Origin: Methylomonas sp.
Lineage (GTDB): Bacteria; Pseudomonadota; Gammaproteobacteria; Methylococcales; Methylomonadaceae
Assembly: GCA_002928965.1 (NCBI GenBank)
Contig: PERU01000014.1
Coordinates: 1-64,000, forward strand
Length of the DNA: 64,000 nt
Reading direction: 5' to 3'
The position numbers and the translations under genes are program-made. This document shows positions 1 to 64,000 of the stretch, piece by piece; the stretch's first letter is position 1; every line of letters starts with the position of its first letter. The notes under the pieces are model-generated. The model worked only from the letters and a program-made list of their open reading frames with translations, had not been told where the DNA came from and ran no database searches.

Positions 1-410
1 AATGCGTCGCTCCTACTTCAACTTTCATTGGCCGGGGTGATTTCGAGTTTTCATGAGCGTTGGGGTGTGCTTCAATCAGGGTTGCGAAGGCCTTTCACAT
101 CCATGAGAACTGGATACCGGCAATCCCTGCTGGTAAGACGGCTTAAATAATGGTATTGAACTTAGGGGTAGGGTGGTCAAACTTAACAAAAGAACTGTGT
201 CACGCCTACAAAACCCCGGCTTTTAATGGTTGGAGTGATTGCCATACCTTCACGATCGTTAGGTTAACTATTGTTGCTGCTCAAGCCAAGTTCAATCAGC
301 TATCATGTCGATGACGTGCTGGTTTTTTGTTGGCATCGCCCGCAGTTATGCCAAAGGGGCAAACTGTATTCTCGGTCTATTTTTCGCAAATTGCTGTTTA
401 ATCTTGCCCT
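1..410. repeat. Dispersed repeat end and gene-free leader before the malic enzyme gene
   Basis: The first 58 bases carry a copy of a dispersed element also seen at 18208-18267 and 43253-43312. Its shared core reads GGGGTGATTTCGAGTTTT and is preceded by a TCGCTCCT half-hairpin. The remaining 350 bases show no convincing ORF. They should contain the promoter of the malic enzyme gene, but I could not pick one with confidence. Confidence 0.55.
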
Positions 411-2135
411 ATGACAAAACTGAGTGATTATTTCGAATATAAGACCGATGCGGAGGGCAATCGTTATGTGGCTGTGTCCATTCGCGGTTTGCTGCTGCTT
501 CGATTACCGGCAACCAACAAAGGCACAGCCTTCACCTTGCAGGAGCGCATGGAACTGGGCCTTGATGGTTTGTTGCCATCCCGTATCACCAGCCTCGAAG
601 ATCAAGTTGATCGACTGTATTTCAGTTATCAGAAACAGTTAAACGATATTTCCAAGTACCAGTTCTTAAGAGCTATTCAAGATCGCTCGGAAGTACTGTT
701 TTATGCCTTATTGGAACGGCATCTGGAAGAAATGGTGCCGATTGTCTATACCCCAACCATAGGTTTGGCGGTGCAGCAATTCAGTTCGTTATACAGAACC
801 TCGCGAGGTTTGACGCTATCGGCCAATAATATCGATCGCACCGAAACCATCCTAAAAAACTACCACCTTAATGATGTACGCATGATCGTGGTGACCGACG
901 CGTCGGCGATATTGGGTATTGGCGATCAAGGCATGGGCGGCTTGTCGATTTGCATAGGTAAACTGGCCTTGTATACCGTCGGTGGCGGTTTGTGTCCGTT
1001 TCAAGCTTTACCGATTAATCTGGATGTCGGCACCAATCGCCAGGAATTATTGGGGGATCCGCATTATCTGGGCGTGGCCGAAAAGCGCCTGCAGGATCAG
1101 GCCTATTTTGAGTTGGTGGACAAGTTGGTCAGTGCGGTTAAACGCACTTGGCCCAAGGCCGTTATCCAATGGGAAGATTTCACCAAGGATGTAGCGTTTG
1201 ATGTGTTAAGTCGCTATCGGGAGCAACTGCCCTGTTTTAACGACGATATTCAGGGCACCGGCGCGATGGCATTGGCAGGTTTACTCATAGCCTGTCGCAA
1301 ACGCGGCGAAACACTGGCGCAGCAAAGCGTGGTGTTAGTCGGTGCCGGAGCGGGTGGGATAGGCGTAGCCAGCACCATTAAAGCTGGGATGTTGGCAGCG
1401 GGATTGACCGAAGCTGAAGCGCATAGCCGGATTTTTGTAGTCGATGTCTATGGACTCATGATCGAGGAGATGACTACTGAGCACTACAAACAGTCTTTGG
1501 CGCACAGTAAAGCGGTTTATCAGAACTGGGAATGTCAAGCCGAGGGTATCCCCGGTCTGTTGGATGTCGTCAGCAATGTGAAACCCAGCGTGTTGATTGG
1601 TTTGTCCGGTGCAGCAGGTATCTTCAACGAAGCCATCATTACCCGTATGGCCCAGAATCACACGCAGCCGATCATACTTCCGTTATCGAATCCCACTGCC
1701 AATTGCGAAGCCACGCCGGAAGACATCATAAATTGGAGCCACGGGCGAGCGATTGTCGCCACCGGCAGCCCGTTTCCGGATGTGGTCTATCAAGGTAAAA
1801 CTTACCCGATCGGTCAGGGCAACAATGCCTTTATCTTTCCCGGCTTGGGTTTGGCGGCTGTGTTGGGAGAATGTCACCGAATCAGTGATGCCATGGTACT
1901 GGAGTCGGCATATGCCTTGGCCGATTACATTCATGAGTTCGGTGCTGAGGAGCACATCTATCCGCCGATCAAAGATTTGAAGGAAATCAGTAATTTTGTG
2001 GCGACTCGTGTGCTGGTCAAGGCGCTTGAAGATGGTTCTTCCAAACGGGAGGATTTGCTAGGCATGGATCTGAAAAATTATGTCAATTCAAATGTCTGGA
2101 ATGCCCAATATTTGCCGGTTAAATACGAGGACTGA
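411..2135 (+). CDS. maeA: NAD-dependent malic enzyme
   Basis: This enzyme oxidatively decarboxylates malate to pyruvate with NAD+ in the cytoplasm, linking the TCA cycle to pyruvate. The 574-residue length matches the E. coli MaeA class (about 565). Visible motifs are YTPTIG (about residue 112, carrying the proton-donating tyrosine), a metal-site region FNDDIQGTG (about 278), a glycine-rich nucleotide loop GAGAGGIG (about 313), and the conserved LSNPTANCEATPEDI (about 426). The ATG at 411 is the natural start. The gene stands alone: a PEP-CTERM-like gene follows after 160 bases. Pyruvate carboxylase lies about 14 kb away, so both directions of the pyruvate/C4 exchange are encoded in the window. 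NAD rather than NADP preference is inferred from the family, not proven by a residue. Confidence 0.93.
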   Translation: MTKLSDYFEYKTDAEGNRYVAVSIRGLLLLRLPATNKGTAFTLQERMELGLDGLLPSRITSLEDQVDRLYFSYQKQLNDISKYQFLRAIQDRSEVLFYALLERHLEEMVPIVYTPTIGLAVQQFSSLYRTSRGLTLSANNIDRTETILKNYHLNDVRMIVVTDASAILGIGDQGMGGLSICIGKLALYTVGGGLCPFQALPINLDVGTNRQELLGDPHYLGVAEKRLQDQAYFELVDKLVSAVKRTWPKAVIQWEDFTKDVAFDVLSRYREQLPCFNDDIQGTGAMALAGLLIACRKRGETLAQQSVVLVGAGAGGIGVASTIKAGMLAAGLTEAEAHSRIFVVDVYGLMIEEMTTEHYKQSLAHSKAVYQNWECQAEGIPGLLDVVSNVKPSVLIGLSGAAGIFNEAIITRMAQNHTQPIILPLSNPTANCEATPEDIINWSHGRAIVATGSPFPDVVYQGKTYPIGQGNNAFIFPGLGLAAVLGECHRISDAMVLESAYALADYIHEFGAEEHIYPPIKDLKEISNFVATRVLVKALEDGSSKREDLLGMDLKNYVNSNVWNAQYLPVKYED

Positions 2136-2296
2136 GCGGCACGATCCGCATTGGCAGAAGTTGTGTTGTTTAAGCGGGAGTAAAAAGTCGATAACTCTGT
2201 GAATTACTTTGAATTTGTACTTTGGTGCAACGGTTGAATGATGAATAAAAAGGCATACTGTCAGCCAATCTAAACCAAATTACTGCAGAGGGTACT

Positions 2297-2878
2297 ATGC
2301 AATCCAAGTTTTTTTTCGCTGTCAGCTTTATTTTGCTTGCTGGAAGTGCATCAAGCGCATATGCGAATGGTGGACCAAAAAACAATGGAAGCACGTCGTT
2401 TACGTTAGATTCGACTTCATTCTTTGGGGGCTTAGAGGATAATGATTTGGACAGTCTGCTGGTTTCAGCGTCAGGAAATATCACCGGTAATCTTCAAAAT
2501 GGAAACATCCCGATAGGCTGGAGTGTGTTGGTCAATGGCAGCGTTTCCGGTTACTCTACCGACGTGTTTCAGATAAATCAGTCAGCCGAGGGAGAGGGCA
2601 CTTTTTCAGTTTTGGATGCCAATATTTGGCAGAATTATTCCAATATTGCTATAGGTTTAAAAGCAGGCAATGCTTATTCAATCTTTGAACTTGAGCAATT
2701 TGCCAGTGCGGGTGAGTGGTTTTCATCGCCTGCAAAAAATCTTTCCCACTTCATGATTTATGGTATAGCCGCAGAGCAAACCCCAACCGTGCCGCTGCCT
2801 TCCGCATTCTGGTTTTTGGGATCCGGTTTACTGGGTTTGTTAGTTATGGGACGTAATAAACCAACTGCTAATGTTTAA
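2297..2878 (+). CDS. PEP-CTERM-like secreted protein (VPLPSAFWFLGS tail)
   Basis: This is a 193-residue exported protein of unknown function. It begins with a clear signal peptide (hydrophobic stretch about residues 5-22, cleavage likely after SAYA). It ends with VPLPSAFW, a hydrophobic helix and a basic GRNK tail. That tripartite C-terminus is the methanotroph-type variant of the PEP-CTERM sorting signal, expected to be cut by an exosortase/archaeosortase-like enzyme during export and surface attachment. The middle, rich in Ser, Gly and Asn, probably forms a beta-sandwich but matches no family I can name. No exosortase is encoded in this window. Two other proteins here carry the same type of tail (38108-39163 and 42351-42920). 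Confidence 0.8.
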   Translation: MQSKFFFAVSFILLAGSASSAYANGGPKNNGSTSFTLDSTSFFGGLEDNDLDSLLVSASGNITGNLQNGNIPIGWSVLVNGSVSGYSTDVFQINQSAEGEGTFSVLDANIWQNYSNIAIGLKAGNAYSIFELEQFASAGEWFSSPAKNLSHFMIYGIAAEQTPTVPLPSAFWFLGSGLLGLLVMGRNKPTANV

Positions 2879-3042
2879 GGATGCCGCTAGAAATAACGTC
2901 TCCCTGACGAAGCATGGACGCGGTAATACCGGTTCTCTCTGCGCCAAACCTTTGATCTTAAAAAGAGCAGTTGAGATGTGTTTTGGGCCGTTCATGCTGA
3001 GCAACGTCTAAGCATGGACTTCCCACAACAACCTCGCCCGTT

Positions 3043-3096
3043 GGAGGTTGTCGTAAAAGTTAAATTCAGCCCAATCTACCTTTTACGACGTTCTCC
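3043..3096. repeat. 54-bp miniature inverted-repeat element (GTCGTAAAAG family)
   Basis: The ends GGAGGTTGTCGTAAAAG (3043-3059) and CTTTTACGACGTTCTCC (3080-3096) are imperfect inverted repeats with 14 of 17 matching. A second, larger member of this family lies at 49599-49736. The element sits just downstream of the cysH stop codon and could act as an mRNA-end hairpin. Confidence 0.55.
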
Positions 3097-3124
3097 GTTG
3101 GGTGAAATATTTTTGACGAAGTCT

Positions 3125-3850
3125 TTATTTAACTTTGATATTCCCTGCATGTAAGCCGCATTCCTTCTTGGTGGCTTCCTCCCACCACCAGCGGCCTGCG
3201 CGTTCGTGCTGATTAGGCAATACCGGACGTGTGCAAGGTTCACAGCCTATGCTGATATAGCCATTTTTATGTAGCTCGTTAAACGGTACTTGATAGGCTT
3301 CGATGTAATCCCATACCTGTGCAGACGACCAGTTGAGCAGTGGGTTGAACTTGATCAGTTGCTTGTCGGGGCCGGAAAAGCCGGCATCATGTTGCACTTC
3401 AGGAATGTCAGCGCGGGTATCCAGGCTTTGATCCTTACGCTGCCCGGTGATCCAGGCATCCATAGTCGCCAATTTGCGGCGCAGCGGCTCCACTTTGCGG
3501 ATACCGCAGCATTGTTGATGGCCGTCATCATAAAAACTGAACAAGCCTTTTTCCTTCACAAATGCATCCAACGGCAGGCGATCCGGGCTTAATACCTCGA
3601 TGTCGATTTGATAATGCTTGCGCACTTGTTCGATGAATCGATAGGTTTCAGGGTGTAAACGGCCTGTATCCAACGAGAATACCTGAATATCTTTGCGGAT
3701 TTGCAGAGCCATGTCGATCAACACCACATCTTCCGCGCCGCTGAAGGAAATGGCGATGTTATCAAAGTGGGCCAGCGCGGTTTTTAAAATGCTGCGGGGA
3801 TTTTTACCCTGCAGTTCGGTTTGAACGTTTGCGAGATCGAATGTGGTCAT
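3125..3850 (-). CDS. cysH: Adenylyl/phosphoadenylyl-sulfate reductase CysH
   Basis: This enzyme reduces activated sulfate (APS or PAPS) to sulfite in assimilatory sulfate reduction. The 241-residue protein has the PP-loop-like [10 protein letters not shown] motif (about residue 35). It carries the paired cysteines of the iron-sulfur type enzymes (CCGIRK about 114 and CEPC about 204) and the catalytic cysteine in ECGLH at the C-terminus. The CC...CxxC pattern indicates a [4Fe-4S] protein. By family knowledge these usually prefer APS (EC 1.8.4.10), so a plain PAPS reductase call would be less accurate. Its ATG overlaps the stop of upstream gshA by 4 bases (ATGA), so the two are translationally coupled and link sulfate reduction to glutathione synthesis. 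Confidence 0.92.
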
Positions 3851-5433
3851 GATTGCGAAAAATAACGGGTCAGAAAATCGTCAAAAGAAAGTGTGTCTGC
3901 GGCTTCAATTGCAGCTTGTTTCTGCAACGATGAAGTAGCCATGTCGACAAATTGCTGGTGCACCTGTGAATCCAGGGGCTGATTCATGAAATAGTGTTTA
4001 TGCAAAGCGGAGGTATTGCTGGCAAAACAGCCAAATTCCTGAGTGTTATGTTTCATGCAGGCCAAGATATGTGCCGAAGGCGTTAACGCAGGATTGTCGA
4101 CCATGGCTTGCTGTTGCTGTAGGGCCAATTGATAGGGTTTGTCCAGGCTGCCTTGATCCAGTAAAGCGCAAATGGGTTGCATGGCGTCCAGAATTTCATG
4201 CGCCCAAGTCTGCAAGTTTATCGGTTCGCCATTTTTACTTAACAGCAAGCCGGGTTTGCGACCTTGGTTGGCAACCAGCAATTGATTGCTGTTGTTGATT
4301 TGCAATTCTTCTGGAGCTTGCGGCGGACTATCGTGCAGTAAACAACTCAGTAAAAAGGCTTCGATAAATCGAGCTGTGCTTTCTTCTATGCCAATCGGGT
4401 TGAATAGATTCAAATCCAGCGAACGCATTTCCACGTACATTACCCCGCGGCGTTTTAATGCTAGCGTCGGTTTCTCACCGGATTCGGCGATTTGCTTGGG
4501 ACGCATGGTGCTGTAAAACTCGTTTTCGATTTGCAGGATATTCCCATTTAACTGCTGATAGTCGCCATCCATTTTCACCCCGATCGCTTGGTAATCAGGG
4601 TAGGGGGTGTTGATGGCAGCGCTGAGGCTGTCGACATAACCATCCAGCGAGTTGTAGTCGATTTTCAGTCCCGCCTGATTTTTGCTTTTGTAACCTATAT
4701 CGCTCATTCTTAGAGAGGTTGCGTAAGGGTGGTACAGCGTATGCGGGTCAAATTCCTCAAATTCCGCCATTAAATGCGGGCGGCTTTTGAAGAAGCTTTT
4801 GCAAATCGCCGGCGAGGCACCGAACAGGTACAACATTAGCCAGCCTTGACGCTGGAAGTTGCGGATCAATCCAAAATAACCATCAGCCACAAAATTTTGC
4901 AAGGAACCCGAATTCCCCGCTTGACGGTGCAGCATCGGCCACAGCGCCTGCGGCACAGAATAATTGAAATGGATGCCGGCAATAGCCTGCATGGTGCGGC
5001 CATAGCGGTGCCATAAGCCTTTTCGGTAGACATGCTTCATTTTGCCGACGTTGGAGCTGCCATATTCGGCAATCGGCACACTCAAATCCCCATCAATGCC
5101 GCAAGGCATGCTGGTGGCCAACAGCATTTCTTCACCGAGTTGCGGATACACAAACTGATGAATCTGATGCATATAACTCAGGGTTTGTTTGATGTCGGCG
5201 AACGGCGGGGTGATGAACTCCAAAAGTGCTTCCGAATAATCGGTAGTGATATACGGGTGCGTCAGTGCAGAACCCAGGGCTTGAGGATGCGGGGTTTGCG
5301 ATATGACGCCACGGCGATTGATACGCAGACTTTCTTTTTCAATCCCCTTTAAGCCTAATTGCAGCAAATGCTGCAGGTTATTGTCGATCAGTGACTGTAA
5401 TCGTTTAGGTAGAGCGTGGTGTTGACTATTCAT
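3847..5433 (-). CDS. gshA: Glutamate-cysteine ligase GshA
   Basis: This enzyme makes gamma-glutamylcysteine, the first and rate-limiting step of glutathione synthesis. The protein of about 528 residues matches the proteobacterial type 1 ligase (E. coli 518). Recognisable segments are GIEKESLRI near the N-terminus, AGIHFNYS, and VEMRSLDLN further on. An in-frame GTG/ATG extension up to 5487 is possible. I prefer the ATG at 5433 (protein MNSQHHALP), because the extra 18 residues would overlap the extended -10 element of the divergent recQ gene and are not part of the family. The gene is followed by cysH with an ATGA overlap, forming a sulfur-thiol operon. No gshB is seen here. Confidence 0.93.
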
Positions 5434-5470
5434 GATTACCATAAGAGTGGCATGAGCAGCACAGCGGTGC

Positions 5471-5479
5471 TGATATAAT
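5471..5479 (+). promoter_or_regulatory. Extended -10 promoter element for recQ
   Basis: TGATATAAT is a consensus extended -10 (TGnTATAAT), 28 bases upstream of the TTG start of recQ and inside the gshA-recQ divergent gap. No good -35 hexamer is present, which is normal for extended -10 promoters. It also argues that gshA starts at 5433. Confidence 0.5.
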
Positions 5480-5506
5480 CGCCGCATTATATAAGGTCAC
5501 ACCATT

Positions 5507-7834
5507 TTGCAGAAACAATATCCCGCCCACAATTCAGATGATGCAGCCTTGGTCGGTCACGACAGCTTGCCTCCCGTAACACCTTTACGGCCCGATGCCT
5601 TGCAGGTGTTGCGCACGGTATTTGGTTATGACAGCTTTCGTGGTCAGCAACAGGCGATCATCCAGCAGTTGATTTCCAGACAGGATGTGCTGGTCTTGAT
5701 GCCAACCGGCGGCGGCAAGTCCTTGTGTTATCAGATTCCGGCTTTGGTCATGGACGGTGTTGGCGTTGTGATCTCGCCTTTGATCGCTTTGATGCAGGAT
5801 CAGGTCAGCGCCTTGCATCAAGTCGGGGTGAGAGCAGCTTTTTTGAATTCTACCTTATCGTTGGAGCAAGTGCGTGACACCGAGCAACGCTTGTTGAACG
5901 GTGAGCTGGATTTGTTGTACATCGCACCGGAAAGGCTCAGTAACAGCCGCACCCAAGCTTTGTTTGGCCGCTGCAAAATTGCCTTGTTTGCCATTGACGA
6001 AGCGCATTGCGTATCCCAATGGGGGCATGATTTTCGGGCTGATTATCTGTTGTTGTCGATATTGCATCAACAATTTCCGCAGGTACCACGTATTGCTTTG
6101 ACTGCCACTGCAGATGAGCGAACTCGACAGGAAATTATTAATCGACTGGCACTGGAAAATGCCCAGGTGTTTATCAGTGGCTTTGATCGACCCAATATCC
6201 GTTACCGGATTGTACTAAAAGACAATGCCCGGCAGCAGTTGTTGAGCTTTATTCGCGCCGAGCATGCCGGTGATACCGGGATTGTGTATTGTCTGTCGCG
6301 TAAAAAAGTGGAAGACACCGCCGAGTGGCTCAATCAAAAAGGCTTGCGGGCTTTGCCATACCATGCCGGCATGAGCAATGAATTGCGGCAGAAAAATCAG
6401 CATCAGTTTTTGATGGAAGATGGTTTGATCATAGTCGCTACCATCGCCTTTGGTATGGGCATAGACAAGCCCAACGTGCGTTTCGTGGCGCATCTGGATT
6501 TACCGAAAAGCATCGAATCGTATTATCAGGAAACCGGTCGGGCAGGGCGTGACGGTTTGCCGGCCAATGCCTGGATGGCCTATGGTTTGCAGGATGTGTT
6601 GACTTTGCGGCAAATGCTGGGTTCATCCAATGCTGACGAAGCGCATAAGCGCATTGAATATCACAAACTGGATGCGATGCTGGCGTTATGTGAGATGGTT
6701 AGTTGTAGGCGTCAGGCTTTGTTGGCGTATTTCGGCGACGTACAAGGATGTAGTAGTGCCGCGGGAGGCAGGAGGCCGGGAGCGGTCGACGTACAGGGAT
6801 GTAGTAGTGCCGCGGGAGGCAGGAAGCCGGGAGCGACCGATATATTGGAACAAGGTTGTGGTAATTGCGATACCTGCCTGGAGCCTGTGGAAACCTGGGA
6901 TGGCAGCGTGGCTGCACAACAAGCGTTGTCGTGTATTTATCGTACCGGTCAACGCTTCGGGGTCACTTATTTGATAGATGTGCTGCTGGGCAAAAACGAC
7001 GAGCGTATCAGGCAATTTGGCCACGACAAGCAATCGACCTTTGGCATTGGCAAGTCTTTGGATGAAAAACAGTGGCGTTCGGTGTTTCGGCAATTGGTGG
7101 CGAAATCGCTGGTGGAAATCGATTTGGATGGCCATGGCAGTTTGAAATTAACCGAAACGTGTCGACCGGTATTACGCGGCGAACAGACATTAATGCTGCG
7201 CAAAGATGTGCAGGTAACAAAAGCCAGGCGTGATAAGTACGATAAGCGCCAATCAGCCGTCGGCGCAGACAGCGCATTGTGGAATGCACTGCGTGCCAAA
7301 CGCCGAGAATTGGCCGATGAGCAGGATGTGCCCCCATACGTGATTTTCCATGATGCGACGTTGATGATGATGGTGGAGCGTAGGCCGCGTAATCATCAAC
7401 AGTTGAGCCTGATTTCCGGTATCGGTCAGCGTAAACTGGATTTATATGGCGATGAATTTCTGGCCGTGCTGGCAGCGTTTGACGATGACGTGCAGACATC
7501 GGCTAACGATACTATCACCGCTACCTTGGAGCTGTTTAAGCTGGGTTTGGGTATAGAGCAAGTCGTGCAACAGCGCGGCTTAAAATCGGATACGGTGTAT
7601 TCGCATTTGGCTAAAGGGCTGGAAATTGGCGCAGTGCGCTTTGAAGATGTGCTGGATTTATTGGCATTGCAGGATGTGTCGGCTCAAGAAATTGGTGAAA
7701 TTGAAGCGGTTTTGCTGTCCATGCCTGAGGCACAGCGCAATGCATTAAAGCCGGTTTATGAGCATTTTGGCAGGGCTTATCAGTACGGTTTGCTACGCTG
7801 TGTGCGAGCGGCTTTGCAATGGCGACTTAAATAA
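5507..7834 (+). CDS. recQ: ATP-dependent DNA helicase RecQ with repeat insertion and C-terminal HTH extension
   Basis: This 3'-5' superfamily 2 helicase works in recombination and replication-fork repair. The 775 residues exceed the usual 610. In order: helicase motif I TGGGKS (about residue 66), DEAH box (about 165), motif [12 protein letters not shown] (about 342), the zinc-binding region with [12 protein letters not shown] and CGNCDTC, the RQC winged helix, an HRDC domain (ISGIGQRKL, about 640), and an extra C-terminal domain of about 115 residues with a helix-turn-helix look, known from some RecQ proteins. Between YFGD and CGNCDTC lie two 17-residue units translated from a 51-bp repeat, absent from E. 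coli RecQ. The TTG at 5507 is the first start in frame. The stop overlaps the convergent yqiB stop by 8 bases. Confidence 0.93.
6737..6838 (+). repeat. Two in-frame copies of a 51-bp repeat inside recQ
   Basis: The units at 6737-6787 and 6788-6838 differ at only a few positions. Each encodes [12 protein letters not shown](R/K)PGA plus two residues. The length of 51 bp keeps the recQ frame open, and two other frames on this stretch are open as well. The unit looks like an intergenic dispersed repeat, rich in GCCGCGGGAGGC, captured in the zinc-ligand region of the helicase. Confidence 0.8.
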
Positions 7835-8273
7835 GGCAGTCGCTGACATTCGTGAACTGATAGGGGGTTTTCAGGCAGTGATCCAGCCATTTTTGCAGAA
7901 AGTAATTCAAGCGCCATTTATATTCCTGAATCTCAAGCGCCCGTCCCGGATTTTGATAAACCCTGTCCACGGCTGGACGGTCGTTATCCCGAATCACTTC
8001 AGCCAATTGTGCGTCCAGATACACGCGGATTTTCACGGCAGGGGCTATCAATTCAGAGAGTTGTTGTTTGAAGCAGTGGCTCAATTCGATCGTCAATGTG
8101 TAAGGGTTGCGTTCCAGAATTGACAGATGCAAGGCAGGGCTCTCGTCGGTATGGCCAATCGCTGTTTTGTCCAGCGCCCTCAGATTCGGTATCAGTCTGA
8201 ATAACTTGCGGTAGTTTGATTCGCAGATTTTTTCCAGGCACAGCGAGGTGTTGACGGGTCTGAGTTGACTCAT
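7827..8273 (-). CDS. yqiB: DUF1249 family protein (YqiB-like)
   Basis: This is a cytoplasmic protein of 148 residues with unknown biochemical role. It aligns by eye with E. coli YqiB: an N-terminal [10 protein letters not shown] segment, a central YTLTIEL strand, [11 protein letters not shown], and a C-terminal [12 protein letters not shown] helix. A longer reading to 8336 exists. I choose the ATG at 8273 because homologues begin close to it and the extension would run into queD. The start lies 1 base before the end of queD on the same strand, so the two are probably co-transcribed. The TAA overlaps the recQ stop on the opposite strand, a convergent tail-to-tail overlap of 8 bases. Confidence 0.82.
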
Positions 8274-8274
8274 A

Positions 8275-8679
8275 TCAGTCCTCCCGATAACAGGCGTGAG
8301 CGCTGGCAGTTTCCCAAAGCACCACTTGCTCAACATTCAAGCCTTGCTGCTTTAAATGTTGATAAATCATTTTGCTTAATACTTCAGCGGTCGGATGTTC
8401 ATCGATGGCTAAAAATCGTTCGTTATTGGCAATCAGAGCCGGGATGATGGGGTCGTTTTTATGTAACAGGAAGTTATGATCAAGATGCTGGTCTACAAAC
8501 GATTCCACGGCGTCACGTACATCGGCAAAGTCACAAACCATACCCTGTTCATTTAGTTGTTCGCTTTTGATGGAAATGCTGGCTTTGACGCTATGGCCGT
8601 GCAGGTTGCGGCATTTACCGGGATGATTCATCAATCGGTGACCGTAACAAAAATAGACTTCCTTGGTGATAACAAACAT
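8275..8679 (-). CDS. queD: 6-carboxy-5,6,7,8-tetrahydropterin synthase QueD
   Basis: The enzyme converts 7,8-dihydroneopterin triphosphate to 6-carboxytetrahydropterin, the first committed step toward queuosine and other 7-deazaguanines. The 134-residue protein has the zinc/catalytic segment CRNLHGH (about residues 23-29, Cys being the nucleophile). It also has an upstream histidine in YGHRL, the LDHNFLL segment, and ENERF/EHPTAE-like residues near the C-terminus. These features fit QueD/PTPS-I proteins. The gene precedes yqiB closely. The other queuosine genes (queC, queE, queF) are not in the window. Confidence 0.9.
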   Translation of the reverse strand: MFVITKEVYFCYGHRLMNHPGKCRNLHGHSVKASISIKSEQLNEQGMVCDFADVRDAVESFVDQHLDHNFLLHKNDPIIPALIANNERFLAIDEHPTAEVLSKMIYQHLKQQGLNVEQVVLWETASAHACYRED

Positions 8680-8714
8680 GATTTATTTCATCCCTGGGCT
8701 TTAATTACGGGTAT

Positions 8715-9014
8715 TTATTTACCTTTGATGGTTTTAATGACAGCAGCAATTTCAAATTGACTGTCATCACGTTTGGTGCTGCGAACGACTTCGATAAACG
8801 CTGTCATCGGTGGAGTAATGTTGGATTTTGGCACGATACTGACTTCAAGGGCCAAGCCGGGTTCAAATATCTGATCAGTCAAAAAAGAGATACCGGCACC
8901 GCTCAGACTCGTACACCGTCCCGTATGAAGTTCGTTGGAATTGGGTAATTTGTATGTGATATCGCAGTCAACTTCCATACGAATGTAATCGCGTTTTTCA
9001 TCATGTGACAGCAT
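8715..9014 (-). CDS. Single-domain PilZ protein (c-di-GMP binding)
   Basis: This is a 99-residue protein consisting of little more than one PilZ domain. The N-terminal KRDYIRMEVDC supplies the RxxxR-type arm (here KRDYIR), and TSLSGAGISF is the D/NxSxxG-type second motif with Thr in place of Asp/Asn. Free-standing PilZ proteins usually pass c-di-GMP signals to motility or exopolysaccharide machinery by protein contact. No such partner is adjacent. The window encodes at least three GGDEF proteins that could produce the ligand. Binding is likely but not certain, because the second motif starts with Ser/Thr instead of Asp. Confidence 0.75.
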   Translation of the reverse strand: MLSHDEKRDYIRMEVDCDITYKLPNSNELHTGRCTSLSGAGISFLTDQIFEPGLALEVSIVPKSNITPPMTAFIEVVRSTKRDDSQFEIAAVIKTIKGK

Positions 9015-9214
9015 CAGCTTCCTCCGACGTTAACAAAAGTGTTTATGCAAAATACAACGGACAAAAGTTTACTATAAAAACCAAACCCCTGTTAGGCCAA
9101 TCGGAGTGAACCAATACTCAGATATCAGGGGCATTATTGAGTCTGACTATCGTTAACGAATTGTGTAGAATCAGCCTATTTATAAGTTATATTTTAGAGT
9201 GCAAAGGTATAAGC

Positions 9215-10228
9215 ATGAGTAAATCCATCGTTCTGACCGGTATAACCACGACAGGTACGCCGCATTTGGGAAATTATGCCGGGGCCATTCGCCCGGCAAT
9301 TAATGCCAGCAAGGATGAACAGGTCAGACCGTTTTATTTTTTGGCTGATTACCATGCCTTAATCAAATGCAATGAGCCGGCAAGGGTCAAACAATCCAGT
9401 CTGGAAATTGCAGCCACTTGGCTGGCTTTGGGGCTGGATACCGAAAATGCGGTGTTTTATCGGCAATCGGATGTACCGGAAATTTTGGAGCTGACCTGGA
9501 TGCTGACCTGCGTGACAGCCAAAGGTTTGATGAACCGGGCGCATGCTTATAAAGCGGCTGTACAGGAAAATGAAGAAGCTGCCGGAACCGACCCTGATAA
9601 AGGCATTACCATGGGTTTATTCAGTTACCCGATCCTGATGGCGGCAGATATTTTGATGTTCAATGCCAACAAGGTGCCGGTGGGCAAGGATCAGATTCAG
9701 CACATTGAAATGGCCCGCGATATTGCCAGCCGCTTCAATCATATTTACGGTGAACATTTTGTGTTGCCGGAAGCCGTGCTGGACGATAATGCCGCCACGT
9801 TATTGGGTCTGGATGGTCGTAAAATGAGTAAAAGCTATAACAACACCATACCCTTGTTCGAACCCGAAAAGAAATTGCGCAAGCTTATCAATAAAATCAA
9901 AACTAATTCCCTGGAACCGGGCGAACCCAAAGAAACGGATGGCTGCACATTGTTTGGGATTTATCAGGCTTTTGCCAATGTGCATGAAGTGGAGGCGATT
10001 CGTCAACGCTATGCAGAAGGCATTGGTTGGGGGGAGATGAAAAAGGTGTTGTTCGAAAAGATCAATGATGAAATTACCCCGGCGCGCGAACGTTATGAGG
10101 CTTTGCTGCAAGCCCCAGAGCATATCGAACAGCAATTGCGGCAAGGGGCTGAGAAGGCACGTGACATCACCCGGCCATTTATCCAGCAACTACGAGAATC
10201 GGTGGGAATTTCCCCGATAGTTGGCTAG
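9215..10228 (+). CDS. trpS: Tryptophanyl-tRNA synthetase
   Basis: This class I aminoacyl-tRNA synthetase charges tRNA-Trp. The 337-residue protein has the HIGH-like motif [10 protein letters not shown] (about residue 16) and the KMSKS loop [12 protein letters not shown] (about 200). The reading frame is open back to 9137, but the ATG at 9215 fits the family length and has an AAGG-type ribosome site in front. The stop codon TAG at 10226-10228 is formed within the CTAG that begins a MITE (10225-10390), so the insertion touches the last codon. Only one trpS is visible here. Confidence 0.94.
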
Positions 10229-10390
10229 GAGTCTGTCCGAGAATAGAGAACCTGCTGCGGAAAATCCTTTTTGGCCAGATTTCCAGCTCATTTTCGTTAA
10301 ATAGCACCACTATTCGCCTCAAATGATCAAAAAATCTGACTCAAAATGGCTTTCCCTCGCGACGATTCCTATTCTCGGACAGGCTCCTAG
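10225..10390. mobile_element. Full-length 166-bp MITE bounded by CTAG and 22-bp inverted ends
   Basis: The left end is CTAGGAGTCTGTCCGAGAAT (10225-10244). The right end is its inverted match ending in GACAGGCTCCTAG (10378-10390). The ends pair over about 22 bases with one mismatch, with no coding capacity between them. CTAG at both borders could be a duplicated 4-bp target. Fragments of the same family lie at 11639-11659, 31839-31886, 36123-36142, 43138-43190 and 45637-45657. Likely mobilised by a transposase encoded elsewhere. Confidence 0.85.
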
Positions 10391-10417
10391 CGGCTGTAAT
10401 TATTTTTGGATTTTGTT

Positions 10418-11257
10418 ATGAAACGTTTCGTTAGTCTGGCTTTATGTACATATTTCAGTTTTAGCTGGGCTGATGAATTTAAGCTGGAGTTTTCTAGAGA
10501 TATTATTGATGCCACGCAAAATCAACGTGATGCATTTGAAACACCTGCCTCATCAATGGCTTTCAAATCCAATAACCCTCGGCCCACTCCATCTTTGCCT
10601 CCCATTGAAAGTGAGTCTCGCTCAGTTGATTTAGAGCCTCCCGAGAAAACGCAGATGGGTTCGGCTGGGTATAAACCTGCTTTACGTTCATCGCGAGCCG
10701 ATTCTTCGCGATCAACCAACCAATTTACGCCATTACCCGTTTCGTCAGGCAACGTATTTGCAAGCTTTACCAAGCAAAGCCTGCAGAACCCTGAGCGAAC
10801 CCAAAATAATCTGGGCGTATATGATGAATTGCATGACGAATTCAAACTTATGGTTGGCGATGAAATGTATAACAGGATGGCTTGGTCGTATGAAGGGGTT
10901 AAGCAACTGGATAGCTGGGTGTCTGCTACATTAACTCAGTTAAGTCAAGGCGGATCAGTCCATGTTGGCTTGAATGATCAGGTTATCGCAAATTTCACAG
11001 CAGCACGGCAAGCATTCATACCCGGTCAAAATGTCAAATCGTTGGAAGATAGTCATGCAGATGCTTTAAAAATGCCTGAATATGCGGCCCGATATGGTAT
11101 TGATCAGGCCACGATAACGGCTAATTTTGAGAACCAGAGTAAATTTCTGGTAGTACTTAAATATCTGAGCCTATCTAATCTTGGCTACGCAATATTGATG
11201 ATTGTTACACTGGTTTATGGCGGAAAATTCTTTAAGTTTTTGATAAAGCAGCGTTAA
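10418..11257 (+). CDS. Uncharacterised protein with signal peptide and C-terminal membrane helix
   Basis: I do not recognise the family. The 279-residue product starts with a signal peptide (MKRF..., cleavage probable after SWA). It continues with a Ser/Pro-rich low-complexity linker (about residues 40-110) and a helical region rich in Asp, Glu and Gln (about 125-240), and ends with one transmembrane helix followed by a basic tail (KFFKFLIKQR). It is therefore exported and anchored at its C-terminus. The ATG at 10418 is chosen over the upstream TTG at 10406 because it puts the basic residues directly before the hydrophobic core. The linker includes GSAGYKPALRSSRA, which looks like a translated dispersed repeat. 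It precedes a protease and a PEP-CTERM-type sugar transferase. Confidence 0.6.
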   Translation: MKRFVSLALCTYFSFSWADEFKLEFSRDIIDATQNQRDAFETPASSMAFKSNNPRPTPSLPPIESESRSVDLEPPEKTQMGSAGYKPALRSSRADSSRSTNQFTPLPVSSGNVFASFTKQSLQNPERTQNNLGVYDELHDEFKLMVGDEMYNRMAWSYEGVKQLDSWVSATLTQLSQGGSVHVGLNDQVIANFTAARQAFIPGQNVKSLEDSHADALKMPEYAARYGIDQATITANFENQSKFLVVLKYLSLSNLGYAILMIVTLVYGGKFFKFLIKQR

Positions 11258-11746
11258 TGCTGTTTTGATTTTCAGGCGGGCTTGATCGTTTGCTGTGGAA
11301 AACAATTTTTTCTGTTGGGAAATACAAATACCTCAGACCCACAAACTATTAGGGACGTGCTGATAAATCGACTTCGCCTCTTCTGCAAAGGCGGGTGACC
11401 GGAAACACCAAAAGCCGATAGTATTGCCTGTGCGGGAACGACAATTTATTCTGCGCTATTTGATTTTTCCCCTTCAGCGTCTACTTTAAGAACAGTCGTT
11501 GCTGATTAATGTGCTGTGTCAGCTAATTGAAAGGCAGTTCCGTAAATCGTGATTATGGCATAGAGCCTTCGGGGCACAAGTGGATTGCCGAAATCCAGAT
11601 GTGTATGGATACTTCGAAACTTACCATCCATGGTTCTCGATTCTCGGACAGGCTTCTAGGACAAACTCCTAGGTTTTGGGTTGTTTTTGATCAAAACCTT
11701 ATCAGTCAGGTAATCAAGTTACCTTCAGTTGTTTTTGGGAAAGATC
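11258..11746. repeat. Gene-free gap holding a dispersed repeat and a MITE end
   Basis: No gene is seen in these 489 bases. At 11563-11612 lies a copy of the CACAAGTGGATTGCCG repeat (others at 16131, 42041, 55667 and 57258). At 11639-11659 a right end of the CTAGGAG MITE (TTCTCGGACAGGCTTCTAG) is followed by a second ACTCCTAG at 11665-11672, as if one end had been inserted or excised imperfectly. Confidence 0.55.
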
Positions 11747-12502
11747 ATGAAAATTTTGCAAGCGATTTTTTGGGTGTGCTTGTTTGAACTGAGTGGAAAA
11801 TTGGTTCTGGCTTCAGAAGCCAGTCTGCCTGATGTTCTGGAGCGTATCAAACCTTCAGTGGTAGCCGTTGGCACGTTCATGCCCACCAGAAATCCGCGAG
11901 CAATATTTCTTGGAACCGGTTTTGCCATTGGTGATGGGCGTAAAATCATCACCAATGCGCACGTTGTCGGTAAGGAACTGGATGCGGCTCATCTGGAACG
12001 ATTTGCAGTGTTTTATCGGCAAGGCCAGGCTGAATACATGCAATTGGCCGATTTGACTAAAACGGATGAACAGCATGACCTGGCATTATTGAATTTGCCC
12101 GAAGGGAAATTGCCCGCGCTGGAAATAGGCGATTCCGGAAAAGTCAGGGAGGGCGAATTATTCGCTTTTACCGGTTATCCTATGGGGATGGTGTTAGGTT
12201 TATACCCAGTTACTCATCGCAGTATTATTTCTGCTATTTCGCCAAATGCGATACCTGTGATAGCCAGCAGGCAATTAAACGTCAACATGTTAAAGAAACT
12301 TGGTGCACCGTTTGATGTTTTCCAACTGGATGCTACTGCTTATCCCGGCAATAGTGGCAGTCCTTTGTATCAGATTGATACCGGAAAAGTCATAGGCATC
12401 ATCAATAAAGTCTTTGTGCAAGGCAGTAAGGAAAATGCCATCACAAATCCTAGCGGAATTTCTTACGCCATACCCGCAGAACATATCAAACCTCTGTTAT
12501 AG
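11747..12502 (+). CDS. Trypsin-like (S1C/DegP-type) serine protease, exported
   Basis: This is a predicted periplasmic endopeptidase of 251 residues. A signal peptide spans about residues 1-23 (cleavage near VLASEA). The catalytic triad is visible: His in TNAHVV (about 72), Asp in QHDLALLNL (about 112) and Ser in YPGNSGSPL (about 198). No PDZ domain follows, so it is a single-domain protease unlike DegP/DegS. The ATG at 11747 is preferred over an upstream ATG at 11729 because it starts the signal peptide. It stands 41 bases before a PEP-CTERM/EPS-type sugar transferase gene, so it may be in the same transcript. A role in polysaccharide or surface-protein processing is only inference. Confidence 0.82.
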   Translation: MKILQAIFWVCLFELSGKLVLASEASLPDVLERIKPSVVAVGTFMPTRNPRAIFLGTGFAIGDGRKIITNAHVVGKELDAAHLERFAVFYRQGQAEYMQLADLTKTDEQHDLALLNLPEGKLPALEIGDSGKVREGELFAFTGYPMGMVLGLYPVTHRSIISAISPNAIPVIASRQLNVNMLKKLGAPFDVFQLDATAYPGNSGSPLYQIDTGKVIGIINKVFVQGSKENAITNPSGISYAIPAEHIKPLL

Positions 12503-12543
12503 CATTCGTCAAACACGCCAAAATCCAAAACGGAATTACCAGC

Positions 12544-13932
12544 ATGATCAGAATTTTTAGACACTATATTTCGACCGCTTATTTAGGCCTGATGGCACTG
12601 GAATGGTTAGTGTTTTATTTATCCATGCATTGGGGGGCGGCAGTCAGGTTTCTGTATACCTCATCTTGGTATACCCAACAACAGATGATTATGGCTTCAT
12701 TGGTCTATTCAGCCGTGTTTGTACTGTGTTGCTCTTCGATTGGTTTGTACCGTAAAACCCTGGATAAAGAGGAATACAATCTGCTGGAAAGAATCAACTA
12801 CAGTTTTGTGGTGGCTATTTTTTCATTAGTGCTGATTTATTACATCGTGCCGGAATTGATGTTGGCGCGTAGCGTTTTAATCTCTGCGATTATATTTTCG
12901 TTTATTGGCATTTTGTTGACCCGATATTTTTTCTATCGCTTTGTCAATCTGGATAATTTAAAACGCAAAGTACTGGTCATCGGTTGTGGTGAAAAGGCCA
13001 GCCATTTGGAAGACGTCAATTCCAGCTTTGTTTACCGGGGCTTTGAAATTGTCGGCTATATCGCCTTGGATGACGAACCGGTCGAAGTGGCACAAACTAT
13101 CTCATTAAGTGAAGAAATGACCTTATTCGCTGTGGTTAAACAGCACAGTGTTGATGAAATTGTCATCGCCGTCGATGATCGGCGGAAAAAGTTACCCGTT
13201 GATGAGCTGTTGGACATCAAAATGTCAGGCGTGGTCGTCATGGATTTGCAAACCTTTTATGAAAGAGAGCAGCGTCTGGTGTATCTGGAAGCCTTGAGTC
13301 CCAGTTGGCTGGTATTTTCGGATGGCTTTGTCAATAATGGACTGAGGCCGATAGTCAAGCGTGGCTTTGATGTCATTGCCAGTGTGCTCCTGCTGAGTGT
13401 CAGTTGGTGGATCATGTTGTTTACTGCATTAGCCATTTATCTGGAAAGTGGTTTTGGTGCGCCGGTTTTGTATCGTCAAACCCGGGTTGGTTATCGCAAC
13501 AAACCCTTCAAAGTGATCAAATTCAGAAGTATGCGGCTGGATGCCGAGAAAAATGGCGCCCAATTTGCGAGTCAGGTAGATGACAGAGTCACTAAGGTCG
13601 GCAAAGTCATTCGTAAATTTCGGATTGATGAATTGCCGCAGTTATTCAATGTGTTCAAGGGGGATATGAGTTTCGTCGGCCCGCGTCCTGAACGCCCTGA
13701 ATTTGTTGATGGATTTATCAAAACCATCCCTTATTATGCAGAACGTCATCGAGTTAAGCCCGGCATTACCGGCTGGGCGCAATTGTGTTATCCCTACGGC
13801 GCCAGTGAACAAGACACTTGGCACAAACTGGAGTACGACTTGTACTACGTCAAAAATTACAGTCTATTCCTGGATTTGACCATCATGATGAGCACAGTGG
13901 AAGTAGTATTGTGGGGTAAAGGCGCACGCTAA
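12544..13932 (+). CDS. PEP-CTERM/EPS-type undecaprenyl-phosphate sugar transferase
   Basis: This membrane enzyme transfers the first sugar-1-phosphate to undecaprenyl phosphate to start an exopolysaccharide repeat unit. The 462 residues contain four N-terminal transmembrane helices (up to about residue 130), a CoA-binding-like Rossmann middle (VLVIGCGEKAS, about 143), and another membrane helix near 280. The bacterial sugar-transferase domain follows, with KRGFDV, the KFRSM motif, RIDELPQLFNV and SFVGPRPERP. The architecture fits the group linked to PEP-CTERM/exosortase EPS systems. That agrees with the three PEP-CTERM-like proteins in the window. The rest of an EPS cluster (polymerase, flippase, exosortase) is absent, so it is an isolated initiator. 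Confidence 0.88.
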   Translation: MIRIFRHYISTAYLGLMALEWLVFYLSMHWGAAVRFLYTSSWYTQQQMIMASLVYSAVFVLCCSSIGLYRKTLDKEEYNLLERINYSFVVAIFSLVLIYYIVPELMLARSVLISAIIFSFIGILLTRYFFYRFVNLDNLKRKVLVIGCGEKASHLEDVNSSFVYRGFEIVGYIALDDEPVEVAQTISLSEEMTLFAVVKQHSVDEIVIAVDDRRKKLPVDELLDIKMSGVVVMDLQTFYEREQRLVYLEALSPSWLVFSDGFVNNGLRPIVKRGFDVIASVLLLSVSWWIMLFTALAIYLESGFGAPVLYRQTRVGYRNKPFKVIKFRSMRLDAEKNGAQFASQVDDRVTKVGKVIRKFRIDELPQLFNVFKGDMSFVGPRPERPEFVDGFIKTIPYYAERHRVKPGITGWAQLCYPYGASEQDTWHKLEYDLYYVKNYSLFLDLTIMMSTVEVVLWGKGAR

Positions 13933-14043
13933 TCGGTTTGTTATGAAAGCCATCGTGGAAACCCTGGGCTGAAAGCTGTTTTTCTGATCCAACATTCCAG
14001 GAAAATAGGTTTTGTTAAATATTGGCATTTTCCGGAGGTGTTT

Positions 14044-15102
14044 TTGAAACGATCGTTTTACGACCTGAATTATTCTGATTTGGATGCGGTTATCAAACAA
14101 AATAATTTAAACCCGTCAGTCGCGGCAGTGCTTTTTAATTGGCATTACAAGAAAAAAGAAAATACGCAATGCCGTGACAATATTTCAAAATCCTCATTGG
14201 ATTTTTTTGAACAACATTTTGATTTTTCGCTACCTGAAATCGATACGGTTCAGGAGTCAAAAAAAGATCGAACCGTAAAGTTTCTTTTCAAACTCAAAGA
14301 TAACCATAAAATTGAAACTGTCCTGATTCCATTTAACAACAAATATTCCATTTGCCTTTCATCTCAGGTTGGCTGTGCAATGAATTGTTCTTTTTGTTTT
14401 ACCGGAGAACAAGGACTTAAACGGAATTTGGCTACCAGTGAAATTATTGGTCAGTTTCTAAAGGCTTGGCGTTGGTTGGCAACGAATAGGCCTGGAGAAG
14501 AACGGATTTTGAATGTTGTTTTTATGGGACAAGGCGAGCCATTGCATAATTTTGATGCCGTCAAAAAAGCCTGTGAAATTTTTCTATCGCAACATGGAAC
14601 CTCAGTTGGCGTTCAAAAAATTACCGTTTCGACTGCGGGTTATGTACCTGGACTTAAAAGATGGAGTCAGGAAATACCTGGAGTCAATCTTGCGCTATCG
14701 CTGCATTCACCCTTTGCAGAAAAGCGTAATGAACTGATCCCCATTAATAGAAAATATCCATTAGATGAGGTGTTGTCTTATATTGACAAGATACCTTTGA
14801 ATAAAAAGCAATTTATTACCTATGAATATATTTTAATAAAAGATTTTAACGACTCACCAGATGATGCAAAAAAATTAGGCATGCTACTAACGGGTAAAAG
14901 TGCTTATATAAACCTGATACCCTTTAACGAATTTCCAGGTGCGCGTTACGAGCGTCCGGAGTCGGATAAAGTCGAACAGTTTAAAGCTATTTTAGATACT
15001 TTTAGAATCCCGACTTTAACAAGAGGCGTTAAAGGTGATGATGTGTTAGCCGCCTGCGGACAACTGAATTCTAGAAATGAAATAACCATCAAAACCAATT
15101 GA
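14044..15102 (+). CDS. RlmN-like radical SAM rRNA/tRNA adenine C2-methyltransferase
   Basis: Family members methylate C2 of adenine in 23S rRNA (A2503) and tRNA, using two SAM molecules and a methylated cysteine. The 352-residue protein has the radical SAM CxxxCxxC signature (CAMNCSFC, about residue 117), the MGQGEPL segment (about 160), LALSLHSP (about 217), and the C-terminal catalytic cysteine in AACGQL (about 340). A GGAGGT ribosome site at 14034-14039 lies 4 bases before TTG 14044, which I prefer over the GTG at 14038 overlapping that site. The coding sequence is much more AT-rich than its neighbours and the gene sits outside the usual ndk-rlmN-pilW/gcpE context. This suggests a second, acquired copy; a Cfr-like relative cannot be excluded. 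Confidence 0.8.
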   Translation: MKRSFYDLNYSDLDAVIKQNNLNPSVAAVLFNWHYKKKENTQCRDNISKSSLDFFEQHFDFSLPEIDTVQESKKDRTVKFLFKLKDNHKIETVLIPFNNKYSICLSSQVGCAMNCSFCFTGEQGLKRNLATSEIIGQFLKAWRWLATNRPGEERILNVVFMGQGEPLHNFDAVKKACEIFLSQHGTSVGVQKITVSTAGYVPGLKRWSQEIPGVNLALSLHSPFAEKRNELIPINRKYPLDEVLSYIDKIPLNKKQFITYEYILIKDFNDSPDDAKKLGMLLTGKSAYINLIPFNEFPGARYERPESDKVEQFKAILDTFRIPTLTRGVKGDDVLAACGQLNSRNEITIKTN

Positions 15103-15321
15103 ATGATTCAACGTTTAAAGCCGTCGTTACAAAGCATTAAGGTTAATTCAACTTTGTCATATTTTAAAACTGCCGTCATGCTCGCCAGAAAGTGGGCATC
15201 CGTGTTGTTTGTCTGGCAACCTGTCATAGTGCGGTCATATTAATTTGATTACATATCGCGATTGAAGAGCAGCCGGCTGTCGGCATCGTTCCCACTTCTT
15301 AGGCGACCGCGGTGTCGACAA

Positions 15322-15990
15322 ATGATGTCTCTAAAATACCTACTCGTACTATTATCACTGTTATTGGGCATGGCGGTTTACCACCTTGAAATGCCCAATC
15401 TCAGCGACATTTTGCAAAACAAACAAGCCATCAGCGTTTTCATTGAAAGCCATTACGCTTTTTCAGTAGTCATGTTCTTTCTGATGTGCGTGGTGTTCAT
15501 CAATTCGCCAATACCCATGGCGGCAGTTATGAAAATTCTGTCCGGCTACTTCTTTGGCTTTTACACGGGTGCTTTTTACAATATTCTGGCTACCTTGGTG
15601 GCCTGCTTAGTGGGATTTTTTCTGAGTCGCCACGTGTTCAAAACCCAATTCGAACGACTGTTCTATGCGCGATTGGAGAGGATAGAGCACGAGATCGAGC
15701 GAAACGGTTTGTATTATTTCCTCAGCTTGCGGATTGTCCTGGTGGTGCCATGTTTTTTGATCAACATCAGCGCCGGCCTATCCAGGCTTTCGTTCCGGGA
15801 TTATTTTCTCAGTACCTTTTTGGGCGTTTTGCCGGCGTCGTTGATTTACGCTAACGGTGGCCAGCAATTGGAGCATATTCGAAGCACATCTGAATTATTT
15901 GAGTGGGGTACCATAGTATCGCTGACTTTGATGGCTACAATCAGTTTACTTCCAATCTGGATCGGTCCAAGAAATCGATTTCCAAGTTGA
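15322..15990 (+). CDS. TVP38/TMEM64 (DedA-like, VTT domain) membrane protein
   Basis: This is an inner-membrane protein of about 222 residues. Hydrophobic segments fall at about 5-20, 46-72, 80-105, 140-165 and 195-215. The central FINSPIPMAAVMKILSGYFFG region and the later GLSRLSFRDYFLSTFLG fit the VTT/SNARE-associated Golgi family. Members are proposed lipid scramblases or transporters. The role in this cell is unknown. The frame is open from a TTG at 15262, but the ATG pair at 15322/15325 begins the first membrane helix and is the likelier start. Confidence 0.8.
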   Translation: MMSLKYLLVLLSLLLGMAVYHLEMPNLSDILQNKQAISVFIESHYAFSVVMFFLMCVVFINSPIPMAAVMKILSGYFFGFYTGAFYNILATLVACLVGFFLSRHVFKTQFERLFYARLERIEHEIERNGLYYFLSLRIVLVVPCFLINISAGLSRLSFRDYFLSTFLGVLPASLIYANGGQQLEHIRSTSELFEWGTIVSLTLMATISLLPIWIGPRNRFPS

Positions 15991-16473
15991 GTGAGGCAGG
16001 CAGGTCACTGCCAGCATATTCTTACCCGCTAAGCCGACGGTCTGACTATTTGACAAATGGGGCAAATCGATAAATTAATGTAGTTGCGTCTGGCTTAGTT
16101 CTAATTTGTCTACAGTTTCGGGCTGCTTTCGTCATTCCTGCATACCCTCCGGAGCGCCAGTGGATTGCCTGAATCCCCAGGTCTCATGGATGGATTGAAG
16201 CTTCCCAGCGAGCATGTGTGCGTTTTTAAATATGACAAAGTAGAATAAGAAGAAGATACAAATTGCGTGGCGCTTTATTACGCAGCAACCATAGTAAACC
16301 CTGAACTATACAATATATATCTTTAGACCTAAGGACTCTTTTTGTGTATAGATCGTTAATCAATTGGTGCTTAAATTTTTATAAAAAAATTATAGGATAT
16401 GCATTAACCTGAATATGTGTAATCATTTTTTTCAATCCAAAGTCTCATCCTTTTTTCGGGGTTCGTCCAAGTC
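15991..16473. repeat. Gene-free leader of pycA with one dispersed repeat copy
   Basis: No ORF of interest is present. Bases 16131-16185 hold a copy of the CATTCCTGCATACCCTC...GTGGATTGCC repeat family. The last 200 bases before pycA are strongly AT-rich (16300-16440) and probably hold its promoter. No riboswitch was recognised. Confidence 0.5.
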
Positions 16474-17892
16474 ATGTTACGAAAAATACTGATTGCCAAC
16501 CGCGGTGAAATCGCCGTTCGTATTATCCGGGCATGTGCCGAAATGGGCATTCGCTCGGTAGCCATTTATTCAGAAGCGGATCGCTTTGCTCTGCATGTGA
16601 AGAAGGCCGATGAATCCTATTGTATCGGCAGTGAACCGGTAGCAGGCTATCTGAATATTTATGCCTTGGTGAATCTCGCGGCTGCGACCGGTTGCGATGC
16701 CATACATCCCGGCTATGGCTTTTTGTCTGAAAACGCATTGTTTGCGAAAGCCTGCAAAGAACGTGGTTTGATTTTCATCGGCCCTGAAGCGGAGGTGATA
16801 CACCGCATGGGCGATAAAACGGAAGCCCGGAAAACCATGATAGCGGCCGGTATTCCGGTAACGCCGGGATCTAACGGCAATCTCGAATCGGTCGAGGAAG
16901 CATTGACAGTGGCCGAATCGATCGGTTATCCGGTCATGCTGAAAGCGACCTCCGGCGGTGGCGGAAGGGGAATACGTCGCTGCGATAATGCAGATGAACT
17001 CCAGCGAAATTATGGCCGGGTCATTTCTGAAGCAACCAAAGCGTTCGGCAGCGCCGATGTGTTCCTCGAAAAATGCATCGTTAATCCTAAGCACATTGAA
17101 GTTCAAGTGCTGGCCGATCATCACGGTAATGCGATTCACCTGTACGAACGCGACTGCTCAATACAGCGCCGTAATCAAAAATTAATCGAAATCGCCCCTT
17201 CGCCGCAGCTTGATGAAGCCCAGCGTCAGTATATCGGCGGCTTGGCTGTCATTGCGGCAAAATCGGTCGGTTATACCAATGCCGGTACCGTTGAATTCCT
17301 GCTCGACAACAATGACCGCTTTTACTTCATGGAAATGAATACGCGCGTACAGGTCGAGCACACCATCACCGAAACCGTGACCGGCGTTGATATTGTCGAA
17401 GAACAAATCCGCATCGCAGCCGGCTTGCCGTTGCGTTTCAAACAGCACGAAATCGTCCGGCGTGGCTATGCGATTCAATTCCGGATCAATGCCGAAGACC
17501 CCAAAAACGGGTTCTTACCCAGTTTCGGCAAGATAACCCGCTATTACGCCCCCGGCGGACCGGGTGTTCGCACAGACACCGCCATTTATACAGGTTATGA
17601 AATTCCGCCGTATTACGACTCCATGGTCGCCAAACTCATTGTCAATGCATTAACCTGGGAAGATGTGCTTCAGCGTGGTGAACGAGCGCTTAAAGATATG
17701 GGGCTTTTCGGTATTAAGTCGACAATCCCGTATTATCTGCAGATCCTCAAGCATCCAGAATTCCGGGCGGGCTATTTCAATACCGGCTTCGTCGAAAAAC
17801 ACAATGACTTGATCAATTATTCCAACAAGCCTCGTCCGGAAGTACTCGCCAGCGTGATAGCCGCTGCGATGGCGTCTCATACCGGCTTGTGA
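16474..17892 (+). CDS. pycA: Pyruvate carboxylase subunit A (biotin carboxylase)
   Basis: This subunit carboxylates the biotin carried by subunit B using ATP and bicarbonate, for oxaloacetate formation from pyruvate. The 472 residues show the N-terminal RGEIAVRIIRAC, the ATP-grasp glycine loop GGGGRGIRR (about 163), the HIEVQVLAD segment (about 207), RDCSIQRRNQK (about 229) and the metal/active-site EMNTRVQVEHTITE (about 284). Length and sequence fit a stand-alone biotin carboxylase of either acetyl-CoA carboxylase or two-subunit pyruvate carboxylase. The downstream pycB decides in favour of the latter. In one-carbon users this anaplerotic step fits CO2 fixation alongside formaldehyde assimilation. 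Confidence 0.88.
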   Translation: MLRKILIANRGEIAVRIIRACAEMGIRSVAIYSEADRFALHVKKADESYCIGSEPVAGYLNIYALVNLAAATGCDAIHPGYGFLSENALFAKACKERGLIFIGPEAEVIHRMGDKTEARKTMIAAGIPVTPGSNGNLESVEEALTVAESIGYPVMLKATSGGGGRGIRRCDNADELQRNYGRVISEATKAFGSADVFLEKCIVNPKHIEVQVLADHHGNAIHLYERDCSIQRRNQKLIEIAPSPQLDEAQRQYIGGLAVIAAKSVGYTNAGTVEFLLDNNDRFYFMEMNTRVQVEHTITETVTGVDIVEEQIRIAAGLPLRFKQHEIVRRGYAIQFRINAEDPKNGFLPSFGKITRYYAPGGPGVRTDTAIYTGYEIPPYYDSMVAKLIVNALTWEDVLQRGERALKDMGLFGIKSTIPYYLQILKHPEFRAGYFNTGFVEKHNDLINYSNKPRPEVLASVIAAAMASHTGL

Positions 17893-17991
17893 TTCTTATG
17901 CGCTTCCCGAAAATACCGGAAAGACAAAAGGGTCATGGCAATGTTTATGTAAGTGCCGTGGACATTAGCTCGTGGGCAGTTCATGCGCTAA

Positions 17992-18141
17992 GGATAGGGT
18001 CTTAAATGACTTCCCGGAATTGGGCTTCTTCCGAAGCGCACGATTAATTCGCGCTTCTTTGGTATAGAGGGCTGGGGGTGGTTTTAATAAATCCCCCTCG
18101 ATCCGACCTTTTCAAGGGGGATGTTATTTATAGCGAAATCA
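17992..18141 (-). mobile_element. 150-bp MITE, GTCCCCCTTTGAAAA family, between pycA and pycB
   Basis: Read on the minus strand from 18141, it begins ATTTCGCTATAAATAACATC. It continues with CCCCCTTGAAAAGG and ATCGAGGGGGATTTATT and ends in GGGAAGTCATTTAAGACC. It aligns over its whole length with copies at 58457-58609 and 60712-60864 on the plus strand. The termini form imperfect inverted repeats of about 24 bases. Confidence 0.8.
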
Positions 18142-18150
18142 TTACGCTGA

Positions 18151-18267
18151 AAGTCATCGTGTGAACGATGCCAGTCGCGAACCGAAGGTCATGGAATCGC
18201 GATTGGCATCGCTCCTACCCCCCAACGTTCATTGACTGGGGTGATTTCGAGTTTTCATGATCGTTAG
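18151..18267. repeat. Hairpin-forming dispersed repeat (GATTTCGAGTTTTC type)
   Basis: GCGATGCCAGTCGC-type arms (about 18166-18210) can fold into a long hairpin and are followed by the GGGGTGATTTCGAGTTTTC tail. Relatives are at 1-58, 36012-36095, 43220-43312, 49180-49235 and 61935-62030. Confidence 0.65.
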
Positions 18268-18332
18268 GCAAACATCGACACCGTTTTTATAATTCATCCA
18301 TTAACCGCCAACAGGGTTTTACAGGAAAAAAG

Positions 18333-20159
18333 ATGCCAAAAGTTCATATTACCGATGTGATTTTACGCGATGCCCATCAGTCGTTGATCGCGACTCGACT
18401 CCGCACAGAAGACATGTTGCCGGCCTGCGCGATGCTTGACAATATCGGCTTCTGGTCGCTCGAGTGCTGGGGTGGCGCGACTTTCGACGCCTGCTTGAGA
18501 TTTCTGAAAGAAGACCCGTGGGAACGACTCAGCACTTTGAAAGCTGCGTTGCCGAACACTCGCCTGCAAATGTTGTTGCGCGGGCAAAATTTACTTGGTT
18601 ACCGCCATTATTCGGACGACGTGGTCAAAGCATTCATTGAACGCGCCGCTGCCAACGGTATGGACGTTTTCCGCATTTTTGACGCATTGAACGATGTCCG
18701 CAACCTTCAAACTGCAATTGAAGTCACGCTGGCAACCGGAAAGCACGCCCAGGGCACAATCTGTTATACAACCAGCCCGGTTCACGATGTCGCCAGTTTT
18801 GTCACTTTGGCAAAACACCTCGAAAATTTGGGCTGTCATTCGATTGCGATCAAGGATATGGCAGGCCTATTAACACCTTACGCAACGTCCGAGCTCGTCA
18901 AAGCGCTCAAGGATGCGGTCGATTTACCTCTGCATCTGCATTGCCACGCCACATCCGGTTTGTCCGAAATGTGTCAATTGAAGGCGATCGAAGCCGGCTG
19001 TGATCATATCGATACGGCCTTGTCCTCTTGGTCCGGCGGCACCAGTCATCCGCCCACTGAAAGTTTGGTAACGGCCCTGAAAGGCACCGAGTACGACACG
19101 GAACTGGATTTGGACCAACTTCAAGAGGTCAATACCTATTTCGCCGAAGTACGTAAAAAATATCGCCGTTTTGAGAGTGAGTTCACCGGCATCGATACCC
19201 GTGTGCATATCTATCAAGTGCCAGGCGGCATGATCTCGAATCTCGCGAATCAGTTACGCGAACGCAACGCCCTTGATCGGATGGAGGAGGTCTATAAAGA
19301 AATCCCCGAAGTACGAAAAGACTTGGGTTATCCGCCATTGGTTACGCCGACCTCACAAATTGTCGGTACCCAGGCGGTACTGAACGTGCTAACCGGCAAA
19401 CGCTACGAAACCATTACCAACGAGGTGAAACGTTACCTGCAAGGCGGCTATGGCAAGGCCCCCTCAGCAGTCAACGAGTCTTTGCAAAGAAAAGCGATTG
19501 GCTCGGAAGAGCCTATCGATTGCCGGCCAGCGGATCTTCTGAAACCTGAATTCGAGCACTTGCGAACGGAAATCGGCCACTTGGCACTGAACGACGAAGA
19601 TGTGCTCAGTTATGCCATGTTTCCTGAAGTCGGTAAGCAATTTCTCGAACAACGTTCGAGCGATAACTTGGTGCCTGAACCGCTCGAAACTGACATGCCG
19701 GTTGCGAATGCCATCCAAAAAGCACCGACCGAATTCAATGTCGCGTTGCATGGCGAATCCTATCATGTGAAAGTCACCGGAGCGGGCCCCAAAAATCAAA
19801 GCTTACGCCACTTTTATTTTATGGTCGACGGCGTGCCGGAAGAAATAGTCGTGGAAACACTCGATGAAATCGTTCTGGATGGCGGCACACAAGGCGCAGT
19901 AAAAAGCACGATATCCAGCAAGCGCCGCCGCCCGTCTGCGGAAGGCGATGTTACCGTCAGCATGCCGTGCAACATCCTCGATGTTTTGGTTAAAGTTGGT
20001 CAACAAGTCATTGCAGGTCAATCTGTTTTGGTCACCGAAGCAATGAAAATGGAAACCGAAATTACCGCACCGATTTCAGGTACCGTGAAAGCCGTCCACG
20101 TTGTCAAAGGCGAACCCGCTAATCCGGATGAAGTCTTGATCGAAATCGCGGCGGATTAG
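18333..20159 (+). CDS. pycB: Pyruvate carboxylase subunit B (carboxyltransferase plus biotin carrier)
   Basis: This subunit transfers the carboxyl group from biotin to pyruvate to form oxaloacetate. The 608 residues begin with the DVILRDAHQSL active-site entrance (about 7-17), continue through the TIM-barrel metal site (HLHCHATSG, about 202) and the conserved carboxylase domain, and end with a biotinyl domain. The acceptor lysine is in TEAMKMETEI, about 35 residues from the C-terminus. The same architecture is found in oxaloacetate decarboxylase alpha subunits. No membrane partners (beta, gamma) lie nearby, and the biotin carboxylase is upstream, so I call pyruvate carboxylase. It is separated from pycA by 440 bases of repeats. 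BirA at 29333 would biotinylate it. Confidence 0.88.
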   Translation: MPKVHITDVILRDAHQSLIATRLRTEDMLPACAMLDNIGFWSLECWGGATFDACLRFLKEDPWERLSTLKAALPNTRLQMLLRGQNLLGYRHYSDDVVKAFIERAAANGMDVFRIFDALNDVRNLQTAIEVTLATGKHAQGTICYTTSPVHDVASFVTLAKHLENLGCHSIAIKDMAGLLTPYATSELVKALKDAVDLPLHLHCHATSGLSEMCQLKAIEAGCDHIDTALSSWSGGTSHPPTESLVTALKGTEYDTELDLDQLQEVNTYFAEVRKKYRRFESEFTGIDTRVHIYQVPGGMISNLANQLRERNALDRMEEVYKEIPEVRKDLGYPPLVTPTSQIVGTQAVLNVLTGKRYETITNEVKRYLQGGYGKAPSAVNESLQRKAIGSEEPIDCRPADLLKPEFEHLRTEIGHLALNDEDVLSYAMFPEVGKQFLEQRSSDNLVPEPLETDMPVANAIQKAPTEFNVALHGESYHVKVTGAGPKNQSLRHFYFMVDGVPEEIVVETLDEIVLDGGTQGAVKSTISSKRRRPSAEGDVTVSMPCNILDVLVKVGQQVIAGQSVLVTEAMKMETEITAPISGTVKAVHVVKGEPANPDEVLIEIAAD

Positions 20160-20185
20160 GAACATGACCAACGTGATTTGGCCAT

Positions 20186-20815
20186 TCAGACCAATGTCTG
20201 GCCCAACTGGCGTACATCCAGCCAAATCACTTTGCCATGCTGTTTATTCACCTCAGCGACCATATGTGCGGTTCCCCCCGGACTCTCGCTACCGCCGCCA
20301 TCCCATAAACAGATAAACACCAGTTTTTCAGGCCCATAGGCCATGGCGCTGGTGAGTAGCCACAGATTGCAGCGTTCGTAAGCATTCAAGTCAGCAGGCA
20401 GAGGTCCTAGTTCTGCCGGCGCCGCTAAAGGCGGGTGGGCTAAGGTTTGTTTGATCGTTTGGTAACGGTGCAGCCAGTCGCCTGCCACAGTGGTCACCGA
20501 GTTTTGGATGAACTCGGTTTCTGTAAATGGCTGCAGTAGTTGTAACTTGACGCCGCGTTGCAGGCAGGCTTCGGCAAACAAAATATCACCACCGCAGGCA
20601 CCCTGGGTTAGAGCCAAATCGTTCGGCCCGGCTTGTAATTCGTTCAGGGTGGTTGATATACGTTCTGCAGCAGCAACGGCATTTTCGGCAGGGAATCGGG
20701 GCGGATTACGGCCTTGAGCATCTATCATGTGGCCGCTGAATAACAGCACCCGGCTGGGTTGCCAATGATTTTGGTTTTGATGAACACGGGGGTAAGAGGC
20801 GGGTTTGATGCTCAT
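20186..20815 (-). CDS. SLOG-like Rossmann-fold protein, function unknown
   Basis: This is a predicted cytoplasmic protein of about 209 residues. VLLFSGHMID starts a beta strand and loop like those of SLOG/LOG nucleotide-binding folds. TQGACGGDILFAEAC (about 90) looks like the second glycine-rich loop, and QLLQPFTETEF and SVTTVAGDWLHRY follow. The same string of motifs occurs at the C-terminus of some TPR or adenylate-cyclase signalling proteins (from memory of those families), but here it stands alone. A longer frame reaches 20860. The ATG at 20815 is preferred because the preceding residues are non-conserved and basic. It lies 75 bases downstream of recG on the same strand. No enzymatic function can be assigned. 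Confidence 0.6.
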   Translation of the reverse strand: MSIKPASYPRVHQNQNHWQPSRVLLFSGHMIDAQGRNPPRFPAENAVAAAERISTTLNELQAGPNDLALTQGACGGDILFAEACLQRGVKLQLLQPFTETEFIQNSVTTVAGDWLHRYQTIKQTLAHPPLAAPAELGPLPADLNAYERCNLWLLTSAMAYGPEKLVFICLWDGGGSESPGGTAHMVAEVNKQHGKVIWLDVRQLGQTLV

Positions 20816-20889
20816 GGTTTTGTGTTTTGAATTTGGCGATTGCTTGAATGGGCTAAACAACTGCAGGGGGAAGGATATGGTTGCCGATT

Positions 20890-23001
20890 TTAAGGGCTAT
20901 ACACAGTGGCATACAAGTCATCCAATTCTTGAACAGAACTGCCTGTCCAGCGTTTGACCAAAGGCTGAATGGCTTGCGGGTGTTTTTGGCAGATTAATTG
21001 CGCCGCAGCAGGCACCAAGTCCAATAGTTCGCGGTCGCGGGCCAGATCGGCGATTTTGAATTGAATTTGTCCGGTTTGGCGGGTGCCGATGATCTCACCG
21101 GGGCCACGTAATTCAAGATCTTTTTCGGCAATCACAAAGCCGTCGTTACTTTCCCGCAGGATCCCCAAACGTTGTTTTCCGGCCAGAGACAGCGGAGACT
21201 GATATAACAAAAGGCAATAACTATCGATGCTGCCGCGGCCGACGCGACCACGTAGCTGATGCAATTGCGACAGGCCCAGTCGTTCAGGATTTTCAATGAT
21301 CATCAGGCCGGCATTGGGCACGTCGACACCCACTTCGATGACGGTGGTGGCGACCAGTAAATCGCATTGGCCTTGTTTAAACGCCTGCATCGCGGCATCT
21401 TTATCGGCAGCTTTCATCCTGCCGTGCACCAGACCGATACGCACATCCGGCAGCAGTTGTTGCAAAGTTTGGGCGGTTTTTTCAGCGGCTTCACATTGCA
21501 ATTGTTCGGATTCTTCAATCAGCGTGCAGACCCAATAGGCTTGGCGTTTTTGATCCACCCAGTGCTGGATGCGGGCGATGATGTCTTCCCGCCGTTCGGA
21601 CGGAATCACACTGGTGGTGACCGGTTTGCGGCCCGGCGGCAACTCGTCGATGATGGAAATGTCCAGATCGGCGTATTGCAGCATGGCCAGCGTGCGGGGA
21701 ATGGGCGTGGCTGTCATCACCAATTGATGTGGCACTTTGCCGGTGGTTTGGCCTTTGGCGCGTAATGCCAAGCGTTGCTGCACGCCAAAGCGATGCTGTT
21801 CGTCAATGATGACCAAGCCCAGATTGTGAAAATTGACGCTGTCCTGAAATAAGGCATGGGTGCCGATCACCAGTCCTGCCTGACCAGTCTCCAGTGCTGC
21901 CAAAGTGCTGGTGCGGGTTTTGCCCTTGATTTGACCACTGAGGAATAATACCTGGGTTTCGGTGTGGGCAAACCAGTGCGTGAAATTACGAAAATGCTGC
22001 TCAGCCAACAATTCAGTCGGGGCCATTAGGGCCACCTGAAAGTCGGAGGCCAGGGCGGTTAAAGCGGCAATTGCCGCAACCAGGGTTTTACCGGAACCGA
22101 CATCGCCCTGCACCAAACGCAGCATCGGTCGAGCTTGGCTGCAATCGGCTTCGATTTCGTTAATCACCCGCAATTGCGCATGGGTGAGTTGAAACGGCAG
22201 TTGAGCCAGAAAAGTGTGTTTGGCCCCAGTATTGACTTTGAAGGCTGGTGCCTGCCAGGTCTTGTAATGCTGTTTACCTGACAATAGTGCCAGATGGTGA
22301 GCCAGAAATTCTTCAAAAGCCAGCCGTTTTAACGCCGGTAATTCGCCTTCGGCCAAGGCTATGCTCGATAAGCTGGCCGGTGGATTATGCAGGGTCTGGA
22401 GGGCTTCGCCAAGGCTGGGGTAGTTGTGTTGTTGCAAGATGCTTGCGGGGAGCCAGTCGTGGAGCAGATTGTTGTCGCCCAGGTACAGTGCCAATGCTTG
22501 TTTGATGGCTTTGCGCAAAATACCTTGCCCCAAGCCTTCGGTCAGCGGATAAACAGGCGTTAGTGTGGTGTCGGTAGGATCGTCGCCGGCGTGGAGCACT
22601 CGGTATTCGGGATGAATCATTTCCAGGCCGTGAAAGCCTTGGCGAATGTCTCCGAAGCAACTCAACATCACGCCGGGTTTGAGTTGCTGGATTTGTTGTA
22701 CCGAAAAATGAAAAAACCGTAATGCCAACAAACCGCTAGCGTCGCTGATGCGGCAAATCACGCTGTTACGGCCGTTTTGTGAAAGGTCGGTGTACTCGAC
22801 ACTGCCACACACCAGCACGTTCATGCCGGGCAGTAAACTGGAAATGGGGTAAATTCGGGTTCTGTCCTGATAGCGCTGCGGCAGATGAAACAGTAAATCC
22901 TGTACGGTATGGATGCCGAGTTTGTGCAGGCGGGCGGCGGTTTGAGAACCGATGCCGGTCAATTGGTTGACGGGCAGTTGGGCCGGTTCTCGCAGGGTCA
23001 T
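20890..23001 (-). CDS. recG: ATP-dependent DNA helicase RecG
   Basis: This branch-migrating helicase remodels stalled replication forks and Holliday junctions. The 703 residues match the family length (E. coli 693). The N-terminal wedge/OB domain includes LTGIGSQTAARL and VCGSVEYTD. Then come Walker A GDVGSGKT (about 294), DEQH box IIDEQHRFG (about 393), and the C-terminal helicase motifs VATTVIEVGVDVPNA and QLRGRVGRG. It is the last gene of the rpoZ-spoT-ridA-recG cluster, an order common in gammaproteobacteria except for the inserted ridA. Confidence 0.95.
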   Translation of the reverse strand: MTLREPAQLPVNQLTGIGSQTAARLHKLGIHTVQDLLFHLPQRYQDRTRIYPISSLLPGMNVLVCGSVEYTDLSQNGRNSVICRISDASGLLALRFFHFSVQQIQQLKPGVMLSCFGDIRQGFHGLEMIHPEYRVLHAGDDPTDTTLTPVYPLTEGLGQGILRKAIKQALALYLGDNNLLHDWLPASILQQHNYPSLGEALQTLHNPPASLSSIALAEGELPALKRLAFEEFLAHHLALLSGKQHYKTWQAPAFKVNTGAKHTFLAQLPFQLTHAQLRVINEIEADCSQARPMLRLVQGDVGSGKTLVAAIAALTALASDFQVALMAPTELLAEQHFRNFTHWFAHTETQVLFLSGQIKGKTRTSTLAALETGQAGLVIGTHALFQDSVNFHNLGLVIIDEQHRFGVQQRLALRAKGQTTGKVPHQLVMTATPIPRTLAMLQYADLDISIIDELPPGRKPVTTSVIPSERREDIIARIQHWVDQKRQAYWVCTLIEESEQLQCEAAEKTAQTLQQLLPDVRIGLVHGRMKAADKDAAMQAFKQGQCDLLVATTVIEVGVDVPNAGLMIIENPERLGLSQLHQLRGRVGRGSIDSYCLLLYQSPLSLAGKQRLGILRESNDGFVIAEKDLELRGPGEIIGTRQTGQIQFKIADLARDRELLDLVPAAAQLICQKHPQAIQPLVKRWTGSSVQELDDLYATVYSP

Positions 23002-23037
23002 TTTGAACGGTGTTGGCAGTCAAAGTGCCTGAACAAA

Positions 23038-23439
23038 TCAATAATAGGGTTGACGCAATACCATGACAGCATCCATTTCCACGCCAACGCCTTTAGGTAA
23101 TGCAGCCACGCCTACTGCGGCTCGGGCAGGGTAGGGTTGGGTGAAGTATTTGGCCATGATTTCATTGACGATCGGAAAATCGCCCAAATCCGTCAAATAC
23201 ACATTTAATTTGACGATGTCGGAAAAGTCCCCGCCAGCCGCTTCGGTAACCGCTTTCAGGTTGTCGAATACCCGGTGGATTTGCACGGCAATGTCACCTT
23301 CCACGACTTGCATGGTTTGTGGATCCAAGGGGATTTGGCCGGATAAATAGACGGTATCGTCAACTTTGATGGCTTGCGAATAGGTGCCGATGGCCTGTGG
23401 CGCCAATGGCGTGGAAATGACAGTTTTTTGGATGCTCAT
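23038..23439 (-). CDS. ridA: RidA family reactive intermediate deaminase
   Basis: RidA hydrolyses reactive enamine/imine intermediates such as 2-aminoacrylate, protecting PLP enzymes. The 133-residue protein shows the GTYSQAIKV start, a YLSGQI strand, and the substrate-binding arginine segment [15 protein letters not shown] followed by VEMDAV. All of these fit the archetypal RidA subfamily. Its ATG overlaps the spoT stop codon by 4 bases (ATGA), so translation is coupled. The spoT-ridA-recG order is a known variation of the spoT operon. Confidence 0.92.
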
Positions 23440-25613
23440 GCTTTGATACGAGTGATTTTTAAAACAATGGATAGTTTTTTCAATTTGCGGATGATATTGG
23501 CCAAATGCACCCGGTCACGAACTGCCAGCGTTAATAAGTCGACGGACACTCTGTCATCCTGGCTGACCACATTGATGTTTTCGATGTTGGAATCCATGAA
23601 TGAAATAGTCGAGGCGATGGTAGCCAATGAACCGCGCTGGTTTAACAGTTCGATGCGGATTTCAGCGGGGAATTCGCCGGAAGCTTCCGGGCTCCATTCC
23701 ACGTCCAGCCAGGTGGTTTGTTTTTTTCTGACTTCATTGCTGTTACGGCACTCGTGATGATGCACCACGATACCTTTGCCGGGATTAAAAAAGCCAATAA
23801 TGGAATCGCCGGGTATCGGGCGGCAGCACTTGGCCAAACTGACTACCATGCCTTCGGTGCCTTTGATGATCAACGGCGATTTATGGCGGGGTTCGTGATC
23901 ATCGAGCTTTACCGCCAGATTATGATCGGTTTGAATGATACGTTTGGCCACCAAAAATGGCATGCGATTACCCAAGCCAATGTCTTCCAGTAAATCGTTC
24001 ATGGAATGCTTTTTCAAACTGTGCAACAGCTGCACGATTTGGGCGTCGTCGACTTTATCCAGCTGAATATTCAGCGAATGCAATTCTTTTTCCAGCAACC
24101 GCTTACCGAGATTGATGGCTTCTTGCTGGTTGAAGTTTTTCAGATAGGCGCGAATGCAACTACGGGCTTTGGCGGTGGTGACATAATTCAGCCACAACGG
24201 ATTGGGTCTGGCCCAGGTGGCGGTGATGACTTCCACTGTCATGCCGTTTTCAAGTTTGGTTTGCAGCGGCACCAGTTTTTTGTCGATGCGGGCGGAAATA
24301 CAGGCGTTGCCGACGTCGGTGTGCACCATGTAGGCAAAGTCGACGATGGTGGCACCGCGCGGCAGTTTGATGATCTTGCCTTTGGGAGTGAATACAAACA
24401 CTTCCTGCGGGAACAGGTCGACTTTCAGGTTATCGATAAACTCCAGCGAATCGCCGGCGGATTTTTGGATTTCCAGTAAATCGCGAAGCCATTCGTTGGC
24501 GCGGGCCTGGATGGTTTTGCTTTTCTCGTTGTCCGATTTGTACAGCCAATGCGCGGCGATGCCGGATTCGGATAAGCGATGCATTTCATGGGTGCGAATC
24601 TGAATCTCAATCGGCACCCCATAAGGACCGATCAGTATTGTGTGTAAAGATTGGTAGCCGTTGGCTTTGGGCAGGGCTATGTAATCCTTAAAGCGGCCCG
24701 GAATGGGTTTGAACAGGTTGTGGACACAGCCCAGCGCCCGATAACAATCATCAACCTGATTGCAATAAATTCGGAAGGCGTACACATCGAATACATCTGA
24801 AAAGGAAATCTTTTTATTCAGCATTTTTTGATAAATGCTGGCGATGTTTTTTTCGCGACCGGCAACCGTACAATCCAGACAGGTTTCCTTGAGCCGATTT
24901 TGGATGGCACTTTGGATGGTGTCGACTATTTCCTTGCGGTTGCCGCGCGATTTTTTTACGGCATTATTGATGGCCGTGTAGCGATTGGGATGAAGTGCCT
25001 TAAAGCCCAGTGATTCCAGTTGATGGCGGATGTCATTCATACCCAGCCGATTGGCAATCGGGGCGTAAATTTCCAGTGTCTCTTTGGCAATGCGACGCTT
25101 TTTATCCATTGGCATATTGCCCATGGTCTGCATGTTATGCAGCCTGTCAGCCAGTTTGACGACAATGACACGCAGGTCCTGCGCCATGGCCAGAAACATT
25201 TTGCGGACGTTTTCAGCCTGTGCCTCTGCACGGGAACGGCTGTCGATTTTGGACAGTTTGGTGACGCCGTCCACCAATTCAGCCACTTCCTGACCAAATT
25301 CTTCAGCCAGTTGGGCTTTGCTGACAGGGGTGTCTTCTATGACGTCATGCAGGATGGCAGCCATGATGCCGTGAGCATCCATGTGCATGCCGGCCAGGGT
25401 GATGGCGACCGAAACCGGATGGCAAATATAGGCTTCGCCGCTTTTGCGGAATTGTCCGGAATGAGCATCCGCGCCAAAGTGATAGGCGCGGATGATGGTA
25501 TTGATGTGGTCTTGATCGAGATAGCCGCGCAGAATCTCGCAGAGCTGGTGAAGCAGTTTTTCTTCAGGTTGCTCTACTTCGAATAAAGGTGGCGGGGTGG
25601 CTGTCTCGGTCAT
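23436..25613 (-). CDS. spoT: Bifunctional (p)ppGpp synthetase/hydrolase SpoT
   Basis: This protein controls the stringent response by making and degrading (p)ppGpp. The 725 residues contain an HD hydrolase domain with [11 protein letters not shown] (about residue 86) and a RelA/SpoT synthetase domain with [19 protein letters not shown] (about 300). A TGS domain ([21 protein letters not shown], about 400) and a C-terminal ACT domain follow. The RFKD version of the synthetase loop is the one seen in bifunctional, hydrolase-proficient enzymes, unlike the EFDD of RelA. With the intact HD motif, both activities are expected. Co-transcribed with rpoZ upstream (gap of 8 bases) and ridA-recG downstream. 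Confidence 0.95.
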
Positions 25614-25621
25614 GCCTAAAA

Positions 25622-25864
25622 TCAGCCAATTTCCAGATGCGTATCGGAGACATGGCCGCCGCGATGCAGACGGTCAATGTTTTCTTCATTGACAAAGCCT
25701 GCGGCAATTTCGCGCAAAGCCAGAACGGTATCTTTATCCTTGCCTCGTGGTACAAATTCATCGGCACCTTTTTCAAGCTGTCTGGCGCGTTTGCCTGCCA
25801 AAATAACCAGTTTGAAACGGTTTTCAACATTTTCTAAACAATCTTCAACGGTAACACGTGCCAT
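25622..25864 (-). CDS. rpoZ: RNA polymerase omega subunit
   Basis: This small RNA polymerase subunit helps fold beta-prime and contributes to the ppGpp binding site. The 80-residue protein reads [13 protein letters not shown], then [16 protein letters not shown] and [19 protein letters not shown], typical of RpoZ. The open frame extends to 26017, but the ATG at 25864 is the correct start by family length. It is followed 8 bases later by spoT, placing ppGpp synthesis and one of its RNA polymerase receptors in one operon. The gmk gene often found upstream is not present. Confidence 0.95.
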
Positions 25865-25937
25865 TATTTGAGCCTTTTTTGGAGTGGATAACGAATCTAG
25901 CTGAGTTGGCTTGAGAGGCCAATAGCGGTGAGAAACT

Positions 25938-25943
25938 ATTATA
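25938..25943 (-). promoter_or_regulatory. Possible -10 box (TATAAT) of the rpoZ-spoT operon
   Basis: A perfect TATAAT on the minus strand lies 74 bases before the rpoZ ATG. A TTGACA at 25970-25975 is too far (26 bases) to serve as its -35, so the match is only suggestive. Confidence 0.35.
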
Positions 25944-26002
25944 ATGGAATTGGGGGCTTGGAAGCGAATTGTCAAGACTGACGAGAAGGAATGCGACAGG
26001 TA

Positions 26003-26030
26003 ATAAAAAGCCCGCATGAAGCGGGCTCGT
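26003..26030 (-). terminator. Rho-independent terminator
   Basis: On the minus strand the stem AGCCCGC/GCGGGCT with a 5-base loop is followed by a run of five T. It lies about 280 bases downstream of the M48 protease stop and 139 bases before rpoZ, so it ends either a long 3' UTR or a separate small transcript. Confidence 0.8.
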
Positions 26031-26195
26031 CCTTATATTGTTTTTATTGTGTCGGACGTTCTACCGAGATGGCAGTTTAGTCAAGCAGTTACTGTTGTTA
26101 TTATTATGCGCCTTGGCTACAGACTGCTTCCCTCCCCTCAAAGACTTGGCCTGTTTTAAGGCCGCTGCACTCCTATAAGGTGACCAGAGTCTATG
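26004..26195 (-). ncRNA. Candidate small RNA of about 190 nt ending in an intrinsic terminator
   Basis: The gap 25865-26311 has no ORF. It does have a strong minus-strand terminator at 26003-26030 and, about 190 bases before it, a promoter-like arrangement (TTGATG near 26215 and CATAGA near 26190). The transcript would contain a GGCCTTAAAACAGGCC hairpin (about 26151-26166) and two GGA-rich loops (AGGAGTGCAG, GAGGGGAGGGAAG). The length is close to 6S RNA and the GGA motifs resemble RsmA/CsrA-titrating RNAs, but neither identity is convincing. Confidence 0.35.
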
Positions 26196-26311
26196 TGAAA
26201 AAAAAAGTGATGTCCATCAAAAAAATAAGTTTTTTATTAAATTTAGTTTCGCCTCGAAATTAACTTTTTGAAACAATCGCTTGGATACATTATTTTTCGC
26301 TAATGTACTGA

Positions 26312-27772
26312 TTAACGCTTCTTTTTCATCTCTTCCAGTTCGCTTAAAAAGAAGTTCAAGCGATCATCCAGAATGGCTTGCATTTGATAGTTGAGATTTT
26401 TTTCTTGTTTGGCTAAACGGATTTGCATGATGGCATCTTCGGTTTGGCCGCTGGCAAAATAATATTCCGCCATAAATCGATGCGACTCGGCAGGCTGTTT
26501 AAGGGCAGCGTGTATTTGTGCCAGGGTTTCAAAATAAAAAGGCTGGTCTTTTTGTGAGTTAGACAGGCTGAGCAGGACTTGTCTGGCTTGCTGAATTTTG
26601 TCGTTTTTTAATAGACAGCGGGTGTATTCGATTTTGATGGCGTCGTTATTTGGAAAGCTTTGCGAGGCTTGGGCAAACAATTGATTAGCTTTATCAAACT
26701 GGTGGTTATCCATGGCAGTGCGCGCCAAAGCGGCAATATATTGTGGCTGATTAGGATATTGACTGGCCAGTTGCTGAAAAATTTCGCTGGCTGACTGGTA
26801 CTCCAGATGCTTTAAATGCACCAAACCAATGCCGTAGCGCGCTACCGCACGTTGTTCTGTCGTTCCTTGTTGTTCAAGCCCGGCAAAATGCTTTAGAGCC
26901 GCTTCTTTGTCGTGCGTGTTCAGTACATACAATTTGGCTTTGGTCAACGAATAAGCCATTGAATCCGGGTATTGCCGATATGGGTAGGACTCTGCCCGGC
27001 CACGGGTGTCGGCAATTCGGCTTTCGGAAACCGGGTGAGTTCTGAGAAACTCGGGTACGCCCTTGCCGTAGAAGCGGGTAGATTGTTGCAGACGTTCAAA
27101 GAAGGTCGGCATGCTGCGGGGGTCGAAACTGGATTCAGCCAGGGTTTGCATGCCAACCCGATCGGCCTCTTTCTCATTGTCACGGGTAAAATTGATCTGA
27201 AATTGAATGCTGCCGGCTTGCACGGCCATCAAAGCCGCCTGACCCATCCGAGGTGACTGGGTGCCGATCAAAATGGCCGCCAAAGTCGCGGCAACGGTGG
27301 GGATGGACATTTTGCTGGCTGCTTCGATTTGTCGGTACAAATGGCGCTGGGTGACGTGACCGATCTCATGCGCCATGACCGAAGCCAGTTCGCTTTCCGC
27401 TTCGGTGAGTAAAATTAATCCGGAATTCACCCCGATATAACCGCCGGGACCGGCAAAGGCGTTGATATTGGGATCCATCACCACGAAAAAATGGAACGGC
27501 GTGGAAGGATTGTCGCTATTGGCGGCTAATTGCCGGCCAATATTCTGGATGTATTGTTGAATCTCAAGATCCTGACTGATTTCGGCATGCGAATGTAAAT
27601 TCCGAAAAAAAGCTGCGCCGAACTCCTGTTCCTCGATAGGAGAAATCAAGGTGCCTGACGAATCACCCATATCCGGCAACTGGAGTTTTTCAATTTCAAT
27701 AGCGCCAGGATGCGCAGGCAGCAAGGTCAGACTTAGAGCGACTGAAGCGACTGATAAGCGTTTAAATTTCAT
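26312..27772 (-). CDS. bepA: BepA/YfgC-like periplasmic M48 metalloprotease with TPR domain
   Basis: This is an outer-membrane quality-control protease that helps assemble or degrade LptD and other barrel proteins in E. coli. The 486 residues match BepA (487). A signal peptide spans about 1-25. The zinc motif is HEIGHVTQRH (about 136-145, HExxH). The glutamate in NEKEADRVGMQ (about 201) supplies the third ligand, and TPR-like helical repeats fill the C-terminal half (about 300-480). The gene stands alone on the minus strand. Confidence 0.88.
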   Translation of the reverse strand: MKFKRLSVASVALSLTLLPAHPGAIEIEKLQLPDMGDSSGTLISPIEEQEFGAAFFRNLHSHAEISQDLEIQQYIQNIGRQLAANSDNPSTPFHFFVVMDPNINAFAGPGGYIGVNSGLILLTEAESELASVMAHEIGHVTQRHLYRQIEAASKMSIPTVAATLAAILIGTQSPRMGQAALMAVQAGSIQFQINFTRDNEKEADRVGMQTLAESSFDPRSMPTFFERLQQSTRFYGKGVPEFLRTHPVSESRIADTRGRAESYPYRQYPDSMAYSLTKAKLYVLNTHDKEAALKHFAGLEQQGTTEQRAVARYGIGLVHLKHLEYQSASEIFQQLASQYPNQPQYIAALARTAMDNHQFDKANQLFAQASQSFPNNDAIKIEYTRCLLKNDKIQQARQVLLSLSNSQKDQPFYFETLAQIHAALKQPAESHRFMAEYYFASGQTEDAIMQIRLAKQEKNLNYQMQAILDDRLNFFLSELEEMKKKR

Positions 27773-27902
27773 GATAATTCGGACATTAGCAGCATCAATT
27801 AGGGGTTCTTACTGAGTCGTGTAACCTGGAAAGTCGGCATCAGCGTGATATGCTGACACGCATTCGATTATAAGTGATTTAGCTAAAACGCCTTACATAG
27901 TC

Positions 27903-28292
27903 ATGAAATATGTCATTCAAATCAACAGCAGTCCTTACGCCTCCCGCACCGGCTTGATTGCTTACCGGTTTATACAAGCCGCATTGCTGCAAAATCACCA
28001 GATTCTGCAGGTGTTTTTTTATCAGGAAGGTATCCAGCATGCCTGCAGATACGCCTTGCCGCCGGATGATGAAATCAATATCAGTCGGCTATGGTCCAAA
28101 TTGGCTGGCGAACATCCCATCGATTTATTGGTTTGCATTTCTGCGGCACAGCGGCGCGGATTGTTGTGTGCAGACGAGGTACGCCGACAAGGTTTGGCAG
28201 ACGATTATTTAGCCGAGGGTTTTCGGATAGGCGGTCTGGGGCAATGGCTGGACGCCAGTTTGAAAGCTGACCGTTGCCTGGTCTTTGGATAA
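27903..28292 (+). CDS. tusD: Sulfur relay protein TusD (DsrE family)
   Basis: TusD relays persulfide sulfur within the TusBCD complex toward TusE and MnmA for 2-thiouridine in tRNA. The 129 residues align with E. coli TusD: the FFYQEGIQHA segment, a cysteine in LLVCISAAQRRG (about 78, equivalent to catalytic Cys78), and the GFRIGGLGQWLDASLKADRCLVF end. Followed at once by tusC. The third complex member tusB is missing: only 74 bases separate tusC from the next gene. The DsrEFH homologues of sulfur oxidisers are alternatives, but the tus assignment is more likely in this context. Confidence 0.85.
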   Translation: MKYVIQINSSPYASRTGLIAYRFIQAALLQNHQILQVFFYQEGIQHACRYALPPDDEINISRLWSKLAGEHPIDLLVCISAAQRRGLLCADEVRRQGLADDYLAEGFRIGGLGQWLDASLKADRCLVFG

Positions 28293-28297
28293 TAACG

Positions 28298-28654
28298 ATG
28301 AAAGACTATTTGTTTGTGATGCGAGGTTTACCGCATATGTCCAGCCATGTTCAGGAAACCCTGGATCAAATGCTCACCACGGCAGCCTTCGATCAGACGG
28401 TGTCGGTGCTGTTTGTCGATGATGGCGTTTTGCAATTGAAATCTGGACAACATCCGCAGCATGCAGGCCTGAAAAATACCGCAGCCATTTTTCAGGTATT
28501 GGCATTGTATGGGATCAACGAGCTGTTTGTGGAAGCAGAGTCTCTCGCCAGCCGAGGTTTGACGTTGAATGAGCTGATTTTGCCGGTTCAGCCTATTGCA
28601 CGGGCTGAAGTAAACGCATTACTGCAGCGACATGCCATCATTATTCCTGGATAA
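28298..28654 (+). CDS. tusC: Sulfur relay protein TusC (DsrF family)
   Basis: TusC is the structural partner of TusD in the sulfur relay complex. The 118-residue protein has the VLFVDDGVLQLKSGQHP strand-loop and the YGINELFVEAESLASRGL segment, matching E. coli TusC. The frame is open 24 bases further upstream, but that would overlap tusD. The ATG at 28298, 5 bases after the tusD stop, is the natural start. The family's conserved cysteine is not evident. tusB, usually next, is absent. Confidence 0.83.
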   Translation: MKDYLFVMRGLPHMSSHVQETLDQMLTTAAFDQTVSVLFVDDGVLQLKSGQHPQHAGLKNTAAIFQVLALYGINELFVEAESLASRGLTLNELILPVQPIARAEVNALLQRHAIIIPG

Positions 28655-28728
28655 AGGGTTTAAATTTGCTTGTTAGTTAAGATCATCGGCTAAAATCAAC
28701 CCACGGAATCACTGGCTGGATAGAGGCT

Positions 28729-29304
28729 ATGGCAGAGGAATATCAAGAAAAAAGGCGTTATTTTCGTGTAAACGACACCATTAGTCTGATGTACAAGACG
28801 ATTGATGCGCAGCATATTCAAAAACACAGTTATGTATCGAATGACATCTTGAGCAGTTGCAGTCTGGCAACAGCGCTGGAAGTTTTAAATCAAGAAGCTG
28901 CTGCCATGGTGCCGCGGCTGGAAAAACGCGATCCGGATTTGTTCGAATATCTGAAGCTGCTGGATGCCAAGATTAACCTGATTGCCCAGAGCTTGCATCT
29001 GCAACAGGATGGATTTACCGAAGAAGACAAACGGGAAGTGAATCTGAGCGCTGATGGCGTAGCGTTTTCCAATGGCTATGCCATACAGGTGGGCAGCTTG
29101 CTGGAATTACACATGCTACTGAGTTCCTGTCTGGCGCTGATTACCGTATATGCCAGAGTCGTGCAGTGTAAGGATACGCCTGGACAACCGTTTGAAATCG
29201 CCGTTGAATATATCAATCTTAAAGAAGACGATCGTGAATTGTTGATCAAGCATGTCATCAAAAAGCAGATGCAGCAGTTGCGTGAAAAAAATGCCCATCC
29301 CTAG
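28729..29304 (+). CDS. PilZ-domain protein with helical N-terminus
   Basis: This is a cytoplasmic protein of 191 residues. The N-terminal KRRYFRVND supplies the RRxxxR-like part of a PilZ domain. A helical insertion (about 35-100) follows, then VNLSADGVAF (about 104), the D/NxSxxG motif, and the remaining beta-barrel strands. This split layout resembles PilZ-containing regulators with an inserted helical region. It is likely to bind c-di-GMP. It stands between tusC and birA without clear link to either. The ATG at 28729 is preceded by a weak AGAGG ribosome site. Confidence 0.75.
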   Translation: MAEEYQEKRRYFRVNDTISLMYKTIDAQHIQKHSYVSNDILSSCSLATALEVLNQEAAAMVPRLEKRDPDLFEYLKLLDAKINLIAQSLHLQQDGFTEEDKREVNLSADGVAFSNGYAIQVGSLLELHMLLSSCLALITVYARVVQCKDTPGQPFEIAVEYINLKEDDRELLIKHVIKKQMQQLREKNAHP

Positions 29305-29332
29305 GTAATTGTTGTTTCCCTGAAAAATTGAC

Positions 29333-30325
29333 ATGTTGATGCCGGATACCCTCAAGCAATTGCTCACGCTTCTGGCCGATGGGCGTTTTCATTCCGGCAC
29401 CGAATTGGCGCAGGCATTGGCTATCAGCCGAACGGCAGTCTGGAAGCATTTGCAAAGTCTGGATCAGTTTGGGCTGACCTTGGTCGCCGTGAGCGGCAAA
29501 GGTTACACGTTGCAATACCCTCTGCAATTGCTTGATCAGCAGTGCATTCATGCGCAGTTGACGCCAGATGTACAAGCCTTGCTCACTCAGTTGGAAATTC
29601 AGCCCATTATCGATTCGACCAGCGCGTATCTCATGGCGCTTGCTCAGCAATCGGCTGCGACAGGGCGGGTGTGTCTGGCGGAATATCAAACAGCCGGTAA
29701 AGGTCGGCGTGGTCGCAGTTGGGTGTCTCCTTTTGGGCATAACATCTATTTGTCTTTGCTTTGGCGTTATCAAAACGGGCCGGGCGCCTTGGTCGGTCTA
29801 AGTTTGGCGATAGGGGTTGCCGTGGTGCGGGCTTTAACGATGGCGGGTGTGGAAGACCTGGGTTTGAAGTGGCCCAACGACATTTATTGGCGCGGTCGAA
29901 AACTGGCCGGCATTTTGATTGAAGTCTCCGGTGAAAGCAGTGGTCCATGTCATGCAGTGATCGGGCTTGGGTTGAATGTGTATCTGCCGCCGCAGCAGGC
30001 AGAGTCGATTGAGCAGGCCTGGGTCGACCTCAAGCAGATCATGGGTGAGGCAGTCATGCAGCGACGCAATGCTTTGGTAGCCATGTTGCTGAATGAAATT
30101 GTGCCGGTCGTGGCCGATTTTGAAAACCAGGGTTTGCCAAGTATCGTGACAGAATGGCGACGCTTTGATTGTATGCGGGGCAAGCAGGCAACATTATTCA
30201 TAGGTGAACTCAGCTTTACCGGCACAGTGCTTGGCATTGATGACCAAGGCTTGTTACTTCTGGAAGAATCGACGGGCAAGACAAGCGCTTTTGCTTCCGG
30301 CGAAGTCAGTTTCAGGGCAACATGA
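29333..30325 (+). CDS. birA: Bifunctional biotin-protein ligase and biotin operon repressor BirA
   Basis: BirA joins biotin to acceptor lysines (such as the MKM of PycB in this window) and, with its N-terminal helix-turn-helix, represses biotin synthesis genes. The 330 residues show the HTH (ISRTAVWKHLQSL, about 31-43) and the ligase loop KGRRGRSWVSPFG (about 123). The KWPNDIYWRGRKLAGILIE segment (about 181) and a C-terminal SH3-like domain follow. Two ATGs (29333, 29339) are both possible starts. Its stop overlaps the coaX ATG by 4 bases. Confidence 0.93.
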   Translation: MLMPDTLKQLLTLLADGRFHSGTELAQALAISRTAVWKHLQSLDQFGLTLVAVSGKGYTLQYPLQLLDQQCIHAQLTPDVQALLTQLEIQPIIDSTSAYLMALAQQSAATGRVCLAEYQTAGKGRRGRSWVSPFGHNIYLSLLWRYQNGPGALVGLSLAIGVAVVRALTMAGVEDLGLKWPNDIYWRGRKLAGILIEVSGESSGPCHAVIGLGLNVYLPPQQAESIEQAWVDLKQIMGEAVMQRRNALVAMLLNEIVPVVADFENQGLPSIVTEWRRFDCMRGKQATLFIGELSFTGTVLGIDDQGLLLLEESTGKTSAFASGEVSFRAT

Positions 30326-31062
30326 ATTTATTGATCGATATGGGCAATACCCGTCTGAAATGGTTGCTTGCCGACGATGGCCGGTTTGAAACATTAAACG
30401 CCGTGGATTACCGGCAGACAGATTGTTTAATGGCTTTGCAACAGGCATGGCAAGCTATCAAAACACCTGAAATTATCGCCATTGCCTCTGTTTCCAACCA
30501 ACAGCTGTTGAATGAGGTTAAACAGCTTTGCCTGTGTTTGTGGCCGTTGGCCCCAATACGCTTACCGCAATCGACAGCGGTGGCATATGGAATAAAAAAC
30601 GCCTATACCCAACCGGAAAAGTTGGGCATCGACCGATGGCTGGCACTAATCGCCGCCCATCATCACCATTCGGGGAACGTCTGTATCGTCGATTGCGGCA
30701 CGGCTATTACTGTTGATGGGCTGCAGGCCGATGGTGTGCATACGGGCGGTTTGATTTGCCCCGGCTTGAGGTTGATGAAGCAGGCGTTAGCCGGCAATAC
30801 TGCGGCTCTGGATTTTTCCAATCAGCCGTTTGCTGTGCAACTAGAAACAAAAACCGAAGCGGCGATTGCCAATGGGGTTTTGCTGGCCGCTATCGGCTTG
30901 ATCGAACAAGCCATGCAAAAACTCGGTTCTGATTATCAACTTGTGTTAACCGGCGGCGATGCGGACATACTGGCTCGTGGATTAAACAGACCCAGTATTG
31001 TGGATGATTATTTGATATTCAAGGGCTTGTCGCTGTTTTGTCAGGGAGATTCGGCTGCATGA
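30322..31062 (+). CDS. coaX: Type III pantothenate kinase CoaX
   Basis: CoaX phosphorylates pantothenate, the first step of coenzyme A synthesis. The 246-residue protein has the ASKHA-type phosphate motif DMGNTRLKW (about 5-13), the GIDRWLAL motif (about 100), the nucleotide region VDCGTAITVDG (about 122), and PGLRLMKQAL (about 150). Start and stop overlap the neighbours by ATGA (birA upstream, SPOR protein downstream), a compact birA-coaX-SPOR operon that recurs in gammaproteobacteria. Confidence 0.93.
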   Translation: MNLLIDMGNTRLKWLLADDGRFETLNAVDYRQTDCLMALQQAWQAIKTPEIIAIASVSNQQLLNEVKQLCLCLWPLAPIRLPQSTAVAYGIKNAYTQPEKLGIDRWLALIAAHHHHSGNVCIVDCGTAITVDGLQADGVHTGGLICPGLRLMKQALAGNTAALDFSNQPFAVQLETKTEAAIANGVLLAAIGLIEQAMQKLGSDYQLVLTGGDADILARGLNRPSIVDDYLIFKGLSLFCQGDSAA

Positions 31063-31823
31063 AAGCCTTGTTTTATCTGCTGTGTGTTTTGAATCTAAGC
31101 ATGCTGCTTTGGGCGCTTCGAGACGGCCGATTTGAACCGGTTATAGTTGAGCAATTGCCTGAAACCAGCATACTGACCGTAGAGGAATATGCACGGGCTA
31201 AACGCGGCGCTGAAATCGATAAGCGTATTCAAACAAACCTTGCGAATTGGCGGCAAATCGAAATCGAACACATGTTGGCGGATTTGCGTGACGAACACTG
31301 GTCATTGTCCCCGGTTCAACCCAAAAACCCACCCAAGCCGCAAGCGGTCAAAGCCGAAGCAAAAAAACCTGTGCTCCCGGTAATTGTAAACAAGTGTTTT
31401 GAAACCGGGCCGTTTGACGACGAAGCCAGTCTCAAAAAGTGGCTGGATCAAAAAGCCTTAGTCAGCAAGCAAATCGTGCAAAGAGAGCTGATTACCAATA
31501 CCGATTTTCAGGTGTATTTTGCTGCGGCTAAAACCCCGGAACAGGCACGACTGAACAAGTCGATGTTAAATGCCAAGGGTATTCAGGATATTTGGACCAT
31601 TCCCGATGGGGATAACAAAGGTGGTTTTTCACTGGGGGTTTTTGTTGATAAACAGCGTGCCTTGCTATTCAAATCCCAGTTGGAAGGGCAGGGCATTCAT
31701 GCCGAGATCAAACAACGCCAAAAAACCAAAGCCCAGTGGTTTGTAAAGGTTATGTTGGATAAAACCCAGGTCGGAAAATATGAGTCCAAGACGCTCAAGC
31801 TGTCGGCTTGCCCTGGTCACTGA
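31059..31823 (+). CDS. SPOR-domain membrane protein
   Basis: This is a single-pass inner-membrane protein of 254 residues. One helix (about 4-20) is followed by a charged linker with KNPPKPQAVKAEAKKP (about 88-105). A C-terminal SPOR-type region (SLGVFVDKQRALLFKSQLEGQ, about 190-215) should bind denuded septal peptidoglycan. The ATG at 31059 overlaps the coaX stop codon (ATGA) and is preferred to the longer frame from 31038. The role in division is by family only. Confidence 0.82.
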   Translation: MKALFYLLCVLNLSMLLWALRDGRFEPVIVEQLPETSILTVEEYARAKRGAEIDKRIQTNLANWRQIEIEHMLADLRDEHWSLSPVQPKNPPKPQAVKAEAKKPVLPVIVNKCFETGPFDDEASLKKWLDQKALVSKQIVQRELITNTDFQVYFAAAKTPEQARLNKSMLNAKGIQDIWTIPDGDNKGGFSLGVFVDKQRALLFKSQLEGQGIHAEIKQRQKTKAQWFVKVMLDKTQVGKYESKTLKLSACPGH

Positions 31824-32047
31824 TTCAGGATCAGGCTCCTAGGAGCCTGTCCGAGAATAGAGAACCTGCAGCAGAAAAGCGCCTAGACAAGGGGACGCGC
31901 ATGCAAACTCAGATCAATTATTCTGGGTCAGTTTTTTTTACTAAATTATACTTGCACGTGTTGCGCTGATTACCAAGAAATCCAGTAGGTTTTTCTGATA
32001 TGGTCAAAGGCCTTTTTATTCCGCTTCAAATTGATCAGCCATTATTC
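31824..32047. mobile_element. Truncated CTAGGAG MITE copy between SPOR gene and heme oxygenase
   Basis: From 31839 the left end of the MITE is present (CTAGGAGCCTGTCCGAGAAT plus 25 bases of interior) and breaks off at 31886, again at CTAG. Just before it, TCAGGCTCCTAG (31831-31842) is the tail of a right end, so two ends face away from each other around a shared CTAG. The rest of the gap is AT-rich and likely contains the promoter of the bphO-bphP pair. Confidence 0.7.
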
Positions 32048-32695
32048 ATGACAGATAATTCCAAATACAACACGGTTGGTCAGTTCGACTCGAAGCGGCG
32101 CCTGCTTCGGCAGCAAACCCAAGCGCATCATCAGCGCTTGAACCAACATGCCTTGTTAAAAGGGCTGCTAAGCCGGGATTTTTCGCTTGCTCAATATCAG
32201 CAGATTTTGTGGGCGTATGCCGAGCTATATCAAATCATCGAGGAACAGATTGAACTGTATCTGGCACAGCATCCCACTGCGTTTGATTATACGCAAAGAC
32301 GCAAGTCCCATTGGCTAACAGAGGATTTGGCCTACTTCTCGGAGACGTATCCGGGTGTAAAGCAGAACGGAAAATTCGGATGTAGTTTCCCCTACATAAA
32401 CTCAGTAGGACAGCTATTCGGTATTTTGTATGTCATCGAAGGCTCGACACTGGGTGGCCAGCAAATTGCCAAAGCACTGGTAAGCTATCATCAACTGACC
32501 CCAGAACGCGGTGCCCGCTTTTTTTATGGTTACGGCAATCAATCCTCGTTGCTGTGGGAAACATTTTTGCATGATTTAGAAACAGCACTGCAGGAAGAGT
32601 ATGAATATGTCCGGGCTGCAAAGGCTGCCCAGCAGACATTTGAGGCGTTTCTGGCTGTTTTAGATCAGAGTGTTTCACGATCCGTTGTTGAATAA
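32048..32695 (+). CDS. Heme oxygenase (phytochrome-associated, BphO-like)
   Basis: The enzyme opens heme to biliverdin, the chromophore of bacteriophytochromes, releasing iron and CO. The 215-residue protein has a proximal histidine candidate in the helix HHQRLNQH, the QILWAYAELY helix, and the glycine-rich distal helix YVIEGSTLGGQQIAK (about 130-145) that covers heme in HO proteins. The frame is open from 32000, but the ATG at 32048 fits the family. The phytochrome gene begins 12 bases after the stop, so the pair forms a self-sufficient light-sensor operon. Confidence 0.88.
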   Translation: MTDNSKYNTVGQFDSKRRLLRQQTQAHHQRLNQHALLKGLLSRDFSLAQYQQILWAYAELYQIIEEQIELYLAQHPTAFDYTQRRKSHWLTEDLAYFSETYPGVKQNGKFGCSFPYINSVGQLFGILYVIEGSTLGGQQIAKALVSYHQLTPERGARFFYGYGNQSSLLWETFLHDLETALQEEYEYVRAAKAAQQTFEAFLAVLDQSVSRSVVE

Positions 32696-32707
32696 CCCCC
32701 CATTCAA

Positions 32708-35700
32708 ATGAACCAACATACCGAACACGATCTTGCAGAGGCTCTGCGTCATTGCGAGGCTGAACCCATCCACCAGATTTCGGCCATTCAGGCCCATGGC
32801 TTACTGTTGGTGATTAGTATCGATGTGCCAAGAACGATCCTGCAAGCTAGCGATAATCTGCAGCAGTTTTTTGCCCACTCTGCGCAAACGATGATAGGCG
32901 CACCACTACACCATCTGCTGGATTCGGAAGCCCTGTTAAAACTCGAACAAGTGCTCGAAAATACCCGAGGCAGCGAAGCAGTCTCCGGCGTCATCCATAT
33001 CGAAACCGCCCTGGGCAAGCAAGACTTTCAGCTAAGAGCGTTTCTCAGCGACGATATGTACGTGCTGGAATTCACATTGGAAGACGACCTGACCCAGCAT
33101 GAAAACCTGCAGGATTTGTTAAGCCTGATGCAACTGGGCATAACCAGTTCCGAACTGGACATCGGCATTGATGGCTATTTTGAGCAAATAGCCTCTATCT
33201 TGCAGACACTGACTGGCTACGATCGCGTGATGGTTTACCGCTTCGACAGCAACTGGGATGGCGAGGTAATCGCGGAAAGCCGTCGGCACTATGCAGAATC
33301 CTATATGGGTTTGCACTTTCCGGCTGGTGATATTCCACCACAAGCCCGCCAACTTTATACCCTGAATCTGATCCGCCATGTGGCGGATATTTCTGTCAGC
33401 CCGGTTTCGGTGATACCACCCCATAATCCACGCACCGGCCAGCCACTGGACATGACCTACGCCAGTTTGCGCAGCTTTTCGCCTGTGCATGTCCAGTATT
33501 TGAACAACATGGGTGTCAGGGCCTCGATGTCAATTTCCTTATTGCAAAACGGTCGCTTGTGGGGATTGATCACCTGCCACCACTTGACAGCCAAACGCCT
33601 GTCCAGTGCCTTAAAAGAGGCCTGCGCACTCTTGGGGCGCATGGTTTCGATCAAACTGACAGCCATTGAGGCATATGAACAGCGGTCTCTGGTAAATAAA
33701 TCCGCCTACCTCACCGGTCAATTGCTCAAATTCATCAGCACGGATTCCGAAGCTGTTTTGATGGAACGGCTGTTGCCCAAGTTATTGAATCTTTTTGAAG
33801 CCAGCGGCGTTGTGCTGAGGGTTGAAGGCAATCTTTATGTTTTGGGGGATTGTCCGTCAGAATCCAGCCTGGACGAGTTGATCAGTTGGATAGGCAATCA
33901 TGCCGAAACCGGGGTTTTCTGCACCGAACAATTGTCGGCGATTTACCCGAAAGCTGACAGCGCATTACCAGCCGGTATTTTGGCCACACCGATCAGTAAG
34001 GACATGCGTAACTGCATACTCTGGTTACGTATGGAAAAACCAAAAACCGTTACATGGGCCGGCAAAGCCGAAAAGCTGATCTATTCCGACGAGCAGGGCT
34101 TGTTGCGTCTTTCCCCCCGCCAATCATTCGCCACCTGGAGCGAAGCTTGGCAAGGTCGCAGTTCTCCCTGGCTTGCTGTCGAGCAGGGCATAGCCTATCC
34201 TCTGGCGGTCGCATTGACTGAAAGCCTGTCGCAAAAAAGTCAAATGGACCAAGTGCTGGCAAAACAAAAGCTGGCCGAAGCGGAATTGCGTCTTGCCGCC
34301 AGTGCCTTTGAATCGCAGGAAGGCATGCTTGTAACCAATCCCCAGGGTATCATCCTGCGGGTGAATACCGCCTTTGTAAACGCAACCGGTTATCAGGCCG
34401 ATGAATGCATCGGCAAAAATCCGAGTTTGTTGAAATCCGGTCGACACGATCAGGCGTTTTATCGCGACATGTGGCACAAAATATTGGCTGATGGCGTCTG
34501 GAAAGGCGAGATTTGGAATAGACACAAAAATGGCGATATTTATGTGCAACATCTCACCATTACTGCGGTAAAAGATGCTGATGACCAAGTTAGACACTTT
34601 GTTGGCAGTTATCTGGATATCAGCGAAACCAAAGCGGCTCAGGCAGAAATAGAGCGTCTGGCTTTTTATGACCCCTTGACCGGCTTGCCCAACCGCCGTT
34701 ATTTGCTGGATCGACTCAAACCCGCACTGGCATCCAGCGCTCGCAGTGGCATATACGGTGCGGTACTCTTCATTGACCTGGATAATTTCAAAACCCTCAA
34801 CGATACTTTGGGCCACGACCAGGGTGATGTATTGCTGAAGCAGGTGGCCAGTCGATTGACAGGCTGTATTCGCGAAGTTGACACCTTGGCCCGGTTGGGT
34901 GGCGATGAATTTATCATCATGCTGGAAAATCTGGCTGAAAATGCCCTGGATAGCGCTGCCTTGACCGAAATTGTCGCGCATAAAATCATCGCCACACTCA
35001 GTCAGCCCTACCAGTTAGCCGGTCTAACCTTCATCAGTACACCCAGCATCGGTGCGACCTTGTTCAATGATCAGCAAACCGTAGCTGAACAATTGTTGAA
35101 GGAAGCGGATATTGCCATGTATGAAGCCAAAAAGGCCGGACGAAATACCGTGCGGTTCTTTGATCCGAACATGCAAAAGGTGATTTTGGCCAGAGCGGCC
35201 TTGGAAGCGGATTTACGCCTGGCCATCAGTGATCAGCAATTTGTATTGTATTACCAGTTGCAAATCGATCAACAACACTGCGTGATTGGCGCAGAAGTGC
35301 TCATCCGCTGGTTACATCCGCAATCCGGTTTAATCTCACCCCTGACATTTATTCCTCTGGCTGAAGAAACTGGCTTGATTGTACCGATAGGTGAATGGGT
35401 GCTGGAAATGGTATGCCGGCAAATCAGTCTCTGGCAAAACGACCCATTACTCAGCAAATTGGAAATTGCTGTTAATGTCAGTCCCAGGCAGTTTCGTCAG
35501 ACAAATTTTGTGGAGAACCTGCAGGGCCTGCTAACAACATACCAGATCAACCCGTTACGGCTAAAACTGGAATTGACCGAAAACATACTGGTGGAAGACA
35601 TAGAAGCAGTGGTTATCATCATGAACCAGCTTAAACAACTGGGTATCAAGTTTTCCCTGGACGACTTTGGCACCGGCTATTCTTCATTGCAATATTTAAA

Positions 35701-35956
35701 GCGACTGCCGTTGGACCAGCTGAAAATCGACCGCTCCTTCGTGCAGGATATGGAGTTTGACGGCAATGACCAAGCCATTGTGCGCACCATCATCGCCATG
35801 GCGCTGGCGCTGGATCTTAACGTCATCGCCGAAGGCGTGGAATCGTTACGGCAAAAGGAATTACTGAAAAATTACGGCTGTGGAAACTTTCAAGGCTTTT
35901 TATTCAGTCACCCGCTGCCTGTTGACGCTTTTGAACACTTGGTCAAAAGCTTATGA
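32708..35956 (+). CDS. Bacteriophytochrome with PAS, GGDEF and EAL output
   Basis: This is a red/far-red light sensor of 1082 residues that should control c-di-GMP. Cys16 (HCEAEPIH) is placed like the biliverdin-binding cysteine of bacteriophytochromes, with IQAHG following. PAS occupies about 20-125, GAF about 145-310 with FPAGDIPPQARQLY (usual form PASDIP), PHY about 320-490, and a second PAS about 525-640. GGDEF is at about 735 with an RxxD inhibitory site (REVD) five residues before it. An EAL domain lies at about 840-1080 with EVLIRW in place of EALVRW but intact NVSPRQF, DDFGTGYSSL, KIDRSFV and IAEGVE. Both enzyme activities are possible. The heme oxygenase upstream supplies the chromophore. 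Confidence 0.92.
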   Translation: MNQHTEHDLAEALRHCEAEPIHQISAIQAHGLLLVISIDVPRTILQASDNLQQFFAHSAQTMIGAPLHHLLDSEALLKLEQVLENTRGSEAVSGVIHIETALGKQDFQLRAFLSDDMYVLEFTLEDDLTQHENLQDLLSLMQLGITSSELDIGIDGYFEQIASILQTLTGYDRVMVYRFDSNWDGEVIAESRRHYAESYMGLHFPAGDIPPQARQLYTLNLIRHVADISVSPVSVIPPHNPRTGQPLDMTYASLRSFSPVHVQYLNNMGVRASMSISLLQNGRLWGLITCHHLTAKRLSSALKEACALLGRMVSIKLTAIEAYEQRSLVNKSAYLTGQLLKFISTDSEAVLMERLLPKLLNLFEASGVVLRVEGNLYVLGDCPSESSLDELISWIGNHAETGVFCTEQLSAIYPKADSALPAGILATPISKDMRNCILWLRMEKPKTVTWAGKAEKLIYSDEQGLLRLSPRQSFATWSEAWQGRSSPWLAVEQGIAYPLAVALTESLSQKSQMDQVLAKQKLAEAELRLAASAFESQEGMLVTNPQGIILRVNTAFVNATGYQADECIGKNPSLLKSGRHDQAFYRDMWHKILADGVWKGEIWNRHKNGDIYVQHLTITAVKDADDQVRHFVGSYLDISETKAAQAEIERLAFYDPLTGLPNRRYLLDRLKPALASSARSGIYGAVLFIDLDNFKTLNDTLGHDQGDVLLKQVASRLTGCIREVDTLARLGGDEFIIMLENLAENALDSAALTEIVAHKIIATLSQPYQLAGLTFISTPSIGATLFNDQQTVAEQLLKEADIAMYEAKKAGRNTVRFFDPNMQKVILARAALEADLRLAISDQQFVLYYQLQIDQQHCVIGAEVLIRWLHPQSGLISPLTFIPLAEETGLIVPIGEWVLEMVCRQISLWQNDPLLSKLEIAVNVSPRQFRQTNFVENLQGLLTTYQINPLRLKLELTENILVEDIEAVVIIMNQLKQLGIKFSLDDFGTGYSSLQYLKRLPLDQLKIDRSFVQDMEFDGNDQAIVRTIIAMALALDLNVIAEGVESLRQKELLKNYGCGNFQGFLFSHPLPVDAFEHLVKSL

Positions 35957-36011
35957 TGACCGCATCCATGGCTGACTTGAACAGAAAAAGCAATTTGAAC
36001 AGAACGCGCCA

Positions 36012-36095
36012 GCCAATGAACGTTGCAGCAACGCCAGTCCCGATTCCATAGCTTCGGTTCGTGACTCGTGTCGCTGCCACGATGACTGTCAGAGT
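36012..36095. repeat. Hairpin-type dispersed repeat downstream of the phytochrome gene
   Basis: The stretch around CCAGTCCCGATTCCATAGC...GGTTCGTGACTCGTGTCGC is a reverse-oriented member of the family at 18151-18267 and 61935-62030. It may serve as the transcript end of the phytochrome operon. Confidence 0.55.
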
Positions 36096-36122
36096 AAATA
36101 ACCTTTAGCGGCAAATTTCAAG

Positions 36123-36142
36123 CTAGGAGCCTGTCCGAGAAT
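36123..36142. mobile_element. MITE/IS left end at the break point of hsdM
   Basis: CTAGGAGCCTGTCCGAGAAT is the terminal 20 bases of the CTAGGAG family. The remnant of hsdM begins directly after it. The element end therefore marks the junction where the upstream part of hsdM was lost. Confidence 0.75.
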
Positions 36143-36585
36143 TGGAATCGTCCATCAACCGCTACAAAGAAGTGGTGTATGAGCAAGTCGAGCATCTGCC
36201 ACCCAGGGAAATATTGGCGAAATTGGCGCAGTTGGAGGAGGAAATCCAGGCGGGGATGAAGGTGCTTGAGGGGATGTTGGCTTCGGCTCCGCTCAGCCCA
36301 AGAGTTTCAGATGGTTCGATTTTGCTCAGCCCAAGAGTTTCAGATGGTTCGATTTTGCTCAGCCCAAGAGTTTCAGATGATTCGATTTTGCTCAGTCCAA
36401 GAGTTTCAGATGGTTCGATTTTGCTCAGCCCAAGAGTTTCAGATGATTCGATTTTGCTCAGTCCAAGAGTTTCAGATGGTTCGATTTTGCTCAGCCCAAG
36501 AGTTTCAGATGGTTCGATTTTGCTCAGCCCAAGAGTTTCAGATGATTCAATTTCCCTCAATCACCAAGAGACCAGCGCTCCCTGA
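36143..36585 (+). pseudogene. hsdM 3' remnant with VNTR tail (type I restriction-modification)
   Basis: The first 46 codons read SINRYKEVV...EHLPPREILAKLA...LEEEIQAGMKVLEGML, which is the extreme C-terminus of a type I DNA methyltransferase subunit. Everything upstream, including the SAM and NPPY motifs, is missing and replaced by a MITE end at 36123-36142. The remainder of the frame (about 95 codons) is translation of eight 33-bp tandem repeats. There is no proper start codon; TTG 36142 is fortuitous. It is followed by a GIY-YIG gene and fragments of hsdS and hsdR, so this is the relic of an hsdM-(GIY-YIG)-hsdS-hsdR locus. Confidence 0.8.
36292..36555. repeat. Eight tandem copies of a 33-bp repeat
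   Basis: The unit starts CTCAGCCCAAGAGTTTCAGA and begins at 36292, 36325, 36358, 36391, 36424, 36457, 36490 and 36523. Units vary mainly at GGTTCG/GATTCG and CCC/TCC. Because 33 is a multiple of three, one minus and two plus frames stay open through all copies (for example LSPRVSDGSIL). No variable spacers exist, so it is not CRISPR. Confidence 0.95.
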
Positions 36586-36606
36586 GCGGAGTCGAAGGGA
36601 GCTACG

Positions 36607-37134
36607 ATGCCCTACATGTACATTTTAGAATGCTCAGATGGCAGCTATTACACAGGCAGTACCTGGGATTTGGAGCGCCGTCTTTGGGAACACCAGAATA
36701 GCCTGGGAGCCAAACACACCGCCAAGCGTTTACCGGTTAAGCTGGTTTATTGCGAGGAATGCGAGCGAGTTGAAGACGCTTACATTCGAGAAAAACAGAT
36801 ACAGGGGTGGAGTCGCAAGAAAAAACAGGCATTGATGGCGGGTGATACTAATATGCTACATCAACTGGCGGAATGTAGGAATCAGAGTCATAGCCGTAAC
36901 GTTGGCTTCGGCTCCGCTCAGCCGACGGATTTGTCGTCACCAAAAATCCCAAACCGTTCCCTGAGCGGAGTCGAAGGGAGCGGACTTGTACTGAGCGAAG
37001 CCGAAGTAGTCGAAGGGAGCGGACTTGTACTGAGCGAAGCCGAAGTAGTCGAAGGGAGCGGACTTGTACTGAGCGAAGCCGAAGTAGTCGAAGGGAACAT
37101 TTCAAACAAAGGCACGGATAGGTCGAACGAATGA
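36607..37134 (+). CDS. GIY-YIG domain protein with repeat-derived C-terminal tail
   Basis: This is a small UPF0213-like GIY-YIG nuclease-fold protein. The domain covers about residues 1-85: [24 protein letters not shown] carries the Y..Y-TG signature (GIY replaced by MYIL, YIG by YTG), followed by [17 protein letters not shown]. Such genes are commonly found between hsdM and hsdS in type I loci, as here. The rest of the 175 residues (about 100-170) is translated repeat: SLSGVEGS and then three 13-residue units [13 protein letters not shown]. Its TGA overlaps the ATG of the hsdS remnant (ATGA at 37131-37134). The domain looks intact, so it may still be made. Confidence 0.75.
36978..37094. repeat. 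Three tandem 39-bp repeats in the GIY-YIG gene
   Basis: The units at 36978, 37017 and 37056 are nearly identical, each containing CTGAGCGAAGCCGAAGTAGTCGAAGG-type sequence. A single related half-unit (CTGAGCGGAGTCGAAGGGAG) occurs at 36961-36980, and another just before the gene at 36582-36601, both members of the widespread TGAGCGGAGTCGAAGG repeat. Confidence 0.9.
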
Positions 37135-37557
37135 GTTAGAAAAGTGTAACACTGGGCGAAGTATGCGATTTCAAATACGGCAAAAGCTTACCTGATGCCA
37201 AACGCCGTGGTGGCTCTGTGGCGGTATTTGGATCGAATGGCATTGTAGGTCAGCACGATAAAGCTAAAACATCTGGCCAGGCGATAATCATTGGCCGAAA
37301 AGGCTCTCTAGGCGAAGTCAATTTTTCTGATGCAGCATGCTGGCCTATCGACACAACTTATTTTGTTGATGAAACGGCAACAAACGCCGATTTGAAATGG
37401 TTGTCATACCGTCTAAAAGGGCTTGGTTTAACTCGACTAAACAAATCCGCTGCCGTGCCTGGATTGAATCGTGAAGACGCTTACCGCCAACGCCTTTTGT
37501 TAGCCCTGAATCTGTCCGCGACCGCATCCGCGAAATCGCTCTCAGCCATATCAGGAC
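37131..37557 (+). pseudogene. hsdS 5' remnant with a stop at codon 3 (specificity subunit)
   Basis: The ATG at 37131 is followed by AGT and TAG, then in the same frame by KSVTLGEVCDFKYGKSLP, a normal beginning of a type I specificity subunit. One base change (G to T in a GAG codon) would explain the stop. About 115 residues of the first target-recognition domain are recognisable (IIIGRKGSLGEVN, WPIDTTYFVD, AAVPGLNREDAYRQ). After that the sequence shifts frame and runs into hsdR-like sequence. The second half of HsdS is absent. Confidence 0.8.
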
Positions 37558-37720
37558 CATCTGAGTGCGTTGATTCACAAACCGAGTTTTCAGCAATTGG
37601 TCGGCGAGGCGCTATTTACCAAGGTCAAGTTGATTAAGGATTTGGGTAATCTGGCGGTGCATAGCAGTCGCAAAATTTCTGCAACCGATGCCGTTACCGC
37701 TATCGTGGTGTATAAGCCGC
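37558..37720 (+). pseudogene. hsdR 5' fragment (type I restriction subunit)
   Basis: In one frame this stretch reads HLSALIHKPSFQQLVGEALF, KVKLIKDLGNLAVHS and RKISATDAVTAI, which is the N-terminal region (DUF4145-like) of type I restriction endonuclease subunits. It lacks a start and breaks off before the nuclease domain, ending in dispersed repeats. It confirms that the whole R-M locus is dead. Confidence 0.7.
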
Positions 37721-37744
37721 AGGTTGCTAGGCAATCGCTGATTA

Positions 37745-38028
37745 AATCGTCATTCCCGCGAAGACGGGAATCCATATCTTTGATTTATATGGGCTCCCGC
37801 CTTCGCGGGATTTTTGTTCATACCCTCTGGGGTACAAGTGGCTCAACATCGCTCGGCAACCGCTCCTGCGTTGCTCTAACGCCTGCATCCATGCAGTTTA
37901 TCACTAACGGAATCAAACACTTACCGTTTCCTGAGCCCTTCAGCTACGCTCAGGAGAGCCCTGTCGTAGGATTTAATCAGCGCTGTCTTAGATCACTCAA
38001 TACAGACTGAGTACCCTACCAGAGTAGG
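37745..38028. repeat. Repeat-filled gap downstream of the R-M relic
   Basis: Two elements are visible. At 37747-37812 lies an inverted pair of CATTCCCGCGAAGACGGGAAT and CTCCCGCCTTCGCGGGA. At about 37830-38010 lies an approximately 170-bp element ending GTCGTAGGATTTAATCAGCG, whose relative is at 47305-47455. No gene is seen. Confidence 0.65.
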
Positions 38029-38063
38029 GTGTCGGAACGTTAGGGAGGTTTGTTAACATGTAT
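38029..38063 (+). promoter_or_regulatory. Putative promoter shared with the downstream response-regulator operon
   Basis: TCGGAA and TAACAT are separated by 16 bases, with the conserved TTTGTTAA between them. An ungapped match with the same spacing (TTGGAA, TAAGAT) lies at 39288-39322 before the response regulator gene. The start codon is about 50 bases downstream. Confidence 0.45.
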
Positions 38064-38107
38064 TTCGAACTCCACTATTGGGTCGACAATTTGAAGAGGA
38101 ATTTATA

Positions 38108-39163
38108 ATGAAAATCAGTCTGAAATGCCTTGTGCTAGGCTTAATTCTGCCGGTATTGCCGGCTCACGCCAGTGTTATGTATACGCTGGTGGATCTAATG
38201 CCGGATAACACGTCAATCAGCTCGGGAGCTATTTCGATTAGTGATGCCGGGCATGTTCTGGGTTTTACAGGCACTGGTGACAGTTTTGTTTACAAAAACA
38301 ATAGTGTGAGCTGGTTGTCTGTACCCCGATATACCAGTGTTACCGGGATTAATTCAAGCGGTGTGGTGGTTGGCAATTCCGGTGGGCGTGGCATAGTGCA
38401 CAGCAATGGCAGCACCCAAATAATCGGCGGTTTCAGTGGCAGTCCATTTTCCAGTCTGGCCTATGGGATCAATGATGCCGGGCAGGTAGTCGGCAGCGCA
38501 TGGAATACTCAAGGAAATCAGCGAGCCACTATTGCCAGCAATGGAAGCTTGACTGATTTGGGCGCTTTGAATGGTGGTGGCTGGAGTGCGGGTAATGCCA
38601 TCAACAATAGTGGTCAGGTGACCGGTGAGAGTCAAACGCCCAATGGTGGTCGCGCTTTTATCACTCGTAATGGTCAAATGGTGGATCTGGGCGCATTTGC
38701 CTGGGGCGTTAGCAGAGGCTATGCCATCAATGATTTGGGTCAAGTGGCAGGCACGTCCCATGTAACCAATAATGAAAAGCACGCGTTCATTACCACAGTT
38801 GATGATCAAATGATTGATATTGGCCTGCCCGGTTACACAAGCGAGGCATTTGGGCTAAATAACGCCGGACAAGCCGTTGGATATTTTAGCGATAATTTCG
38901 CTGGGGAGAACAAACGAGCGTTTGTTACCATCAATGGCGTGATGACCGACCTGAATACGTTAATTGCAGCGGAAATCGGCTGGACGCTGATAACGGCTCA
39001 CGACATCAATAATAGCGGGCAAATTGTTGGGGTGGGTATTGCCGCGAATGGCGTTGTGCGCGGGTTTCTATTAAATCCAGTGGCTTCTGTGCCATTACCC
39101 GCTTCCTTCTGGTTGTTCGGCTCGGTGTTGCTGGGTTGTGTTGCGCGACGTATGCAGATTTGA
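38108..39163 (+). CDS. HAF-repeat protein with PEP-CTERM-like sorting tail
   Basis: This is an exported protein of 351 residues. After a signal peptide (about 1-20, ending AHAS) come six or seven repeats of about 40 residues of the kind AYGINDAGQVVGSA and AINNSGQVTGES. This is the HAF/extracellular repeat pattern that probably forms a beta-propeller-like solenoid. The C-terminus VPLPASFWLFGSVLLG followed by RRMQI is the PEP-CTERM-type sorting signal. The ATG at 38108, preceded by GAAGAGGA, is the start; the frame reaches 38078 without support. Its function is unknown. It is likely surface-attached. Confidence 0.85.
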   Translation: MKISLKCLVLGLILPVLPAHASVMYTLVDLMPDNTSISSGAISISDAGHVLGFTGTGDSFVYKNNSVSWLSVPRYTSVTGINSSGVVVGNSGGRGIVHSNGSTQIIGGFSGSPFSSLAYGINDAGQVVGSAWNTQGNQRATIASNGSLTDLGALNGGGWSAGNAINNSGQVTGESQTPNGGRAFITRNGQMVDLGAFAWGVSRGYAINDLGQVAGTSHVTNNEKHAFITTVDDQMIDIGLPGYTSEAFGLNNAGQAVGYFSDNFAGENKRAFVTINGVMTDLNTLIAAEIGWTLITAHDINNSGQIVGVGIAANGVVRGFLLNPVASVPLPASFWLFGSVLLGCVARRMQI

Positions 39164-39287
39164 TTCAGACGCCAGATCACTGAAGGCGGCTCGCGACTGG
39201 ACAGGTTTCTGGGATAACCGCCTAACGATTCAAAGCGGCTGGTGTTATCGGCAGGCGAATGCAGACAGGTAAGCCTAGCTGCTAAGA

Positions 39288-39322
39288 GTGTTGGAAATCC
39301 GAGAGGGTTTGTTAAGATGTAA
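39288..39322 (+). promoter_or_regulatory. Putative promoter of the response regulator-kinase operon
   Basis: TTGGAA-16 bases-TAAGAT, with the intervening GAGGGTTTGT also nearly matching the element at 38029-38063. Located about 100 bases upstream of the GTG start at 39420. Confidence 0.45.
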
Positions 39323-39419
39323 TTATTTTGCATGTTTTTGTGCACCTGATTATGTTCTCAGCCAACAGCGCTAAAACCGGTCTGGTGTGGGCTAATGACG
39401 ATAACGAGGGTTTATTGAC

Positions 39420-40067
39420 GTGACAAACAGGATGAGTGCGCTGGTGATAGACGATCATCCATTATCGGCCAGCGGCATTGCGGACTTTTTAATGTCCCAT
39501 TGCGGCTTTGATGCAGCGCGGCCACTGTCTGACATTGCCGAGTTTTGGGCGGCCCTGGATACTGTTCACCCGCCGTCGTTGGCCGTGGTGGATTTCTGGT
39601 TACCCGGCGGTGCATCGCTGGGATTGTTGGAGGCTTTGAAGCAGCAATACCCTGCCACTCGCTTGTTAGCCATCAGCGCCGATGACGACGCGGCGGTACT
39701 GGACAAGGTGCGCATAGCAGGGGCAGACGGTTTTTTGCATAAACAGGAGTCGCCGGAGGTGTTTGGTCGGGCTGTGGCCGCACTGTTGCAGGGAGCCACT
39801 TGGTTTCACGGTGGCGTAAAGTTGGCGGGGCGCGAGTTACCAAATAAGGAGTTGCCGGTCACTGTCGCCGAGCTGGGATTAACCACCCGCCAAGGTCAGG
39901 TGCTGGCAATGATGTTAAAGGGTTTGCCCAACAAACGTATTGCTCTGAATTTGTCGCTATCCGAGCAAACCGTCAAGGAGCATGTGACCGGTATCCTGGA
40001 GCGGCTGGGTGCGCGTAATCGCATAGAAGTGATTACCCGCTTGCGTGGCCGCAAACTAGAAGACTGA
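39420..40067 (+). CDS. LuxR/NarL-type response regulator
   Basis: This is a two-component DNA-binding regulator of 215 residues. The receiver domain (about 5-120) has acidic residues in VIDDHPL and the phosphoacceptor Asp in AVVDFWLP (about 60). The C-terminal LuxR-type HTH (LTTRQGQVLAMMLKGLPNKRIALNLSLSEQTV...) lies at about 150-205. GTG 39420 has a GAGGG ribosome site; ATG 39432 is an alternative start. Its TGA overlaps the ATG of the hybrid kinase by 4 bases (ATGA-type), so they form a cognate pair. The shared promoter motif with the HAF-repeat gene suggests that surface-protein expression is co-regulated. Confidence 0.87.
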   Translation: MTNRMSALVIDDHPLSASGIADFLMSHCGFDAARPLSDIAEFWAALDTVHPPSLAVVDFWLPGGASLGLLEALKQQYPATRLLAISADDDAAVLDKVRIAGADGFLHKQESPEVFGRAVAALLQGATWFHGGVKLAGRELPNKELPVTVAELGLTTRQGQVLAMMLKGLPNKRIALNLSLSEQTVKEHVTGILERLGARNRIEVITRLRGRKLED

Positions 40068-41884
40068 TGAGCCGATCGATAAGTCAGGGATCCGGCAGTG
40101 CGACGTCATTGCGTTTTGCAGACATCAGTCCCAGCGGGCAGGCACGCTTGCTGGATATGACCCATAACCGCTTGATTTATGGCATCAGCATTATTCCCTT
40201 TGTGGGTCTGCCCTTCGTTTATTGGAAATATCAGCTCGATCAAAATGCATGGGGATTGTTGTTTTGGACCCTGTCTTACTGCATCGGAATTCTGGCTGTA
40301 CGCTTGCAGCAGCGGCAATATCTGAAAGACCGCGTTAACCTTGAGCCTGCAGTGGCAGTCACGAAGTGGCTGCCGATTATTCTGAAAATGGCCCTGGTCC
40401 ATGGTGCAGGCTTGGCTGGCTTGGTGCTGATCGTAGCCGGGCGCGTCCCCTTCGAATTTAGTTTGTTGCTCTACATGAGTTTGGCGGCGATCATGGCGGC
40501 CAATGCTACCCATCAATCGCCAGTATTTAGCGCGTTTCAGCGGTTTTTCGGCGCTGCATGGGGTGGTTGTACACTGTTGACCCCTTGGGCATTTCCCGCA
40601 CATTGGCATCTGGTTTTGCCCTTATGCCTGACCTACATTTTGTCGATCCACAGGCACTCTTCAATTGCCCACGGCTTTTTTATGCAACAGATAAAGTTGG
40701 AAGAAGATAGCGCCAAGTTGGCCGAAAACTATCGGCTTGCCAAGGACGAAGCCGAAGCGGCGTTGCGCGCCAAAAACCAATTCCTTACCACCGCCAGCCA
40801 CGACCTGCGCCAGCCGGTGCATGCCATGGGCTTTCTGATCGAATCCATTTCCCGGCGCAACCAGGAGCCGGCGCTGCAACCGGCCTTGCAAGATTTGAAG
40901 CAAAGCGTGCAATCGATTACCCAGATGTTCAATTCGCTGCTGGATTTATCCAGAATCGAGTTGGGTGCTCAGCCGGTGAATCTGCAGACAGTGGCGCTGG
41001 ACCCGCTGATGAACGATGTCGCCACCCTGTTTCGGGAAGAGGCGCACTCACGGCAACTCGAGATCAGAATTAGGTTGAGCGGCGGTCGGGCGCTGGTCAC
41101 CGCCGACGCCATGTTACTGCGCCAATCCATGATCAACCTGATGCAAAATGCCTTGCGCTATACGCAAAGGGGTGGAGTGCTGATGGCCGTCAGACGCCGG
41201 GGTGGCTGCTGGCAATTTGAGGTGTGGGATACCGGAGTCGGTATCGCCGAAGACGACCAGCAACGCATTTATTCGCCATTCTTTCGACCGGAACATGCCT
41301 GGCGTATTGACAATGCCGGTCACGGTTTGGGCTTGGCGGTGGTGGCGCGTTGCGCGGATTTAATGGGTGCCAGCCAGGGTTTAAGTTCGCGGGAAGGGCG
41401 CGGCTCGCGTTTCTGGTTGCGATTGCCCGCCGCGCAACGCACCGAACGGCGATCGGCAGCGCGCGAGCCAACCTTGGCAGCGACTGAGCGGAGCATCGCT
41501 TTGAGTGGCCGTTGCCTGATCATCGACGACGAGCCACAAGTACGCAGTGCCTGGCTTGCTTTGCTCAGTTCGTGGGGTGTGGACGCTGCGTGCGTGGCAT
41601 CCGCCAACGAAGCGCTGGCCTTGCTTGATGCCGGCTTCCTGCCTCACGCGATCTTTTGCGACCAGCGTTTGCGCTCCGGCGAGAGCGGCTTCGAGTTGTT
41701 GCAAGCCTTGCTGGAACGCTGTCCGGATGCTGCCGGGGCGATGATCAGCGGTGAGTTTGATTCGCCAGCTCTGGCGCAAGCCGAGCAGGAGGGGTATTTG
41801 GTGTTGCACAAGCCCTTGGATCCGGAGGCGCTTTATGCTCTGCTATCACGGCTTTTGTCGCTTCCGGACAACGACCTGTCATAA
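40067..41884 (+). CDS. Hybrid sensor histidine kinase with C-terminal receiver
   Basis: This is a membrane kinase of 605 residues. Five or six transmembrane helices occupy about residues 35-205 (the sensor). A coiled linker and HisKA domain follow with phosphoacceptor His in ASHDLRQPVHAMG (about 246). The ATPase domain has NALRYT (about 361), DTGVGI (about 388) and GHGLGLAV (about 421). A receiver domain (LIIDDEPQVRSAW, about 485; Asp in IFCDQRL, about 535) ends the protein. The SHDLRQP type of H-box is typical of this family, which pairs with NarL-type regulators. No periplasmic ligand domain is present, so the signal is probably sensed in the membrane. Confidence 0.88.
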   Translation: MSRSISQGSGSATSLRFADISPSGQARLLDMTHNRLIYGISIIPFVGLPFVYWKYQLDQNAWGLLFWTLSYCIGILAVRLQQRQYLKDRVNLEPAVAVTKWLPIILKMALVHGAGLAGLVLIVAGRVPFEFSLLLYMSLAAIMAANATHQSPVFSAFQRFFGAAWGGCTLLTPWAFPAHWHLVLPLCLTYILSIHRHSSIAHGFFMQQIKLEEDSAKLAENYRLAKDEAEAALRAKNQFLTTASHDLRQPVHAMGFLIESISRRNQEPALQPALQDLKQSVQSITQMFNSLLDLSRIELGAQPVNLQTVALDPLMNDVATLFREEAHSRQLEIRIRLSGGRALVTADAMLLRQSMINLMQNALRYTQRGGVLMAVRRRGGCWQFEVWDTGVGIAEDDQQRIYSPFFRPEHAWRIDNAGHGLGLAVVARCADLMGASQGLSSREGRGSRFWLRLPAAQRTERRSAAREPTLAATERSIALSGRCLIIDDEPQVRSAWLALLSSWGVDAACVASANEALALLDAGFLPHAIFCDQRLRSGESGFELLQALLERCPDAAGAMISGEFDSPALAQAEQEGYLVLHKPLDPEALYALLSRLLSLPDNDLS

Positions 41885-42225
41885 CGATTCAGCCTCTGCA
41901 ACGTCTATCATCCAAAAGTCTCAGCGTGCGGCGTTTATGGTTTCGTGGCGCTGCGCTGACTGTCACTCTCCCTGGATAATACAGTCTGATGTTCCAGCTA
42001 ATTCCGCAGTGCGCATCCTCAGAAGTCGTCATTTGACGTAGCGTCTGGCGCTCGTGTGGATTGCCGGAATCCGATCCGCACTACCCGAATAGGTTTGATA
42101 CCTGACTTTGTAATCAGGATTCAATGGGGACGCTTTACCTTGGAAAAATCAGTCGAGTACTCCAGATCCGGTTCCTGCCAGGTCCAGCCAGACGTTGGAA
42201 TGTTCTCTCAATGACTGTGGGGGAA
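41885..42225. other. Gap between hybrid kinase and PEP-CTERM-like gene
   Basis: No gene is seen here. A degenerate copy of the GTGGATTGCCGGAATCC repeat lies at about 42041-42085. The gap ends in two hairpins described separately (42226-42261 and 42302-42341). Confidence 0.5.
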
Positions 42226-42261
42226 AACTCCGTACGCGCTCTATAAAGCGCGAACGGAGTT
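42226..42261. terminator. Strong hairpin terminator between convergent genes
   Basis: The arms 42226-42240 and 42247-42261 (AACTCCGTACGCGCT and its near complement, one mismatch) enclose a 6-base loop. A short T-rich run lies on the minus-strand side (GTTTTCCCCC). It probably ends transcription from both directions. Confidence 0.65.
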
Positions 42262-42293
42262 CACTCAAGCTAACTGATCTTTTTAAGATAAAC

Positions 42294-42341
42294 GTAAAAA
42301 ACCGGGATCGTCGATAAACGCATGATGCGTGGCAATCCCGG
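42294..42341 (-). terminator. Terminator of the PEP-CTERM-like gene
   Basis: On the minus strand, CCGGGAT pairs with ATCCCGG around an inner ACGCAT/ATGCGT hairpin and is followed by six T. It lies 10 bases after the stop of the gene at 42351-42920. Confidence 0.8.
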
Positions 42342-42350
42342 CCCGTTAAT

Positions 42351-42920
42351 TTATGCCAAAACGTTTGCTTTTCTGCGTCCCGTAACAATCATGCCCAGTA
42401 AAGCACTACCCATAAACCAAACAGCGGAGGGTAAAGGCACTATGGCCGGCAGATCATCTGATACTACTGAGGGGCTGATATCAAAGCCGTATAAAAAATG
42501 CGAGTTTTCGAACGCTCCGCCATCGCTGAAAATCAACATGTTGGCATCTGAACCCAAATTGACGTTACCTACTTCAGAACTCCAGTTACCTTGGGATAGG
42601 AAACCAATTTGAAAATTGTTGGAACCTAGCAAAGTACCTGATGCTGCCGCATGGCTGATCGTGTAATTTGAACCGCTTTGGACAAAGGCAATTTCACCTA
42701 TGCCGTTAAAGGTCAAAACCGGTGCTGCGATACTGAGATCGGCTGTGTCTTCAAAAATACCGAAAGTATCGTTAAAGGAAGGAAACGCAAATCCTAATGG
42801 ATTGATTGATATTAAATTGATGTCGCCATCATTCGGTGCCCAAACACCAGCAGAACTGGCAGTCGAGATAGCAAACAGGGAAACGCCCAATACTTGTTTT
42901 AATGATGTATTTATTTTCAT
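42351..42920 (-). CDS. PEP-CTERM-like secreted protein (VPLPSAVWFMGS tail)
   Basis: This is an exported 189-residue protein of unknown function. The signal peptide spans about 1-24 (cleavage near ASSAG). The middle is a Gly/Asn/Ser-rich beta-type domain, and the C-terminus has VPLPSAVW, a hydrophobic helix (MGSALLGMIVTG) and basic RRKA residues. It is another candidate exosortase substrate with the same variant motif as 2297-2878. It has its own terminator and a palindrome (42983-43010) in its leader. Confidence 0.8.
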   Translation of the reverse strand: MKINTSLKQVLGVSLFAISTASSAGVWAPNDGDINLISINPLGFAFPSFNDTFGIFEDTADLSIAAPVLTFNGIGEIAFVQSGSNYTISHAAASGTLLGSNNFQIGFLSQGNWSSEVGNVNLGSDANMLIFSDGGAFENSHFLYGFDISPSVVSDDLPAIVPLPSAVWFMGSALLGMIVTGRRKANVLA

Positions 42921-42982
42921 GGATTAGCCTTTGTGTGATTGACATTAATTAACAGCCATCCGGATTGGCCTATAGTCCCCGC

Positions 42983-43010
42983 CACGGGTATAGCTGCTGC
43001 GATACCCGTG
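42983..43010. promoter_or_regulatory. Palindrome in the leader of the PEP-CTERM-like gene
   Basis: CACGGGTAT and ATACCCGTG are perfect 9-base arms around a 10-base centre, 63 bases upstream of the start codon. It could be an operator or a 5' UTR hairpin. Confidence 0.45.
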
Positions 43011-43137
43011 TTAACAGAGATTTGTGGTGGGGAATTACGGCAGTTGCCTTGGCTGTAATTCCCTGAAGATTCGCTGAGTAGATCGATTCCGCTGATTCCC
43101 TCAAGGGCATACATCCGGATCGATAGAAGGATTTAAT

Positions 43138-43312
43138 CAGGCTCCTGGAACTATGTTTAAAACTGCGCCCCGGAGCCTGTCCGAGAAAGACTGATGATCG
43201 GGACGATTTGAGACATTGTTACTCTGAAAGTCATAGTGGGAGCGACGCCTTCGTCGCTCCTGCCCTAACTTTCATCGACCGGGGTGATTTCGAGTTTTCG
43301 TGATCGTTTGGA
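43138..43312. repeat. MITE fragments and GATTTCGAGTTTTC repeat
   Basis: CAGGCTCCTGG (43138-43148) and CGGAGCCTGTCCGAGAAAG (43171-43189) are decayed right and left ends of the CTAGGAG MITE. From 43220 to 43312 a hairpin-type repeat follows (GGGAGCGACGCC...GTCGCTCC and the GATTTCGAGTTTTC tail). Confidence 0.65.
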
Positions 43313-43320
43313 TGTTGATG

Positions 43321-43929
43321 TTATGGTGCCACGCCGTAAAATTGATTGAGACCTTCACGTTGTAAATCCCAGCTATCGGAACTATCCGGCCAATGTTTTT
43401 TGTCAAACCCTGGTGCTGTTTTTAAGGTGGTTTTATCCATGTTGAGAGCATAATTGCGCCGGTCGACCGACCAGTGCAGCGCTTGCCAGGGGATGGCGAA
43501 CAACTTGTTGCCCATGCCCATGGCGCCGCCGAAAGTTACTACGGCATACACAACCTGACCATTATCCGGGTTTAACACTAGGTCTTTGATTTCCCCGAGT
43601 TTGTCGCCATTGGGGTTTTTAACGGCAGTGCCAATAATTTTGCTGGCTCGGCTCACTTGCTGCATTAATTGATTGGATTTTTGCTCACTTTCGCTAGCCT
43701 GCTTTTCATCGACTTGTATCAACTCATTGGGGTTTTCTGTTGCATAAGCGGCATTCAGACAGGCAATGCTCATGATCGTGGCAATTTTTAATCCGGCCTT
43801 ATTTGTTACGGGTATTTGTTTTGGACTGAGCTTGTTGAAGACCAGGGCGGAACCCCCTTCGACACGCTCAGTACCCACATGGGCAGTATTTAAAGGCCGG
43901 GTTAATTTTAGGATAGGTGTGGTTTTCAT
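43321..43929 (-). CDS. Exported PRC-barrel protein with repeat-derived leader
   Basis: This 202-residue protein has a PRC-barrel domain (about 95-175): GTAVKNPNGDKLGEIKDLV, VVYAVVTFGG and LFAIPWQALHW are typical. The PGFDKKHWP tail is shared with the proteins at 55072 and 59835. The hydrophobic signal core (AGLKIATIMSIACLNAAYA) starts only at about residue 43. The residues before it (TERVEGGS...FNKLSPKQIPVTNK) are a translated dispersed repeat also found in the 44454 gene. PRC-barrel proteins of this type are common in stress islands; their ligand is unknown. Function as a periplasmic protein is inferred. Confidence 0.8.
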   Translation of the reverse strand: MKTTPILKLTRPLNTAHVGTERVEGGSALVFNKLSPKQIPVTNKAGLKIATIMSIACLNAAYATENPNELIQVDEKQASESEQKSNQLMQQVSRASKIIGTAVKNPNGDKLGEIKDLVLNPDNGQVVYAVVTFGGAMGMGNKLFAIPWQALHWSVDRRNYALNMDKTTLKTAPGFDKKHWPDSSDSWDLQREGLNQFYGVAP

Positions 43930-44243
43930 AGTGTTCTCCGTTGGACTTGTCAGTAGAGCCCAACATGATGTGTAGTTTGATCGGTAGGTTCACTTTATCT
44001 AAATCCGCGGGCGCTGTCGGTTCGTTAGCAAACATAGATTTTCCTAGCTCGGTCCTCCACCGACAGGGTTGTTATCGAATCGCTTCTGGTATGGATAAGG
44101 CAGATCGCTCGCTCATTTATCTAGCTTTTAATCTATGTGCGCTGCCGTACCGACCCGGCGATGCAGAGTGCGTATGGTTCTAATCTGGCGTTGAAATAGC
44201 TTCCACGCTGTATTTGAAATCCAATAATTTCGGGAGATAGGTT
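43930..44243. promoter_or_regulatory. Divergent regulatory gap with a conserved partial palindrome
   Basis: This 314-base gap separates the PRC-barrel gene (minus) and the CsbD gene (plus). The stretch 44010-44036, GGCGCTGTCGGTTCGTTAGC and onward, matches the reverse complement of 54945-54973, in front of another PRC-barrel gene, at nearly every base, and resembles 47475-47496. No other gene is seen. Confidence 0.5.
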
Positions 44244-44420
44244 ATGAATAAAGATCAAGTGAAAGGTCGCGTTGAAGAAGCCAAAGGCAAAATCAAAGAA
44301 GTAGCCGGCAAAATACTGGACGACGAAACTATGGAAGTGGAAGGCACTCTGCAAAAAAATGTTGGTAAAGCGCAGGCGGGATTTGGCAATCTCAAAGAAG
44401 ACATTAAGAGCACTAAATAG
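44244..44420 (+). CDS. CsbD family stress protein
   Basis: This is a 58-residue hydrophilic helical protein. It starts MNKDQVKGRVEEAKGKIKEV and continues with AGKI, EVEGTLQKNVGKAQ and LKEDIKS, the diagnostic CsbD pattern. Family members are induced by general or osmotic stress through alternative sigma factors, and their molecular function is unknown. A ribosome site (CGGGAG) is 9 bases ahead of the ATG. It is too short for standard ORF cut-offs but clearly real. Confidence 0.9.
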   Translation: MNKDQVKGRVEEAKGKIKEVAGKILDDETMEVEGTLQKNVGKAQAGFGNLKEDIKSTK

Positions 44421-44453
44421 ACACGTGTTGTCCCATACTAACTGACGGAACTG

Positions 44454-44903
44454 ATGATGAAACCAAATACCATAAAACTATTAATCCTGCCCTTTAATAC
44501 CGCTCGCCCTCATACCCGTTTAGGTAAAGAGCCTGTCGAAGGGTCTGCAATCGGCTTTGACAAACGCAGTCATAACGGTAAGACACTGACAAATAAGCTC
44601 GGGTTAATCAATAGCCTATGGGCTGCAGTCGCTCTATCCCTGGTTTCCCTGGGTGCGTTTGCCGCAGACAGCCACATGACACAATCGATCAAACATGCAG
44701 AAGCCGCTGTTAAAGCATCCGATGCCAAGGCAATAACCGAGCATGCAGAAACGGCTAAAAGCCATGTGGTAATCAGTGAAGAGCATTTAAAAGCCAGTGT
44801 GACCAGCCTGGATTTGGCAATCGAGCATGGCAAACAAGGGCACGCTGATTTAGCCAAAAAAGCCGCAGAAGAGGCGGTAACGCACCTGAAAGCGGCGCAA
44901 TAA
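44454..44903 (+). CDS. SmbP-like small metal-binding periplasmic protein with repeat-derived leader
   Basis: This is a 149-residue exported protein. The mature part (from ADSHMTQSIKHAE, about 73) is all helix, with histidines spaced as in the small metal-binding protein SmbP of Nitrosomonas (HAE, EHAET, SHVV, EEHLK, EHGKQGHA, HLKAAQ). It is likely to bind Cu, Ni or other divalent metals. The signal core (LWAAVALSLVSLGAFA) begins at about residue 55. The preceding leader GKEPVEGSAIGFDKRSHNG...LTNKLG is homologous to the leader of the 43321-43929 gene. Either ATG of the ATGATG at 44454 may be used. Confidence 0.75.
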   Translation: MMKPNTIKLLILPFNTARPHTRLGKEPVEGSAIGFDKRSHNGKTLTNKLGLINSLWAAVALSLVSLGAFAADSHMTQSIKHAEAAVKASDAKAITEHAETAKSHVVISEEHLKASVTSLDLAIEHGKQGHADLAKKAAEEAVTHLKAAQ

Positions 44904-45351
44904 AAAACCAGTAAAGCTTGCGTGCTGGCCTAAAAAACCAGCACTCAGTGGGTTCGACGCCGGCTATTAACCCGGTCTTAGGATAACCTGTCCGCCTATA
45001 TGCCCCTTTGAGTAAAAGCCCGGCTAAGGATATGAGCGACAATAATTTCCCTGTTTCGGCTGATAAGGATCTTCCCGTCCGTCCTGAACCTCTCGAGGTA
45101 TGGACTCGGAAATACCGGCGCTCGCCGCGCCAACCCGATCATGCTTCGACTTTGCTCTGCACGAACGGGTTGACGGGAACAGTTGTTCGGGACGTTATTT
45201 TTGACGAAGTCCTAAGGACATGACAAACGGGCCTCGACAAGTTCAGCCATAACGGCATACCAATTAAAAATAAGGCCGTGTTAATAGTTCACTACACGCG
45301 TCTTCCTGTCCTCATCGCCATCCATTTGGCGAGCGTATTCGGAGCAAACAC
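44904..45351. other. Gap with a decayed third copy of the leader repeat
   Basis: An ORF of 63-71 codons (45008/45032-45223) exists but has no ribosome site or family match. At 45240-45345 one frame reads LDKFSHNGIPIKNKAVLI and then a signal-peptide-like hydrophobic run ending ASVFGANT. This matches the leaders of the 43321 and 44454 genes, but it has no start and ends in a stop shortly after. Confidence 0.5.
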
Positions 45352-45501
45352 ATGTTTCAAACAATTCTGATTTTATTGATCGTCCTCTGGTTGCTGGGGC
45401 TGGTTTCCTCTTACACGCTAGGAGGCTTTATTCATCTGCTACTGGTGGTTGCGGTCATCATGATTCTGTTAAGGGTGATTCGGGGTCGATCGGCGCTTTG
45501 A
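45352..45501 (+). CDS. Lmo0937-like small membrane protein
   Basis: This is a 49-residue protein with two hydrophobic helices (about 4-20 and 27-42) separated by SSYTLGGF and a basic RVIRGRSAL end. This is the pattern of the short 'lmo0937 family' membrane proteins found in stress clusters. A GGAG ribosome site at 45341-45344 precedes the ATG by 7 bases. The function is unknown. Confidence 0.8.
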   Translation: MFQTILILLIVLWLLGLVSSYTLGGFIHLLLVVAVIMILLRVIRGRSAL

Positions 45502-45752
45502 ATCGCAATCACTGCCGGCCTTAAATGCCGTTCGCCCTGCGTTCTACGTTGTTCTATTTACAAACTACCCTCATGCTCGCCGGGAAGCGGGCTGCAATGT
45601 GCTGTTTAGGCCGGATGGCATCCGTAGCAGGTTCTTTATTCTCGGACAGGCTGCTAGGCTCCATGAATGGTTCGAAACTCGCCATCCATGGTTACTTGGA
45701 TACCCCCGTTTCCCGGCGGGTATGACGGTTTTTCTTCTAATCTGACAAAGAA
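45502..45752. repeat. Repeat cluster including a MITE right end
   Basis: TATTCTCGGACAGGCTGCTAG (45637-45657) is a right end of the CTAGGAG MITE, directly followed by GCTCCATGAATGGTTCGAAAC. The latter resembles the sequence next to the MITE end at 11600-11660. The two loci thus share a composite repeat. Confidence 0.55.
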
Positions 45753-46112
45753 TTAATCGGGCTTTTCTTCAGCAAGATAGAACGACCTGATCATCCAGAG
45801 TAGCGGTAAAGCCGTGTGTAGCAAGCTGACGAAATTCATCAGTGTCATCAGCGGCGTTGTTTTTTTGGCAGGGGTAGATCCGTTGGCTTTCGATGACTGG
45901 GTATGAGTAAGTTCGCCGATGATGAACCCGCTTCCGCCAGCCAGCCATAGGCTGGCCGCTGAAGTTATATGCCGGTGGAAGCTGTTGATCAGTTTTGCGG
46001 CGGCGGCATCAAGCCGGCGTTGTCTAAGGTGTAATTGCCGCTCGGCATGCTTGATTTGCGTGTTTAATGAAATGAGTTTAAGACCAGTGGTATCAGACGA
46101 AATTGCATTCAC
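45753..46112 (-). CDS. YqjK-like membrane protein
   Basis: This is a 119-residue protein with an N-terminal helical, Arg-rich part (HAERQLHLRQRRLDAAAAKL) and a hydrophobic segment LWLAGGSGFIIGEL (about 55-68), followed by a second hydrophobic region near the C-terminus (about 90-110). Its position after the DUF883 and YqjE-like genes copies the E. coli yqjD-yqjE-yqjK order. The GTG at 46112 overlaps the upstream stop (GTGA). The function is unknown. Confidence 0.65.
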   Translation of the reverse strand: MNAISSDTTGLKLISLNTQIKHAERQLHLRQRRLDAAAAKLINSFHRHITSAASLWLAGGSGFIIGELTHTQSSKANGSTPAKKTTPLMTLMNFVSLLHTALPLLWMIRSFYLAEEKPD

Positions 46113-46537
46113 CTCGGCCTACCCGTGTCTTGAGGCGTAGGCGCGGGCGTGAGGCTGCGAAGCAGGGCCGGAAATGCTAGATAACGACTTTTATGACGAA
46201 TCACTGCAGCAAGCATCAACACCAGCAGTAAATTGCCGGCAACGGCAAGCAGGATGACGCTACTTGCTGCAATGCCGTTTTCGAGCATCCCCAATACAGC
46301 GGCGGCCACTAATCCCAGCCATGCAGTATTCAACAGCACGGCTATCAGGATGCCTGCCACCAGCATATCCACCAGACTCAAACCCGCCCGTTGCGATTCC
46401 AGTGCCGCGAGCTGCAAGCGATCATGACCTAAACCTCTTAGCTCAAGCCATAACGCGTGCGCATCATTCAGCAGACCGGCTTCGCCAGACGAGGTCGAAT
46501 CTGCAGGATCAGTACTAGATGTCTGGTCTGGTGGCAT
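46109..46537 (-). CDS. YqjE-like (phage holin superfamily III) membrane protein
   Basis: This 142-residue protein has a hydrophilic N-terminus, an amphipathic stretch LELRGLGHDRLQLAALES, and two adjacent transmembrane helices (about 57-80 and 85-112), the arrangement of the YqjE/DUF1469 family. It is 6 bases downstream of the DUF883 gene. The operon BON-DUF883-YqjE-YqjK is read on the minus strand. A role in membrane stress is inferred from the association. Confidence 0.75.
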   Translation of the reverse strand: MPPDQTSSTDPADSTSSGEAGLLNDAHALWLELRGLGHDRLQLAALESQRAGLSLVDMLVAGILIAVLLNTAWLGLVAAAVLGMLENGIAASSVILLAVAGNLLLVLMLAAVIRHKSRYLAFPALLRSLTPAPTPQDTGRPR

Positions 46538-46543
46538 CGCGTG

Positions 46544-46774
46544 CTAACGAAGGCTTAAGAGCCGGCTCATCATAAATCCGGCAGCAACCGCCATCCCCAA
46601 TGCGGCGATCGGATTGTCGCGGACATAGCTTTGGCAATTTTTCATCATGCGCTGCTCGGCGGATTTCAGTTGCTGGCTTTTTTCCTCCAGAGCATCGGCT
46701 GCCAGATTGGTCGCACTGGTGATTTTATCGACCGCTTCGTGTGCAAAGTGGCTGGTTTTATCGATAGTTTCCAT
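46544..46774 (-). CDS. DUF883 family protein (YqjD/ElaB-like)
   Basis: This 76-residue protein has a helical region (KTSHFAHEAVDKITSATNLAADALEE) and a C-terminal membrane anchor after the conserved YVRDNPIAALGMAVAAGFMMSRLL. Family members in E. coli bind ribosomes at the membrane in stationary phase. Of the two adjacent ATGs (46777, 46774), the second has the better distance (5 bases) to the GGAGG ribosome site. A close paralogue sits at 58223-58456. Confidence 0.85.
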   Translation of the reverse strand: METIDKTSHFAHEAVDKITSATNLAADALEEKSQQLKSAEQRMMKNCQSYVRDNPIAALGMAVAAGFMMSRLLSLR

Positions 46775-46788
46775 CATGACCTCCCGGG

Positions 46789-47103
46789 TTATTTAAGACG
46801 CATATCGTTTTTGACTGAATCCACGCCTTTGACTTTGCGAGCTACTTCGATAGCTGTATTGATGTCGGCCTGGGTGCTGACAAAGCCGCTTAATTGCACA
46901 ACGCCTTTAAAGGTTTCCACATTGATCTGGCCGGATCTTAAGTTGGGTTCATCAAATAACATGGCTTTGACCTTGGTGGTGATGACACTGTCGTCGACGT
47001 ATTCACCGGTGCCTTCGTGCTTGTTTGTTGAGGCACAACCCGCAGCAGTGAGTAATGTTGTAGCCACAATCAATGCGGCGAATGTTTGGCTAAGTAGTTT
47101 CAT
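46789..47103 (-). CDS. BON-domain lipoprotein (OsmY-like)
   Basis: This is a 104-residue envelope protein. The signal sequence ends in the lipobox LTAAGC (Cys at about 23), so it is a lipoprotein. One BON domain follows (DSVITTKVKAMLF, VETFKGVVQLSGFV, VKGVDSVKNDMRLK). BON domains bind phospholipid or peptidoglycan surfaces. It heads the operon with the DUF883, YqjE-like and YqjK-like genes (14-base gap), consistent with an envelope-stress unit. Confidence 0.88.
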   Translation of the reverse strand: MKLLSQTFAALIVATTLLTAAGCASTNKHEGTGEYVDDSVITTKVKAMLFDEPNLRSGQINVETFKGVVQLSGFVSTQADINTAIEVARKVKGVDSVKNDMRLK

Positions 47104-47744
47104 AATGTAGTCTCTTAAATTGGATCGTTCGATAAACTGATCTTAGCTTTTGGTATTGGCAAAGCGTTTGTCGAACCGGGGATGGACTCTGTCAGAGAAT
47201 CCATAAAGTGGTGTTTTCTCCGGAACAAGCGTTAGCTCAGTCTGGACAGGGAATTGCTAAATAGATCAGTTCCGCTAAAACCCCAGGGGGAATATGCGGT
47301 TCGACAAGCACCGGGTAACTGCTCCTGCCTTGCTCCAGCGCCTGCATCCTTGTAGTTGCTCACGAACGCTATCGATTACCTACCGTTCATATTCATAAGG
47401 GCATGAATCCTCAGCTTGTCGCAGGATTTAATCAGCGATTCCTTAGCTAACACTCTAGCTATAAAACGATCCAGGGTCCGTTCGCTAACGAACATACTGG
47501 TAACAGGCCTCATTTCACAGGCACGTTTTGAATTGCTAGTGCCGTCAATAAATTCAATCGCTATGTGGGCTAGCGCACCGACACCGGGTTTCTGTTGCGG
47601 TTAAGCTACATTTGACAGTTTGTTACAACATGCCGCGCGTATTCATCGGTCAGGAATACATGTGCAGGCAGGTTCTTCTGGGTCCAGCAAAACGATAGAG
47701 TCGCGGATGGATCGATTTTTTAGTTTAAATTTAAGGTAAGCAAC
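47104..47744. other. Gene-free 640-bp gap with dispersed repeat and palindrome
   Basis: No ORF is credible. From about 47305 to 47455 lies a relative of the 37830-38010 repeat (shared AACTGCTCCTGC, CGCCTGCATCC and GCAGGATTTAATCAGCG). At 47475-47496, GTCCGTTCGCTAACGAACAT contains the perfect palindrome GTTCGCTAACGAAC. It resembles the partial palindromes in front of two PRC-barrel genes. Confidence 0.55.
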
Positions 47745-48812
47745 ATGCTTAAACAAAAACAGTGTGTCATCGTATCGTTGGTAGGATTGGGTTTCTTACC
47801 GTTGGCTCAGGCAATCGAACAACCGGTTGATAATCGGTGGTATGTGGCACCTTTCGCTTCATATATTGATACAGGCGGCGATCGACGCGCCAGCGATGGC
47901 TGGGGTGGTGGTGTCGGTGTCGGTAAGATGATTGATCAACACTTTAATGTCGAACTCAGAGGCTTTTATCAAGGCTTCGGCGGTGATAATGGCCCTTGGG
48001 ATTTGGCTGGCGGTACCGCGGACGTGCAGTATTACTTGTTCCGCGACAAATTTTCACCCTATGTAGTAGTCGGTTTAGGTGGGATGAACACTTGTGCGGC
48101 TGCCGACTGCGGAGTGGGTCTCATCGGTGAAGCCGGTGTCGGTGCCAGTTATGAGATTAGCGATCATTTGTTAATCCGCAGCGATGTGCGTTACCGCTAT
48201 AACAATAATCTCAATGCTCAGGTTCAAAGCGGCACCGATGAATTTCACGATATGACAGTTAACCTCGGAGTGGTCATTCCATTTGGGGAAAAACCAAAGT
48301 ACGTGGCTAAATCTGAAACCCGCATGCCCTTGGCGCCTGCAGCGCCGGTTGCGGTAGTGGCGAAGACCGATTGCAGTCAGCTCGATGGGGATGCCGATGG
48401 CGTCAACGACTGTCTGGATAAATGCCCCGGAACCGTCAAGGGAGCTATGGTAAATGACAAAGGCTGCGCGGTCAGGCTAGTACTGAAAGGCCAGCACTTC
48501 AAATACGATTCTGCGGAACTGGGTTTAAATGCCAAAGAACTGCTGGATGGCATTGCAAAAGATTTAATCGCCTTTCCACAGAAAAATGAAATTGAAGTGC
48601 AGGGGCATGCCAGCAGTGAAGGTGCTGATTCCTACAACTTGTCGCTTTCAAATCGCCGGGCACATTCTGTGGTTGAGTATCTGAAAATGAAAGGCGTCAA
48701 AAACAAGTTATCCGCCAAAGGTTACGGCGAAACTCAGCCTATCGCAGATAACGCGACTGAAGCCGGAAAATCGGAAAATCGGCGGGTGGAGTTGATCTGG
48801 ATTGAAGACTGA
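47745..48812 (+). CDS. OmpA family outer membrane protein
   Basis: This is a 355-residue porin-like protein. A signal peptide (about 1-23) precedes an eight-strand beta-barrel of the OmpA/OmpW class (about 30-185). A calcium-binding thrombospondin type 3 motif follows (DGDADGVNDCLDKCPGT, about 216-232). The peptidoglycan-binding OmpA-C domain (about 245-350) shows HASSEGADSYNLSLSNRRA, the usual diaminopimelate-binding region. It links outer membrane and cell wall, fitting the envelope-stress island. No partner gene is adjacent. Confidence 0.9.
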   Translation: MLKQKQCVIVSLVGLGFLPLAQAIEQPVDNRWYVAPFASYIDTGGDRRASDGWGGGVGVGKMIDQHFNVELRGFYQGFGGDNGPWDLAGGTADVQYYLFRDKFSPYVVVGLGGMNTCAAADCGVGLIGEAGVGASYEISDHLLIRSDVRYRYNNNLNAQVQSGTDEFHDMTVNLGVVIPFGEKPKYVAKSETRMPLAPAAPVAVVAKTDCSQLDGDADGVNDCLDKCPGTVKGAMVNDKGCAVRLVLKGQHFKYDSAELGLNAKELLDGIAKDLIAFPQKNEIEVQGHASSEGADSYNLSLSNRRAHSVVEYLKMKGVKNKLSAKGYGETQPIADNATEAGKSENRRVELIWIED

Positions 48813-49598
48813 TGTGTTATTGAGCCAAAGTCGGTTCTAATTTTAATTTGTCAGATTCGGGCAGGTTTCTATAGGGCATAAGGGGATTGCCGGAGCCGAA
48901 GACCGCGAAGCAAATCCAGGTTTCATGCAGAAATAACCTATAGAAGTGTTCGGCGTAGCTGCGAATGAATTCGCACCTACGCCGAACTTGTTTCTCACAT
49001 ATTTCAACGCTTCCCGGCGGTCATCAGGGCAGTTTTTGAATATGACACAGTTCAGAACTAAGGTTCTTTGATAACACCCAAAGCCTGCTTTCATAGCAGG
49101 CTTTTTCGTATGTGCGCAGTATTGTCACTGCCCCCTCAACAGCACAACTTTGCGTCGATTGATCATTACCGTCAAGGGTACCGTGGGAGCGATGCCAGTC
49201 GCAAAACGAAGCTCATGGAATCGCGCCCGACTCATGTTCTGAGCCCCCGTACCCGCCGGGTACATTAAAAATCCCGCTCACTCTTCGCCAGCTCCGGCTC
49301 AGGATTTATGCCCTAAAAGCCAGGAAGCTGATTACATATCCCCGTCGCTCCCGCGAAGGCGGGAGCCCCGATAAATCAAAGAGATGAGTTCACGCCTTTG
49401 CGGCTGCGACGATTTATTCAGCGTTTCTCTATGTGTGTTTGCGTACCGACTGGTCAGCAGTATGACTTTAGAGTGTTTCCAATGCATAGACTGAATGGGT
49501 ACTCAACAGGGTTACAACCAGTGGCTCCAGGGCGTGTCAGGATTGGGCAACACTGGCAGTACTTGTTGAGCCTTTCGCCAAAAATTACCGCCCCCTTT
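48813..49598. other. Large gene-free region with hairpins and repeats
   Basis: No gene was found. At 48865-48925 lies a remnant of the GGATTGCCGGA repeat. At about 48948-48987 is a long perfect-armed hairpin (GTTCGGCGTAG...CTACGCCGAAC). At 49180-49235 lies a hairpin-type repeat (GCGATGCCAGTCGC). At about 49342-49375 lies the GCTCCCGCGAAGGCGGGAGC palindrome. The gap may be a repeat landing zone. Confidence 0.55.
49080..49107 (+). terminator. Rho-independent terminator
   Basis: AAGCCTGCT and AGCAGGCTT with a 5-base loop, followed by TTT. It lies 268 bases downstream of the OmpA stop, so the ompA transcript may have a long 3' UTR or the terminator may end an unannotated RNA. Confidence 0.7.
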
Positions 49599-49736
49599 GG
49601 AGGCTGTCGTAAAAGTTGAAACAGTTCCTTCTCCCACCGGGAGAAGGTTAGGGCATATAAATCAGCTGTTTGCATTATATATTCCCCTCACCCCAGCCCT
49701 CTCCCGCAAGGAGAGGGGGCTTTTACGACAGCCCCC
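49599..49736. mobile_element. MITE of the GTCGTAAAAG family, about 135 bp
   Basis: The termini AGGCTGTCGTAAAAG (49601-49615) and CTTTTACGACAGCCC (49720-49734) are near-perfect inverted repeats. The interior contains CTTCTCCCACCGGGAGAAGG and CCTCTCCCGCAAGGAGAGG hairpins. A 54-bp relative is at 3043-3096. A truncated copy of the GTCCCCCTTTGAAAA family begins directly at its right border and runs to about 49830. Confidence 0.75.
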
Positions 49737-49904
49737 TTTGAAAAAGAGGGCGAGCGAGAAGGGCGATTTAACCCAATAGACCGTGCGCAGGTAAGACCCG
49801 AATTTCTGGACGTTATTTGCAACCAAACACTTAAGGTCGCCGCATGGCTTTGAATCAGGCGATAAGAATTCCTTGAAACCATCCCAATCTAATCGAGCTG
49901 AAAA

Positions 49905-52532
49905 ATGGTCAAAATCCACGCTGCCAGATTTGGTGATGATGCCTTGAATCTAATCGGTGAAAACAGCAAGGTGACTAAAACCGTCAAGGCAATCCGATCC
50001 ATCAATGCCGATTATGTGCCACCCATAATCGGCATTGGTGCTTCTGCCGGAGGCCTGGAAGCCCTTGAGCAGTTTTTTGCCAAGGTTCCGGCGGCCTGTG
50101 GCGTGGCTTTTGTGGTGATTCAGCACCTTGATCCCGATCAGCAGATTATGCTCCCGGAATTATTGCAGCTGGTCACGCCGTTGATTGTGTCTCTGGCTGG
50201 CGATCGCATGAAAGCCTTGCCCAATAGGGTTTATGTGATTCCGCCCAATAAGGAAATGTCAATAGTACACGGCAAACTGCACGTATTGGAACCTGTTGCG
50301 CCCAGAGGTCTGCGATTGCCAATTGATGGGTTTTTACAGGCTTTGGCAGATGATCAGCATGAACGAGCGATCGGGGTGATTTTGTCCGGTATGGGTTCGG
50401 ATGGTACTTTGGGACTGCGGGCCATCAAAGAAAATGCCGGATTGGCTGTGGTGCAATCGCCAAACTCAGCGCAGTTTGATGCTATGCCACGCAGCGCCAT
50501 AGACGCAGGCTTGGCCGATTTCGTCGCCGCGCCGCAGGAGCTCTGGGGGAAAATACAGGCTTTTCTCAATCATAGCCCGCGTGGTTTGCATGCCGTGTCG
50601 GACAATAGGCTGACCTTGAAAAATCAAAGCGCTTTGGAGCAAATCATTACCTTGCTGCGCGAGCGTACCGGCAACGATTTTACCCTCTACAAAAACAATA
50701 CTATTTATCGCCGCATCGAACGTCGCATGGGGCTGCATCAAATCGATGCGATTGACCACTATGTAGTTTATCTGCGCGAAAATCTTCAGGAACAGGATTT
50801 GTTATTTAAGGAACTGTTGATAGGTGTCACCAGTTTTTTTCGGGATCCGGAAATCTGGGCGTCGTTAAAGAACAACGTTATTCCGGTTCTGTTGGCTGAA
50901 TACCCGGCAGGGAAGAAACTAAGGGCCTGGGTGTCAGCGTGTTCGACTGGCGAGGAAGCTTACTCGCTGGCCGTTCTGTTCAAGGAAGCATTAGCGCAAA
51001 GCAAATGTCAGCAACCGTTTAAGTTGCAAATCTTTGCTACCGATCTGGATCAAGATGCCATCGATAAAGCCCGGCAAGGGTTGTATTCTGCCAGTATTAG
51101 CCGCGACATGTCCGAGGAGAGACTTAGCCGGTATTTTGTTGTCGACGGCAATGGCTATCGCATCAAAAAAGACATACGGGATATGGTGATCTTTGCACTG
51201 CATAACGTCATCATGGATCCCCCTTTTACCAAGCTGGATATACTGTGTTGCCGCAATTTGTTGATTTACCTAAGTCCGGAATTGCAGAAAAAACTGATTT
51301 TGCTATTTCACTATTCGCTGACAAACCACGGCATCCTGTTGCTTGGTAATGCTGAAACGGTAGGTGGTTTCAGTCACTTATTCAGTGCGATCGATACTAC
51401 ATCCCGGCTTTACCGTCGAATCATCAGTCCTTTTGCGGCGAATGTCGATTTTCCGACCAAGTATTTTCCTGACACCTCCAAGGTTGAAATCGTTGAAATA
51501 AAACAGTCTGTCATTAATCTGCAAACCTTAGCCGATCAGTTGTTGTTGCAACATTACGCACCGGCCGCAGTGTTAGTGAATGCCGATGGCGACATTCTTT
51601 ATATCAGTGGCCGGACCGGCAAGTATTTGGAACCGGCGGCCGGTAAGGCCAATTGGAATATACATGCCATGGCCCGCGAGGGACTGCAGTTTGAACTGAT
51701 CTCTGCGCTAAAAAAAGCCCACAATCATCCCGAAGCCGAGCGTGTGTCGGGTCTGACAGTATTGACCGATGGCGGCAGCCAAACGTTTAACCTATTGGTT
51801 CAGGTCGTTGATAAACCAGACGCCTTAAAAGGTATGGTGATGGTGATGTTTACCGATGTGGCTGCGGCCATTGCGGGTGAAACATCAGGTCAATCGCCCA
51901 ACGCCACCCAGACATTACTGCGGGCCGAACGGCTGCAGGCTTTGGACGATCTACACGCCTTACGTGAGGAGATGCAGCGATCGCAAGAGGAGCTTCAATC
52001 CGCCAATGAAGAGTTGCAATCCACTAATGAGGAATTGCAGTCCGCCAATGAGGAATTGACCACCTCCAAGGAAGAAATGCATTCGCTTAACGAGGAATTG
52101 CAAACTTTGAATGCCGAATTGCAAGTCAAGCTGGAGGATCTGTCGCGAGTCAATAACGATATGGATAACCTGCTGAACAGCATGGAAATCGCTACGGTAT
52201 TCCTGGATGGTTTACTTAATATCCGCCGTTTCACTAGCCACATATGCCGGTTATTCAAGCTGATCCCTGCTGACGTTGGCAGACCCTTATCCGATATCGT
52301 CACCCATCTGAAATATCCTGAGCTACAGCATGATGTTCAAGACGTCATGCGTACCTTGGTGATTATCGAGAAACAGGTCAAAGCGAATGACGGACGCTGG
52401 TTTAAAGTGCGCATCATGCCGTACCGCACTCAGAATAATTTGATAGATGGCGTGGTCATTACCTTTATCGATAACTCCGAAACCAAGCAGTTGCAAACCG
52501 AATTAGGGAGCAGCCATGAAAAATCGGAATGA
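49905..52532 (+). CDS. CheB-CheR fusion with coiled coil and PAS domain
   Basis: This is a hybrid chemotaxis-type methylesterase/methyltransferase of 875 residues. The CheB domain (about 40-220) has catalytic Ser in IGASAGG, His in QHLDPD and Asp in GMGSDGTLG. The CheR domain (about 250-510) has GVTSFFRDPE and the SAM motif SACSTGEEAYSLA. A linker follows, then a striking coiled coil of EELQSANEEL-type heptads (about 690-745) and a C-terminal PAS-like domain (about 750-865). No receiver domain, CheA, CheW or MCP is present nearby. Its 3' end overlaps the start of the GGDEF-EAL gene by 17 bases, suggesting a functional pair. Confidence 0.9.
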   Translation: MVKIHAARFGDDALNLIGENSKVTKTVKAIRSINADYVPPIIGIGASAGGLEALEQFFAKVPAACGVAFVVIQHLDPDQQIMLPELLQLVTPLIVSLAGDRMKALPNRVYVIPPNKEMSIVHGKLHVLEPVAPRGLRLPIDGFLQALADDQHERAIGVILSGMGSDGTLGLRAIKENAGLAVVQSPNSAQFDAMPRSAIDAGLADFVAAPQELWGKIQAFLNHSPRGLHAVSDNRLTLKNQSALEQIITLLRERTGNDFTLYKNNTIYRRIERRMGLHQIDAIDHYVVYLRENLQEQDLLFKELLIGVTSFFRDPEIWASLKNNVIPVLLAEYPAGKKLRAWVSACSTGEEAYSLAVLFKEALAQSKCQQPFKLQIFATDLDQDAIDKARQGLYSASISRDMSEERLSRYFVVDGNGYRIKKDIRDMVIFALHNVIMDPPFTKLDILCCRNLLIYLSPELQKKLILLFHYSLTNHGILLLGNAETVGGFSHLFSAIDTTSRLYRRIISPFAANVDFPTKYFPDTSKVEIVEIKQSVINLQTLADQLLLQHYAPAAVLVNADGDILYISGRTGKYLEPAAGKANWNIHAMAREGLQFELISALKKAHNHPEAERVSGLTVLTDGGSQTFNLLVQVVDKPDALKGMVMVMFTDVAAAIAGETSGQSPNATQTLLRAERLQALDDLHALREEMQRSQEELQSANEELQSTNEELQSANEELTTSKEEMHSLNEELQTLNAELQVKLEDLSRVNNDMDNLLNSMEIATVFLDGLLNIRRFTSHICRLFKLIPADVGRPLSDIVTHLKYPELQHDVQDVMRTLVIIEKQVKANDGRWFKVRIMPYRTQNNLIDGVVITFIDNSETKQLQTELGSSHEKSE

Positions 52533-54723
52533 TACGATTTGCACCAAAGCTGAACTCCGCCACCGTGCCGAATTGCAGCTTGCCGAAATAGCGGAGCATA
52601 AATCCACACAATCACAAGATCGATTGCTGCATGAGTTACAGGTGCATCAGATCGAGCTGGAAATGCAGAACGAAGCCTTGCGGGAGGCAGCGGTCAGCGC
52701 CGAACAAGCCTTGGAGCACTATGCGGAATTGTTCGATTTTGCGCCAATCGCCTACTTTACCCTGGTGAATGATGGCAGCATTCAGCAAACTAATTTCAAC
52801 GGCGAGCAGTTGTTGGGGCTGGAGCGCAGCAAGATTATCGGACGACAGTTTGCTCATTTCGTTGCGGACGATCATCGGCCATTGTTCAATCGATTTCTGA
52901 AAGATGTGTTTACCCATGACGGTAAACAGCGGTGTGAAATTATTTTTGCATCAAGCGAAAAAAACCACTGGCTGGCTATCGATGCCATTGCCGACAGCAA
53001 AGGGGTAACCTGTCTGGTGGCGATGGTCGATATCAGCACGCATAAACGTAACGAGCAAGAACTGCAGCTGGCTGCGACCGTTTATCTGGCGATTGAAGAA
53101 GCCATTATGGTGTCTGATAACAACAATCAGGTTATCGCGATTAACCCGGCGTTTACCAAACTCACCGGTTATTCCAGTGCAGAAGCGGTCGGACAGCCGA
53201 CATCGTTACTAAAATCCAGTCGCCAGGATGAGGCTTTTTTTCAATCGATCTGGCAATCTCTGAATCAAACCGGACAATGGCAAGGCGAGATATGGAACAG
53301 GCGTAAAAATGGTGAGGAGTTTCTAGCCCGCCTGTCTATCAGTACCGTGTATGGTCAGGATGGTCAGCCGATCAGACGGGTAGGGATGTCGTCTGACATC
53401 ACCGAACAACGAAAATCCGAAGAAATCATTCGCAGACAAGCCAATATCGATCCGCTGACCGGATTGCCGAATCGGCGGCTGTTTTTGGACAGATTGCAGC
53501 GGGCCATCAATAAATCCCACCGCGGGCATCAAAAACTGGCGTTGATGTTTCTGGATCTGGATCATTTCAAAGACATCAACGATACCCTGGGACACGACAT
53601 GGGTGATCGATTGCTGCAAGAAACCACTCAGCGTTTAAGCAGTTGCATCCGCGAAACCGATACCCTGGCTCGACCGGGAGGCGACGAATTTACCTTGATC
53701 ATGGGCGAGCTAAACGAACTCAACAGTATCGAGCGGGTGGCTCAAGCCATGCTGAAAGCCATGACCAAGCCATTCCAGTTGAAAAATGAACGCTGCTACG
53801 TGTCGGTCAGCATTGGCATAGCGCTGTATCCCGACGATGCCGATAACCTGGAAGGCTTGTTAAAAAAAGCCGATCAAGCCATGTATGCAGCTAAAAATCT
53901 TGGCCGAAGTCGATTTTGCTACTTTACCCCGGCCATGCAGCAGGCAGCAGAAAATCGTTTATGGCTGACCAACGATTTGCGTCATGCCCTGGCTGATCGA
54001 CAGATCTGGGTGGCTTATCAACCCATTGTGGAATTGGCGACGGGTGAGATTCGTAAGGCAGAGGCGCTGGTCCGATGGCAGCATCCTATTCGTGGCTTGA
54101 TCAATCCCGATGAATTTATTCCCATTGCCGAAGAAACCGGCCTGATTACCGAAATAGGTACATGGGTGTTTCATCAGGTTGCTGAACAAGTATCCAGTTG
54201 GCGCATGCACCATCACGCCCAGTTTCAAATCAGTATCAATAAATCGCCTGCGCAGTTTCACAATAACAGCGACAAAATGCTGGATTGGTTTGAGCATTTA
54301 AAACGTTTGGATTTGCCGGGTGGCTGTATTGCGGTGGAAATTACTGAAGGACTTTTACTGGATGGGTCAAGGACTGTGTCTGACAAACTGCTGGCATTCA
54401 AAGATGCCGGCATGCAGACCTCGTTGGATGATTTTGGAACAGGCTATTCGTCGTTATCCTATCTCAAAAAATACCATATCGATTTCTTAAAAATAGACCG
54501 GGATTTTGTTTCCAACTTGCGAACCGGTTCAACCGATATGGCCTTATGTGAAGCGATTATCCAGATGGCGCATGTATTGGGCATGAAGGTGATTGCCGAA
54601 GGCGTAGAAACCGAGGAACAACTCGCTTTGTTGCTAAAAGCCGGCTGTGATTACGGGCAAGGTTATTTGTTCTCGAAACCGGTCACGGCAAAGGAATTCG
54701 AAAAGCTGTTAACCCAGATTTAA
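52516..54723 (+). CDS. PAS-PAS-GGDEF-EAL c-di-GMP enzyme
   Basis: This is a 735-residue cytoplasmic protein without transmembrane helices. A helical N-terminus (LLHELQVHQIELEMQNEALR, about 35-55) leads into a PAS domain (about 70-180) and a second PAS (about 190-300). GGDEF follows (GGDEF at about 393 with RETD inhibitory site five residues before), then a complete EAL domain (EALVRWQHP about 517, NKSPAQF, DDFGTGYSSL, KIDRDFV, IAEGVE). Both cyclase and phosphodiesterase signatures are intact. The ATG lies within the end of the CheB-CheR gene (17-base overlap), indicating translational coupling. Confidence 0.92.
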   Translation: MKNRNDTICTKAELRHRAELQLAEIAEHKSTQSQDRLLHELQVHQIELEMQNEALREAAVSAEQALEHYAELFDFAPIAYFTLVNDGSIQQTNFNGEQLLGLERSKIIGRQFAHFVADDHRPLFNRFLKDVFTHDGKQRCEIIFASSEKNHWLAIDAIADSKGVTCLVAMVDISTHKRNEQELQLAATVYLAIEEAIMVSDNNNQVIAINPAFTKLTGYSSAEAVGQPTSLLKSSRQDEAFFQSIWQSLNQTGQWQGEIWNRRKNGEEFLARLSISTVYGQDGQPIRRVGMSSDITEQRKSEEIIRRQANIDPLTGLPNRRLFLDRLQRAINKSHRGHQKLALMFLDLDHFKDINDTLGHDMGDRLLQETTQRLSSCIRETDTLARPGGDEFTLIMGELNELNSIERVAQAMLKAMTKPFQLKNERCYVSVSIGIALYPDDADNLEGLLKKADQAMYAAKNLGRSRFCYFTPAMQQAAENRLWLTNDLRHALADRQIWVAYQPIVELATGEIRKAEALVRWQHPIRGLINPDEFIPIAEETGLITEIGTWVFHQVAEQVSSWRMHHHAQFQISINKSPAQFHNNSDKMLDWFEHLKRLDLPGGCIAVEITEGLLLDGSRTVSDKLLAFKDAGMQTSLDDFGTGYSSLSYLKKYHIDFLKIDRDFVSNLRTGSTDMALCEAIIQMAHVLGMKVIAEGVETEEQLALLLKAGCDYGQGYLFSKPVTAKEFEKLLTQI

Positions 54724-55071
54724 TAGCCATTTTTAAAAAATCTGGTCACTCTTCAGCGCCCATTGATTGTTATGAGTTCAGGCAAACACGATTAGGTGTA
54801 GGGGGCGAATTCATTCGCCCATTGGCGGGTATCGAAGCCCGCGGGTCGAAAAAATTCGCCCCTAAAACGGACGCTGAATAGTGACAAAATCGTTTTCCAG
54901 CAACCGAAATATCGCCTCATATCAGTTCAGTGAACGTCGGCTGGCATGTGTTCGCCAACGAACCGACAGCGCCTTTGGTATTCGTTAAAGTCGACTTGAG
55001 TTTGCTGAACCGCATCGGGCGGTCAACCAAACCAGAAAGATACCAATCTTTTTAATAAGCTGGAGAAACAG
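54724..55071. promoter_or_regulatory. Gap before PRC-barrel gene with palindromic element
   Basis: At about 54800-54870 lies a palindromic repeat (GGGGCGAATTCATTCGCCC and an AATTCGCCCC arm). At 54945-54973, TGTTCGCCAACGAACCGACA and the bases that follow match the reverse complement of 44010-44036. Otherwise nothing is seen. Confidence 0.5.
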
Positions 55072-55632
55072 ATGAAAACAATAACGTCCATCCTGACAGT
55101 GTCATTGCTGAGTGCTGTGTTTGTCGGCCCAGCCTTCGCTGACGATGTAAAAGAGAAAACACAAGACCTTCTGGAAAAACAAGAAGAACTCAATACAAAA
55201 CAACAAGAGGTCAAAGAAAAGCAGATTGAACTCAATCAAGCCAATAAAGAAGTATCAATTGAACGTGCGCAGGAGGCCAATAAGTCCATGCAGCAGGTCA
55301 GTCGATCCAGCAAGATTACCGGCGCCAAAGTAAAAAATACCACGGGCGAAAATCTCGGTGACATCAAAGACTTGGTGATTGACCCTTCGAATGGTCAAGT
55401 AGTCTATGCAGTGGTTTCTTTCGGCGGTGTCATGGGCATGGGAAACAAGTTATTTGCCATTCCCTGGAGAGCGCTGCACTGGACAAGTCCCAAGGACTAT
55501 TACGTGCTTGATTTAGATAAAGACACCTTAAAAAATGCACCGGGGTTTGACAAAAAACATTGGCCAGCAAACTCAGAAAAATGGGAAGAACAACGCCAAG
55601 CATTGGGTCAGTTTTATCGCGTAACACCCTGA
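55072..55632 (+). CDS. Exported PRC-barrel protein with Gln/Lys-rich helix
   Basis: This is a 186-residue periplasmic protein. A clean signal peptide (about 1-23, cleavage after AFA) is followed by a charged helical stretch (KEKTQDLLEKQEELNTKQQE, about 27-65). The PRC-barrel domain (about 80-160) contains GAKVKNTTGENLGDIKDLV, VVYAVVSFGG, LFAIPWRALHW and PGFDKKHWP. It is closely related to the 43321-43929 product but has no repeat-derived leader, so it shows the ancestral N-terminus. Located 80 bases after a conserved palindromic motif. Confidence 0.85.
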   Translation: MKTITSILTVSLLSAVFVGPAFADDVKEKTQDLLEKQEELNTKQQEVKEKQIELNQANKEVSIERAQEANKSMQQVSRSSKITGAKVKNTTGENLGDIKDLVIDPSNGQVVYAVVSFGGVMGMGNKLFAIPWRALHWTSPKDYYVLDLDKDTLKNAPGFDKKHWPANSEKWEEQRQALGQFYRVTP

Positions 55633-55659
55633 TTCTTTTTCAGATTTCCTCTCCGCCTT

Positions 55660-55725
55660 ACCGAAGACCGTCATTCCGGCAGACCCTCTGGAACACAAGT
55701 GGGTTGCCGGAATCCAGGCTGTTGA
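55660..55725. repeat. Dispersed repeat GTCATTCCGGCA...GTTGCCGGAATCC
   Basis: Inverted arms ATTCCGGCA and TGCCGGAAT flank ACCCTCTGGAACACAAGTGGG-type sequence. Relatives lie at 11563, 16131, 42041 and 57258. The element sits between the PRC-barrel and GGDEF genes. Confidence 0.65.
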
Positions 55726-55803
55726 TGTATCAAGAATTCTGCCTTCGCCAGAGCGAAAAAATCGATTTGTTCAGCGCTTCCCTACTAGATAACGAGACTG
55801 CTA

Positions 55804-57189
55804 ATGCGGCTTGATAAATTTATCCTTAAAAATCTCGAAGGTATCCTGCAAGAGTGGGAAGACTTTGCTGTAGATTACCTTTCGGACGCGGACGGCATGA
55901 ATAAGCATCAGTTGCGCGATCACCTCCGTGACATGCTAATCACCATTGCCGCTGATCTGGCTCGTCCTCAGTCCGCCAAAGATCAAAGCCAAAAGGCGAA
56001 GGGTCAACAAGCCTCTGATGGTTCCGATACAGCTGCAACAACCCATGGTTCAGAACGTTTAGCGGCAGGTTTCAGCCTGAATTCCACCGTCTCAGAATTC
56101 CGTGCTCTTCGTGCCAGTGTGACCAGACTGTGGATAAAGAAAAATGCCATGCAGGTTAATTCCGAAACGGACTTGGGTGATCTGGTCCGCTTCAACGAGG
56201 CCATTGATCAGGCTATCACCGAATCAGTGGTCGGTTACTCGACAGAAAAAGAATATGACTCCCGCATGTACGAGACCATTTTGACGTCTTGTCCCGATCT
56301 GATTTTTAGCTTCAATCTTCAGGGCAGATTTGTGTATGCCAATAAACAGCTGAAGGATTTATTCGGCCTGAGGATGGAACAGATGGCAGGAAAAAATTAC
56401 TACGATTTGAATTTGCCGATTGCGGCAGAGCTACAGGGACAAATTGAACAGGTCATCCGTTCCAAAGAGTCCGTCAGCCGGGAAGCGCCCTATACACCAA
56501 ACGCGGGAAAAATGCTCTGGCACGACTATGTATTTACACCTGTATTCAACAAGGCAGGTGACGTAGAGTCAGTGGTCTGCATTGGGCACGACGTGACCGA
56601 TCGCAGAGCGTCAGAACACAAGAACTGGACTAAGGCCAACTACGATGACTTAACCGGACTGCCCAATCGAAGCTTTTTTACCAATCGATTGGAAGAATAT
56701 GTCAAACATTCTCACCGCTCCGGTGCATCGATTGCATTGTTGTTTATCGACCTGGATTATTTCAAGGAAATCAATGATCGATTCGGCCATGAGGCTGGGG
56801 ATAGTTTGTTAAAGCAAACGGCAGCACGTATTCAATCCTGTGTTCGGGAAAGCGACACCGCAGCGCGTCTGGGGGGCGATGAATTTATCGTGATCCTGAA
56901 GAACTTGCAAAACCCGGGTCACGTTGACATCGTCGCAGAAAAAATTCGGCAACGGTTGGTTGAACCTTTCGACCTTGGCAACCATACCATTCAAATCTCG
57001 GCCAGTATTGGCGTTTCGCTTTCTCCGCAGGATACGACCTTTGCCAACGAATTGATTAATCATGCGGATTCGGCAATGTATGCCTCGAAAAACAAAGGGC
57101 GCAATCAGGTTACCTTTTACACCCGATCAGATACATCGAATGGACTACGTGTGGACCATAGCGTTGCCGTCAAGACCAACGCCACTTAA
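55804..57189 (+). CDS. RsbRD-PAS-GGDEF diguanylate cyclase
   Basis: This is a 461-residue cytoplasmic protein. The N-terminal part (about 5-150) contains LEGILQEWEDFAVDYL, HLRDMLITIAADL and NSTVSEFRALRASVTRLW, the RsbRD N-terminal (globin-like RsbR sensor) pattern. A PAS domain follows (about 155-275, FSFNLQGRFVYANKQL), then GGDEF (about 285-445). The GGDEF core is intact (GGDEF at about 360) with the RESD inhibitory site before it. No EAL. It is probably an active cyclase sensing an internal signal. It precedes a convergent stand-alone CheB gene. Confidence 0.88.
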   Translation: MRLDKFILKNLEGILQEWEDFAVDYLSDADGMNKHQLRDHLRDMLITIAADLARPQSAKDQSQKAKGQQASDGSDTAATTHGSERLAAGFSLNSTVSEFRALRASVTRLWIKKNAMQVNSETDLGDLVRFNEAIDQAITESVVGYSTEKEYDSRMYETILTSCPDLIFSFNLQGRFVYANKQLKDLFGLRMEQMAGKNYYDLNLPIAAELQGQIEQVIRSKESVSREAPYTPNAGKMLWHDYVFTPVFNKAGDVESVVCIGHDVTDRRASEHKNWTKANYDDLTGLPNRSFFTNRLEEYVKHSHRSGASIALLFIDLDYFKEINDRFGHEAGDSLLKQTAARIQSCVRESDTAARLGGDEFIVILKNLQNPGHVDIVAEKIRQRLVEPFDLGNHTIQISASIGVSLSPQDTTFANELINHADSAMYASKNKGRNQVTFYTRSDTSNGLRVDHSVAVKTNAT

Positions 57190-57257
57190 ATGGTAACGGC
57201 CTAACGTGGCGTTTTTCATGGCTTATCCGGGTTATAAAGATCAATCAGCCAAGTCAA

Positions 57258-57312
57258 AAACCAGCATCTCGGCATACCCTCTGTGGCACAAGTGGATTGC
57301 CGAGATCCAGAA
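57258..57312. repeat. Dispersed repeat (CACAAGTGGATTGCCGA type)
   Basis: CATCTCGGCATACCCTCTGTG and GTGGATTGCCGAGATCC form imperfect inverted arms. It lies between the convergent GGDEF and CheB genes and may work as their transcript end. Confidence 0.55.
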
Positions 57313-57372
57313 GCCATGGATGGCGAGCGCCGGGTTTGTGGTCTGGATTCGCTTCGCGGCCTGCGGTTAGCG

Positions 57373-57945
57373 TCACCATACCTCACGCCTGGTAATGCGC
57401 ACAATTTCCTGAGCGATATGTTCCGGTGACAGGATAAAATCGATGCACCCACTTGCAATCGCTGTTTCCGGCATGTCCGGCTGACTGGCGGTATCAAGCT
57501 TCTGAGCAATGGTAATACCGCCGACCTCTTTAATGCCGCAAAGCGCCTCAGCGCCATCACCATCAAAGCCGGAGACAATCACAGCAATCAGCTGACCGCC
57601 CCAGTGCTTGGTCAATGAGCGGAGAAAGACCGTGATGACATCCGGCCAGCCACGCGGCTTCGAGATTGGCTTCAAGCGAAACTGCCCACCGGTGATATGC
57701 AAATCCCGATTGGCTGGAATGATGTATACCCGATTGGGTTCAATCAGCAAGCTTTCCGTGATCAGTTCAACCGGCATGCGGGTGTAGCTCGGCAGCACTT
57801 CATGCAGCAGGGTCGGCATCTTGGTGATGTGATTGACAATCACAATAGCTGCACCTAGATCAACCGGTAGATTTTTTAATAACCGAATGTAAGCGTCTAG
57901 CCCGCCCGCCGAACCGCCCACACAGACGACAGGAAAATCGTTCAC
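57373..57945 (-). CDS. Stand-alone CheB-type methylesterase
   Basis: This 190-residue protein consists only of the CheB catalytic domain. Ser in VGGSAGGLDAY (about 11), His in IVNHITKMP (about 39) and Asp in VSGFDGDGAEAL (about 132) form the expected triad. It lacks a receiver domain, so activity is not controlled by CheA phosphorylation. Similar single-domain CheB proteins occur beside hybrid CheB-CheR proteins. The substrate cannot be an obvious MCP here, as none is encoded nearby. Confidence 0.87.
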   Translation of the reverse strand: MNDFPVVCVGGSAGGLDAYIRLLKNLPVDLGAAIVIVNHITKMPTLLHEVLPSYTRMPVELITESLLIEPNRVYIIPANRDLHITGGQFRLKPISKPRGWPDVITVFLRSLTKHWGGQLIAVIVSGFDGDGAEALCGIKEVGGITIAQKLDTASQPDMPETAIASGCIDFILSPEHIAQEIVRITRREVW

Positions 57946-58222
57946 TGAAGCACCTTTCCATTCAGTCCAATGCGGTCTTTCAGCCCAGAGCTGGTTGTTA
58001 AATGAATAGCTGCGAATATCTCGAGTTTCATGCGCGCCTCTTTAAATTTCAGTAAACCGGCATCCTATACCCAGCCAATCATCACAACCGTTCGCCAGGG
58101 AACATTAGCCTGTTTTAGCCTATGCCCATGATATGTTCGTCGTCGTACAGACCGACATTGACACGTGGATGTATAGTCAAACCTAAACCGGAAAACCACC
58201 GGCAAACAACCAGGAAATGATT

Positions 58223-58456
58223 ATGGACACCTTAGATAAAGCATCTCACTACGCACACGACACCTTCGACAAGATTGCCCAGGCGGCGAACCAGACAGCA
58301 GAAACGCTGGGAGAAAAAAGCGAAGAGCTACTGAATGCCGAGCGAAAGTTGATGAAGAGCACTCGCCATGTTGTTCGCGACAATCCCATCACTGCATTGG
58401 GTATCGCGGCCACTGCCGGTTTTCTGCTAAGCCGCTTGCTGACTCACGGTCGTTAA
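58223..58456 (+). CDS. DUF883 family protein (second copy)
   Basis: This 77-residue protein is clearly homologous to 46544-46774: TLDKASHYAHDTFDKI, a helical middle, VVRDNPITALGIAATAGFLLSRLL at the C-terminus. An ATG at 58217 is too close to the AGGA ribosome site; ATG 58223 at 8 bases is preferred. Directly after its TAA begins a MITE (58457), so the insertion is at the gene border. It probably anchors to the inner membrane in stress or stationary phase. Confidence 0.85.
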   Translation: MDTLDKASHYAHDTFDKIAQAANQTAETLGEKSEELLNAERKLMKSTRHVVRDNPITALGIAATAGFLLSRLLTHGR

Positions 58457-58609
58457 GGATTTCGCTACAAATAACGTCCCCCTTTGAAAAAGGGGGATCG
58501 AGGGGGATTTATTAAAAAATCTCCCCAACCCCTCTTTATCAAAGAGGGGAGCAAGAATCGTGTGATTCGGAATAAGCAGAATTCCGGGAAGTTATTTATG
58601 ACCATATCC
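58457..58609 (+). mobile_element. 153-bp MITE, GTCCCCCTTTGAAAA family, plus-strand copy
   Basis: It begins GGATTTCGCTACAAATAACG right after the stop codon of the DUF883 gene and ends GGAAGTTATTTATGACCATA at about 58605. The inner hairpins CCCCCTTTGAAAAAGGGGG and CCCCTCTTTATCAAAGAGGGG are compensatory. It aligns with 17992-18141 (minus) and 60712-60864. Confidence 0.82.
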
Positions 58610-58675
58610 TAAATCGACAAACGCCGTCAGGTCGGCTTGCTCCAATAATCTTAAAACAGTCTGATATTGTTGTTA

Positions 58676-58708
58676 TGACACACCCGCGTTCCTGCATGCG
58701 GGTGTGTT
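58676..58708 (-). terminator. Hairpin downstream of the microprotein gene
   Basis: CACACCCGC and GCGGGTGTG arms (9 pairs) around a 10-base loop (58680-58707). The T-run is weak, so function as a terminator of the PRC-membrane-microprotein operon is only likely. Confidence 0.5.
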
Positions 58709-58714
58709 GATGAA

Positions 58715-58792
58715 TCAAATGTGAGTCAACAATGCAATCAAAATGATGATTGGAATTGGGATGCCCAGTAATAACAATAGCAGTGAGCGCAT
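58715..58792 (-). CDS. 25-residue hydrophobic membrane microprotein
   Basis: The product MRSLLLLLLGIPIPIIILIA plus LLTHI is one membrane helix with a central Pro pair. A very strong AGGAGGT ribosome site lies 6 bases before the ATG, stronger than most sites in the window. It is the last cistron after the PRC-barrel gene and the membrane protein gene 58841-59803 (48-base gap). A hairpin follows. I do not know the family. The strong site and tight context make it more than a chance ORF. Confidence 0.6.
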   Translation of the reverse strand: MRSLLLLLLGIPIPIIILIALLTHI

Positions 58793-58840
58793 GATTTACC
58801 TCCTAATGCGGAATGATGTAAGGCTTGATCAGACTAGCCA

Positions 58841-59803
58841 TTAGCTGAAAGCAGCACTTTCGGCAGGCAACACCCTGTCACGCTGTTTTCCACCCAATGT
58901 AGCCGACAGACTCGCCACAAAAGCGCCTAACAATAACGCTACAACCGTCCATAGCGTTGAATATGCCGTTGTCTTGCGTGTTTGATTGACCAGTTGTTTA
59001 GCTTGTTGCGCTGCCTGTATGTTTTCGATATGCGCCTTATCAAACACACCCGCAACCCGCTTTTCAGCGTCTGCTGTGGCAAGGCCAGTCTGTCTGGTAA
59101 TCATTTGCGCCAGATAGCGTTGATCTTCCGCTGGCAAGCCATTCGCGCGTAAACCGCTGGCAAAGATTCGACTCGCTTCCAGCCATACCAGACTGTAGTC
59201 CTGCTCGATCGTCAGCGTAGGCAATTCATCAAACCGAAAAAGAGAATCGATCCAATAGCCTAGCCTGTCATCGCTACCTCCTGGATGCCCTGCGGAAATC
59301 GTCGGTATTGCAGGTGCAATAGAACTGGGCGAACCCAATCGGTCAGTTGTCTGTTGGCCGATCACATCCGATGCCGATGTGGTGTTGGTTGAGACACCGA
59401 TGGACACAATATTGCCGACCACAGAACCTAATAACGCAGCCGTTAGCAGCGATGCCACGGCCCACGCCAGCAAGCCATGGGCCGTATCACGAAAGTAGAC
59501 CTCATCGCTATGCACACCGACCCATCGAATCCGAAGTCGGCCTGACAAATAACCACCCATACCGGACGCGGCAATATGCGTGAAGGTAAGCCAAACAATG
59601 GATGAGATGCCTACCGTAGTTGTAGTAATCCCCTGATAAGACCAAGGTGAAATCGCCGATAACCCCAATCCGACCCCTAAGATCAGCAAGAGTAAAGACA
59701 GTGCAGCGGCCGCAGCGGCGCCGGCAAAAATCGAGCCCCACGATACCCCGGATGTCTTACAGTCCGACGTGACGTCCAAAACGGTTTGTGCTGTTGTTGC
59801 CAT
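58841..59803 (-). CDS. Polytopic membrane protein of unknown function
   Basis: This is a 320-residue inner-membrane protein that I cannot assign. Hydrophobic helices occur at about residues 20-42, 55-80, 105-130 and 285-305. Between the third and the last lies a helical, possibly periplasmic domain of about 150 residues with many Gln and Arg. Small-residue-rich helix SIFAGAAAAAALSLLLLILGVGLG opens the membrane part. The ATG at 59803 has a perfect AGGAGGT ribosome site; the long frame to 59959 has none. It follows the PRC-barrel gene 59835-60203 by 31 bases and precedes the microprotein, suggesting a three-gene envelope unit. Confidence 0.7.
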   Translation of the reverse strand: MATTAQTVLDVTSDCKTSGVSWGSIFAGAAAAAALSLLLLILGVGLGLSAISPWSYQGITTTTVGISSIVWLTFTHIAASGMGGYLSGRLRIRWVGVHSDEVYFRDTAHGLLAWAVASLLTAALLGSVVGNIVSIGVSTNTTSASDVIGQQTTDRLGSPSSIAPAIPTISAGHPGGSDDRLGYWIDSLFRFDELPTLTIEQDYSLVWLEASRIFASGLRANGLPAEDQRYLAQMITRQTGLATADAEKRVAGVFDKAHIENIQAAQQAKQLVNQTRKTTAYSTLWTVVALLLGAFVASLSATLGGKQRDRVLPAESAAFS

Positions 59804-59834
59804 GATTACCTCCTGATTACAAATTGACGATGAC

Positions 59835-60203
59835 CTATTCCCAATAAGGAGAGCGCTGGTAGTATTTGTAGACATCGCGATTCCATTGTTCATTGTCCAT
59901 CGAAGGCCAATGATCCGCATCAAAGCCAGGTGCTTTTTCCAATCGTTCCTTGGATACATCTAGGACATAGTGATTTTTCGACAAGTTGTACTCAAAGGCG
60001 CTAAACGGAATGGCAAATAGCTTTTCGCCGAGGCCTAGAAAACCGCCGAAGGATACGACAGCATAGGCGACTCTCCCGGTTCCGGGGTCGATAACCACCT
60101 CTTTGATGTCACCAAGGCTATCCCCTTTGGGGTTGGCCACAGAGGTGCCGATGATGCTCGAGGCTTTCACGGGCGAGTTTGAAAATTGATGTTGATGACT
60201 CAT
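59835..60203 (-). CDS. Cytoplasmic PRC-barrel protein
   Basis: This 122-residue protein has no signal peptide. The PRC-barrel motifs GTSVANPKGDSLGDIKEVV, VAYAVVSFGG, LFAIPFSAF and the tail PGFDADHWP match the exported relatives at 43321 and 55072, but this version starts with a short His/Gln/Ser-rich N-terminus. Such short versions are frequent in stress clusters. It is the first gene of the minus-strand unit with 58841-59803 and the microprotein, and appears intact. Confidence 0.85.
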   Translation of the reverse strand: MSHQHQFSNSPVKASSIIGTSVANPKGDSLGDIKEVVIDPGTGRVAYAVVSFGGFLGLGEKLFAIPFSAFEYNLSKNHYVLDVSKERLEKAPGFDADHWPSMDNEQWNRDVYKYYQRSPYWE

Positions 60204-60873
60204 ATGAATTCTCCGGTTGGGTTGATTGAAATCAGTAATTCAGCAGTATCGCGGCTCGGTTTTGAAAAGAATTTCCGAATCAGCCTGCAAAAATTACTGT
60301 CATCAGCTTAGGTGGAAGAGGGCGGCAATACGGTACGGTAACGCACACAACCCCAGGATATGGCTACAAATATCTTGCCTGTAGCATCGCTCCCACAATG
60401 ACTTTCATCGTCATCTTCCAACAATCTGAGTTTGGGCAGCCAAACAATTCCTCTTCAATGTGTGGCACCACACCGACTCTGAGACGATTTTCCTGGACAC
60501 TCGATTGCAGCCTAATGGTTTTAAACAGCCTGTTTGAACGCAAACCTAACTCAATAAACAGACTGACATGCAACCCGCGATGACGTGGCGACTTTGCGGG
60601 GGCCGGTTAAAAATGAAGCCGTAAACATTAAACGGCAAGCTATCACCAAGCCAACAGCTGGTGTGATGCAGGTAAATACGGATCTTGAAAATAAAGCGCC
60701 GTTAAGGCTCAGGATTTCGCCAAAAGTAACGTCCCCCCCTTTGAAAAAGGTGGATTGAGAGGATTTATTTGAAGCATCTCCACTAGCCTTTTTCAAAGAG
60801 GGGCGAGAAAACCGTGCTTTGGCAAGACCAGAATGTCTGCAAGTTATCTGTAACCAAATTTTAGGAGAACGAC
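60204..60873. other. Gene-free gap before the glycine-zipper gene
   Basis: A 69-codon minus-strand frame (60364-60573) exists but lacks a ribosome site and family match. The latter part is a MITE (60712-60864) that ends 10 bases before the ATG at 60874, so the ribosome site TTTTAGGAGAACGAC lies at the MITE border. Confidence 0.6.
60712..60864 (+). mobile_element. About 153-bp MITE, GTCCCCCTTTGAAAA family, third copy
   Basis: It begins GGATTTCGCCAAAAGTAACG and ends GCAAGTTATCTGTAACCAAA. The inner GTCCCCCCCTTTGAAAAAGG and CCTTTTTCAAAGAGGGGCG correspond to the hairpin arms of the other copies. The right end borders the ribosome-binding site of the next gene. Confidence 0.8.
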
Positions 60874-61389
60874 ATGAGTAAAGCAGTTTTTTGTATCGCC
60901 CAAAACACCGATCAGGCAGAAAGCATTGTTAATCAGCTGAATGCAGCGGGTTTTTCGCACAGTGATATTTCCGTTTTGTTTCCCGACAAATCCTCTACCC
61001 AGGATTTTGCGTATGAAAAGCATACCAAATCTCCGGAAGGGGCCGCCGTTGGAGGAACAGTGGGGTTCGGCACAGGCGGTGTGTTCGGTTTGTTAGCCGG
61101 AATTGGTGCTTTGGCCATTCCCGGCGTGGGTCCCTTTATCGCCGCAGGACCCATTATGGGGGCCTTGAGCGGGGCAGCATTGGGCGCTGCCGCTGGAAGT
61201 TTGACGGGGGCCTTAATCGGACTGGGTATTCCGGAGTATGAGGCCAAACGCTATGAAGGCAAAATCAAGGGAGGCAATGCTTTGATTTCTGTCCATACGA
61301 CCAGCAGCGAAGCGGTTGATGAGGCGAAAAATATCTTTGAGGAGGCTCATGCCGAGGATATTGCCTCGACTGAAGAAGCGACAGTATAA
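60874..61389 (+). CDS. Glycine-zipper stress protein (YflT/DUF3341-like)
   Basis: This 171-residue protein has an N-terminal ferredoxin-like alpha/beta part (SKAVFCIAQNTDQAESIVNQL, ISVLFPDK), as in general stress protein 17M/YflT. A long Gly/Ala-rich hydrophobic middle (about 50-120, with GGTVGFGTGGVFGLLAG and ALGAAAGSLTGALIGLG) is probably two membrane-inserting helices. The C-terminal ISVHTTSSEAVDEAKNIFEE closes the fold. AGGAG lies 9 bases before the ATG, at the border of a MITE. Next gene 61444 follows after 54 bases, probably in one transcript. Function is inferred from the family only. Confidence 0.78.
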   Translation: MSKAVFCIAQNTDQAESIVNQLNAAGFSHSDISVLFPDKSSTQDFAYEKHTKSPEGAAVGGTVGFGTGGVFGLLAGIGALAIPGVGPFIAAGPIMGALSGAALGAAAGSLTGALIGLGIPEYEAKRYEGKIKGGNALISVHTTSSEAVDEAKNIFEEAHAEDIASTEEATV

Positions 61390-61443
61390 GCTTGATGCTG
61401 CGATTGCATGTCATCAAAAAAATAATCACCTAGGAGCTTTATT

Positions 61444-61887
61444 ATGCACAACATAGACACACTCAACACATTTCTGAAAGACGAATTGGCTGCAACAGAA
61501 ACTTATCAACAGGCGCAGGACAAACTCCGAGAAGATGTCGGACTGGGCGAGGCGGAAGATCTTAGGCCTATTTATGAAGATCATAAAGAGGCCGTTTCCA
61601 GTCTGCAGGCGCTCATCAGCCGACTGGGAGGAACCCCTTGCGAGGATTCAGGCGCCTGGGGCACTTGGGCGAAAATAATCCAGGGAAGCGCAAATCTGCT
61701 GGGTAAAGATACGGCACTAAAATCGTTACAGAGCGGAGAAAAAAGTGGCGCAGACGCTTATCAGGAAGCTTTGCAGGAGAATGAACTGTCTTCAGAAATC
61801 CGCTCTTTGATTGAAACCAAGTTGCTGCCTGCTCAACAAGCGCATATTCGAGTCTTGGATAGGCTGTTGGCTGTCGAAGCTGAATAG
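61444..61887 (+). CDS. DUF2383 (PA2169-type) four-helix-bundle protein
   Basis: This 147-residue protein is all alpha, with ELAATETYQQA (about 14), EDHKEAVSSLQALISRLGG (about 45), and a C-terminal LLPAQQAHIRVLDRLL (about 125). This is the ferritin-like DUF2383/PA2169 family. The Glu and His residues on the helices could bind metal as in ferritin-like proteins, but ligands cannot be confirmed by eye. It has an AGGAGC ribosome site. Together with the upstream glycine-zipper gene it forms the end of the stress island. Confidence 0.85.
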   Translation: MHNIDTLNTFLKDELAATETYQQAQDKLREDVGLGEAEDLRPIYEDHKEAVSSLQALISRLGGTPCEDSGAWGTWAKIIQGSANLLGKDTALKSLQSGEKSGADAYQEALQENELSSEIRSLIETKLLPAQQAHIRVLDRLLAVEAE

Positions 61888-61934
61888 TTTTTCATCCTGA
61901 CAGTTATGAAAGCGCTGCATCACCCCAGCCAATG

Positions 61935-62030
61935 AATGTTGGGGGGAGCGACGCGAGAAGCGATTCGATGGCTTTCGGTTCGCGACTCGCGTCGCCTCCA
62001 CGATGACACTCAGAGTAATGCTCATGAAAG
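61935..62030. repeat. Hairpin-type dispersed repeat
   Basis: GGGGGGAGCGACGCGAGAAGC ... GACTCGCGTCGCCTCC arms form a hairpin, followed by CGATGACACTCAGAGTAATG. It is a relative of 36012-36095 and 18151-18267 and lies between the DUF2383 gene and the ATPase gene. Confidence 0.6.
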
Positions 62031-62176
62031 CTCGGCATCACCGCCGCAAATGAAGCCTCGCTTATTTCCAGTACCAGCCTGTAAGGCATGTTGCCAGTGG
62101 CGTATCAGAGTAAGTCCGCAGCGTTTAAATGACGTCAGCGTCAGCTCACATTGATTCGCGTCGGCTTCATCCAACC

Positions 62177-64000
62177 ATGACCCAAAACACCAGGATTCCG
62201 CCAGCCCTGGCTGAACAACCCCAAAAGCAACCTGCTTGGCACAGTCTCTCCGCCGAGGATGCGTTGACACAACTCGCTTCCACAGCAGCAGGACTGACCA
62301 CACAAGAAGCAGCCATTCGACTTGACGCCAACGGCCCCAATGCGCTGAAGGAAGGCAAGCGCATCAGTCCACTACGAATTTTCCTCGACCAGTTCAAGAG
62401 CCTGATCATCTGGATTCTGATTGTGGCGGGTGTTGTCTCCGGCCTGTTGGGCGAAATGCTGGATGCCAGCGCCATCCTCGCTATTGTCATCCTCAACGCT
62501 GTCATTGGTTTTTACCAGGAATTCAACGCGGAAAAATCCATCTCGGCGCTGAAGAAAATGACCGCACCCCAAGCCAAGGTATGGCGCGATGGAAACGTTC
62601 TATCGATTGCAGCCTCGGGTATCGTTACTGGCGACATTCTGGCACTGGAAGCCGGTGACCTGATCGCCGCCGATGCCCGGCTGTTGCAAGCCGCCTCGCT
62701 CAAATGCATAGAAGCAGCGCTGACCGGTGAATCGGTGGCAGTCATGAAGCAGCCAGAAACCTTAGCGCAAGCTGAGGTCCCGCTGGCCGATCGAGAGAAT
62801 ATGGTGTTTATGGGCACCAGTGTTGCCACCGGGACCGGACTAGCCGTGGTTGTCGCCACAGCAATGCAGACCGAGTTGGGCCGTATCGCCGGTTTGATTG
62901 CCAAAGCGGGTGAGGAGGAACAGACCCCGCTGGAGAAAAAGCTTGAGTCTTTCGGACAGATACTGGTCTGGACCGCATTGGGTGTGGTCGCATTATTGTT
63001 CGGTTTGGGCGTGCTGCGCGGCACGGACTGGTTCGAGTTATTCATGACCTCGGTGAGTCTCGCCGTGGCCGCCGTGCCTGAAGGGCTGCCGGCCGTGGTC
63101 ACGGTGGCGTTGTCGCTTGGGGTAGTGCGCATGTCCCGCCGTCATGCCCTGATGCGCAGACTGTCAGCCGTCGAGACCCTGGGTTCGACTAACGTTATCT
63201 GCACCGACAAGACCGGCACCTTGACCGTCGGCCAAATGACCGTGCGCGCACTTTTCGTGGCTGGGCAGCATTATGCGGTCAGCGGCGAAGGTTACGGACC
63301 GGAAGGCGAAGTGCTGATCGAGGGCAAGCCGATCGATGACGAACATGCACCGGCATTGCTGGAATTGGCGACCGTGATGCTCGCTTGCAATAACGCCCAC
63401 CTATCCCAAGAAAAGGAGACCTGGACAGTAATTGGCGACCCCACTGAAGGGGCATTATTGGTGGGCGGTACCAAAGCGGGCGGTGACCCGGAACGCATCG
63501 AGCGCGAGATGCCCAAACAGCATGAAATTCCGTTCGATTCCGATCGTAAACTCAGCACGGTTATCCGCAGGTTGCCGGATGGCCAATGGCGCGCCTTCAT
63601 CAATGGCGCGCCGGATGTGTTATTGCAGCGCTGCACCCACCTTTACACCAAGGCCGGTGTGCGGCCCTTGACGGATGAGGATCGTCAGACCATTCTGGCG
63701 CAAAATACCGCGATGGCCCAACAAGCCCTGCGCGTACTCAGTTCGGCCTATCGCGACCTGGACGGTACCGCCAATGCCGACATCACGGCAGACGCCGTGG
63801 AGCGCGATCTGGTGTTCGTGGGGTTGTCGGGCATGGTTGATCCCCCGCGTCAAGAAGCCAAGCAGGCCATCGCCAAATGTCACGCCGCGGGCATCCGCGT
63901 GGTGATGATTACCGGCGACCATCCGCACACCGCGACAGCCATTGCTCGGGAACTCGGCATTGCTGCCGGTGATGACACAGCTATCGCCGGTATCGAATTG
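62177..64000 (+). CDS. P-type cation-transporting ATPase (P2-like), partial at window end
   Basis: This is an ion pump of which the first 608 residues are visible; the frame runs off the window. After an N-terminal cation-ATPase domain (SAEDALTQLASTAAGLT) come membrane helices, the actuator TGES (ALTGESVAV, about 180), helix 4 with AVPEGLPAVV (about 294), the phosphorylation motif CTDKTGTLT (about 336), and MITGDHP (about 577). PEGLP fits Ca2+ (SERCA/PMCA-like) or Na+/H+/K+ pumps rather than heavy-metal pumps, which use CPC. The substrate cannot be fixed without the C-terminal helices. The ATG at 62177 has no obvious ribosome site. Confidence 0.9.
   Translation, partial: MTQNTRIPPALAEQPQKQPAWHSLSAEDALTQLASTAAGLTTQEAAIRLDANGPNALKEGKRISPLRIFLDQFKSLIIWILIVAGVVSGLLGEMLDASAILAIVILNAVIGFYQEFNAEKSISALKKMTAPQAKVWRDGNVLSIAASGIVTGDILALEAGDLIAADARLLQAASLKCIEAALTGESVAVMKQPETLAQAEVPLADRENMVFMGTSVATGTGLAVVVATAMQTELGRIAGLIAKAGEEEQTPLEKKLESFGQILVWTALGVVALLFGLGVLRGTDWFELFMTSVSLAVAAVPEGLPAVVTVALSLGVVRMSRRHALMRRLSAVETLGSTNVICTDKTGTLTVGQMTVRALFVAGQHYAVSGEGYGPEGEVLIEGKPIDDEHAPALLELATVMLACNNAHLSQEKETWTVIGDPTEGALLVGGTKAGGDPERIEREMPKQHEIPFDSDRKLSTVIRRLPDGQWRAFINGAPDVLLQRCTHLYTKAGVRPLTDEDRQTILAQNTAMAQQALRVLSSAYRDLDGTANADITADAVERDLVFVGLSGMVDPPRQEAKQAIAKCHAAGIRVVMITGDHPHTATAIARELGIAAGDDTAIAGIEL

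What the first reader, a model, noticed from the sequence alone, without database searches (positions are those of the whole stretch)
43766..45345. A repeat-derived leader peptide in front of signal peptides of unrelated proteins
The PRC-barrel protein (43321-43929) and the SmbP-like protein (44454-44903) share an N-terminal extension of about 40 residues with VEG...F(N/D)K(L/R)S...TNK(A/L)GL before their signal cores. A decayed third copy lies at 45240-45345. A related PRC-barrel protein at 55072 lacks it. A dispersed DNA repeat thus seems to be spreading as an export-leader module and would give unusually long signal-peptide N-regions.
Basis: partly seen in the sequence, partly recalled or inferred. 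Interest (0 to 1): 0.7.

Follow-up and report, generated by a model that had tools for sequence, protein, structure and literature searches.

The report
Jumping repeat lodged in signal peptides
A small transposon-derived DNA repeat in methane-eating bacteria can land in genes without breaking the reading frame, and most of the in-frame copies we found lengthen the start of exported proteins, probably because that stretch is cut off during export anyway.

Summary
The PRC-barrel and SmbP-like proteins carry the same ~40-residue insert between start codon and signal core; a decayed third copy follows. The insert is not a dedicated export leader. It is a copy of an IS630-type MITE: ends TTAACCCGGCC/GGCCGGGTTAA, TA next to the ends, consensus 112 or 130 bp, so +38 or +44 codons, open in one frame per orientation. 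A ~1.1 kb IS630-family transposon with matching ends sits in a related genome. The element occurs in 30 of 37 genomes of the genus Methylomonas.

Of 181 copies examined (not independent), 148 lie in no open gene frame. Twenty events in credible genes are in frame: 15 N-terminal, all before a signal peptide, lipobox or membrane segment; five internal (RecB, RecD, FecR, HemS, a TPR protein). A less systematic second set adds two N-terminal exported and four internal cytoplasmic cases. No in-frame N-terminal insertion in a cytoplasmic protein was met. Two empty sites show insertion between native start and signal core. Leaders evolve loosely in two gene families.

Best reading: signal-peptide n-regions are a safe harbour for in-frame MITEs. 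In-frame MITE fusions are known; our searches found no report of this bias.

The parts
43788..43905 (-). MITE copy 1, in frame in the PRC-barrel gene (118 bp between and including the terminal TTAA motifs; covariance-model match 43783-43910). Its flanks are not TA on either side, so the TA duplication is decayed here
43321..43929 (-). PRC-barrel protein gene, 202 aa; PRC domain at residues 92-151, after the leader
43741..43929 (-). Inferred 63-residue signal peptide of the PRC protein with the MITE-coded n-region (cleavage site after AYA judged by eye; no SignalP available)
44481..44607 (+). MITE copy 2, in frame in the SmbP-like gene (127 bp; covariance-model match 44476-44612); TA on the left, TC on the right
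44454..44903 (+). SmbP-like protein gene, 149 aa; SMBP domain at residues 53-147, after the leader
44454..44663 (+). Inferred 70-residue signal peptide of the SmbP-like protein with the MITE-coded n-region (cleavage after AFA judged by eye)
45177..45289 (+). Decayed third MITE copy, in no open gene frame
44962..45033 (+). Possible fourth, strongly decayed copy (weak match)

Best explanation
The 'leader' is a copy of an IS630-type MITE that inserted between the native start codon and the hydrophobic core of the signal peptide. Because the element with its TA duplication adds a multiple of three bases and is open in one frame per orientation, the ribosome reads from the native start through the element into the signal core. 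The precursor gets an n-region about 40 residues longer, which should be removed with the signal peptide, leaving the mature protein unchanged. The n-region thus acts as a safe harbour: in-frame insertions there survive, while most others in genes are purged. Shown here: element anatomy, matching ends of an IS630-family transposon, two empty sites, frame-preserving length, the N-terminal/export bias, loose sequence evolution in two families. Inferred: translation of the leader, its removal by signal peptidase, and selection as the cause of the bias.
For: Element anatomy and frames; IS630-family transposon with the same ends; empty sites in the cytochrome c gene (G052) and the lipoprotein gene (G045, G006) with the same native start; PRC and SmbP homologues with ordinary signal peptides; no start codon between element and signal core in SmbP; 15 of 20 in-frame events in the systematic set are N-terminal and all 15 are in exported or envelope-type proteins, 14 of 15 by a crude hydrophobicity measure against 35 of 81 background ORFs and 32 of 63 genes that merely start near a copy; TTAA sites in the first 15 codons of hydrophobic-N genes are only 12 of 280; leader pN/pS 0.40-0.84 against 0.06-0.10 in the mature lipoprotein, 0.46 against 0.08 in the EipA-like pair.
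Against: No proteomics or SignalP; starts and cleavage sites are inferred, and in six of the 15 N-terminal events a downstream start is possible or the start is unclear (L067, L089, L093, L125, L134, L100). Internal in-frame insertions also survive (nine events in all), so coding tolerance is not limited to n-regions. The FecR pair shows the opposite pN/pS order (0.17 in the element, 0.58 in the rest) on three changes in the element. The sample is ranked by score. The TTAA background was counted over the first 15 codons, while a few insertions lie further in (L067, L099).
Confidence: 0.78

Rival explanations
1. Selected export-leader module: the repeat peptide changes targeting or timing of export, as the long n-regions of autotransporters are thought to, and is kept or spread because it helps.
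For: All 17 N-terminal events of both sets are in exported or envelope-type proteins; leader pN/pS is below 1.
Against: The same element is in frame inside RecB, RecD, HypF, HemS, TatD and a DNA polymerase III alpha-type protein; forward and reverse insertions give two unrelated peptides, both found before signal cores; the peptide drifts much faster than the mature protein in both exported families compared.
Confidence: 0.08
2. The insertions are upstream of the true starts: translation begins downstream of the repeat and the long ORF is accidental.
For: Some copies are like that or may be: L213, L393/L394, perhaps PilX L093, OEP L100 and L371.
Against: SmbP has no standard start between repeat and signal core; the cytochrome c and lipoprotein genes have their native start upstream of the insertion by comparison with empty sites.
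Confidence: 0.06
3. Insertion bias: the transposase prefers AT-rich gene starts with K/L/I codons, so n-regions are simply hit more often.
For: Ends fit insertion at TA in TTAA-like sites; 19 of 280 TTAA sites of the background genes lie in the first 15 codons, somewhat more than their share of codons (1,215 of 29,082).
Against: The density is too small to give 15 of 20 (P about 4e-17 against 12 of 280; 9e-12 against an assumed 10%); N-termini of cytoplasmic proteins should then be hit as well and were not; genes near non-intragenic copies are not enriched for export (32 of 63).
Confidence: 0.07

Closest known systems
Rickettsia palindromic elements (RPE)
   Same: Short palindromic mobile repeats found in frame inside unrelated protein genes (passages of PMC2229807 and PMC10969869)
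   Different: Different host and sequence; described in many internal positions of enzymes; no n-region bias found in the passages read
ERIC/RU-1, YPAL/RU-2 and Correia MITEs with ORFs (Delihas)
   Same: MITE ORFs fused in frame to genes; [quoted passage not shown]
   Different: There the MITE's own hydrophobic residues help build a signal peptide; here it lengthens the n-region of existing signal peptides in many unrelated proteins
RUP of Streptococcus pneumoniae
   Same: MITE of similar size with TIR and TA termini, thought to be mobilised by an IS630 transposase (passages of PMC2229807)
   Different: Reported as intergenic
Long signal sequences of autotransporters
   Same: Exceptionally long N-terminal part in a Sec signal sequence (abstract of PMC2805444)
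   Different: A common domain organisation within one secretion class, not a transposable element in unrelated proteins

Membership tests
IS630-type MITE | Short, multicopy, with terminal inverted repeats and no transposase gene | tested here: met
   112/130 bp consensus without room for a transposase; ends TTAACCCGGCC/GGCCGGGTTAA; 32 places at E<=0.01 in the own genome, 30 of 37 genus genomes
IS630-type MITE | TA target-site duplication | tested here: met
   T and A next to the ends in 79-87% per base over 126 legible copies; comparison with two empty sites is compatible with TA insertion. Decayed in the two window copies
IS630-type MITE | Ends shared with an autonomous IS630-family transposon | tested here: met
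   L297 (PF13358, TA flanks): its two ends are identical to each other and to the MITE's left end over 20 bases; the MITE's right end shares the outer 13
IS630-type MITE | Mobilisation by that transposase | not testable with these tools
   Needs an experiment; the own genome has no PF13358 match at E<=0.001
Rickettsia palindromic element | Palindromic repeat in frame inside unrelated protein genes | tested here: met
   nine internal and 17 N-terminal in-frame events over both sets
Rickettsia palindromic element | Sequence homology to RPE families | not tested
   No RPE sequence was fetched; so it works like an RPE but is not filed as one
Dedicated export leader module | Confined to exported proteins, with a conserved peptide | tested here: not met
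   Also inside RecB, RecD, HypF, HemS, TatD; loose pN/pS in two families; two unrelated peptides by orientation

The most novel reading that the evidence does not exclude
Signal-peptide n-regions are a general landing pad through which mobile elements repeatedly extend exported proteins, and some of these MITE-made n-regions have been co-opted to tune targeting or timing of export, so that a transposon rewires secretion of unrelated envelope proteins.
Probability: 0.1. Interest if true: 0.8.

Novelty: new variant of a known kind. Interest (0 to 1): 0.55.

Why it matters
It shows where a genome can absorb in-frame transposon insertions at little cost: the part of a precursor that is thrown away. 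It predicts that natural signal peptides tolerate about 40 extra residues before the core, which bears on signal-peptide prediction, start-codon annotation of exported proteins and how new N-terminal sequence arises. With natural filled and empty alleles in related species it is directly testable.

Tried and rejected
RNA-structure role: the 5' part of the SmbP message with the element folds no better than shuffles (z=+1.6, 190 of 200 shuffles at least as good), so a conserved regulatory hairpin is not supported in this copy.

Insertion bias towards neighbourhoods of exported genes: not supported, since 32 of 63 genes that start within 200 bp of non-intragenic copies have a hydrophobic N-terminus by the same measure, against 43% of 81 background ORFs and 14 of 15 in-frame N-terminal cases (Fisher P=0.003 for 14/15 against 32/63). 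The 63 come from the 134 copies, not from those.

Spacing of the ends divisible by 3 in 15 of 15 copies flagged as intragenic (a list that includes the doubtful L111) against 55 of 111 others: not used as proof, because indels both change spacing and close frames.

Open-frame copies left out of the 20 events: L111, L207 and L400 (look spurious; L207 has no Pfam match; the other two were not scanned), the plus-strand frame of L075, L213 (a start lies downstream), and frames that mostly run out at a C-terminus: L071, L114, L221, L225, L050, L104, L106. Orthologous pairs L115/L190 and L183/L194 were counted once. L396 and L115 have no Pfam match and L099 only one below the cut-off; they were kept as credible lipoprotein or exported ORFs. 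From the second set, L371 (ambiguous start), L388 and L391 (C-terminal), L393/L394 (5' of the start) and L395 (stop inside) were left out.

Literature on this bias: searches listed no paper that states it; only listings were seen except for the passages cited. The library holds open papers only.

Full report
WHAT IS THERE. The PRC-barrel gene (43321-43929, minus) and the SmbP-like gene (44454-44903, plus) are ORFs with Pfam domains PRC (residues 92-151) and SMBP (residues 53-147), both after the shared leader. The leaders are encoded by homologous DNA. Aligned with another copy of the same genome (contig 46) and copies from related genomes, they form one element with ends TTAACCCGGCC...GGCCGGGTTAA and an inner palindrome around GAGCCTGTCGAAGG / CTTCGACAAGCTCAG. 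A covariance model of nine copies, these two included, scores them 119.8 and 121.4 bits, the decayed third copy 25.4 bits at 45177-45289 and a possible fourth 22.6 bits at 44962-45033. In the whole genome 32 places match at E<=0.01 when both strands of one place are merged.

WHAT THE ELEMENT IS. The genus is Methylomonas: contig lengths of G024, G041 and G045 equal those of M. fluvii EbB, M. koyamae R-45383 and M. methanica R-45363, and the 8 exact matches of a 28-base end pattern in named genomes lie in Methylomonas (7) and one Candidatus Methylobacter. The model matches in 30 of 37 genomes of the genus at E<=0.01, 692 strand-matches in the table, with at most 88 candidates scored per genome. 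In the 126 of 159 copies with both ends legible, T and A stand next to the ends in 79-87% per base, and a further T or A outside in 71%, which fits TA duplication in a TTAA target. Consensus lengths are 112 bp (30 copies) and 130 bp (21 copies of 125); with 2 bp of duplication that adds 38 or 44 codons. The consensus is open only in forward phase 0 (LLTRPLNTV...) and reverse phase 1 (FINPALF...). A ~1.1 kb transposon in G012 (L297: PF13358 match, 353-residue frame, TA flanks) has ends identical to each other and to the MITE's left end over 20 bases; the MITE's right end shares the outer 13. L295, L296 and L318 have similar ends. The window's own genome has no PF13358 match at E<=0.001. In the two window copies the TA flanks are wholly or partly decayed.

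EMPTY SITES. In G052 the orthologue of the own genome's cytochrome c protein (86% identical) reads MKNWLSGWSLLLLGFYHSPVWA from ATGAAAAACTGGTTAAGTGGATGG; the filled copy (L064/L275) has the same ATGAAAAAC, then the element, then the same signal core. A lipoprotein in G024, G048 and G049 has the element after a short start such as MSQANKFF where G045 and G006 have an uninterrupted MPQAHKFFKSR.LLLCCSLLL; G047 has at that site an insert with a different core. PRC homologues L251 and L240 and SmbP homologues such as L017, L018 and L020 have signal peptides of ordinary length. In SmbP no ATG, GTG or TTG lies between the upstream ATGATG and the end of the signal core.

WHERE THE COPIES LIE. The systematic set holds all 150 rows printed, the ten further loci L100-L109 of that call, and all 32 own places: 181 copies, examined (159) and, after my own check, (22). 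In 148 of 181 no frame open through the copy continues 70 or more residues on either side; in 33 one does. Of the 33, 16 copies (15 events) are N-terminal in credible genes: SmbP, PRC, a beta-barrel porin (L062), cytochrome c (L064), a phosphonate-binding type protein (L067), SCO1 (L075), an SLT_2 lipoprotein (L089), PilX (L093), an EipA-like protein (L099, below the Pfam cut-off), a lipoprotein without Pfam match (L115/L190), a DUF2341 protein (L125), an alginate-export porin (L134), two outer-membrane efflux lipoproteins (L212, L100) and a lipoprotein-like ORF without Pfam match with a partial copy (L396). Six copies (five events) are internal: RecB, RecD, FecR before its membrane segment in two species, HemS (L385), and a membrane-anchored TPR protein where the insert lies in a Pro/Ala-rich linker (L003). 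The other 11 are set aside as told under Tried and rejected. In nine of the 15 N-terminal events no plausible start lies downstream of the element, or a relative fixes the start (SmbP, PRC, L062, L064, L075, L099, L115, L212, L396); in L099 an ATG inside the element is absent from its orthologue L389, and L062 and L115 have possible starts inside the element. In six (L067, L089, L093, L125, L134, L100) the start is unclear.

SECOND SET. Profile searches with the two peptides over 237 genomes of the family (lists cut at the best rows), of which I followed only long open frames, added a YfiR-like protein with the insert before its signal core (L390) and internal insertions in a DNA polymerase III alpha-type protein (L386), HypF (L374), a DUF4912 protein (L340) and TatD (L392); HemS appeared there too. 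A periplasmic binding protein of the locus that also holds the HemS gene (L205/L218) was met by chance and checked: it has an insert in its n-region. L389 is the orthologue of L099. Both sets together: 17 N-terminal events, all in exported or envelope-type proteins, nine internal events, none at the N-terminus of a cytoplasmic protein. The second set was not collected systematically.

IS IT MORE THAN CHANCE. In 81 ORFs of at least 150 aa from the window, L046 and L227-L234, 43% have an 11-residue stretch of mean hydrophobicity 1.8 or more in the first 45 residues, and 12 of 280 TTAA sites lie in the first 15 codons of such genes. Against that rate 15 of 20 has P about 4e-17, against an assumed 10% about 9e-12. 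By the crude measure 14 of 15 N-terminal cases are hydrophobic (L134 is not, but matches a porin family), P=7e-5 against 43%; genes that merely start within 200 bp of a non-intragenic copy are so in 32 of 63 cases. Weak points: gene calls and starts are crude, some insertions lie beyond codon 15, and copies in sister species are related; orthologues were merged in the event counts but not in the 181.

SELECTION ON THE LEADER. In three lipoprotein pairs pN/pS of the leader is 0.50, 0.84 and 0.40, that of the mature part 0.06, 0.10 and 0.08. In the EipA-like pair dN/dS is 0.46 for the element, 1.43 for the native n-region, 0.42 for the signal-core stretch and 0.08 for the mature part. The FecR pair goes the other way (0.17 against 0.58) on three changes in the element. 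The frame is kept, including a 12-nt deletion in G048, while the peptide drifts. That fits a passenger in a translated but disposable stretch; weak constraint cannot be excluded with so few changes.

MECHANISM. The MITE lands on TTAA-like sites. In a gene it survives only if the frame is open and the product works. Between start codon and signal core an insert of about 40 residues becomes n-region and is expected to leave with the signal peptide, so such insertions stay while most others in genes are lost. Translation, cleavage and selection are inferred.

RELATION TO KNOWN THINGS. In-frame palindromic or MITE insertions are known from Rickettsia (RPE) and enterobacteria; [quoted passage not shown] a 2024 review names RPEs as the extreme case (passages of PMC10969869). 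RUP is thought to be IS630-mobilised. New here, as far as nine searches show, are this family, its frame-preserving anatomy and the strong bias to n-regions of existing signal peptides.

Noticed in passing
window 43783-45289; own genome C36:4287-5162; C46:2560-4103: Copies cluster: 4 neighbouring pairs within 1.5 kb among 32 own places, 0.36 expected at random (P=0.0005). Two are pairs of neighbouring genes each carrying an insert (SCO1 and cytochrome c; recB and recD). This could mean local hopping.
   Followed up: partly
L075 (C36:5041-5162), L259: Inserts with similar ends but another core, encoding SFPRRRESS or LESGLRGNDE; the core resembles the Neisseria dRS3 type repeat (likeness recalled, not tested).
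   Followed up: no
L205/L218, L385/L387, L206 (G005 and G041): A haem-uptake type locus carries several copies: an N-terminal insert in the binding protein with a further copy just upstream, an internal insert in HemS, and a copy near a TonB-receptor-like gene.
   Followed up: partly
window 42351-42920 (-): A 189-aa protein with signal peptide ends in VPLPSAVWFMGSALLGMIVTGRRK, which looks like a PEP-CTERM sorting signal (motif recalled, not tested).
   Followed up: no
L003:886-2064 (-), own genome C15: A TPR protein (MSLINQMLRDLEQRN...) with one N-terminal membrane segment carries a decayed copy in frame in a Pro/Ala-rich linker beyond that segment.
   Followed up: partly
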